Shown here piece by piece: positions 1 to 34,227 of a DNA stretch of 34,227 nucleotides. A model generated the notes under the pieces. The model searched no databases and had not been told where the DNA came from. It was given only the letters and a program-made list of their open reading frames with translations. Origin of the DNA: Raineya orbicola (GTDB lineage Bacteria > Bacteroidota > Bacteroidia > Cytophagales > Thermonemataceae). The position numbers and the translations under genes are program-made. The stretch spans positions 1-34,227 of the forward strand of contig NZ_NKXO01000038.1 of the NCBI RefSeq assembly GCF_002843425.1. Reading direction: 5' to 3'. The stretch's first letter is position 1, and every line of letters begins with the position of its first letter.

Positions 1-268
1 GCTATAAGTATTTTTTTTATACCTCACAAAAAAACAATAAGGATTTTCTTAATGATGAAATCTTTCTTAATTTTGTTAAATTAAACGCCGTCAATATCCA
101 CTAATTCATAACTTGGCGGTCATATTGTTTAAATATTTTTTGTTTTTATATGTTCGCTAAACGTTGTTTAATTATTTGACTATCAAATTTTTGTATTTGG
201 ACAAATTTGACCAAAATTTTTCTTGTCTTGCATTTTATTTTTATTGCAAAGATTAAACATTAAGCGGC
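1..268. other. AT-rich leader region without a recognisable gene
   Basis: This stretch is very AT-rich and I see no open frame, tRNA or convincing promoter in it. The closest to a Bacteroidota -7 element is TATTTTTA near 235-242, without a TTTG at the right distance. It may hold the 3' untranslated part of a gene to the left and the 5' region of the gene starting at 269. Confidence 0.4.
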
Positions 269-592
269 GTGAAAGTTCTCAAAATCACTGGGCGAATGAG
301 TGTAAAGCGATTGCGTAAAGAACTCTACGAAAAAGAAGGCTTACGCATACGGGTATATACTTCTGCCACAAATAGTGAAATAGCCTCTGATGATAGTACT
401 TTACGTAAGGTATCATTTATGCGTATTCCTACGAGTTTCATAGAGTTACGGGGCAATATGCTCGTGGATAATTTTGAAAAACTATTTCTTGAACGCTTTG
501 GTGTGAGAATAGAGGTTTTGGGCAAAGATGGTGAAGCCGTGAGTAAAGACCTCTCGCTCAACAAAGCAAATCTGAAAGAGCAAGTTGTATAA
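269..592 (+). CDS. Small protein with two copies of a GxM-V-L domain, function unknown
   Basis: This is a 107-residue protein with no signal peptide or membrane segment. It consists of two related halves: ITGRMSVKRL...GLRIRVY (about residues 6-30) and LRGNMLVDNF...GVRIEVL (about residues 59-84). Each has the pattern G-x-M-x-V, a charged helix, then G-[LV]-R-I-x-V, so the gene looks like an internal duplication. I recall similar ~100-residue proteins of unknown function in Bacteroidota. The only usable start in frame is GTG at 269, because a TAA lies just upstream at 254-256. The next gene, at 644, begins with a related N-terminus (FKVSGRMTVKKL), so the two are linked by a duplication. The function is unknown. 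Confidence 0.7.
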   Translation: MKVLKITGRMSVKRLRKELYEKEGLRIRVYTSATNSEIASDDSTLRKVSFMRIPTSFIELRGNMLVDNFEKLFLERFGVRIEVLGKDGEAVSKDLSLNKANLKEQVV

Positions 593-643
593 ACTTGAAA
601 TAAACTTAAAAATCAATGTTCAATCCTTAAAACCAAAACAACT

Positions 644-1480
644 ATGGCAGATTTCAAAGTAAGCGGCAGAATGACCGTGAAAAAACTTCAAAATTTTGCT
701 AAAGTATTAGCAGTATTACTAATTTCGCTAACTGCTTGTAAAAAAGAGAAAAAAGCAGCTGATCCTGTAGATCACAAATTAGAGGTAACAGCCGAACTCA
801 GCGGAGATTTAAAGGATTACTTTAAGGTTACGCAGGCTATAATCAAAACCAAAGATCCTTGGGAAACAGGAGAGTTAGAAGCCGACGAATTAATGGTTGA
901 ATTTGAGAAAATATCAGATGATTTACCTTTTGAATTAAACGATCAACAACCTTGTAAGTCGAATAGTGGCGGGCAATACACTTGGTGTATAATAGTAGAT
1001 TTAATGGAAGAAAATGGAAGCCCATTTGATACTAATTTACAATATAGTGACTACGAAGCAATGAAAAATCTGATTACTGCAAAAAAAGGCGAAAAACGCT
1101 GGGTAAAGTTTACGATGGGCTATGATAAGAAAAAAACTTATGCAAAAGCAAAAAAACTACAAGCAAACTCAAAGGTAGAGTATGAACCCAGACCAAAGTC
1201 AAGCAGTTCATCTAGTGCTTCTGCTTCTAGTAGCGATTCGGAAGGTGATTGTAGTGATTTTGTAAGAGAGTATGATAGTTTTGCTTCTAGCTACATTAGT
1301 TTAATTGAAAAATACAAAGCTAATCGAAATGATATTTCTATATTATCCGAATATCAGAGTATGGCTTCAAAGGCGAATTCTATGCAAAGTAAAGCAAATT
1401 CATTGTCTTGCAGTCCGGCAGATGTAGCAAAAATTTCTGAAATTCAGGTGAAAATTGCAAATGCCGTAAGTAAACTTTAA
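644..1480 (+). CDS. Putative lipoprotein with chimeric N-terminus and poly-Ser linker
   Basis: The product has 278 residues. Residues 17-32 form a lipoprotein signal (hydrophobic AKVLAVLLISLTAC, then KKEKK), so the mature protein is probably lipidated at the Cys of LTAC. In front of this sit MADFKVSGRMTVKKLQ residues that match the start of the unrelated gene at 269, suggesting the signal sequence was fused onto a copy of that domain. An internal ATG at 671 (MTVKKLQNF...) would give an ordinary lipoprotein signal and is an alternative start. After a globular part with two Cys (PCKSNSGGQYTWC) comes a Ser-rich linker (about residues 186-201) and a helical C-terminal region with two more Cys. 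Upstream spacing to the previous gene is 51 bases. I do not recognise the family, and the function is unknown. Confidence 0.7.
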   Translation: MADFKVSGRMTVKKLQNFAKVLAVLLISLTACKKEKKAADPVDHKLEVTAELSGDLKDYFKVTQAIIKTKDPWETGELEADELMVEFEKISDDLPFELNDQQPCKSNSGGQYTWCIIVDLMEENGSPFDTNLQYSDYEAMKNLITAKKGEKRWVKFTMGYDKKKTYAKAKKLQANSKVEYEPRPKSSSSSSASASSSDSEGDCSDFVREYDSFASSYISLIEKYKANRNDISILSEYQSMASKANSMQSKANSLSCSPADVAKISEIQVKIANAVSKL

Positions 1481-1493
1481 TAATGCAAATAAA

Positions 1494-1541
1494 AGTGGAG
1501 ACCCGTAACCACTGAAAAAAAGAGGCGTTTTCCGAAAAGCC
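1494..1541 (+). other. Two adjacent hairpins between genes
   Basis: AGTGG (1494-1498) pairs with CCACT (1509-1513). A second hairpin is made by GGCGTTTT and AAAAGCC with a CCG loop (1524-1541). They follow the stop of the lipoprotein gene. The first is followed by a run of A, not T, so this is not a typical terminator; it may be an RNA stability or processing element. Confidence 0.3.
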
Positions 1542-1576
1542 AAAAGAGTAGGAGTAACCTAAAAAAAATTAAGTTT

Positions 1577-1837
1577 ATGAAAAAGTTTTTATTCTTTGAG
1601 GTATTGATTATGCCTTATGTTGTTAAAATCCTATTTTGGTTAATAGAAATAGTTTTATTTATAGTATCACTCTACTTTATTTTTTTTGAAAAAATGGGTA
1701 AATTCCCAGAACGTTTACTTGTTGGGTTATTAGGTTTTTCATTTATTACCATTATTGTAAGACTATTTCTTGAAACTTGGCTAGTAATTTTTGGCATCTA
1801 TGAACAATTAAGAAAAACTAAGGATTTACTTAAATAG
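1577..1837 (+). CDS. Small DUF4282-like membrane protein
   Basis: This 86-residue protein has two to three hydrophobic segments: PYVVKILFWLIEIVLFIVSLYF (residues about 13-34), RLLVGLLGFSFITIIVRLF (46-64) and a shorter LVIFGIY. The pattern of an N-terminal FLFFExLIxP, two TM helices and a C-terminal R-x-x-x-E-x-x-x-x-x-F-x-I-x-E-x-L resembles the DUF4282 family of small inner-membrane proteins, whose function is not known. ATG at 1577 fits that pattern. A terminator hairpin follows immediately (1852-1889), so this gene closes a transcription unit, possibly the one starting at 269 or 644. Confidence 0.7.
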   Translation: MKKFLFFEVLIMPYVVKILFWLIEIVLFIVSLYFIFFEKMGKFPERLLVGLLGFSFITIIVRLFLETWLVIFGIYEQLRKTKDLLK

Positions 1838-1851
1838 TGCTTCATTAAAGC

Positions 1852-1889
1852 AGGTTTCGTAGCAACAATCTCTACGAAACCTCGTTTTT
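1852..1889 (+). terminator. Rho-independent terminator
   Basis: AGGTTTCGTAG (1852-1862) pairs perfectly over 11 bp with CTACGAAACCT (1872-1882), with a 9-base loop, and is followed by CG and a run of five T. It ends the unit containing the small membrane protein gene. Confidence 0.85.
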
Positions 1890-1908
1890 ATCTTAAGAAT
1901 CAACTCTT

Positions 1909-2775
1909 ATGAAAGCTATACAATTTTTACATCCGGGCAAAGAATATCTGTTTTCCCAAAAAGATAGAGATATTCATTATAGTGAAAAGGAAAAAGTTCG
2001 CTACTGGAATTCGGTAGATAAGCATTTTCGTAAATACTTAAAAGCTAGGGGAGAATATTTATACAATCTTTCTCAAAATACACAAAAAGGAGATTTGTAT
2101 TTTTGGGGAGAATGGGAAGGTGCAAGTTATTATGAAAGTCTAAATTCTAATGTTCCTGCATTCTTACATAAACCAACTTTGAATTATAAACCTAACGAAG
2201 TAGTCTCTAACACTGACCCTTTTGTGTTTGCTTCAACCTTTTACTACACCAATTGTATGCAACATAGTAAGAAAGTACTAAGGGGACTTCAAGAGAATGA
2301 TTTGATACTTTTTGGTTCGTATTCGGAAATGGGCTTTTTGTTAGATACATTATTTATTGTAAAATCAGCCAAAAAGTTTGATGAAGTAAAGTATAATCAA
2401 TATCCTAAAGCCCTTGTGGAGCTTACTTTAAAGCAGTTAGACAAAAATAAAGAGTGTGCTCTCGAAATAAACCCTTGTGAGTCAGTAAAAAAATACAATG
2501 AGTGTAAAGAGCTGACTCTCTATGAAGCGAAAATGTTTAATGATGATAACCATTACTTTTCCTTTGTACCTTGTCATACAAAACTAGAAAATAACTATGG
2601 ATACGAAAGACTTTTGCTAAATTACGGAGATGATTTTATAGGTTTAGGAAAACTTACCCAAGGCATTAAACAACTAAATCTATTCCAACCAAAGGTAATA
2701 TGGAAAAAAATCGTAGATGAAGCATTAAAGCAGGGGTTTGCTTTAGCTACAAGTTTTGAGGAAATAAGTAGATAA
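1909..2775 (+). CDS. Conserved hypothetical protein with GDLYFWGEWE and NTDPFVF motifs
   Basis: This 288-residue soluble protein has no signal peptide. I recognise a widespread but uncharacterised bacterial family by an N-terminal FLHPG, then GDLYFWGEWE (about residues 61-70), NTDPFVFAxxFYYTNC (about 101-116), and a conserved DLILFGS followed by FLLDTLFIV (about 130-151). The middle and C-terminal parts contain several Cys. The function of this family is unknown to me; the aromatic and acidic motifs suggest a binding pocket, but that is inference. It lies directly after a terminator, so it is probably transcribed on its own, and ends 4 bases from the stop of the convergent EamA gene. Confidence 0.75.
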   Translation: MKAIQFLHPGKEYLFSQKDRDIHYSEKEKVRYWNSVDKHFRKYLKARGEYLYNLSQNTQKGDLYFWGEWEGASYYESLNSNVPAFLHKPTLNYKPNEVVSNTDPFVFASTFYYTNCMQHSKKVLRGLQENDLILFGSYSEMGFLLDTLFIVKSAKKFDEVKYNQYPKALVELTLKQLDKNKECALEINPCESVKKYNECKELTLYEAKMFNDDNHYFSFVPCHTKLENNYGYERLLLNYGDDFIGLGKLTQGIKQLNLFQPKVIWKKIVDEALKQGFALATSFEEISR

Positions 2776-2779
2776 GGCT

Positions 2780-3658
2780 TTATTCCAAAACCATAAGCCC
2801 CCAATTGGCAATAAGCGAAAGAATAATACCGATATATTGCCATTGGGTTAATTTTTCTTTGTAGATAAATAAACCTATTGCCAAAGGAATGGTGTCGCCT
2901 GTTACTCGTATTATCAGCAAAGAAGATAGCGGCACAAGTAGATAGGAAAGATTGCTAAAATATACGCCTAATGCTCCTAAAAAGGCTATTAACAGCAAAA
3001 ACAGAAAACTCTTGCCCGAAAGAGCAAAAACTTGGGTAAGTTTTCTTTGCCAAAATAGTTGAAATCCACTGACACATAAAATTGTCAGTTCTAAAACAAA
3101 GCCAAATTGCGAAGGTCCTAATTTTTCAGTAGCTTCTTTGAAAAAAGCATAACTGATTGTCCAAAAAATACTCGCTAAAACTGCAAATAGTATGCCTTGG
3201 CGTTGTAGTTTAGCTCTTTCCGAACTCGCCTTTAAGGCAATAAGCAAAGAAGCAAAAAAAGAAATACCAAATAAAATAGCTTTTTGCCATACAAATGGCT
3301 CTTTATAGTAGATAATACTCCACCAAAAATGAAAAACACTTTTCAAAACTAAAAATCTTCCAATGAGGCTCAAAGGCAAATATTGCTGTGATTTTACAAA
3401 AAAATACAAACCCCAATACGAAATAAAAGATATTAGTACCGAAAAAATTACATCTTGCCAAGAAAAATGGTAATTTTCTTGCATAACCCAAGCCACAATT
3501 CCTAAAAAAGCAGTAGTCCATAAGTTGCGAATAAAAATCCCTTTCTCTGCTGAAACTTCTCGTAAGGGTACTTTCCAAAGCGAATCGGCAATAGCGAAAG
3601 CAAAATGAACAATCACTACACTGGTAAGTGCAATTACTTCAGGCTTCATAAATTTCAA
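2780..3658 (-). CDS. EamA-family (DMT superfamily) transporter
   Basis: This 292-residue protein has about ten hydrophobic segments arranged as two tandem five-helix halves, as in EamA/DMT permeases. Each half ends with the usual pattern of a basic/aromatic turn before the last helix, for example KEPFVWQKAILFGISFFASLLIAL and YKEKLTQWQYIGIILSLIANWGL. Such proteins export or exchange small metabolites across the inner membrane; the substrate cannot be predicted. It is divergent from nuoN, which starts 61 bases away. ATG at 3658 is used here; ATG at 3649 is an equally possible start. The gene ends almost against the stop of the convergent gene at 2775, with no terminator between them. Confidence 0.85.
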   Translation of the reverse strand: MKFMKPEVIALTSVVIVHFAFAIADSLWKVPLREVSAEKGIFIRNLWTTAFLGIVAWVMQENYHFSWQDVIFSVLISFISYWGLYFFVKSQQYLPLSLIGRFLVLKSVFHFWWSIIYYKEPFVWQKAILFGISFFASLLIALKASSERAKLQRQGILFAVLASIFWTISYAFFKEATEKLGPSQFGFVLELTILCVSGFQLFWQRKLTQVFALSGKSFLFLLLIAFLGALGVYFSNLSYLLVPLSSLLIIRVTGDTIPLAIGLFIYKEKLTQWQYIGIILSLIANWGLMVLE

Positions 3659-3719
3659 TCTTGAATTTTGCTTTTTGCCTCAAAATGCAGATTTTTGCTT
3701 GAAATTACAAACGTTTTCA

Positions 3720-5138
3720 ATGGAAAACCTACTGAATAATTTTATAGAGAGTTTTTGGCAAAAATTCCCTTTTTTACTCCCCGAAATTAGCATTACTATC
3801 GGTTTGAATCTCCTGCTTTTGATTTCACTTTTTGAAAAAAAATGGCAGAATAAAATTTGGTTCGCCTCGCTACTGGAAGGTTTATATGCCCTTATTCTGC
3901 TTGTTTCTATGTACTTGACGTATCAAATGCCCCAAGAGACTTTTTTCCCTGCTTTTCGTCAGATGATTTTACTTTCGACTTTGCTTGTGGCAATTTTTTT
4001 CCCAAAGCCAGCTCAAATTGCTCAAAATAAAGTTTTGGGTGAGTATTACTTTCTGCTTTTGGCGGCGAGTTTGGGACTTATGCTTATGCTCAAGAGTCAA
4101 GAGTGGCTCAGCTTGCTTATTTCTTTGGAGCTTTCGGCAGTAGCTTTGTATGTGCTGGTAGTACTTTCTTGGCAGAAAAATAGTTTGGAGGGTTCTCTGA
4201 AATATTTGCTATTTGGCATAATGGCTTCTGCGATAATGATTTATGGAATTTCTTGGCTTTATGGCTTGCAAGGGAGAGTTTTGAGCTTTGAAAATATCTT
4301 TTGGAAAATCAGTAACTCCCAACTGACTTATGTAGCTTTTATTTTGGTGCTTTCAGGCTTTTTACTTAAAATTTCCGCATTTCCTTGGCACATCTGGACG
4401 CCCGATGCCTACCAGATTGCCCCTACTTCGGTAACAGCATTTTTAGCTACTGCCCCCAAAATTGCCAGTACAGCGGTATTGTACAAAATTTCACTCGCCT
4501 ACGAGCCAGTGTTGCCTGTTTTGCCTCAGGTCTTCTTTCTGATTGCAGTGGCAAGCATTCTTGTTGGTAATCTTGTAGCTTTTTGGCAAAAAAATCTCAA
4601 ACGTATGCTTGCGTATAGTTCAGTAGCCAATGCGGGTTTTTTGCTTATAGCTACCAATCTGTACAAAAGCAATGATGAAAAAATCTTTTTATTTTTCTTG
4701 TTGGTATATGTATTGGCAAATTTTTTACTTTTTGCTTTGGCAGAGCATTATGAAACCAAGCATCAGATTATAGAAATTCAGGCATTTGAAGGTTTAGGAC
4801 AAAAAGATACTTTCTTAATGATAGCAATGTTTGTGGGTTTTCTGACACTTGCAGGTTTGCCCCCAACGGCAGGCTTTACGGCTAAAATGTTGCTTTTCTC
4901 TTTGCTTTGGGAAAAATACCAAAGCTCACAGGAAAGTTTCTTACTGATTTGGCTTGTTATAGGTTTATTGGCTACCTTTTTAGCATTGTTTTATTATCTT
5001 AAAATCCCATTTTTGGCTTTTTTTAGACCTTCTAAAAATTTTCAAAGACAAAAAAACTTACGTTTGTATTTATTAGTATCGCTTTTATTACTTTTGCTTT
5101 TGCTTTTATTTTTCCGTCCTTTTTTGCTTTTTAAGTAA
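3720..5138 (+). CDS. nuoN: NADH-quinone oxidoreductase subunit N-like protein
   Basis: This is a 472-residue proton-translocating membrane subunit of complex I from the NuoN/Mrp antiporter-like family. Family features include LLISLELSAVALYVLVVLSWQ with its membrane Glu, the FPWHIWTPDAYQIAPTSVTA segment (compare PFHMWTPDVYQGAPAPVTA in NuoN), the nearby TAPK lysine, KRMLAYSSVANAGF, and LTLAGLPPTAGFTAKM. About 14 TM helices can be traced, and the length matches NuoN (E. coli 485). I chose ATG at 3720; the frame extends upstream to a TTG at 3675, but that extension is hydrophilic and unlike the family. No other nuo genes are in the window, so this is either a detached nuoN or a cluster broken by rearrangement. 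The neighbouring transporter starts 36 bases downstream. Confidence 0.88.
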   Translation: MENLLNNFIESFWQKFPFLLPEISITIGLNLLLLISLFEKKWQNKIWFASLLEGLYALILLVSMYLTYQMPQETFFPAFRQMILLSTLLVAIFFPKPAQIAQNKVLGEYYFLLLAASLGLMLMLKSQEWLSLLISLELSAVALYVLVVLSWQKNSLEGSLKYLLFGIMASAIMIYGISWLYGLQGRVLSFENIFWKISNSQLTYVAFILVLSGFLLKISAFPWHIWTPDAYQIAPTSVTAFLATAPKIASTAVLYKISLAYEPVLPVLPQVFFLIAVASILVGNLVAFWQKNLKRMLAYSSVANAGFLLIATNLYKSNDEKIFLFFLLVYVLANFLLFALAEHYETKHQIIEIQAFEGLGQKDTFLMIAMFVGFLTLAGLPPTAGFTAKMLLFSLLWEKYQSSQESFLLIWLVIGLLATFLALFYYLKIPFLAFFRPSKNFQRQKNLRLYLLVSLLLLLLLLLFFRPFLLFK

Positions 5139-5174
5139 GTTTTTCTATCTTGCCTTCGGCAAAGCTATGACACT

Positions 5175-8100
5175 ATGACCGAGGAGATACTCAAAGCCCT
5201 AATGCAGTTATTTGGTATTACGGCTTCTTTGGAAGGAACACAACCCACTTATAGAAATTTAGTAGAAAATTTTTTGCAAGAGCATCTCAGCCCCGAACAG
5301 GTGCATAAATACTTGCTTATTTTTGAAGAGTTTTCTAAACTTCGCACCGTAGAAACAGACGATAGTGGCTTAAAACTTACAAGCACGCGTATTTCTTCGC
5401 GTATGCTCGTGATATGCACGCGTATCAATCAGGAACTTACTCAACAGCAAAAACTTGTTGCTCTTATCAAAATGGTTGAACTTATCGCCGCCGATGGCGA
5501 AATTAGCCCTAATGAATGGGAGTTTATTCATACGGTTGCCTCTATTTTTAATTTTGAGCAAAGAGAAGTAGAAAATTTTATCAATTTTATTACGATTGAT
5601 TACATTGAAAAGCATTTCCTTGAAAATACGCTTTACATTACCCCCTTTGCCAATATTCATTATGCATACCATTTACATCAGCCTCATTTGCAGGGCTTTA
5701 TGCTTATTCTGCGAGTTCCAAACCTTGAAACCTATCTTTTCAAATATATTGGTGAGCAAGATTACTATCTGAACGGCTTTTTGCTCAGAAGCGGTCATAT
5801 TTATTTCCTTTCACCGGGCAGTGTTATCCGAGGAGGACGCATAGAGGCAATTTATTACAGCGATATTGTTAGCATTTTCCGAAAAACCAAACAAGAGCAA
5901 AGAATTTACTTGGAAGCAAAGCGTGTAACACATCTTTTTGCAAGCAAAAAAAATGGTATTCGGGAAATTAGCTTTGCTGAAAGCGGAGGCAAACTCTTGG
6001 GCATAATGGGAGAAAGTGGAGCAGGCAAATCTACTCTTTTAGAAGTACTTAATGGAAACTTGAAACCCCATAGTGGCAAGGTGCTTATCAATGGGCGTAA
6101 CGTACATCAAGAAAAATTAGAGGGTATTATCGGTTATGTTCCGCAAGATGATTTACTGATTGAGCATTTAAGCGTTTATGATAACTTGTACTATGCGGCA
6201 AAATTGAGTTTAGGCAATCAAAATGAAGCACAAGTTCAGGCAAGTGTAGAGGAGATTTTGAGAGATTTGGGCTTGCAAGAAGTTGCTCACTTACAAGTAG
6301 GCTCGCCTCTGGAAAGAACCATTAGCGGTGGGCAAAGAAAACGCTTGAATATTGGTTTGGAGCTATTACGCAAGCCTGCCATTCTTTTTGTTGATGAACC
6401 TACTTCGGGGCTTTCCTCTCGCGATTCAGAAAATATTATGGATTTGCTCAAAGAACTTGCTCTGGAAGGCAAACTCGTGGTAGTAGTGATTCATCAGCCT
6501 TCGGCAACTATTTTCAAAATGTTTGATAAATTGCTCATATTAGATACAGGTGGCTATCCGATTTATTATGGCAGTCCTATTGATGCAGTGCCTTATTTTC
6601 GCAAGCACGCAAGGCAGGTGAGTCGTAGCCAAGGCGAATGTGGCGAATGTGGTAATATTGATGTAGGGCAAATTTTTGATATTATTTCCGCAAAAATCGT
6701 TAATGAATACGGACGCTTTACAGAGAAGCGAAAAATTTCACCTCAACAATGGTACGAAATTTATCAAAAAGAACAGGAAAGTCAAGCCAAAAATGAAATT
6801 CCCATTCAAGCCGAAATTATTAACCAACGCATTCAATCCCCCAACCGAATTAGGCAATGGTGGATATTTTTGAAAAGAGATTTGAAAAACAAAGTAAATC
6901 ATTCTCAATACTTGCTTGTCAATTTGTTACAAGCACCCCTTTTAGCTTTTGGTTTGGCATATGTAAATCGCTATCACGAGCCCAACAAGCCTTATACATT
7001 TGGCGAGAATGAAAATATTCCTGCATATATTTTTATTGCTATCATTGTAGCTCTTTTTTCGGGATTGGTAGGAAGTGCCGAACAGATTATCAGCGATAGG
7101 AAAATTCTGAAAAGAGAGGCTTTTTTACATTTGAGTCGTAATAGCTATTTGCTTGCCAAAGTGGCGGTGCTTTTTATGCTTTCTTTTGTACAAACACTGG
7201 CTTTGGTATGGATAGGTAATGGCATCTTGGAAATTCGTGGAATGGCTTTGGAGTATTTTGTAGTGCTTTTTTCTTGCTCGGCTTTTGCCAATGTTTTGGG
7301 GCTGTTGATTTCAGATGCATTCAAATCCGCAGTAACGGTCTATATTCTGATACCTTTGTTGCTTATTCCTCAACTCGTTTTGGGCGGTATCGTAATTCGT
7401 TTTGATAAAGTAAATCCAGACTTTAAATTTTCTGCCCAAGACCATATTCCTTGGTTTTCGGAGTTTTTGGCTTCTCGGTGGGCTTTTGAAGCTCTGATGG
7501 TGGTACAATTCAAGGAAAACGCCTACGAAAAACCCTTGTACCCTTACGATAAAATTATTGCTACTGCCGAATACAAAAAGGTGTTTTATTTGCCCGAGTT
7601 GCAAAAACTTTTAGATAAAGCCCGAAGTAATCCATATCAGTCGGGGCATATTTTTTGGCTTATTCGTAATGAACTTACCAAAGAATTAGAAAAGATAGAT
7701 AGAAAAGAAATTCCAACGCTTTATGCTCTTACCGAGGCTAAAAATATTGCAGGTACTTACAGCCAAATTGAAAAGATTTTCAAAAATATCAGAAAATATT
7801 ACAAACAAGAGCAACAAACTGCTACAAAAGACAAAGATGATTTTTTACGAAAAAATCCTGCCCATCAGAACCTTCGGCAGAGGTATCATAACGAAGCGGT
7901 AGCTCGTTTGGTAAAACAACTGGATAGCGAGCAGAAATTGGTTGTCCTACAAAAACACATAGAACCCATTGCAAATGCTGTTTATATTGATGCTCAAGAT
8001 GCTTCTGCTCATTTTTTTGCTCCCAATAAAAAATTGGTAGGTGAAACCATAACCACTTTATCTTTCAATTTGGCTGTTTTGTGGATAATGATAATTGTTA

Positions 8101-8189
8101 CTTATTTTGTTTTGTATTTTCGTCTGCTGGGACGCTTTGTAAAATGGCTGGAAACACTTTTTTGGAAACTCAAATTTACTTTTGGGTAA
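5175..8189 (+). CDS. TerB-like / ABC ATPase / ABC2-membrane fusion transporter (ABCG-type)
   Basis: This 1004-residue half-transporter combines three parts. About residues 95-150 (IKMVELIAADGEISPNEWEF) form a TerB-like acidic helical domain. About 240-480 form an ABCG-type ATPase with Walker A GESGAGKST (about residue 279), signature SGGQRKR (about 382), Walker B ILFVDEPTSGL (about 402) and a switch His in VIHQPS. From about 565 there is an ABC2-type membrane domain with several TM helices near 600-790, then a long charged coiled-coil segment (about 800-950) and a last TM helix near 970-990. A GECGECG cluster follows the ATPase. ABCG proteins usually export lipids or hydrophobic compounds; the substrate here is unknown. 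It follows nuoN by 36 bases, but a functional link is doubtful. Confidence 0.85.
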   Translation: MTEEILKALMQLFGITASLEGTQPTYRNLVENFLQEHLSPEQVHKYLLIFEEFSKLRTVETDDSGLKLTSTRISSRMLVICTRINQELTQQQKLVALIKMVELIAADGEISPNEWEFIHTVASIFNFEQREVENFINFITIDYIEKHFLENTLYITPFANIHYAYHLHQPHLQGFMLILRVPNLETYLFKYIGEQDYYLNGFLLRSGHIYFLSPGSVIRGGRIEAIYYSDIVSIFRKTKQEQRIYLEAKRVTHLFASKKNGIREISFAESGGKLLGIMGESGAGKSTLLEVLNGNLKPHSGKVLINGRNVHQEKLEGIIGYVPQDDLLIEHLSVYDNLYYAAKLSLGNQNEAQVQASVEEILRDLGLQEVAHLQVGSPLERTISGGQRKRLNIGLELLRKPAILFVDEPTSGLSSRDSENIMDLLKELALEGKLVVVVIHQPSATIFKMFDKLLILDTGGYPIYYGSPIDAVPYFRKHARQVSRSQGECGECGNIDVGQIFDIISAKIVNEYGRFTEKRKISPQQWYEIYQKEQESQAKNEIPIQAEIINQRIQSPNRIRQWWIFLKRDLKNKVNHSQYLLVNLLQAPLLAFGLAYVNRYHEPNKPYTFGENENIPAYIFIAIIVALFSGLVGSAEQIISDRKILKREAFLHLSRNSYLLAKVAVLFMLSFVQTLALVWIGNGILEIRGMALEYFVVLFSCSAFANVLGLLISDAFKSAVTVYILIPLLLIPQLVLGGIVIRFDKVNPDFKFSAQDHIPWFSEFLASRWAFEALMVVQFKENAYEKPLYPYDKIIATAEYKKVFYLPELQKLLDKARSNPYQSGHIFWLIRNELTKELEKIDRKEIPTLYALTEAKNIAGTYSQIEKIFKNIRKYYKQEQQTATKDKDDFLRKNPAHQNLRQRYHNEAVARLVKQLDSEQKLVVLQKHIEPIANAVYIDAQDASAHFFAPNKKLVGETITTLSFNLAVLWIMIIVTYFVLYFRLLGRFVKWLETLFWKLKFTFG

Positions 8190-8250
8190 AAGGGAATTAT
8201 TTTTTAGATTTGTGATAAGAATTTGATATATCCTGACTAAACATTGATGT

Positions 8251-9252
8251 ATGAGGGTTTTACTCCTTCTGATAAGCCTTTTTTATTTTTTAGTAGCGAA
8301 TGCTCAAACTTCTGCCCGAAAGTATGTTATTCAATTTTTGAGGGTACATTCCCGAGAGCATGCTCATCTTTTGCAAAAATATTACCAAACCAATTCGGTA
8401 GTGCATTTACCTAGTGCTACTATCAATATTGGTAGGCATTTGGATTTTATGATTTACCTTACTGACACTACTCATAGAGACGTGATTATTCACGAAATAC
8501 CATTGATGATTCACGAAATCTACCACGATTATTCTCGGCGTGGAGCTTTCAAGTATTTAGAAGAAAAGCCTCAACTTTTTGAAGCAGGCAAAGAATATTT
8601 ACTTTTTTATTTTGACGAGAATAAAGAAATTTTTACAGAAATAATCCCTACTTTTCCCGCTACTGAAATCGCCAAGATTATTCCAAACAATTTGCGTGAA
8701 GAGCGTTACAAAAACTTTATTGATACCAAAAATCTTGCCTTACTTCCACAGAAAATAGGTTTTTTGGGGCTTTTAGATGAGTGGAATGGTTTTTTTCATC
8801 AGACTTGGGTGGCATTTGAAAGCAGGGAGTTTTACGAGAGAGAATCCTTCCAAGACGCTAAACATTGGGAAGGTTATTTTTCAAATTATTACGATAGCTA
8901 TCACGCATATGTAGAGTTTAAGTATTATATTCTCAAATACTTACAATATGCCAAACACAAACACCCCAAAATTTATGAAAAAATAGTGTTGAACTCGCAA
9001 GTAAAAGCTATTTATAAGGAAATTGATGAGCGTTTTAGAAAAGTTTTAGAGGATTTTACCAAATATAAGCCTTTGGTATTTGATTTTTTAGAGAAAAAAG
9101 GCATACATCTTGCCGAAGAGGTACATAACGAACACACCATTTTATTTATTATGGGCATAGGAGTAGATACGCAAGATAGAATTTTTAAGCTCTACGAAAG
9201 AGCGTTGGAAGATGAAGAGTTGAAAACGTTAGATTTTCAATTAAAGAATTGA
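8251..9252 (+). CDS. Secreted putative zinc metallopeptidase (HExxH protein)
   Basis: This 333-residue protein has an N-terminal signal peptide (MRVLLLLISLFYFLVANAQ) with likely cleavage after VANAQ. The motif HEIYH (residues 88-92) fits the HExxH zinc-binding and catalytic motif. A second acidic motif, LLDEWNGFF, with Glu177 lies about 85 residues later where a gluzincin-type third ligand could sit; this position is inferred. The rest is rich in aromatic and basic residues and shows no membrane segment after the signal. I recall uncharacterised secreted Bacteroidota proteins with HExxH followed by LxDE[FW]xAY, but I cannot name the family. It is followed after 27 bases by a small transporter gene in the same direction. 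Confidence 0.65.
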   Translation: MRVLLLLISLFYFLVANAQTSARKYVIQFLRVHSREHAHLLQKYYQTNSVVHLPSATINIGRHLDFMIYLTDTTHRDVIIHEIPLMIHEIYHDYSRRGAFKYLEEKPQLFEAGKEYLLFYFDENKEIFTEIIPTFPATEIAKIIPNNLREERYKNFIDTKNLALLPQKIGFLGLLDEWNGFFHQTWVAFESREFYERESFQDAKHWEGYFSNYYDSYHAYVEFKYYILKYLQYAKHKHPKIYEKIVLNSQVKAIYKEIDERFRKVLEDFTKYKPLVFDFLEKKGIHLAEEVHNEHTILFIMGIGVDTQDRIFKLYERALEDEELKTLDFQLKN

Positions 9253-9279
9253 TTTGTGTTTTCAAACCTTGATTTTATT

Positions 9280-9645
9280 ATGGGGTATTTGTATATTTTT
9301 TTGACCATTGTACTGACAGCCTACGGACAGATTATTCTCAAATGGCGTTTGAACCTTAAAGGTTCAATGCCCGAAGGGTTTTTGGCAAAATTGAATTATT
9401 TTTGGCAAGTTTTTTGGGATTTTTGGGTGATAAGTAGTTTTGCTTCGGCATTTTTGGCAAGTTTTACGTGGATAGCCGCACTTACGAAATTTGATTTATC
9501 ATTTGCTTATCCTTTTACCAGTATTGCTTTTATACTTGTACTTTTTTTGAGTTATTATTTTTTTGCAGAGCCACTTTCTTGGCAAAAAATTGCAGGTACA
9601 TTTCTAATTGTTGCGGGCATTATTTTGCTGGCTCAGAGCAAATGA
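9280..9645 (+). CDS. Small DMT/SMR-like four-helix membrane protein
   Basis: This 121-residue protein has four predicted TM helices: GYLYIFLTIVLTAYGQIILK, VISSFASAFLASFTWIAAL, YPFTSIAFILVLFLSYYF and KIAGTFLIVAGIILLAQ. Size and the AYGQIILKW and SFAYPFTSIAFI patterns match the small EamA/SMR group that includes ArnE/ArnF-type lipid-carrier flippase subunits. The substrate is not predictable. ATG at 9280 is preferred; a GTG at 9256 would add eight residues just after the stop of the preceding gene. Its 3' end overlaps that of the minus-strand gene ending at 9620 by 26 bases. That neighbour is a large polytopic protein, so a role in envelope glycan or lipid handling is possible but unproven. Confidence 0.75.
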   Translation: MGYLYIFLTIVLTAYGQIILKWRLNLKGSMPEGFLAKLNYFWQVFWDFWVISSFASAFLASFTWIAALTKFDLSFAYPFTSIAFILVLFLSYYFFAEPLSWQKIAGTFLIVAGIILLAQSK

Positions 9646-11740
9646 TTTTCTCAAAATTTTGCTTTTCGGGCTGATAAATATACAAATACTTAAAACCTTT
9701 TTGTAAGGTTAGTTTTTTGAGTTCGTCTATGGAAAAGCCTTGTGTCCAGGTTTTCTCGCGTAAGCTGTGGTCGTAATAGCCATAGCCGTACGCACCTACG
9801 GGATATTTGGGGTGTGGTAAGCCACTGAGGAGAGCCATCCCCGAAATACCTACCAAAAACATTCCGTCTTGGGTTGCTAGCTCTGTTTCCCACTGCGGGA
9901 AGTGGAGTTTATGAAAAGGAATATACAATAAAGCTTCCTTTTTTTCAGAAACAGGTAGTTTGTCTAATTCTGCGATTTTTTGGGCAAATTGATAGTAGCT
10001 ATTTCGTTGGAGTTTGATTTGCAGGCTATCGCTGAAAAGTTTTTTGGCTTTATGCCAATCGGGGTGCTGGGGCTGGAATAAGTTTTCAAGATAATGTGTA
10101 GCCTTCCAAGAAAAATCATTGATTTGCATAATTTTCTTGCGAGCTTGAAAATTCGCTTCCCACGAATCGTTAAAATTATTTCGGTACATCATATACATCA
10201 GCAGGGCTATTCCTATAAATACAGGATATTTAAGCCATTTCCAAAAAACAAAACGCAAAGAAGGAATAAAAGGGAAATATGCAAGTAAAAGAGCCGCTGC
10301 TATAAATCTTTGTATGCTCAAAAAATACATTCCTGTACCACCAAAAAGAGCAAGCACTATGTTGGGAGCTATGCCTGCCAGAGCAACTATCCATAGCAAT
10401 TCAATAAGAATTGTATCAGTTCTGCGAAGCCAATGTTGGAAACTGATTTTTTCATTCCAAAGATAAAGAAAGGTTACCAAATACAAAGTGCCATAAAAGA
10501 CTATCCAAAAATTGAAAGCTTCAAAATGTTCTTGACGGAAAAAGTGAAACCACTCTATTCGCCCTTCATAGCTTTTTTCCTGACTACTGAAAGGAGTAGT
10601 TTCAGCGGTAAAAAGATAACAAATCACTAAATTTGCTAACATCAACAAAATCCAGAACCAGTAGTACCACTTTTTAAAAAGATTTTTCCGTAAAAACCAA
10701 TACCCTGCTCCTGCTGTAATAGCTACTACAATAGCAACGTGAGCCGTACCCAAAATAAAACTTGCCAAAGGAAAATATACCCAAATAAACCACTGATTGA
10801 GCTTTTCAACTCGTTTCCAAACTATAATTAAAGTTTCAATAAAAGCGAAAAATAAAGCTAATGCAACGACATAGGTATGGCTTTGTATAAAGTGTAGCCC
10901 TAAAAGTCCTCTTGTGTAGATATTATCGGGCACGGGAAATAAAAAACACAAAAAAAATATCCAAAACCAGAAAGAAGTGGGTAAGATTTTGTTTGAGTTT
11001 TGTTTTTGGTTGGCAAAGAATTCATAAAATCTTTGTATAAGTTCTAAAAAAGCAAATATCCAAAAGGCAAAAAATATAATAGGATAAGTGATGTTGTAAT
11101 ATTGATGAATAGGTATTTCAGAAAAATAAGCCAAATGCCCGTTGAGCCAATGCGTGAAAACATTATAGTTCATTGGTACGACGCCGTCTAAACCTGTGGT
11201 AAAAACTTCATAAGTTTGAAACATTTTAGCACAAGCACTATGATACACCGTATCCAGATAGGTATATGGTAAGTTCAGTGCAGAAAAGTTTTCAAGAAGT
11301 ATAGGGGAAAAAGCAAATTTGTAAATATGCCCCAGTAAATAACTACCCACTAAAAGTGCCAAAAATGCGTATCCTGCTATTTTCTTCAAAGGGAAAGTTC
11401 TTTGACTTAAAACCACTCCCCAAGTCAAAATTCCAACGAGAAGCCCTACTAAAGCCACTATCCAAGATAAAAACCCTATCCACTCGGCATAACGTTTCAA
11501 AAACCCCAAACTTGCTAAACTGAAAAGTAAATATATGCTTTGAAGGCTGTATGTTCTCCACCAAGTAGATTTTGAAGGCTGTGGTAAGAATTGAGGAAAA
11601 AGTAAAATGAACCAAGCTGTTCCTAAACTTTTTAATAAAGTTTCTAAGGGCATCTGAAAGCCCCAAATATAGATTGGAATAATGATGGTTACGAAAAAAC
11701 TGATGATAGAGCCAAAAATTGCACTTTTTCGGAGATGCAT
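9620..11740 (-). CDS. Large polytopic membrane protein with C-terminal soluble domain, function unknown
   Basis: This 706-residue protein has about 13-15 hydrophobic helices through residue ~530, separated by short loops, then a soluble C-terminal region of about 150 residues containing a Gly/Tyr-rich segment (YPVGAYGYGYYDHS). The overall shape, many TM helices plus an exported C-terminal tail, resembles GT-C-type glycosyltransferases and related envelope enzymes. I do not see a clear N-terminal DE or DD catalytic loop, so this assignment is only a possibility. Loops with aromatic and acidic residues (NLPYTYLDTVYH, TTGLDGVVPMNYNV) might be catalytic. Upstream, at 11757-11764, is a -7 element TAGTTTTG. 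The 3' end overlaps the convergent small transporter gene. Confidence 0.7.
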   Translation of the reverse strand: MHLRKSAIFGSIISFFVTIIIPIYIWGFQMPLETLLKSLGTAWFILLFPQFLPQPSKSTWWRTYSLQSIYLLFSLASLGFLKRYAEWIGFLSWIVALVGLLVGILTWGVVLSQRTFPLKKIAGYAFLALLVGSYLLGHIYKFAFSPILLENFSALNLPYTYLDTVYHSACAKMFQTYEVFTTGLDGVVPMNYNVFTHWLNGHLAYFSEIPIHQYYNITYPIIFFAFWIFAFLELIQRFYEFFANQKQNSNKILPTSFWFWIFFLCFLFPVPDNIYTRGLLGLHFIQSHTYVVALALFFAFIETLIIVWKRVEKLNQWFIWVYFPLASFILGTAHVAIVVAITAGAGYWFLRKNLFKKWYYWFWILLMLANLVICYLFTAETTPFSSQEKSYEGRIEWFHFFRQEHFEAFNFWIVFYGTLYLVTFLYLWNEKISFQHWLRRTDTILIELLWIVALAGIAPNIVLALFGGTGMYFLSIQRFIAAALLLAYFPFIPSLRFVFWKWLKYPVFIGIALLMYMMYRNNFNDSWEANFQARKKIMQINDFSWKATHYLENLFQPQHPDWHKAKKLFSDSLQIKLQRNSYYQFAQKIAELDKLPVSEKKEALLYIPFHKLHFPQWETELATQDGMFLVGISGMALLSGLPHPKYPVGAYGYGYYDHSLREKTWTQGFSIDELKKLTLQKGFKYLYIYQPEKQNFEKIICSEPAK

Positions 11741-11756
11741 AGTTTCTTTTTTTGAG

Positions 11757-11764
11757 CAAAACTA
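11757..11764 (-). promoter_or_regulatory. Candidate -7 element for the polytopic membrane protein gene
   Basis: On the minus strand this reads TAGTTTTG, a full match to TAnnTTTG, placed about 17 bases before the ATG at 11740. The best -33 match (TTG) leaves only a 17-base spacer, shorter than usual, so the call is tentative. Confidence 0.35.
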
Positions 11765-11832
11765 AAAAAATGGCTAAAAAACAATATAATTTAAGAAAAG
11801 AAAATGTTGAAGGAAATGCTAAAATTACCTAC

Positions 11833-12222
11833 TTACTCAATAGATTTCACCACACAGGCACACATACGTATTTGGCGAATTTTATGCCAATTCCATAGGT
11901 ATGCTAAAACGATACCCATAATGCCTAAAATATCTAAAAAATGCCTGTGAATAAACAACTGACTTATCAGAATAAAAGCAAAAGAAAAAATCAGCAAAAC
12001 CAAAGGATAGAAAAACTTATGCAAACGGAAATCTTTCCAAAGCACTGAAAATCCTATAAGAAAGCTCAAAAAAGTAACGGAAATTTCTACTTCCTCCGAA
12101 AACCACTCGGCTACAGCAGGCATAAAAGCGAGCAAAACAGGCGTGGCAAGGCAATGCAAACCACAAAGCAAAGAAAGCGAAAAACCAAATTTGGTTAAAT
12201 ATTTATGGTAAAAGTTTCTCAT
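11833..12222 (-). CDS. MerC-domain membrane protein
   Basis: This 129-residue protein has four TM helices and the MerC-family signature LLCGLHCLATPVLL, with Cys20 and Cys24 in the first helix. A C-terminal CAC pair (RMCACVV) provides further thiols, and a HRH pair sits before the last helix. MerC was first described as an inner-membrane mercuric-ion transporter, but MerC-domain proteins in Bacteroidota are widespread and probably handle other metals. The start is ATG at 12222; the open frame continues upstream to 12282, but that part is promoter. The promoter overlaps two copies of the palindrome GCAACAAAGTTGC, the same layout as the TonB receptor gene at 20256. That suggests control by a Fur/Zur-type repressor and a role in metal acquisition or homeostasis (inference). 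Confidence 0.85.
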   Translation of the reverse strand: MRNFYHKYLTKFGFSLSLLCGLHCLATPVLLAFMPAVAEWFSEEVEISVTFLSFLIGFSVLWKDFRLHKFFYPLVLLIFSFAFILISQLFIHRHFLDILGIMGIVLAYLWNWHKIRQIRMCACVVKSIE

Positions 12223-12226
12223 TTTT

Positions 12227-12269
12227 TCAACTTTGTTGCAAATATACATAAAAGCAACAAAGTTGCAAA
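12227..12269 (-). promoter_or_regulatory. merC promoter with two overlapping palindromic operators
   Basis: On the minus strand the -33 TTTG (12269-12266) and -7 TATATTTG (12246-12239) are separated by 19 bases. Palindrome GCAACAAAGTTGC occupies 12254-12266 and a 12-of-13 copy occupies 12227-12239. Each begins at the final G of a TTTG element, so a bound dimer would cover both promoter elements. The element lies between the stop of tolC (12279) and the merC ATG (12222), giving merC its own regulated promoter. Confidence 0.8.
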
Positions 12270-12278
12270 TATTTTTGT

Positions 12279-13709
12279 TCAATCTAATGGTAAATTTTTT
12301 TCAAAATCGTAAAGTGTAAGCAAGCGAATTTTATAGTATCCTATCCAGATAGTTTCAAGTTGTTTTAGATAATTTTGTTTTGAAAGGCTTTGGCTGGCAA
12401 AGGCTCTTTCTAATTCGCTTAAATTAGTATTGCCGTTCAGGTATTCTTGGTAGGTCATTTGATATACTTTTTGAGCAATCATCTGATTTTTTTTAGCAAT
12501 ATCCAATTGTTTTTGAGCCGCAAACCAGTTTTTTATTTGTAGTTCCAACTCCAGCTCCATTTCTTGCATTTCTCTTTCAGTTTCTTGCAAAATCATTTCT
12601 TTTTGTAACTGAGCGACTCTCACTTGCGATTTTCCTCTCTGCCAATCAAGAATAGGAATTTGAAATGAAACGCGAGCATTTTCTTGGTCTTTTACCTGTC
12701 TATACACATCTCTGATGGTTTGCCCATCTTTTGAAAGCCCAAAAGCCAGTGAAATATCGGCTTTCAAACCCGCATTAGCACGTGCTTGGGCGAGTTCTTT
12801 ATCTGCTTCAATGATTTTTCTTTGTATTTCAATACTTTTGCGACTATTTTTGCGAAAACGCTCCAAAGCTATTTCCAAATTTATTTCAGCTTGCAGTTCT
12901 TGGGGGTAATGTAGTTGTACGCTTTCGTTAATCTTAAAATAGCTCTGAAATTGCCTTAATGCAAATTCATATTGATTGCGAGCTTGCATTAGTTCTTGCT
13001 CAGTTTGTAAATGGTTGATTTCATTGCGTAAAAGTTCGTTTTCTGTAATTTTTCCAACAGAAAAACGCTTTTTAGCTAGTAAAAAAAGACTATCGCTGAA
13101 GATTTTTTGTTTTTCCAATAGTTGCAAATTTTCTTGCTCTAAAAGTAATTGGAAAAATAACTGCATACTTTTTACTTTCGCCATTTCTACATCTTCTTTG
13201 AACTTTTTTTGCGATTCTTGATAGCGGATAGGCTGAATTTTATTTTCCCAACGCATAGCATTAAAACTACCCAAAGGTTGTCTGATACCCAAAAGAGCAG
13301 GATAAGCAAGGTAAGATACGGCATTAGTAGGTTGAAAAACATCTATGCGGTTGAGTTGTGAGGAAGCAAAAATGGTTGTACCTGTGGAGGCAATGTTTTG
13401 GGCAATAGAAAGTTCTACCAGAGAAGTTGCTAAACTACGCTCACGAAAAGCCTCGACACCATCGTTTTGGGTTACAGGGATAATAGTTCTGCTAAAATTA
13501 GGCAAATCGCCATTGAACATTAGGCGTGGTCTGTTGTTGGAAAGGTGATAGCGGTATTGCCAAAAACTAATTTGGAACTCTTTTTCTGCTCTATGGAAAT
13601 CAAAGGTTTGAGAGCCAGACCAACGTAAAACATCTTCTAAACTGATATTTTTTTGAGCAAATATTGCGGTAGTAATGAATAATGTTAAAATTGTAAGCCA
13701 AGTTTTCAT
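12279..13709 (-). CDS. TolC-family outer-membrane efflux protein
   Basis: The product has 476 residues with a signal peptide (MKTWLTILTLFITTAIFAQ). Two similar halves follow, each with long amphipathic helices (for example about residues 170-250 and 285-460) and beta-strand segments, as in OEP/TolC proteins. The ends of the helices carry the usual FxxGxIxxxELLxxE pattern (KRFSVGKITENELLRNE) and its second-half counterpart YLNGNTNLSELERAFAS. TolC proteins form the outer-membrane exit duct of tripartite pumps or type I secretion systems. No membrane-fusion protein or pump gene is adjacent, so its partner must be elsewhere. Immediately downstream in the same direction is merC, which has its own promoter. 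A candidate promoter lies at 13732-13764. Confidence 0.88.
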   Translation of the reverse strand: MKTWLTILTLFITTAIFAQKNISLEDVLRWSGSQTFDFHRAEKEFQISFWQYRYHLSNNRPRLMFNGDLPNFSRTIIPVTQNDGVEAFRERSLATSLVELSIAQNIASTGTTIFASSQLNRIDVFQPTNAVSYLAYPALLGIRQPLGSFNAMRWENKIQPIRYQESQKKFKEDVEMAKVKSMQLFFQLLLEQENLQLLEKQKIFSDSLFLLAKKRFSVGKITENELLRNEINHLQTEQELMQARNQYEFALRQFQSYFKINESVQLHYPQELQAEINLEIALERFRKNSRKSIEIQRKIIEADKELAQARANAGLKADISLAFGLSKDGQTIRDVYRQVKDQENARVSFQIPILDWQRGKSQVRVAQLQKEMILQETEREMQEMELELELQIKNWFAAQKQLDIAKKNQMIAQKVYQMTYQEYLNGNTNLSELERAFASQSLSKQNYLKQLETIWIGYYKIRLLTLYDFEKNLPLD

Positions 13710-13731
13710 TCATTGCACGTATTTTGAGGCT

Positions 13732-13764
13732 TAAATTTAAGAGATAAACTGAAAATTTTGCAAA
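13732..13764 (-). promoter_or_regulatory. Candidate promoter of the tolC-like gene
   Basis: Minus strand: TTTG at 13764-13761, a 21-base spacer, then TAAATTTA at 13739-13732, seven of eight positions of a TAnnTTTG element. The ATG is at 13709, leaving a short leader. Confidence 0.45.
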
Positions 13765-13798
13765 AAAGTGGATAAAATGTTGTAAAAAAACGTTTATT

Positions 13799-13806
13799 TA
13801 CCTTTG
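13799..13806 (+). promoter_or_regulatory. Candidate -7 element for the patatin-like gene
   Basis: TACCTTTG matches TAnnTTTG exactly, 33 bases before the ATG at 13840. The only TTG near the -33 position leaves a 16-base spacer, so the upstream half is uncertain. Confidence 0.4.
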
Positions 13807-13839
13807 AAAGAGTAGCATACTTCCAAATCTAATAGAGCT

Positions 13840-16206
13840 ATGGTTAGGAAAATTATCAGGCGAAAAAGTAAATTACAGAGCAAGTTCATAGACCCCTTGC
13901 TTTCTTGGGTATGGTATTCCTTTCCTATGCAACTACTTGTTTTGAATTTACGCAAAAATCACTTTTTGGTACTTGCGTGGCTTTTGCTCATTGGCATTGT
14001 AACGGATAGCGTTGGGAGTATGATTGGGCTTTCTTATCTTTTTTTAGAGCCCGAATACATCAACCGAGTAAATGAATGGAGTATGGGAATTTTGGGGCTT
14101 ACTCTTGGAGGATTTACAATGTCGTATCAGATTACTTGTTACTTGTGGGACGGGCATCGCTTTGGTTTCCTGGGGCATCTGAAATATCCTTTTCTGAAAT
14201 TTTGCATCAATAATAGTTTTTTCCCTACGCTTTTTTTGGTGGTTTATTTGTGGGAGTTTGTAGTTTTTGCAAGAGAAAATGCTCTGGAAACAGAAATTGA
14301 TATATGGTTAGAGGTTTTGGCTTTTTTAATTGGTTTTTTCCTGATGTGTAGTTTTTTCTTTTTCTATTTTTACCTAACGAATTTGGATATTTTCAAGGTA
14401 GTGAATCGTGTTACCGAAGGATTGAATGTAGGTTTGCGAAAAGTGAAAATTGTAAGAATGAATATCAAAGAGCGGTACGATTCGGCTCGGCACGATAAAA
14501 TACGAGTGGATTACTACTTTGCTACACCCATTTCTTACAAAAAAGTGCAGGAAATGATAGGCATTGATAGACAGATTCTGATGAAGGTCTTTAACCAAAA
14601 TCATATCAATTCAGTCATCATTCAATCTACGATTTTTATAGCAGTGATGATTTTGGGGTATTTTGAAGAAAATCCTTATTTTCAAATTCCTGCGGGGGCG
14701 AGTTTGGTGCTACTACTCACTTTGGGCATTATGTTCGTGGGGGCTTTTACGTTTTGGTTTAAGCGGTGGGTATTTACGGCTCTGATAGTTTTTATTTTAG
14801 GGTTCAATTTTATTACCAAAAAAGAATGGTTCAATCAGGCTTATGAAGTGTACGGCATAGATTACGATACTCCCCAAAAACCTGAATATTCTACTTGGTC
14901 GGTAAAAGAAGCAGTAAATGATGAAAACTTCAAGAAAGATTATGAGGAAACCTTAGAAATACTGAACAATTGGAGAGCTAAATTCCCTAAAAAAGAAAAT
15001 CCTAAAATGGTACTGATTTGCGTGAGTGGTGGCGGACAGCGAGCCTCGGCTTGGGCAATGCGTACTTTACAATATGTAGATAGCACACTTGGGGGCAATT
15101 TAATGAACCACACCGTGCTTGTTTCTGGAGCTTCGGGAGGGCTTGTGGGGGCGGCTTATTTCCGAGAACTTTACTTGCGTCAGCAACAAGGCGAAAAAAT
15201 TGATATTTATGCCCAAGAATATTACGAAAATATCACCCGCGACAACCTGAATGCCATTGCTTTCAGTTGGGTGGTAAATGATATTTTCTTCCGTTTCCAA
15301 AAATTCAATTACAAGGGGCGGACTTACTACAAAGACAGAGGCTATGCCTTTGAGCAACAACTCAATGAAAATACCGATGGTGTGATGGATAAAGCTCTTT
15401 GTGAATACAAAGAACCCGAAAAAAAGGCTCTTATCCCAATGATGATTCTTTCACCTACTATCGTCAATGACGGCAGAAAGCTCTACATTTCACCCCAAAA
15501 TGTTTCTTATATGTGTACGCCAAGCCTTTTTCAGAAAAGATTTCTCAACCAAAAGACCAAAGGGGTAGAGTTTTTGCGTTTTTTTGAAAAACAAGATAGT
15601 AGAAATTTGCGTTTTCTGAGTGCCTTGCGTATGAGTGCCACTTTTCCTTATGTTGCACCTAACGTAAAACTTCCCTCCAATCCTGAAATGCAAATTATGG
15701 ACGCAGGCATATCCGATAATTTTGGCGTAGAAACAGCGGCTCGCTTTTTATATGTATTCAAAGATTGGATACAAAAAAATACATCGGGGGTGGTGTTGGT
15801 TTCTATTCGGGATACTCAAAAAAACAAGCCTATTGAAAAACGTATTCAGCAATCTTTGTTTCAAAGACTTTTCACTCCTTTGGAAGGAATTTATATGAAC
15901 CAAGAGTATATGCAAGACATCAATAACGACAATCTTATTGAGTTTGTGCAAGGGGCTATGCCTAAAACACAAATCCACCGAGTAGAATTTGAGTATGTAC
16001 CCATTTCTAAAAATTTAGATGAAATTCATAAAGCCCTTGAAAACCCTGATAAATACCCAATGCCCACTAAAATAATCATAGAACGAGCGGTTTTGAGCTG
16101 GCATCTCACGAAAAAAGAAAAGGAAAGTATTCACCGAACCATTTACGAATTGAGAAACTTTAATGCCGTACGTTATTTGGCTTCTTTGTTGGGAATTGGA
16201 ATATAA
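13840..16206 (+). CDS. Membrane-anchored patatin-like phospholipase
   Basis: This is a 788-residue protein. The N-terminal ~330 residues hold about seven TM helices in two groups (roughly 40-175 and 260-330) separated by a cytoplasmic stretch. The C-terminal part is a patatin-like lipid acyl hydrolase. It has the oxyanion-hole loop SGGGQRASAW (from about residue 396), the nucleophile elbow SGASGG with Ser432, and MDAGISDN with the catalytic Asp621. All residues of the Ser-Asp dyad are present, so the enzyme should be active on phospholipids or other acyl esters. The membrane-domain fusion is less common than soluble patatins. ATG at 13840 is preceded by TACCTTTG. The 3' end overlaps the convergent histidine kinase gene by 34 bases. 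Confidence 0.85.
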   Translation: MVRKIIRRKSKLQSKFIDPLLSWVWYSFPMQLLVLNLRKNHFLVLAWLLLIGIVTDSVGSMIGLSYLFLEPEYINRVNEWSMGILGLTLGGFTMSYQITCYLWDGHRFGFLGHLKYPFLKFCINNSFFPTLFLVVYLWEFVVFARENALETEIDIWLEVLAFLIGFFLMCSFFFFYFYLTNLDIFKVVNRVTEGLNVGLRKVKIVRMNIKERYDSARHDKIRVDYYFATPISYKKVQEMIGIDRQILMKVFNQNHINSVIIQSTIFIAVMILGYFEENPYFQIPAGASLVLLLTLGIMFVGAFTFWFKRWVFTALIVFILGFNFITKKEWFNQAYEVYGIDYDTPQKPEYSTWSVKEAVNDENFKKDYEETLEILNNWRAKFPKKENPKMVLICVSGGGQRASAWAMRTLQYVDSTLGGNLMNHTVLVSGASGGLVGAAYFRELYLRQQQGEKIDIYAQEYYENITRDNLNAIAFSWVVNDIFFRFQKFNYKGRTYYKDRGYAFEQQLNENTDGVMDKALCEYKEPEKKALIPMMILSPTIVNDGRKLYISPQNVSYMCTPSLFQKRFLNQKTKGVEFLRFFEKQDSRNLRFLSALRMSATFPYVAPNVKLPSNPEMQIMDAGISDNFGVETAARFLYVFKDWIQKNTSGVVLVSIRDTQKNKPIEKRIQQSLFQRLFTPLEGIYMNQEYMQDINNDNLIEFVQGAMPKTQIHRVEFEYVPISKNLDEIHKALENPDKYPMPTKIIIERAVLSWHLTKKEKESIHRTIYELRNFNAVRYLASLLGIGI

Positions 16207-18560
16207 CTTGGGAGTTTTTCTAAAAAAATATTCCATTCGGCTTGCCACTCTGCCAAAATATTTTCCCATTGCTTGTGGTCTTTTTCTTTAAGCATTTTTT
16301 CAGCCCAAGCGGTTTTTTGGGCAAAACGGCTCAATCCTAATGTAGCAGTTGCTCCCTTGATAGTATGTAAGGTTTTCAGTATTTCAGCAAAATTTTCTTT
16401 GGTTAGATTTTCTTGTATTTCAGCGATTTGTATTTCGGTTTCGTTGATGCACTCCTGCAAACTTTCTAAAAGCATTTCTTTATTTGTAAGAGCAATAAGA
16501 GAGTTCCACACACTTTCATCAATCCAAGTATTTTGGCTATCTTGATTGAAATGAAATTCGCTTGTTGGGGCGGTCAGTTTTTGATACAGGCTTTCCAAAC
16601 GAATTGGTTTAGCGAGATAGTCGTCAAAACCTTCTGAAAGCAGTTTTTGGCGGTCTTCTTCCATTGCATAGGCTGTAAGAGCAATAATGCGAGGCTGTTT
16701 AGCTAAATTCATTTTTCGGATAAGGTGTAAAGCTGTTATGCCGTCAATTTCAGGCATTTGGATATCCAAAAAAACAACCTCAAAATTTTCTTTGGTAAGC
16801 CATTCAAAAGCCTGTGGAGCATTTTCGGCTATTTTTACTTCTGCTCCTAAATTTTTGAGCATTTCAGATGCCACTTTCCGATTGATAGCATTGTCATCAA
16901 CTAAAAGCACTGGCAAAGGCTTTTCCAATTTTTGCCAAATAATATTTGGTGAGAGTTGTTGTGCTTCTGCTTGGCTGATAGGGGCTTGGAAAGTAAAGTA
17001 AAAAATACTGCCTTTGCCTTGTGGATTAGGTAAAAAACTAATTTCACCCTTCATCATTTCAGCAAGTTGTTTAGAAATGGTTAGTCCCAAACCTGTACCA
17101 CTTTGAGTTTTGGCTGTGGAGCTATCAATTTGGCTAAAAGCCTGAAAAAGTTTATGGCGGTCTTTTTCTGCAATACCGATGCCCGTATCAGAAACACTAA
17201 CTTTAATTTTTTGTTTTTCTGATTGCCTTTCCAAAAGTTCGGCAGTTATGTTGATTTCTCCTTTTTCGGTAAATTTAATCGCATTGGCGACTAAATTGGA
17301 AAGAATTTGAATGAAACGCGTTTCATCTATTTCTAAAAACTGACTGATTTGGTTATCTATTTGTAAAGTAAGAGAGTTTTGTTTTTGTTTGGCTTGGGGC
17401 AAAAATAAATCATAAACTTTCTGCAAAGTATTCTGAAAATGAATACTTTTGGGGAAAAGTTGCATTTTGCCTGCTTCTATTTTAGAAAGGTCAAGAATAT
17501 CATTGAGAATGTGCATTAGCGTTTGAGACGACTTTTTAAGAGTTTCTACGTACTCTTTTTGTGTTTCGTTTAGGGTGGTAAGGCTCAAAAGTTCAATCAT
17601 TCCGATAATTCCATTCATTGGAGTTCGGATTTCGTGGCTCATATTTGCCAAAAAAATCTCTTTGACTTTCAAAGATTGTTCGGCAACTTCTTTGGCTTTT
17701 TGCAGACTTTCTCGGATTTTTTTATTTTCTGTAATATCGTGAGCAATAGCGGCAACTTCTTCAATAGTGCCATCGGGTGAGGGGATAGGGTTCAGATAAA
17801 CTTCTTGCCAAACGGTATTGCCGTTGATATCACGTGCTTTCACTTCAAAGTGCTGAATTTCGCCTGTAAAGGCTCTTTTCATTTTTTCTTTCCAAAAAGC
17901 CCGCAAGCCGTCTTTTTCCAAAGCATTTCGTAAAACGTCTAAATTTTCACCAATTTTAGGCGTAATGCCATATTGAATTTGCAAAGCCTTGACATAGTTT
18001 TGATTGAAAGCTGTAAATTCTCGTTTTCTATTCACCGACCACATAATATGCGAGCCACTTTCAAAAATAGCTTTCAGGCGGGCTGTTTGGCTCATTAGTT
18101 CGGCTTCTATGCGTACTTTATCGGTGGTATCGTACATTATTCCACGTAAAGCCACAGGTTTGCCGTTTTCAAACCGAATGCTGACTTTGCCTTTGAGATA
18201 AATTTTCTGTTTGTGCTTGCTCAAAAGCACAAGTTGAAATTTAGATATTTCCTCTCCTGCAAGCAGTTGGCTCAATTGCCGTAAATACGCTATGCGATGT
18301 GAAGGAGCTAAAAGTTCTTGAAAATTTAGGTGAGGGAGTTCATCAATAGAATAGCCTAATTTTTGCGTAAAAATACGATTTGCAAATAAGATTTTACCTT
18401 CGGCGTTGCAGACAAAAATTAGGTCGTTGGAGTTATCAAATAAATCTTGTAGAGCCGCATTGCTTTCTTGCAGTTCTTGGATAATATCTTCATTGAGCAT
18501 TTGCCTTAGGCGTTCAATTTCGGCAATTAGTTCGGCTTTGCTGATATTTTCTAAATTCAT
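16173..18560 (-). CDS. Hybrid sensor histidine kinase (PAS-PAS-HisKA-HATPase-REC-HPt)
   Basis: This 795-residue soluble phosphorelay protein contains an N-terminal coiled coil (about 5-40), two PAS domains (about 35-150 and 165-280) and a HisKA domain with phospho-acceptor His309 in FLANMSHEIRTPMNG. The HATPase domain has SNLVANAIKF, DTGIG (458-462) and GTGLGL (about 488). The receiver domain has VDD and phospho-acceptor Asp599 in FLDIQMPEIDG, and a C-terminal HPt domain has His732 in LHTIKGATATLG. There is no TM helix, so it senses a cytoplasmic signal, perhaps redox or a small ligand through the PAS domains. The complete relay chain in one protein means its output partner, a response regulator, lies elsewhere. 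The C-terminus overlaps the patatin-like gene tail to tail. Confidence 0.92.
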   Translation of the reverse strand: MNLENISKAELIAEIERLRQMLNEDIIQELQESNAALQDLFDNSNDLIFVCNAEGKILFANRIFTQKLGYSIDELPHLNFQELLAPSHRIAYLRQLSQLLAGEEISKFQLVLLSKHKQKIYLKGKVSIRFENGKPVALRGIMYDTTDKVRIEAELMSQTARLKAIFESGSHIMWSVNRKREFTAFNQNYVKALQIQYGITPKIGENLDVLRNALEKDGLRAFWKEKMKRAFTGEIQHFEVKARDINGNTVWQEVYLNPIPSPDGTIEEVAAIAHDITENKKIRESLQKAKEVAEQSLKVKEIFLANMSHEIRTPMNGIIGMIELLSLTTLNETQKEYVETLKKSSQTLMHILNDILDLSKIEAGKMQLFPKSIHFQNTLQKVYDLFLPQAKQKQNSLTLQIDNQISQFLEIDETRFIQILSNLVANAIKFTEKGEINITAELLERQSEKQKIKVSVSDTGIGIAEKDRHKLFQAFSQIDSSTAKTQSGTGLGLTISKQLAEMMKGEISFLPNPQGKGSIFYFTFQAPISQAEAQQLSPNIIWQKLEKPLPVLLVDDNAINRKVASEMLKNLGAEVKIAENAPQAFEWLTKENFEVVFLDIQMPEIDGITALHLIRKMNLAKQPRIIALTAYAMEEDRQKLLSEGFDDYLAKPIRLESLYQKLTAPTSEFHFNQDSQNTWIDESVWNSLIALTNKEMLLESLQECINETEIQIAEIQENLTKENFAEILKTLHTIKGATATLGLSRFAQKTAWAEKMLKEKDHKQWENILAEWQAEWNIFLEKLPSYIPIPNKEAK

Positions 18561-18873
18561 TGGGCAGATAGGTTTTGCTCTAAATTACAAAATTTCATAA
18601 TCAAAACATTTTACTACTTGGGCAAAATAATGAAAAATTCTGTGTGTGGCTTACATTTTGGGGAGCATAAAAAAATGACTTTCAAAATGAAAGCCACTTT
18701 TTCAACTACAAAACACTTATCTTTTCTGTTGCTTTATGTACGAGCAAAATTAAAAAGCCTTTTCAATGCTCCAACATAAAATTGACGAAACTACCTAAAA
18801 AATCTATGAAAGTATGTTTCTGATAGACTGAGCATTCATAAATTTTTGTTTAATTGATTTTGAGCAAATATCT
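18561..18873. other. Intergenic region with one weak hairpin
   Basis: No gene or RNA is evident in these 313 bases. A 5-bp hairpin, CTTTC/GAAAG (18679-18693), read on the minus strand is followed by TCA and a run of seven T, and could end transcription of the OmpA-family gene about 180 bases after its stop. Confidence 0.35.
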
Positions 18874-20103
18874 TTACTGCTCCATATACATAATGATAAC
18901 CGCTTTTCTATCTTTGGGATTTCCGTTTGTTTCGGCATCGGAGTTTTGTAGGGCATACATTTCTCCATAGCCCTTGGGGACGACTTTTTCGTTTGGAATA
19001 CCTTTTTTAGCCAAATAATCCATTACGGATTTGGCTCTTTTGCGAGAATATTCTACATTGGCTTCGTTTGTGCCTTTGGCATCGGTATGTCCTTCTACCA
19101 AAACACCCACTACTTTGCGAACATCTCTGCCCTGCAAAATTTGGTCAATGCGGCTTGTGAAATCTTTGGAAAGTACGGCACTGGCGTTATCAAAATAAGC
19201 TGTATCGGCAAAAAGTCGCATAGAAACGCTTTCGGTGAATGTGGTCTGAAGGCGTACAATGTCCTGACTGGCGGTTTTATTGCTTTTACGAGCCATTCCA
19301 TAATATACGCCTATGCGTCTTTTTTGTCCTGTGGAAAGAGTTTGAGCATTCCACCTCATCAGTACGGCGGCATCGGTGTAAGGGCAATTGCAAGGGGTAT
19401 AATCCCAAACAATTTGATGAAAATAAGGCCATCTGCCAATGGCAAGTTCATCAGGTTTCACAGCTTTTTCTTTGGCAGTAAGAATTTCAGCGGTGTGGTC
19501 GCTTAAATCACGAGCTTTGCGGTATAAAAACACCTGTTTGGGTACGTGTTCGCCTGTATATTTGGTTTCTACATCAACCATAGTGCCGTCTCCATCAAGT
19601 TTTGGAGCATCGTTATCGGCAATCATATTGTCAATGAGCAATTGAAAAGCAACCTCACGAGGTTCAAGGCGATTGTTTTCAAACTCGTACTCAATAAGGT
19701 AGTAACGAGCAGGAGAGAGGCTATCTACTTCTTTCAAGTTGTCATCAACAGGGATAAGTCTTTGCGTAATGGTAACGCCTTCAAATTTGAATTCCATTTC
19801 GCTGAATTTGCGATTGCCTACTATTTTGAATTTCTTTTTGGTGCAAATCTTTTTTACACCGGGCAGTCTGCCATAATTACTGGCAAATTTATCACCTACT
19901 TTTACAACAAAATGAGAAGTAGAAGCAGGGATAGGAAAACCATACATCAGACGTATGCCATTAGCTCCTATCGTAAATCTGCCGTCGTCAAGTCCGCCAC
20001 AATCGTTAAATTCGCTTGCACCGCTGGTGCTTGATGTACCTTGTGGCTTTTGGCAAGTACTAAAAATAATTGTAAAAAAACATAATACTGCGAAAATTCG
20101 CAT
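18874..20103 (-). CDS. OmpA-family lipoprotein
   Basis: This 409-residue protein starts with a lipoprotein signal (MRIFAVLCFFTIIFSTC, lipidation at the Cys of FSTC). A beta-rich N-terminal domain of about 280 residues that I do not recognise follows, containing paired Cys (NDCGG, KKICTKKK, CNCPY). The C-terminal OmpA-like peptidoglycan-binding domain (about 290-409) has VEGHTDAKGTNEANVEYSRKRA (cited here as GHTDAKG and YSRKRA), GYGE and NPKDRKAVI. Such proteins tie the outer membrane to peptidoglycan. ATG at 20103 gives a good signal sequence. A -7 element TATTTTTG lies at 20133-20140 on the minus strand. It is divergent from the TonB receptor gene, but the two promoters do not overlap. Confidence 0.88.
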   Translation of the reverse strand: MRIFAVLCFFTIIFSTCQKPQGTSSTSGASEFNDCGGLDDGRFTIGANGIRLMYGFPIPASTSHFVVKVGDKFASNYGRLPGVKKICTKKKFKIVGNRKFSEMEFKFEGVTITQRLIPVDDNLKEVDSLSPARYYLIEYEFENNRLEPREVAFQLLIDNMIADNDAPKLDGDGTMVDVETKYTGEHVPKQVFLYRKARDLSDHTAEILTAKEKAVKPDELAIGRWPYFHQIVWDYTPCNCPYTDAAVLMRWNAQTLSTGQKRRIGVYYGMARKSNKTASQDIVRLQTTFTESVSMRLFADTAYFDNASAVLSKDFTSRIDQILQGRDVRKVVGVLVEGHTDAKGTNEANVEYSRKRAKSVMDYLAKKGIPNEKVVPKGYGEMYALQNSDAETNGNPKDRKAVIIMYMEQ

Positions 20104-20132
20104 AGTGTTCAGGGTTTTGTTTAACTTTTCTA

Positions 20133-20163
20133 CAAAAATAACCCTATTCCGATAACAAAGATA
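20133..20163 (-). promoter_or_regulatory. Candidate promoter region of the OmpA-family gene
   Basis: On the minus strand two TAnnTTTG elements occur: TATTTTTG at 20140-20133 and TATCTTTG at 20163-20156. Either could be the -7 element for the ATG at 20103. If the second served as -33 for the first, the spacer would be 15 bases, too short, so two start sites are possible. Confidence 0.4.
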
Positions 20164-20203
20164 TACGTCATTTGTGGTATTTTTTCAAAAAACAAGTTTA
20201 TTA

Positions 20204-20247
20204 TTTGCAACTTTGTTGCAATATGTTTATTTTTGCAACAAAGTTGA
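20204..20247 (+). promoter_or_regulatory. TonB-receptor promoter with two overlapping palindromic operators
   Basis: TTTG (20204-20207), a 20-base spacer and TATTTTTG (20228-20235) form a perfect Bacteroidota promoter. GCAACTTTGTTGC (20207-20219) and GCAACAAAGTTGA (20235-20247) are the two palindromes, each starting at the final G of a TTTG element. The ATG at 20256 is only 9 bases after the second operator. This is the same design as the merC promoter at 12227-12269. Confidence 0.82.
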
Positions 20248-20255
20248 AATTAGAA

Positions 20256-22628
20256 ATGAAGTACAGATTTTTACTTGCTTTGGGATTTTTGCTAGGGGAA
20301 TTGCACGCTCAATGTACGGCAAGCATACACGGACATATTTATCAGAAAGATACTAAAATTTCTTTGTCAGATGTACAAGTGCGGATAGAGCCTTTGGGTA
20401 AAATTCTACAAACCAATGCCGAAGGCGAGTTTGAACTACTAAACATATGCGAGGGAGAATATCAAATTTTTTTAGAAAAAGAGGACTTTTTGCCTTTGCA
20501 TATTGTTGTAGAGCTTAAAAAAAATGAGCATTTCCATAAAGATATTTTTTTGCAGGCAGATAATCAGGCGATAGCAAGTGTGGAAGTGCTTGGAAGTATG
20601 GAAAAACCATTTTCTACCCAAACGCAAAACTTTTTAATCGGGCAAGAACTTGAGCTATTGCGTGGTAAGACTTTGGGAGAAATGCTCAAAAGTATCACAG
20701 GAGTTTTTACTTTCAATACGGGTGCGGGTATCAGCAAGCCAATGATTCACGGCTTGCACTCACAAAGAATTACGATACTAAACAACGGCATACGCCAAGA
20801 AGGGCAACAATGGGGCGAAGAACACGCTCCTGAAATTGATGTTTTTTCGGCTGAACAAGTGAGTGTTATCAAAGGGGCGGCAGGGGTTCGCTATGGCTCT
20901 GATGCTATGGGGGGCGTTGTGATGCTCAATCCTTTACCATTGCCTACCGAAAAAAAGCTCCACGGAAAGGCATATCTGATAGGGCATAGCAATAACCGAA
21001 TGGGAAATTTAGCCCTGCAAATAGAAAAAGCCTTCGGCAAAGGCTGGGCTTGGCGTTGGCAAGGTTCTGCAAAGCGAGGCGGAGATTTTCATTCGCCTAC
21101 GTATGTGCTTTCTAATACGGGTGTGCAAGAGCTTAATTTTGCAACTACTTTGGGCATAGAACGCAAAAAATGGCAAGCAGAAGCCTATTTAAGTCGCTAT
21201 GATGCCGATATTGGCATTTTACGTGCCGCCCACACAGGTAATATTAACGATTTGGCGGTTTCTATTAGCCGCCCTGAACCTTGGTATGTAGCTCCTTTTA
21301 CGTATGAAATTCAAAATCCTCGTCAGAAAATTGTACATTATTTAGCCAAAATAAGCAGTAAAATTACCCTTGACCATTTGGGAACACTTTCTTTGCAATA
21401 TGCTTTGCAGTGGAATGATAGAAAAGAATTTGATATACGCCGAGGGGGGCGTTCTACTATTCCTGCTCTTTCTTTGCAACTGCAAACACACACTTTTGAT
21501 GCTGTTTTAGAACATCACGCTTGGAAAAACTTTCAAGGCTCTTTGGGAGCAAGCACACTTTGGCAAGATAACTACAATGTGCCGGGTACAGGCATTACGC
21601 CCCTTTTGCCCAATTTTACCAACTTTTCGCAAGGTATTTTTTGGGTAGAACGCTTCGTAAAACCTACATACGAGCTAGAATGGGGTTTGCGTTATGATTT
21701 TCGCCATACCGAAGTGAGAACTTTCCAAAATCGGGTGCGTATCACGCCTAACTATCAGTTTCATTGGGGAACTGCAACTTTGGGGTATTTGTACCGAAAG
21801 TGGCAAAATATTGTAATGAAAACAAATTTTGCTACTACTTTTCGTCCTCCGCATACTGCCGAGCTGTTTAGTCAGGGTTTGCATTTAGGAATAGGAAATA
21901 TTCAGCAGGGATTGCTTTTTGAAAATGGCTCGCTGAATCCTGATAAAAATTTTGCTTTGGAAAAATCTTATAAATGGATTGGCACAATTCAATATCAGAA
22001 AGGTGCTTGGCAATGGGAAATAAGCCCTTATCATCACTGGATTGATAACTTTATCTATGCTACGCCTACCGATATTCGTCTCACTATTCAGGGCTATTTT
22101 CCTGTATTTAGTTATGTGCAAAGAGATGTAGTTTTGCGTGGAATAGATGCTATGCAAAAGTTTCAGCGAGGAAATTGGCAATGGCAAAGTAAATTTTCAT
22201 ATCTAAATGCTTTTGTCAGAAAAAATAATGAAGCGATCATCAATATGCCTCCTTTGCGTTGGGAAAATAGATGGGCTTGGGAGCGAAAAAATTGGGGAAA
22301 ACTACAAAATACTTCGTTTTTTGTAAGTGCTTTGTATGTGGCAAGGCAGAATAATGCTCCTCGTGTGATAGAGCCAAGCCGATTTGAAAATATTAGCAGT
22401 GAAGAAAAAGAGCAAATTCTTGCAGAAGGGACTTTTGATTTTATGCTTGCTCCCGCGGGGTACTGGCTTTGGGGTGCGGGGGCGAGTAGCACATTCAAAA
22501 ATCTGACAGCTACTTTGCAGGTAGAAAATTTAACAAATACTATTTTCCGAGATTACTTAAATCGTTGGCGTTATTATGCCAATGATGTAGGCAGAAATTT
22601 TATTTTACAAATTTCTTATATTTTTTAG
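20256..22628 (+). CDS. TonB-dependent outer-membrane receptor, probably for a metal
   Basis: This 790-residue protein has a signal peptide (MKYRFLLALGFLLGELHAQ), a carboxypeptidase-regulatory-like beta domain (about 21-105), a plug domain (about 115-230; LRGKTLGEMLKSITGVF, IRQEGQQWGEEHAPEID, VIKGAAGVRYGSDAMGG) and a 22-strand barrel ending in an aromatic residue (ILQISYIF). ATG at 20256 is the true start; the frame runs 84 bases further upstream, but that region is the promoter. The next gene, 22 bases on, encodes a His-rich lipoprotein, and the promoter carries paired palindromic operators shared with merC. Together this suggests TonB-driven uptake of zinc or a related metal under a Fur/Zur-type repressor. 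Iron or a chelate remains possible. Confidence 0.9.
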   Translation: MKYRFLLALGFLLGELHAQCTASIHGHIYQKDTKISLSDVQVRIEPLGKILQTNAEGEFELLNICEGEYQIFLEKEDFLPLHIVVELKKNEHFHKDIFLQADNQAIASVEVLGSMEKPFSTQTQNFLIGQELELLRGKTLGEMLKSITGVFTFNTGAGISKPMIHGLHSQRITILNNGIRQEGQQWGEEHAPEIDVFSAEQVSVIKGAAGVRYGSDAMGGVVMLNPLPLPTEKKLHGKAYLIGHSNNRMGNLALQIEKAFGKGWAWRWQGSAKRGGDFHSPTYVLSNTGVQELNFATTLGIERKKWQAEAYLSRYDADIGILRAAHTGNINDLAVSISRPEPWYVAPFTYEIQNPRQKIVHYLAKISSKITLDHLGTLSLQYALQWNDRKEFDIRRGGRSTIPALSLQLQTHTFDAVLEHHAWKNFQGSLGASTLWQDNYNVPGTGITPLLPNFTNFSQGIFWVERFVKPTYELEWGLRYDFRHTEVRTFQNRVRITPNYQFHWGTATLGYLYRKWQNIVMKTNFATTFRPPHTAELFSQGLHLGIGNIQQGLLFENGSLNPDKNFALEKSYKWIGTIQYQKGAWQWEISPYHHWIDNFIYATPTDIRLTIQGYFPVFSYVQRDVVLRGIDAMQKFQRGNWQWQSKFSYLNAFVRKNNEAIINMPPLRWENRWAWERKNWGKLQNTSFFVSALYVARQNNAPRVIEPSRFENISSEEKEQILAEGTFDFMLAPAGYWLWGAGASSTFKNLTATLQVENLTNTIFRDYLNRWRYYANDVGRNFILQISYIF

Positions 22629-22650
22629 TTTCACTCAAAACCTATGTTTT

Positions 22651-23217
22651 ATGAAAAATTTACACAAATTTTCGGCTTTTTTGCTTGTGGGAGCAGTATT
22701 TTTTGGGTCTTGTAAAAAAGATGACCACGACCACAATCACGCTCACGAGCAAGAACTTATTACAAAGGTTGTAGTTCGTTTTAGTTCGGGTGCTGAAACG
22801 GTAACAATGACTTGGGAAGATACAGATGGCTTGGGAAGTAACCCACCTGTAATTCAAAATGGCAAACTCAAGCCTAACACTACTTATGATATTGATATCA
22901 GCATTGCAGGCGAAGGAGGCAAAGATATTACTGCTGAAATAACCAACGAAGCCGATGAACATCAGGTTTATTATGGTTTTCCTTCTACTTTATTCAATAG
23001 TTTTCAGTACACCGACCAAGATAGCAAGGGCAAGCCCTTAGGGTTAAGAGCCAAAGTAACAACTATTCCAAATACTGGAGGCGGTAATTTGCAAATATTG
23101 CTTGTGCACGAGCCTATTAAATCTCAAAATTTGGCATCTACGCCTTGGGTGTATAATCCGAATATTGGTGGAGAACAAGATTTCAATATTACTTTCAATG
23201 TTACGGTAGCACCCTGA
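22651..23217 (+). CDS. His-rich lipoprotein paired with TonB receptor
   Basis: This 188-residue lipoprotein has the signal MKNLHKFSAFLLVGAVFFGSC and lipidation at the Cys of FGSC. Directly after it comes a metal-binding-like cluster, KKDDHDHNHAHEQE, then a beta-sandwich-like domain with repeated TVTMTWEDTDG, NTTYDIDISI and FNITFNVTVAP strands. I recall homologues next to TonB receptors in Bacteroidota that databases label, without functional proof, as type 1 periplasmic binding-fold proteins. It is very likely cotranscribed with the receptor gene 22 bases upstream and would sit in the outer membrane, capturing or buffering the metal. Zinc, copper and nickel are all possible ligands for the His/Asp cluster. 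Confidence 0.85.
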   Translation: MKNLHKFSAFLLVGAVFFGSCKKDDHDHNHAHEQELITKVVVRFSSGAETVTMTWEDTDGLGSNPPVIQNGKLKPNTTYDIDISIAGEGGKDITAEITNEADEHQVYYGFPSTLFNSFQYTDQDSKGKPLGLRAKVTTIPNTGGGNLQILLVHEPIKSQNLASTPWVYNPNIGGEQDFNITFNVTVAP

Positions 23218-23234
23218 AAATTTTATCAAAAAAA

Positions 23235-23266
23235 TTTGCAAGAAGGCGGTTAAATTACTACATTTG
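23235..23266 (+). promoter_or_regulatory. Promoter of the CAU tRNA gene
   Basis: TTTG (23235-23238), a 20-base spacer, then TACATTTG (23259-23266) match the Bacteroidota consensus exactly, 20 bases before the tRNA 5' end. The -33 element lies 17 bases past the stop of the lipoprotein gene. Confidence 0.75.
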
Positions 23267-23286
23267 CAGTCCCAATTGAGGGAGTA

Positions 23287-23360
23287 GGTCCTATAGCTCA
23301 GTCGGTTAGAGCACCTGACTCATAATCAGGGGGTCCTTGGTTCGAGCCCAAGTGGGACCA
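23287..23360 (+). tRNA. tRNA with CAU anticodon (Ile2 or elongator Met)
   Basis: This is a 74-nt cloverleaf with acceptor stem GGTCCTA/TGGGACC, anticodon stem CCTGA/TCAGG around loop CTCATAA, and a T arm with TTCGAGC. The CCA end is not encoded. Anticodon CAU in a non-initiator tRNA can be elongator Met or, after lysidine modification, Ile for AUA codons. Because the minus-strand tRNA at 24343-24424 is also CAU, one of the two is probably Ile2. The GGTCC acceptor favours Ile for this one, as I recall it from Bacteroidota tRNA-Ile, but this is not certain. Confidence 0.93.
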
Positions 23361-23380
23361 CTTCAAAATCAATAACTTAC

Positions 23381-23406
23381 AAAGCCCTTACAAAAAGGGC
23401 TTTTTT
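23381..23406 (+). terminator. Rho-independent terminator after the tRNA
   Basis: AAAGCCCTT (23381-23389) pairs with AAGGGCTTT (23395-23403), with a short ACAAA loop, and the run of T extends to 23406. It ends the single-tRNA unit. Confidence 0.85.
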
Positions 23407-23516
23407 ATTTGCATAACAATTTGCATAACATTTGGACAGATATTTGAAACTTCACACAAGGTATCCCCTTTTTTTCGTCATATTTCAAATCAAAGTAAAT
23501 TTTGTATCAAAGTAAA
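23407..23516. repeat. Short direct repeats downstream of the tRNA
   Basis: ATTTGCATAACA occurs twice in direct tandem (23407-23418 and 23419-23430), and ATCAAAGTAAA occurs twice 17 bases apart (23489-23499 and 23506-23516). There is no gene here. Repeats like these beside a tRNA can be integrase arm sites left by an element, but no integrase gene or second copy of the tRNA end is visible in this window. Confidence 0.5.
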
Positions 23517-23737
23517 GAATTTTTACAGTTTTGAAAATTTTTACAGATGAATTAGAGAAAGTTTATAGAATTTTTCAAGAAAAAAAGTATTTTTGTTTGA
23601 TTAAAACTTATATTTCATCATTTTTTGCTTGCTCTTTGTTCAAAAGATTTGCAGATAAAGAAAAAGAGATTCTATTCAAAAAATTCAAAGATTTTGAGGG
23701 GAAGGTAGCATAACCTATCCTATCGATAGCTTGTTAT

Positions 23738-23756
23738 CTCTGATTACAGAGTTTTT
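23738..23756 (+). terminator. Weak terminator-like hairpin
   Basis: CTCTG (23738-23742) and CAGAG (23747-23751) form a 5-bp stem followed by five T. It may end a short transcript from the gene-poor region before it, where a 60-codon frame (23531-23713) lacks an ATG. Confidence 0.4.
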
Positions 23757-23853
23757 ACGACACGGCACTGGTAGCCCCCAAACAGACTACGCCGAATTAT
23801 ACTACCTTAGAGTTTGGCTTCCCCATACAAATAAAAGTGAAAAATGTTTGAGA

Positions 23854-23966
23854 AAACACTATGGCGTGGATTGCACCCACCGCACCCTTGGGCTCATAGG
23901 GTTGCCTTTTTGAGGAATAACTTTTAGAGAGCCTGCTATTCCACGAGCATACGACACATAGTGTTT
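23854..23966. ncRNA. Candidate structured RNA, possibly a 6S-type RNA
   Basis: A perfect 10-bp closing helix, AAACACTATG (23854-23863) with CATAGTGTTT (23957-23966), is extended by CGTGGA (23865-23870) with TCCACG (23940-23945). Inside are an apical hairpin, GCACCCT (23882-23888) with AGGGTTGC (23898-23905), and an alternative pairing of GGCTC with GAGCC. The region does not code for protein. A long helix with a large internal bubble, a length of 113 nt and an AGGGTTGCC-like segment recall 6S RNA, including the 6S-Flavo class (Rfam name from memory). On the plus strand an imperfect -7 element AATGTTTG ends at 23850, but no -33 is seen, so the strand is open. Confidence 0.45.
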
Positions 23967-24054
23967 GAAAATACATCAAAAATTATGCTAAAAGTTTCGT
24001 CTAATAACAAAATTTTGAAGACCAAAATCCCATAATTTCTAAGAGAAAACAAAA

Positions 24055-24116
24055 GGCTCACAATCAAGGAAAAACCCTTGCTTAAAGTTTAATCCGATAA
24101 GTATTAGAAATGAGCC
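24055..24116 (-). terminator. Probable terminator of the tRNA-small protein operon
   Basis: On the minus strand GGCTCA (24116-24111) pairs with TGAGCC (24060-24055), followed by TTTTGTTTT. Within the long loop a second hairpin forms from CAAGG and CCTTG. It begins 12 bases after the stop of the small gene. Confidence 0.5.
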
Positions 24117-24127
24117 CCTTGCGGCCA

Positions 24128-24316
24128 TTATTCTATCTCTTCATCTTCCAAATCATAATCATCTAAATCCACAGCACCTTTACGATACAAGCGTAAAAAT
24201 ACTTTTTTGGCGAATTTCTCTTCTCTGCTTTCGCCTTTGATGTCTTGAATAATTTTTTCCAAGCGTTCTAAAAACGCTAAATGCAGTTGCAGTTTGCTTT
24301 TTGTTGGTGATTTCAT
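24128..24316 (-). CDS. Small acidic-tailed protein in tRNA operon, unknown
   Basis: This 62-residue protein has a basic N-terminal half (MKSPTKSK, then helical LQLHLAFLERLEKIIQDI), a Lys/Arg-rich middle (REEKFAKKVFLRLYRKG) and a very acidic tail (DLDDYDLEDEEIE). It starts 26 bases after the tRNA with the same direction of transcription, so it is probably read from the tRNA operon. I chose the ATG at 24316; the frame continues upstream into the tRNA gene, which cannot be coding. The charge pattern would suit an RNA- or ribosome-associated protein, but that is speculation. I do not recognise the family. Confidence 0.65.
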   Translation of the reverse strand: MKSPTKSKLQLHLAFLERLEKIIQDIKGESREEKFAKKVFLRLYRKGAVDLDDYDLEDEEIE

Positions 24317-24342
24317 AAGGGTAAATTTTAAGGTTAAACTTG

Positions 24343-24424
24343 TTGCGGAGGTGGGACTCGAACCCACGAGGCTTTCGCAGAGGCTTATGAGACCTCCCGG
24401 CTAACCAACTACCGACACCCCGCA
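24343..24424 (-). tRNA. tRNA-Met (CAU), elongator type
   Basis: This is an 82-nt cloverleaf with acceptor TGCGGGG/CTCCGCA, anticodon stem GAGGT/GCCTC around loop CTCATAA, and T arm GTGGG-TTCGAGT-CCCAC. The variable region, about 12 nt with GC-GAAA-GC, is longer than in usual class I tRNAs. The anticodon stem lacks the three G-C pairs of initiators, so it is not fMet. CCA is not encoded. Confidence 0.9.
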
Positions 24425-24433
24425 ATATGAATT

Positions 24434-24512
24434 TGGTGGAGTTTGGAGGTATTCGAACCTCCGACCGATCGCTTGTAAGGCGACTGCTCTGAACCAACTG
24501 AGCTAAAACTCC
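24434..24512 (-). tRNA. tRNA-Val (UAC)
   Basis: Acceptor GGAGTTT pairs with AAACTCC. The anticodon loop CTTACAA gives anticodon UAC, read for valine GUA/GUG codons. The T arm is GGAGG-TTCGAAT-ACCTCC. Unlike the other tRNAs here, the CCA end appears to be encoded (24436-24434). Confidence 0.93.
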
Positions 24513-24530
24513 AAATTTAATATTTTGCAG

Positions 24531-24603
24531 TGCGAAGGGTAGGAGTCGAACCTACATAGCTGGATTTTCAGTCCAGTGCCTTGACCACCTTGGCTACCTT
24601 CGC
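24531..24603 (-). tRNA. tRNA-Phe (GAA)
   Basis: Acceptor GCGAAGG pairs with CCTTCGC. Anticodon stem CTGGA/TCCAG encloses loop CTGAAAA, giving GAA. T arm is GTAGG-TTCGACT-CCTAC. CCA is not encoded. This is the first gene of the minus-strand operon Phe-Val-Met-small protein. Confidence 0.93.
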
Positions 24604-24745
24604 CTAATTTGAACAAACAAATTATTTAATTTTTAGCAATAACTTACAATCCTAAAAATTGTACTTTTTTAGGTTTTGAATTTTTTACAAAATATTCCCT
24701 TTCAGTCAGAATTTTATATTCTTGCCGACCGGGTAAGTTCAAACA

Positions 24746-24783
24746 AAAAGCCCGAAACTGCTTACTTTGCGTTTCGGGCTTTT
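24746..24783. terminator. Strong bidirectional terminator
   Basis: AAAAGCCCGAAAC (24746-24758) pairs over 13 bp with GTTTCGGGCTTTT (24771-24783). On the minus strand the stem is followed by TTTTTG, ending the small transcript that starts near 24960. Confidence 0.88.
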
Positions 24784-24807
24784 GCTCTGAGTTATATCAA
24801 ATTTGCC

Positions 24808-24939
24808 TTATGTTCTGGTATTTTTTATTTGGCTACAACTCTCTACATACGCCCAAAACGCAGATAAGCGAACAAATTCACGCTTGCCGCTTTCTTGCAT
24901 CTTGTTTTGCATAAATCCATATGTAAAGTAATGTAGCAT
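24808..24939 (-). CDS. 43-residue small protein gene with its own promoter and terminator
   Basis: A short ATG frame of 43 codons lies between a perfect promoter (24967-24998) and a strong terminator (24746-24783), on a predicted transcript of about 215 nt. The product reads MLHYFTYGFMQNKMQES, then GKREFVRLSAFWAYVE, then SCSQIKNTRT: mixed helical, net basic, one Cys, no TM helix or signal peptide. I do not recognise it. The alternative is that the transcript is a non-coding RNA and the frame is chance; third-position changes in relatives would decide this. The unit is separate from the pseudo-nucleotidyltransferase gene upstream and the tRNA operon downstream. Confidence 0.5.
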   Translation of the reverse strand: MLHYFTYGFMQNKMQESGKREFVRLSAFWAYVESCSQIKNTRT

Positions 24940-24966
24940 TGAAGTTTTTACGTTTAATTTTCTTTG

Positions 24967-24998
24967 CAAAGATAAGATGATTTTTTGTACTTTCCAAA
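24967..24998 (-). promoter_or_regulatory. Perfect promoter for a small transcript
   Basis: Minus strand: TTTG (24998-24995), a 20-base spacer, TATCTTTG (24974-24967), an exact match to the Bacteroidota consensus. Transcription would start near 24960, about 20 bases before the ATG of the 43-codon gene. Confidence 0.75.
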
Positions 24999-25083
24999 TA
25001 TTTTTATAAAATTTTTTTGAAAAAAATTAAAAATATTACTTTTTTTGTGTAAAAATTTGATATTCAGCAACTTGTTTTTTGAG

Positions 25084-25860
25084 TTAATTCTCTTCCTTAT
25101 AAACCTGCATAGAGTCGGCAAAATGGGCTACTTTGGCAACCACAGAAAGGTAGTCGTTGTACAAATCAACAATTTCCAGCAAATCCGAGGGAGCGTGGTT
25201 AGGGTTTTGATAAATTTCAGCTACTTTTTTGAGTTTCGCATTCTGAACGTGAAAGGTCTTAAAAATCTCTTTCAGCAGTTCATCGGTAGAGGTAGCAAAA
25301 TGCCCTGAACGAATGTAAAAAAGCGTATCAGCTTGCATCATAAATTCAGGAAAATCTTGCAAGAGTTTCTCTACAAGCAGTTGAGGCTGTTTAAGGTTCA
25401 GTACAAAGTAACTACGCAAATGAAATAAGCGTTTTTTGACTTCTAACTCGCAAGCCAAACGTAGGTCTTCCATTGAAATATGCACATTTTTGAAAACATC
25501 ATCACCCCAAATGAGGCTATTTTTTACTTTCATATCAGTAAATTCAATAGGGAAAACATCGGCAGAGGTTTTTACCTCTTCTTTGGTGATGATGGTAGGC
25601 TCTAAATTGAAAGATTTTCGGGCTTTGGAAACAGCTTGCGAAATATTTTCAATATTTTCTACTTTGGCACTTTTCAGAACAATAAGCACATTGATTTGGG
25701 CATTGGAGTTTTCAAAAACTTTATGCGTAACTGAGCCATAAAGATATATCGCCAAGAGATTATCGCGAGCGATAACATCAATTTGCTGGGCAAAATCTTG
25801 CAATTTTTCTTGTAAATCTTTGGGTAAAGAAAGCTGAACAGGAGTGCTTTTACGTGCCAT
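25084..25860 (-). CDS. Nucleotidyltransferase-fold protein with degenerate catalytic motif
   Basis: This 258-residue soluble protein has an N-terminal half that looks like a minimal nucleotidyltransferase (Pol-beta fold): YLYGSVTHKVFENS (Gly42-Ser43), then NAQINVLIVL. In active members the second motif is [SD]D[IF]D; here the two metal-binding Asp are Gln55 and Asn57, so it is probably catalytically inactive. The C-terminal half is helical (about 140-250) and may be a HEPN-like partner domain fused in cis. It has its own promoter at 25879-25909. Active relatives modify RNA, proteins or small molecules; an inactive form may act as a scaffold or regulator (inference). Confidence 0.75.
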   Translation of the reverse strand: MARKSTPVQLSLPKDLQEKLQDFAQQIDVIARDNLLAIYLYGSVTHKVFENSNAQINVLIVLKSAKVENIENISQAVSKARKSFNLEPTIITKEEVKTSADVFPIEFTDMKVKNSLIWGDDVFKNVHISMEDLRLACELEVKKRLFHLRSYFVLNLKQPQLLVEKLLQDFPEFMMQADTLFYIRSGHFATSTDELLKEIFKTFHVQNAKLKKVAEIYQNPNHAPSDLLEIVDLYNDYLSVVAKVAHFADSMQVYKEEN

Positions 25861-25878
25861 AATGCTTTTGTTTTTGGG

Positions 25879-25909
25879 TAAATCTAAAAATTTAGTCTAA
25901 AACAACAAA
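25879..25909 (-). promoter_or_regulatory. Promoter of the nucleotidyltransferase-fold gene
   Basis: Minus strand: TTTG (25909-25906), a 19-base spacer, then TAGATTTA (25886-25879), seven of eight positions of TAnnTTTG, 19 bases before the ATG at 25860. Confidence 0.5.
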
Positions 25910-25962
25910 ATTTGCCTCAAAAAAAATCTTTCTCAAATAAATATTTTTTCCAATCTTTTTTG

Positions 25963-25970
25963 TATATTTG
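25963..25970 (+). promoter_or_regulatory. -7 element upstream of the HtrA-type protease gene
   Basis: TATATTTG is a perfect TAnnTTTG element 25 bases before the ATG at 25995. No TTG sits at the expected -33 distance, so the promoter may be weak or need an activator. Confidence 0.45.
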
Positions 25971-25994
25971 GAAAAGAAATTTATAGAATACGCT

Positions 25995-27467
25995 ATGATA
26001 ACATATAGAAAATTCTGGATAGCTGTTTTATTATCAGGAGTTTTGGGGGGAACTTTGGTACTCTTAGGATTGCGTTGGTTTTTAGGTTCAAACTTTATCC
26101 CCATTACCAAAATTGCTTACCGATTTAAGGATACTGCTTTGGCTATTCCCGAAGGTATGAACTTTATTTACTCTTCTGAAATGGCAATTCCAGCAGTAGT
26201 GCATATTCGTACGGCTTTTACCAAACGCCAAACTTCGCGTTATCACGAAAATGATGCTGTTGATGAGATGTTTCGGCAGTTTCACGGTAGAGGTTGGTCG
26301 CCACGCTCTTCTTCGGGGTCAGGGGTAATTATTTCCGAAGATGGCTATATTGTTACCAACAATCACGTGGTTGAAAATAACGATTTGATAGAAGTTACTT
26401 TACACGACAAAAGAAGCTATGAAGCTCGTGTGATAGGTACAGACCCTTCAACGGATTTGGCATTGCTGAAAATAGATGAAGAACATTTGCCTGCATTACC
26501 TTTTGCAAATTCTGATAAAGTTCGTATAGGCGAATGGGTATTAGCGGTTGGCAATCCTTTTGAGCTCAACTCCACCGTAACTGCGGGCATTATTTCCGCA
26601 AAAGCAAGAAATATCAATCTCATTCAAGACAAAGACAATTTGCAAGTAGAAAGCTTTTTACAGACAGATGCTTCGGTAAATCCGGGCAATAGTGGAGGAG
26701 CTTTGGTAAATTTGCGAGGTGAGCTTATTGGTATCAATACCGCAATTGCGAGCGAAACGGGGGTTTTTCAGGGTTATTCTTTTGCTATTCCTGCAAATTT
26801 GGTTAAAAAGGTAGCAGACGATTTGCGTCAGTACGGGCAAGTACAAAGAGCTTTGATGGGTGTTGAAATCAGTGATGTGAATGCCGAACTTGCCAAAAGC
26901 AAAAAACTTCCCAACGTAGATGGTGTATATGTAAATGGTGTAACTGCCAATGGTGGTGCTTGGGAGGCAGGTATCACAAAAGGAGATGTGATTTTAGAAA
27001 TTGAAAATATCAAGGTAAATTCCAAATCCGAATTGCAAGGTATTATCGCTTCCAAACGCCCTGGTGATAAAGTCTCTGTGCTATTCCGTAGAAATACAGA
27101 GGAAAAAAAGGTAGTTGTTACACTCAAAAATCCGAAAGGAAATTTAGAAATTACACGAAAAACAAGCAACGAGAGTATTCAAATTATGGGGGCAGAAATT
27201 GCTAATGTAAGTGAAACCGAAAAGGAAACTTTGAATATCAAAAATGGGGCAAAAATACTTAGAATCGGCAAAGGTAAGCTGGCTGATGCAGGCGTACAGA
27301 AGGGCTTTGTGATTACGCATATAAGCCAAAGTGGTAAGCGTATTGCAGTAAGTTCTGCCGCTCACGTGCTGGCTATTGTACAGCAGGCTGATAAAACAGG
27401 AGACGGCTTATACTTTGAAGGTATCTACGAAAATGGCGACAAAGCCTACTATCCGATAGGGTGGTGA
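25995..27467 (+). CDS. degP: HtrA/DegP-family periplasmic serine protease
   Basis: This 490-residue protein starts with an uncleaved or signal-like TM segment (FWIAVLLSGVLGGTLVLLGL). The trypsin-like domain (about 80-280) has the full triad: His124 in TNNHVVE, Asp154 in STDLALLK and Ser233 in NPGNSGGAL. A PDZ domain follows (about 285-375, with GVYVNGVTANGGAWEAGI), then a second, more diverged PDZ (about 395-490). HtrA proteins degrade or refold misfolded envelope proteins under stress. The ATG at 25995 is preferred over a TTG nine codons upstream, which falls inside the promoter. It ends 7 bases before the convergent dnaG stop. Gene symbol is by family only. Confidence 0.9.
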   Translation: MITYRKFWIAVLLSGVLGGTLVLLGLRWFLGSNFIPITKIAYRFKDTALAIPEGMNFIYSSEMAIPAVVHIRTAFTKRQTSRYHENDAVDEMFRQFHGRGWSPRSSSGSGVIISEDGYIVTNNHVVENNDLIEVTLHDKRSYEARVIGTDPSTDLALLKIDEEHLPALPFANSDKVRIGEWVLAVGNPFELNSTVTAGIISAKARNINLIQDKDNLQVESFLQTDASVNPGNSGGALVNLRGELIGINTAIASETGVFQGYSFAIPANLVKKVADDLRQYGQVQRALMGVEISDVNAELAKSKKLPNVDGVYVNGVTANGGAWEAGITKGDVILEIENIKVNSKSELQGIIASKRPGDKVSVLFRRNTEEKKVVVTLKNPKGNLEITRKTSNESIQIMGAEIANVSETEKETLNIKNGAKILRIGKGKLADAGVQKGFVITHISQSGKRIAVSSAAHVLAIVQQADKTGDGLYFEGIYENGDKAYYPIGW

Positions 27468-27474
27468 GTGGCTC

Positions 27475-29397
27475 TTACCGAACTACATTGCCCAAAGTTT
27501 TTGCAATTTCTTGTTCAATGCTTTTGAGTTGGATATGTATTTGTAAAAAGCGGTCTTGTTCTTCTTCGGTGCTTGCTTGTTGTAAATTTTTCTGATTTTC
27601 TTTCATCATTCTTTGCACAGCTTTCCACTTCATTCGCATAATGGCTTCATAGGCTACTTGGTTGAGCTTTTCGTCCTTTTTTTCAACAATAATACCCGCT
27701 TTGGCTTCCCAATTCGGACTTAATTCGTATTTTTCGCTAATCAGGTTTATGACAGCTTGGCGAATTTCGCGACTTTCCATTTTCATAAAATCGTGATGAG
27801 AAAGCAATCTGCCTTCGTGAAGGTTGCGAGCAAAAATTTCAAAAATTTCCTGAAAAACAGGCGTTTCAAACTGCAATCCTTGCAATTCTTTCAGGAGATA
27901 TTGCCCAAAAACTACATCTTGCGAAATAGGATAATCGGCATAGCACAAAAGCAAACGCATTGTTTCGTGTTCTTGATGATACACCGAACTAAATTCGGTT
28001 GCTTTTTGCTCTAAAAATGCATCGGTATCGTTCTGCAAAAGGTCAGAAAGAGCTTCATTATTGGTCTTTTGTTTGAGTTCTTTGCCTAAAATCTTATTAC
28101 CCTCACGGATTAAAATTTCCTCCTCAATTCCAAAAAGCTGACTACATTCCTTAAAAAATACATTTCGCTGAATAACATCAGGTATCTTGATAATGCTACT
28201 CACTACCTCACGAATAGCTTCTCCCCGTCTGAAAGGGTCGTTTTCGGCGTTTTTGAGCAAATATTTTGTTTTGAACTTAATAAAATCTTGTGCATTTTCC
28301 TGAATGTAAGCAAGCATTGCATTGGTGCCGTGTTTCTGTACGAAACTATCGGGGTCTTCATTTTGGGGAAGCCAAACTACTTTCAGCGAAAGTCCTTCTT
28401 CTAAAATGATATCTACGCCTCGCATAGCGGCATTTAATCCTGCTTCATCGCCATCGTAAAGCACTATTACGTTGGTAGTGAAGCGTCTGATAAGACGGGT
28501 TTGCTCTTGCGTAAGCGAAGTACCCGACGAAGCAACTACATTCGTAATGCCTGCCTGATGTAAAGCAACTACATCGGCATAGCCCTCTACAAGCAAACAT
28601 TCATCTTTTTGCAAAATAGACTTTTTGGCTTGAAAAAGTCCGTACAAAACTTTGCTTTTGTGGTAAAGTGGTGTTTCGGGGGAGTTGAGATATTTGGGGG
28701 TATCTTTGTCTTTTTTGAGGGTTCTGGCTCCAAAGGCAATTACTTTGCCTGATACATTATGAATAGGGAACATTACACGCTCACGAAAGCGGTCGTAGTA
28801 TTCGTTTTTGCCTTCTTTTTTTTGAATAAGTCCTGCTTTTTCTAAAATAGTAGGGTTGTAGCCCTTTTTGATAGCAGTGCGATAGAATGTATCCCAATCG
28901 CTGGTAGCGTAGCCCAGCTCAAAGGTTTTAATAGTGAGTTCATTAAAGCCTCTTTCTTTCAGGTAAGAAAGTCCTATGGTTTTACCTTCTTCGGTGTAGA
29001 GCAATTGTTCTTGGTAAAAATTTTTAGCAAACTGCATTGCAATATAGAGGGCATCTACTTCATTTTGTTTTTGTAATTCATCATCGGATGGCTTTTGGCT
29101 TGCATTTTCAGGGATTTCAATTTTATATTTTTGAGCAAGCTGACGCAAAGCCTCGCCATAGCTTATTCCTTCAATTTCCATTACAAAAGTAACGGCATCG
29201 CCGCCTTTGCCACAGCCAAAGCATTTGAAAATTCCTTTGGCAGGAGTTACAAAAAAAGAAGGAGTGCGTTCATTGTGGAACGGACAGCAAGCCTTGTAAT
29301 CTTTGCCCGATTTTTGCAAACTTACATAGTCGCTTACTACCTCCAAAATGTCTATATTTTGGTAAATCTTATCTACAACCTCGCGAGGAATATGCAT
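27475..29397 (-). CDS. dnaG: DNA primase
   Basis: This 640-residue DnaG starts with an N-terminal CHC2 zinc ribbon (Cys38, His41, Cys59, Cys62; ACCPFHNERTPSF and FKCFGCGKGG). The catalytic core and Toprim domain (about 260-345) include the metal-binding Glu in LVEGYADVVAL and the DGDEAG motif. A C-terminal helical DnaB-binding region (about 460-640) follows. It makes RNA primers at the replication fork. The common macromolecular synthesis neighbours rpsU and rpoD are absent. A perfect promoter at 29466-29496 on the minus strand drives it, about 70 bases before the ATG. It is divergent from the SDR gene. Confidence 0.95.
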   Translation of the reverse strand: MHIPREVVDKIYQNIDILEVVSDYVSLQKSGKDYKACCPFHNERTPSFFVTPAKGIFKCFGCGKGGDAVTFVMEIEGISYGEALRQLAQKYKIEIPENASQKPSDDELQKQNEVDALYIAMQFAKNFYQEQLLYTEEGKTIGLSYLKERGFNELTIKTFELGYATSDWDTFYRTAIKKGYNPTILEKAGLIQKKEGKNEYYDRFRERVMFPIHNVSGKVIAFGARTLKKDKDTPKYLNSPETPLYHKSKVLYGLFQAKKSILQKDECLLVEGYADVVALHQAGITNVVASSGTSLTQEQTRLIRRFTTNVIVLYDGDEAGLNAAMRGVDIILEEGLSLKVVWLPQNEDPDSFVQKHGTNAMLAYIQENAQDFIKFKTKYLLKNAENDPFRRGEAIREVVSSIIKIPDVIQRNVFFKECSQLFGIEEEILIREGNKILGKELKQKTNNEALSDLLQNDTDAFLEQKATEFSSVYHQEHETMRLLLCYADYPISQDVVFGQYLLKELQGLQFETPVFQEIFEIFARNLHEGRLLSHHDFMKMESREIRQAVINLISEKYELSPNWEAKAGIIVEKKDEKLNQVAYEAIMRMKWKAVQRMMKENQKNLQQASTEEEQDRFLQIHIQLKSIEQEIAKTLGNVVR

Positions 29398-29465
29398 AGT
29401 TGAATGGAGTGATTTCGCTTTATTTTTTTATTTCCGAATGATGAATAAATCGTCAAAATTTACTA

Positions 29466-29496
29466 CAAAGATAAAAGTTTCTGCTATTTTTGCAAA
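29466..29496 (-). promoter_or_regulatory. dnaG promoter
   Basis: Minus strand: TTTG (29496-29493), a 19-base spacer, TATCTTTG (29473-29466), an exact consensus match. It abuts the -7 element of the divergent SDR gene, so the two promoters occupy the same stretch of DNA. Confidence 0.75.
29485..29492 (+). promoter_or_regulatory. -7 element of the SDR gene
   Basis: TATTTTTG matches TAnnTTTG, 25 bases before the ATG at 29518. The matching -33 TTTG is not seen. It lies inside the dnaG promoter on the other strand. Confidence 0.45.
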
Positions 29497-29517
29497 AAAG
29501 CAAAACAAGTTTCTCTT

Positions 29518-30297
29518 ATGCAAATTTATCTTGGAGGCAAAACAGCTCTTGTGGCGGGAAGTACGCAAGGTATAGGCAAAGCAGTAGCTTTAGAGCTAGC
29601 TCGGGCGGGGGCAAATATCATTTTGCTGGCTCGTGATGAAAGCAAACTGGAACAAGTATTGGTAGAGCTGGATGGCTCTCAAAATCAGCGACATAGATAC
29701 TTGGTGGCAGATTTTAGCGAGCCTGCTACGCTACAAAAGGTTTTGGAGCATTTGCAAGAAAATATCCATATTCTTGTGAATAATACAGGCGGACCGGCGG
29801 CGGGCAAAGCCATAGACGCCGAACCGCAAGCCTTTCTGCAAGCCTTTCAGGCTCACCTGATTTGCAACCAAATATTGGTACAAAAATTGGTTGCAGGTAT
29901 GAAGCAAGAAAACTATGGTAGAATTATCAATATTATCTCTACATCTGTCAAACAGCCTCTCAAAAATTTGGGGGTATCTAATACGATACGCGGTGCAGTA
30001 GCCAACTGGGCAAAAACCCTTGCCACTGAGCTTGCTCCTTGGGGTATTACCGTTAATAATGTTTTACCTGGTGCCACTTGGACAGCTCGTTTGGAGAGTC
30101 TTATCCAAAAAAACGCTCAAAACAAAGGCATTAGCTCCGAAGAAGCCAAACAAGAAATGCTTGCCGAAATTCCTGCGGGCAGATTTGCTCGTGCTGAAGA
30201 AATTGCTTATGGAGTAGTTTTTTTAGCCTCTGCCCAAGCCGCCTACATCACAGGCACAAATTTGGTTATAGACGGCGGTAGAACAGGGTGTTTGTAG
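29518..30297 (+). CDS. SDR-family oxidoreductase, atypical active site
   Basis: This 259-residue Rossmann-fold protein has the cofactor-binding motif GSTQGIG (about residues 14-20), LVADFS, NNTGG (88-92), and the C-terminal GTNLVIDGGRTG. The classical catalytic Tyr-x3-Lys is replaced: at the expected place the sequence is SNTIR (154-158), with Ser for Tyr and Arg for Lys; Ser141 or Ser143 could be the active-site Ser. I recall an SDR group in Bacteroidota with the segment STSVKQP...GVSNTIRGAVANWAKTLA, so the change is a family trait and not a local mutation. The substrate is unknown, although annotations usually say 3-oxoacyl-ACP reductase-like. It is divergent from dnaG. Confidence 0.88.
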   Translation: MQIYLGGKTALVAGSTQGIGKAVALELARAGANIILLARDESKLEQVLVELDGSQNQRHRYLVADFSEPATLQKVLEHLQENIHILVNNTGGPAAGKAIDAEPQAFLQAFQAHLICNQILVQKLVAGMKQENYGRIINIISTSVKQPLKNLGVSNTIRGAVANWAKTLATELAPWGITVNNVLPGATWTARLESLIQKNAQNKGISSEEAKQEMLAEIPAGRFARAEEIAYGVVFLASAQAAYITGTNLVIDGGRTGCL

Positions 30298-30448
30298 AAT
30301 TTTTGTAATTGTTTATGAAAGTTCAAGGTTTGGAGTTCAAAGCTATTACGGACTTTATCTCTTATTCTTTTTTTTCCGACATCAATTTTCTAAAATCCTG
30401 TTTTTTGTATCTCTACTACAAATTATTCTTAAAATCACGATTTTTTTC

Positions 30449-30479
30449 TTGCTTTTTTCCCATTTTATTGTTAGCTTTG
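30449..30479 (+). promoter_or_regulatory. Promoter of the carrier-like gene
   Basis: CTTG (TTG at 30449-30451), a 20-base spacer and TAGCTTTG (30472-30479) match the Bacteroidota promoter. The next ATG is at 30512. This supports 30512 as the real start of the gene that is out of frame by one base at the C10 tract. Confidence 0.65.
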
Positions 30480-30511
30480 AAAAACTTATAACTGATTAAA
30501 TACTGATTTAT

Positions 30512-32084
30512 ATGCCTCAAAATCAATCAATTACCCCCCCCCCAATGTCTTTCGGAAGGAAGAGCGTTTATAGAACTTGGCAGTGGCAATGCCCCTGTCT
30601 TGGATTACAACATTCCTCAGAAAAGTAGTTTCACTTCTTATGGTGTATTTCCTGTGTTTTTACCTGAGAAAATACTCTTTACACCTGAAGCTGCGAAAGT
30701 ACCTGAATGGTTTGCGAATTTGCAGGCTAATCCGAATAGTTTGCAAGAAGCTACAATAAAGAATAATATTCTTGACGAGCTACTATTAGGTAATGCAAAT
30801 TCTCAGTTCTTACAAATGGGTTATGGCATCAAACCTCGTCAGGAATTTTTACAAAATTTACAAGAAAATGTCAGTAGGCAGAATTTTATTGCCAAGAAAA
30901 TTAAACAAGGTTTTGTACCTATTTTGGGCGAAAATTTTGGAGGTTTCCAGCAGGTATTGAGTCTTATCAAAAGACCGAGCACGCCTCAGCCTCGCTTGGT
31001 GGTAATAGAGGAATACAAGACGGTTTCTTTTTTAGGCAACTATGGAGCGGGCAAAACCTTGAAAACCTTTACAATGCTACCTGGCGAGGAAACGACCATT
31101 GCCATACGCACCTACCGAGAGAGCAGTAGCACGCAAAGCCGAAGTGAAAATGTAGTAGATAGTTTTTCGGAAAGCAGTGCTAAAGAAATGGAAAAACTAC
31201 TGGAAACAGAAAACAGCAGCAGCAGCCAAGATAGCACACAGAAGAGCAAAAGTGCGAATGTAGGGCTTAGTTTTCCGAAAATAGGTTTGAGTGGAGGAAC
31301 TTCTGCCTCCAAGAGTAGCCAAAGCGTAAGGCAAGCCAATACCAAAAGCCTAAACAAGGCATTAGAAAAAAGTGTGGAAAACTCTAATAGCAGCCGAAAT
31401 GTGAGTGTAAATACGAGCAGTAGCATAACTGCCAAAGAAGGCGAGGAGGAAACAATAACTCGCAGGCTCAAAAACGTGAACCAAAGTTGTACGCTCAATG
31501 TGGTATTTCGTCAATTATTGCAAGAATACATCACGATAACGTATTTGGATAATATCAAGGTGGGTTTTACGAACGGGCATCCCGAAATTGATGATATTGT
31601 ACCCATAGAGGAGCTTGATACTTTGCTGAAGCGTTATATTGAAGCCAAAGATATAGAGGAAGTACGAGAAAGGCTGATATTTGAGTATGAAAAAGTAATG
31701 AGTAGCGAGAATGGAGAAAAGGTATTTTTAGCCAAAATACGCAAAGAGGATTATGATGGCAATGATGCAAGTTATTACACGAAGGTTAAAAATTTAGAAG
31801 ATAGCTACCAAGTAGGTGAAAATATGACCTTGAAAGTAGCAGGCGTGATACAAAATGTAGAAAAATATACCCTCCGCACCGATAGCTTGATAGCCGACTG
31901 CGTGCTGGGGCAAGGAGCGGCGTTGGATTGTTTTTCAGCCAAACTGCAAAATTCTGACTCAGACAAGGGGATATTGGAAAACGAAAAAACACGCATAGCC
32001 TTGCAAATCTTGGAAAGCATCACCGACCCTGTAGCCAAAGCGGAAGCATTTGCCAAGATGTTCAATCCACCTAAAAATGTATAG
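30512..32084 (+). CDS. Ser/Asn-rich carrier-like protein with a poly-C frame disruption
   Basis: The long frame is open from inside a C10 tract (30534-30543) to 32084 and has no ATG before about residue 73 of the part counted from a TTG at 30600 (494 codons). The ATG at 30512, 33 bases after a good promoter, reads MPQNQSIT and enters the C tract one base out of phase; with nine C the joined protein would continue PPQCLSEGRAFIELGSG into the long frame. The protein has no signal peptide. It has a central Ser/Asn-rich region (about 180-290 of the TTG numbering) flanked by beta-like segments (LPGEETTIAIRTYRE, TLNVVFRQLLQEYITITYLD) and a C-terminal helical part after LGQGAALDCFSAKLQ. I do not recognise it. 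Beta-rich pore-forming or toxin-delivery proteins are possible. A partial second copy of its 3' end lies at 33503-33745. Confidence 0.65.
30534..30543 (+). repeat. C10 homopolymer tract at the start of the carrier-like gene
   Basis: Ten C residues follow codon 7 of the frame that starts at 30512. Nine or twelve C would put that ATG in frame with the 1.5-kb coding region; ten do not. Such tracts are prone to slippage during replication and are also a common site of sequencing error. Confidence 0.9.
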
Positions 32085-32086
32085 CT

Positions 32087-32875
32087 ATGGGACTTTTAGA
32101 TTTTAAGAATACGCTCCAGCAGGTCAAGAAAGACTTGTTGGATAAACCCAAAAAACAATTGTTGGGTTTAAAAGAAAACGGAAATAATACGCTTAACTTT
32201 AAAAAAGAAATAAAAGCAATTTGTATAGACCCAGGACACGGAGATAATTTTAATGGTACTATAGACCCTGGAACAAGTATAAAAGTTGGTGATGTTATGT
32301 TTCTTGAAAAAGATATGGTTTTACCTGTTGCTTTGAAACTGAAAGAAAAGTTAGAATTATCAGGATACCAAACTATAATAACCCGAAATGGAGATGTAGC
32401 AAAGAAACAACAAAGATTTACTTGGCGTTTGGAAAAAGCGGCTAAATCAGATTTACTCATATCACTACATATGGGGTATTTTGCTGATTCAAGTTTGCGA
32501 GGTATTCAAGTGATATATTTTTCTGGTATAATTACATCTGAAAATTTAGCAGATAATTTAAAATATGGACAGAAAAGTAATATGAGTGATTTTTCTGTGG
32601 AAAAATTAGCCAGACAAAGTAAAAATTCAAAATCCTTAGCTGAGTCTATTCTTGATAGCGTTAATGTACTTCCCAACCTACAAAGAAACTCTTTGAAAGG
32701 TGAAAGTCATAATATTTTGCGTAATTTTGAAGGTATAGCATCTGTTATCGTAGAAATGGGTGTAATAGGGAATGCAGATGATAGAAGCGTATTGCTAAAT
32801 GATTTTGAAACACTCGCAAATGAAATTGCCATTGGTATTACAACTTTTATCAATAAATACAAGGATGACGAATAG
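32087..32875 (+). CDS. N-acetylmuramoyl-L-alanine amidase, probable antibacterial effector
   Basis: This 262-residue protein has an Amidase_3 domain with all zinc and catalytic residues: His51 (IDPGHGD), Glu74 (FLEKDM), His128 (LLISLHMG) and Glu223 (VIVEMGVIGN). It cleaves the amide bond between MurNAc and the peptide in peptidoglycan. It has no signal peptide; the N-terminal ~40 residues (MGLLDFKNTLQQVKKDLLDK) are a hydrophilic leader whose MGLL start is shared by the gene at 33745. It starts 2 bases after the stop of the carrier-like gene and overlaps by 11 bases the next gene, which encodes an exported protein. The layout fits a secreted effector with its immunity gene. A phage-derived lysin is the alternative. 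Confidence 0.85.
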   Translation: MGLLDFKNTLQQVKKDLLDKPKKQLLGLKENGNNTLNFKKEIKAICIDPGHGDNFNGTIDPGTSIKVGDVMFLEKDMVLPVALKLKEKLELSGYQTIITRNGDVAKKQQRFTWRLEKAAKSDLLISLHMGYFADSSLRGIQVIYFSGIITSENLADNLKYGQKSNMSDFSVEKLARQSKNSKSLAESILDSVNVLPNLQRNSLKGESHNILRNFEGIASVIVEMGVIGNADDRSVLLNDFETLANEIAIGITTFINKYKDDE

Positions 32876-33512
32876 ATTGTTTAGTATGCTTTTTATCATT
32901 TTTGCTGTAAATAATAAGTTACAGGCTCAAAAATCATACTCAATTCTTTTGGAAAAATATGGAGAGAAAGCGGTATTTTATGCTTTATTGGGTGAGAAAT
33001 CAATAAAAAAAAAGATAGTCAGAGATCTTTCTTATAAAGATTTTGAATTAAGTTGGTATCAATTAGATGTTTATGTGCAGCATAATTGGGGCAAAAATGA
33101 GAATGATTCCAATCGTTTATTCAGAAAATTTTTGCACGGAGGCGTTTATGAAAAAACGGATAGAAAACTTATTATTAAAATAATTAAAAATGGGGAAAAG
33201 GTGAGTATCAAAAAACTATCATCTTTTTTATCTACCTATAAAAGTTATGTTGATTTGAGGCAAAATTTATCAGAAAGACTTGGCTTCATTACGAATAGTC
33301 CAGATTTTGAAGCAAAATTTATTCAAAAAAATTATCCAGTATTATTTAGATGTTATTGTGATGCTATTTATTTTTGGTATTCAGATTGTACAGAAGAAAT
33401 TAACGGATTAAACTTTCAGGAAATAGGAATAACAGCAATTATCAACTTCCTTAACAAAAACAAACATTTACTTAAAAAACTTGAAGAAAATAAAAAGTTA
33501 ATCAAAATGTAG
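32865..33512 (+). CDS. Exported protein, probable immunity to the amidase
   Basis: This 215-residue protein begins with a Sec signal peptide (MTNRLFSMLFIIFAVNNKLQAQ, cleavage probably after LQA or QAQ) and continues as a Lys-rich, mainly helical protein without a further TM segment. The start ATG at 32865 overlaps the amidase stop (32873-32875), suggesting translational coupling. Export to the periplasm is where protection from a peptidoglycan amidase would be needed. The last codons and the stop (33510-33512) lie inside a sequence copied from the 3' part of the carrier-like gene, so its tail was set by recombination. It is strikingly AT-rich compared with the carrier. I do not recognise the family; the immunity role is inferred from position and export. 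Confidence 0.7.
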   Translation: MTNRLFSMLFIIFAVNNKLQAQKSYSILLEKYGEKAVFYALLGEKSIKKKIVRDLSYKDFELSWYQLDVYVQHNWGKNENDSNRLFRKFLHGGVYEKTDRKLIIKIIKNGEKVSIKKLSSFLSTYKSYVDLRQNLSERLGFITNSPDFEAKFIQKNYPVLFRCYCDAIYFWYSDCTEEINGLNFQEIGITAIINFLNKNKHLLKKLEENKKLIKM

Positions 33513-33745
33513 AGAAATACACGCTCCGCACCGATAGCCTGATAGCCGACTGCGTGCTGGGGCAAGGAGCGGCTTTGGATTGTTTTAATGCCAAGTTACA
33601 GAATGCTATTTCACAAAAATCCTATAATGAAAATGCTCTTATGGAGGCAGCAATTATCACATTACAAGAGCTTACTGACCCCAACCTAAAAGTAGAGCTT
33701 TTGAAGGCTATTCTAGGAAAAAATAATGATAAAGGAGGTGAATAA
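33503..33745 (+). pseudogene. 5'-truncated second copy of the carrier-like gene (C-terminal 80 codons)
   Basis: From 33503 the sequence repeats 31851-31934 of the carrier-like gene with 79 of 84 bases identical, coding QNVEKYTLRTDSL and CVLGQGAALDCF. It then diverges at DNA level while still resembling the carrier C-terminus (NAKLQNAISQ..., ELTDPNLKVELL compared with SITDPVAKAEAF). No ATG precedes it in frame and a TAA lies just upstream, so the copy has lost its 5' part; a GTG at 33554 could at most start a 63-residue peptide. Its stop overlaps the ATG of the next gene by one base (TAATG). It is the scar of insertion of a new cassette. Confidence 0.8.
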
Positions 33746-34161
33746 TGGGATTGTTAGAAAACTTTAAGAACCCGTTTGGAGAAGATATCCGGCGGGTTTC
33801 TGAAACCCAAAATGAGCTTGTAAAAGATGTAGCAAAGGTAATAGATACCTCACACATTATCAATAATTCGTTTTTGAGGCAGTTGTATGGGAAAGCAGAA
33901 AATGTAACCGATGAAAACTGGGCAAAAGAGGTATCATCAGTAAAAAGTTTAGTAATATTAGAAGAAGGAAAAAAAATACAAGATTTAATGAGATTGGTTG
34001 AATTAACTCTTAGAAGAAGAGATAAGGTTCTTAATGAAGTAATTAAATTAGAGTGGGATAAAGATAAAAAAGAAATTTGGGATTCCATTATAAATTTACG
34101 TTTAGTCCTCCGACAAAAGTTGAATAGTTTTTACAAGTTGTGGATATTGGGTATCATTTAA
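33745..34161 (+). CDS. Second MGLL-leader cassette protein, unknown
   Basis: This 138-residue protein begins MGLLENFKNPFGEDIRRV, resembling the amidase leader MGLLDFKNTLQQ, and then becomes a Lys/Glu-rich helical protein with no recognised domain. It has no signal peptide. The ATG overlaps the stop of the carrier remnant, in the same relative position that the amidase gene holds after the intact carrier gene. That makes it a candidate second effector or a truncated one. The remaining 66 bases of the window contain no start of a further gene that can be judged, so a matching immunity gene, if present, lies to the right. Base use is AT-rich as in the neighbouring cassette. Confidence 0.65.
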   Translation: MGLLENFKNPFGEDIRRVSETQNELVKDVAKVIDTSHIINNSFLRQLYGKAENVTDENWAKEVSSVKSLVILEEGKKIQDLMRLVELTLRRRDKVLNEVIKLEWDKDKKEIWDSIINLRLVLRQKLNSFYKLWILGII

Positions 34162-34227
34162 GAGGCAATATTGCAAAAACAGGAAACCATACCTAAAAAA
34201 AGAGAACTCTCTACGCCCGTTAGGACA

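Follow-up and report, generated by a model that had tools for sequence, protein, structure and literature searches.

The window, by which we mean the whole 34,227-nt stretch of Raineya orbicola DNA analysed here, carries on its minus strand a promoter of the Bacteroidota type, a 43-codon reading frame and a terminator in close succession, followed by three tRNA genes on the same strand (Table 1). The earlier note had described the first three of these elements, and all three stand. The promoter, TTTG-N20-TATCTTTG, has a single match in the window and was present in 4 of 100 shuffles; its looser form, TTTG-N18-22-TAnnTTTG, matches the window 13 times where 2.9 matches are expected, so that boxes of this kind are enriched here, though not unique. 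The frame, which is open in all nine leaders described below, runs from the ATG at 24939 to a TAA at 24808 and would encode MLHYFTYGFMQNKMQESGKREFVRLSAFWAYVESCSQIKNTRT, and the terminator consists of a 13-bp stem (24783-24771 / 24758-24746) and a U-run. The claim that the unit is self-contained did not survive: the first gene of a tRNA-Phe/Val/Met operon lies 142 nt past the U-tract on the same strand, and the unit is better read as the leader of that operon. That it resembles no neighbour is correct within the window and incorrect within the order, where nine genomes carry this leader. Two features go beyond that note, namely the same-strand tRNA operon downstream and a segment of the frame that is complementary to the 5' side of the terminator.

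Table 1. Positions of the features discussed in the text; coordinates refer to the window unless a locus of a relative is named.
Feature	Position	Strand	Basis
Promoter, Bacteroidota type, TTTG-N20-TATCTTTG	24967-24998	minus	sequence motif
Putative leader-peptide ORF, 43 codons, stop between region 2 and terminator	24808-24939	minus	sequence, relatives
Region 1, start of the ORF, predicted to pair with 24851-24832 (hairpin 1:2)	24918-24937	minus	folding
3' arm of hairpin 1:2, predicted partner of region 1	24832-24851	minus	folding
Region 2, candidate antiterminator segment GCGUUUUGGGC	24851-24861	minus	complement of the terminator 5' side; resembles the terminator 3' arm
Region 3, terminator 5' arm	24771-24783	minus	24779-24769 predicted to pair with region 2, reaching 2 nt into the loop
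Region 4, terminator 3' arm and U-run	24741-24758	minus	sequence, folding
Near-palindrome CCTAAAAAAGTACAATTTTTAGG between terminator and first tRNA gene	24651-24674	minus	same place in four family-f1 leaders
tRNA-Phe(GAA), first gene of the operon, sole copy found in the genome	24530-24603	minus	tRNA search
tRNA-Val(UAC)	24434-24512	minus	tRNA search
tRNA with CAU anticodon (called tRNA-Met)	24342-24424	minus	tRNA search, Rfam
Y-RNA-like repeats	L018, about 3373-3490 and 3578-3680; L045, 4424-4560 and 4852-4975
Y-RNA-like repeats	L044, within 4210-3030; L116, within 3605-1580	minus

The 227-nt transcript has a predicted folding energy of -66 kcal/mol, where shuffles average -43.5 (z -6.2), and none of 200 shuffles was equally stable, which places the fold far outside chance. 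Region 2 (24861-24851) and the 5' side of the terminator (24779-24769) form an 11-nt complement with one G-U pair (-20.1 kcal/mol) that was equalled in none of 1000 shuffles. A scan of the window against Rfam gave zero matches to the unit at gathering scores; with E up to 10, positions 24650-25050 gave 13 weak matches, all of which we regard as chance (the best has E 0.0049 and 22.9 bits, with a gathering score of 208). The length of the unit and its stable long hairpin, together with the lack of an RF00013 match in the genome, might suggest a divergent 6S RNA, but the unit has no 6S match even at E up to 10 and its ends are unpaired, and such an RNA would leave both the link to tRNA arrays and the reading frame unexplained; we hold this reading to be extremely improbable. 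Neither RF00013 nor RF01685 was matched, and as RF01685 matched none of the control genomes either, its absence elsewhere says little.

Some further observations concern the surroundings of the unit. The tRNA with the CAU anticodon is about 80 nt long, has a long variable part and scores 32.8 bits, and genes resembling it were seen by eye near the array ends in the relatives G003, G002 and G004. Copies of the near-palindrome occur elsewhere in the order with the stem kept and the ends changed, as CTGAAAA/TTTTCAG (G265) and CTCAAAA/TTTTGAG (G357); the palindrome alone was rejected as a marker of the leader, as it occurs in 45 of 390 genomes, and of 30 loci fetched 29 have no tRNA and one has a tRNA-Met. 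At 1490-1558 the window also holds a DUF805 RNA motif (RF03081, 68.9 bits) 5' of an 86-residue membrane-like ORF.

Leaders of the same kind in related genomes

We found leaders in nine genomes belonging to four genera and three families of the order: G000 (the genome of the window), G003, G002, G004, G031, G046, G111, G052 and G103. The genus-mate G003 has the unit at 74% identity. The layouts in G004 and G002 were found by eye upstream of tRNA genes, and those in G031 and G052, from distant families, were found thereafter. A scan of 22 sources on both strands, for a terminator with an upstream ATG-YT frame and a complementarity of -9 kcal/mol or lower, returned the leaders of the window, G003, G002, G004, G031, G046 and G052 and one further candidate, L123, which was dropped because its locus has no tRNA.

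A first covariance model, R1, made from two sequences, matched just those two in 291 genomes of the order and 8 of the family, and was thus too narrow. A second model, R2, was built on the first part of seven leaders, with the terminator and the tRNA genes both outside the model. Over 34 sources (269 kb) it matched its seven training leaders alone, with zero matches at E up to 1 in the other 27 sources, some of which have tRNA or Y-RNA arrays; many arrays would therefore have no recognisable leader. Among 390 genomes of the order, R2 gave nine matches at E below 1e-3, the seven training leaders plus G103 and G111, both of which have terminator-like hairpins and then tRNA genes, and no match at this threshold lay away from tRNA genes. 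At E up to 1, 19 of the 390 genomes matched, nine of them through the leaders (seven being training sequences), and the remaining ten gave 11 matches (E 0.028-0.97) that were dropped because no tRNA was nearby; these genome counts are to be read as "at least", the first pass having scored 9 candidates per genome. Five of the nine leaders (G004, G002, G031, G046 and G052) came from inspecting tRNA arrays, so that their link to tRNA genes is no test, and the fair test of linkage is the R2 search. The mechanical leader scan of the R2 loci covered the plus strand only and listed neither G111, which lies on the other strand, nor G103, whose stem is mismatched; the terminators of both were read by eye.

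Several other candidates were set aside. Two sequence matches to the unit (L003 and L004) share only the promoter stretch with it and have no tRNA. The pattern ACATATCG-N45-75-TCGGGTAT occurs in 13 of 390 genomes and picks out leaders only in G002 and G004; at 12 other loci with this pattern, 11 have no tRNA and one (L085) has a tRNA on the opposite strand. The arrays at L116, L121 and L125 have a Ro60-like gene in front of them in place of a leader (L116 by Pfam, L121 and L125 by eye). In G001, which is close to the window in the neighbouring gene, the leader and the tRNA block are absent between a nucleotidyltransferase-like gene and tRNA-Met (L014, 5400-5760). No tRNA-Phe match was found in that genome, which makes the missing block uninformative, and it may reflect an assembly gap or a moved operon.

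The nine leaders share a common anatomy. Each frame has 40-50 codons with Leu as the second codon, the stop codon lies 20-34 nt ahead of the terminator arm (arms as typed), the U-tract ends 189-228 nt past the ATG, and the first same-strand tRNA gene, as located with ARAGORN, follows the U-tract at 34-570 nt. The largest gap is that of G031, where tRNA-Gln seems interrupted, and the smallest that of G103, ahead of tRNA-Ile. A terminator-like hairpin and U-run can be read in all nine, with a C-A mismatch in the G103 stem. A -7 box, TAnnTTTG, begins 15-53 nt before the ATG in eight of the nine, and in G002 it has one mismatch. Both G052 (L131, ATG 5027, minus) and G103 (L139, ATG near 1505, plus) have the box beginning 15 nt before the ATG, a spacing at which the leader frames may begin with almost no untranslated region. 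By eye, the tRNA-Gln of G031 seems to be split by some 170 nt of inserted sequence that contains inverted repeats (L119, about 6520-6760); that of G046 is intact by ARAGORN.

A promoter, a stable fold and a strong terminator are also what a free-standing regulatory sRNA of about 200 nt would have, one that acts elsewhere and lies near tRNA genes through inherited synteny. The palindrome between terminator and first tRNA gene in family f1 could then serve a second start site, and in G002 a TAACTTTG box lies behind the terminator, which we also counted against an attenuator, as we did a box AAATTTTG in the short G103 gap, which was read by eye and departs from TAnnTTTG at one position. However, the tRNA genes and their order vary among the leader-bearing genomes, yet the leader stays 5' of them on the same strand in all nine (five found by looking there), G004 has no visible box behind its terminator, and the gap in G103 leaves just 34 nt. 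With the coding and pairing evidence given below, we judge a free-standing sRNA to be unlikely.

Signs of translation in the leader frame

The synonymous test covered three pairs of leaders. Over the first 120 nt of G031 and G046, 4 of 5 changes are synonymous in frame 0 (P 0.008), and between G052 and G103 it is 5 of 7 (P 0.003); frames 1 and 2 of these pairs show no synonymous excess and both hold stops. The third pair, G031 and G111, shows no excess over its 39 nt (3 of 12). A conserved frame with synonymous changes, for which the earlier note had suggested searching relatives, is thus seen in two close pairs, from which we consider the leader frame to be probably translated. The outcome that would have favoured an sRNA in that note, relatives that break the frame and keep the RNA structure, was not found, as the relatives keep both. 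Such coding selection speaks against an RNA acting elsewhere, and it would have no evident use in a leader that merely passed a fixed share of polymerases.

Could the product, some 43 residues long, be a small protein with a function of its own? The open frame and Leu2 in all nine leaders and the synonymous excess would fit, as would the peptides of family f5, which are alike beyond the start; G031, G046 and G111 share NDS-x-V and SGVC-x-C. But in family f1 the peptides are alike only in their first 7-8 residues, save G000 and G003, and the frame in which region 2 is read differs between G000 and G002. The C-terminal end changes from family to family and is shifted behind region 2 in G046 relative to G031, which counts against a protein with its own job; as judged from these sequences, the peptide end is free to change. 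Six leader peptides gave no match above cut-off in Pfam or NCBIfam. Taken together, a functional small protein seems very unlikely to us, and the choice between small protein and sRNA that the earlier note offered was probably put in the wrong form, with relatives keeping both frame and pairings and leaders lying 5' of same-strand tRNA genes.

The RNA appears to carry constraints of its own within the frame. The word ACA-TAT (Thr-Tyr) is kept in seven leaders; at the RNA level G052 and G103 have it too, in a different frame, which suggests that the word weighs more than the residues. Inspection of the ORF showed no stretch of codons specifying a single amino acid, and only Leu2 is kept in all nine; the lack of such a stretch, like the loss of Thr-Tyr in G052 and G103, counts against an attenuator of the class I type.

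Alternative pairings between frame and terminator

In all nine leaders, region 1 is predicted to pair with a segment about 90 nt downstream. With region 1 shuffled, hairpin 1:2 gives P values of 0.004-0.112 (Fisher 1.9e-5 over six lineages), and in the window P = 0.004 against 1000 shuffles. The four family-f1 leaders show two-sided changes, for example C-G for A-U at codon 4 position 3 and U-A for C-G at codon 5 position 1, although these come from separately predicted folds and their count leans to pairing. The 3' arms are of unequal length, for which reason RNAalifold, run on a fixed alignment of these four leaders, found a weak consensus (12 pairs, covariation term 0.19), and pairings were therefore assessed one leader at a time.

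A partner for the 5' arm of the terminator was sought from codon 13 onward, and in all nine leaders the best one lies late in the frame, at the hairpin arm or a few bases before it. The 2:3 match persists where terminators have changed: in the window it is GCGUUUUGGGC/GCCCGAAACGC, in G031 UUCGGGC/GCCCGAA, and in both G052 and G103 region 2 is CUGUGAGGCU, fitting their own terminators AGCCUUACAG and AGCCUCACAG. In G103, whose arm has changed, 2:3 is fully Watson-Crick and the terminator stem itself is mismatched. Shuffle P values for 2:3 are 0.001 in G000, G003, G052 and G103, 0.005 in G046, 0.007 in G031, 0.014 in G111, 0.043 in G002 and 0.345 in G004; eight of nine thus fall below 0.05, and the match in G004 is within chance. 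The Fisher combination is 2.2e-7 over six lineages, whose relatedness makes them less than fully independent, and the terminator arms for this test were typed after the sequences had been read. An earlier shuffle test had given 23/1000 for G002 and 119/1000 for G004. An RNA acting elsewhere need not keep a 2:3 pairing that tracks changes in the terminator, a further point against a free-standing sRNA.

We then consider what a translating ribosome might do to these pairings. With a modelled ribosome at codon 30, 2:3 pairs drop to 0 in all nine leaders, while at codons 2-10 it leaves 6.5-11 of them, again in all nine, which fits slow early translation giving antitermination and fast translation giving termination. 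Four leaders were tried with a ribosome at the stop codon, and in three of them (G000, G003 and G004) 2:3 stayed unblocked, so that termination would need a well-timed ribosome at about codons 28-32. In equilibrium folding of nascent leaders without a ribosome, 2:3 forms in eight of nine (the exception is G002); in the computation, then, what counts is solely whether region 2 is covered, and a leader without translation is not clearly "off". With full-length RNA, G002 and G004 favour the terminator at all ribosome positions tried, and the switch would accordingly have to be kinetic, with folding order and speed deciding.

These results also bear on the idea that the operon leader is a fixed valve or insulator which lets a constant share of polymerases through, the ORF and the alternative pairings having no regulatory effect. 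The switch is a computed one, and the untranslated nascent RNA already favours 2:3 in eight of nine leaders, as this idea would have it. It offers no evident use, however, for an alternative pairing that is kept through sequence change, nor for a stop codon placed 20-34 nt before the terminator arm in every leader, and we find it improbable, somewhat more so than a free-standing sRNA.

Y-RNA-like elements in the arrays

The tRNA arrays of several genomes also hold Y-RNA-like genes. A repeat between the tRNA genes of relatives has the form GTGYCGTA..AAG..TTACTTCG ... TGTTACCTG, with ends that pair, and several of its inserts look, by eye, like tRNAs with the 3' half before the 5' half. Bacterial Y RNAs have a known tRNA-like part. 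The array of G043 lies behind a TROVE/Ro60 gene (Pfam TROVE, 1.3e-25), for which reason the repeats are very probably bacterial Y RNAs. The 5' pattern of the repeat occurs in 15 of 59 genomes of the order, with up to 10 copies in 2 kb, against 0 for a reversed control pattern; it has 0 matches in the genome of the window. At gathering scores, Rfam matched only tRNA in seven array loci.

Discussion

We propose that the unit serves as leader to a tRNA operon and is likely a leader-peptide transcription attenuator. Because relatives keep the open frame together with the RNA pairings, and nine leaders lie 5' of same-strand tRNA genes, an operon leader is the best reading of the locus. Sequence and comparison lend support to its parts, namely the ORF, hairpin 1:2, the 2:3 complementarity, the terminator 3:4, the same-strand tRNA genes and the signs of coding selection. 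Some transcripts would read through into the tRNA genes, and translation may control this read-through.

In such an attenuator, RNA polymerase would make the leader while a ribosome translates the frame of 40-50 codons. A ribosome slowed or held in the first codons would cover region 1 and leave region 2 free to pair with region 3, blocking the terminator so that the tRNA genes are transcribed. A fast ribosome would instead sit on region 2 as region 3 emerges, allowing the 3:4 terminator to form and transcription to stop. The net effect would be negative feedback, in which poor translation, for example with a scarce tRNA, leads to more tRNA output. Given an attenuator, we lean slightly towards this direction of control, from slow early translation to antitermination.

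The supply of tRNA in bacteria is usually matched to demand, it is held, by promoter control and RNA decay. If our proposal is true, an attenuator before tRNA arrays would place the adaptors of translation under the control of translation itself, within one transcript. A broader form of the proposal, in which ribosome speed in a short frame sets the transcription of whole tRNA arrays across the lineage, as a direct negative feedback on tRNA supply that is independent of any single amino acid, is put forward tentatively, at a little under even chances. We know of no case in which tRNA arrays are the target of attenuation in the absence of a run of sensed codons. No leader-peptide attenuator of a tRNA operon was found among the open-licence papers listed, including excerpts of PMC2864571 and PMC5179076, which is weak evidence of absence.

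Among known systems, T-box leaders are alike in making transcription termination depend on the state of tRNA; they differ in binding tRNA directly and in the genes under their control, which are those for synthetases or amino acids. No T-box was found in the window at gathering scores, nor in 24650-25050 at E up to 10 (cmscan). The Bacteroid-trp RNA, which acts by a leader peptide, is likewise a cis-regulatory structured RNA from the same phylum and differs in the genes it regulates. It is listed for Bacteroidetes as Rfam RF01692 in excerpts of PMC2864571. Six of the nine leaders (window, G003, G002, G004, G103 and G111) were scanned against Rfam, with no leader match at gathering scores and no match to RF01692. 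PA5471.1, upstream of the control of MexXY, is a leader peptide that senses drug-stalled ribosomes; leaders of its type resemble ours in that ours, too, would read the general state of translation and not one amino acid, and differ in genes and sequence. Leader-peptide attenuation is classical, and the trp-type (class I) attenuators serve the amino-acid operons trp, his, thr and ilv. They share with the nine leaders a short ORF, the pairings 1:2, 2:3 and 3:4, which are predicted ones in our leaders, and a terminator before the regulated genes on the same strand, whereas the leaders described here have tRNA genes behind them, lack a run of sensed codons, have a longer frame (40-50 codons), and place the stop codon behind region 2, where trp-type leaders have it between regions 1 and 2. 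The layout is thus probably the 1:2 / 2:3 / 3:4 arrangement of trp-type attenuation, here set ahead of tRNA arrays.
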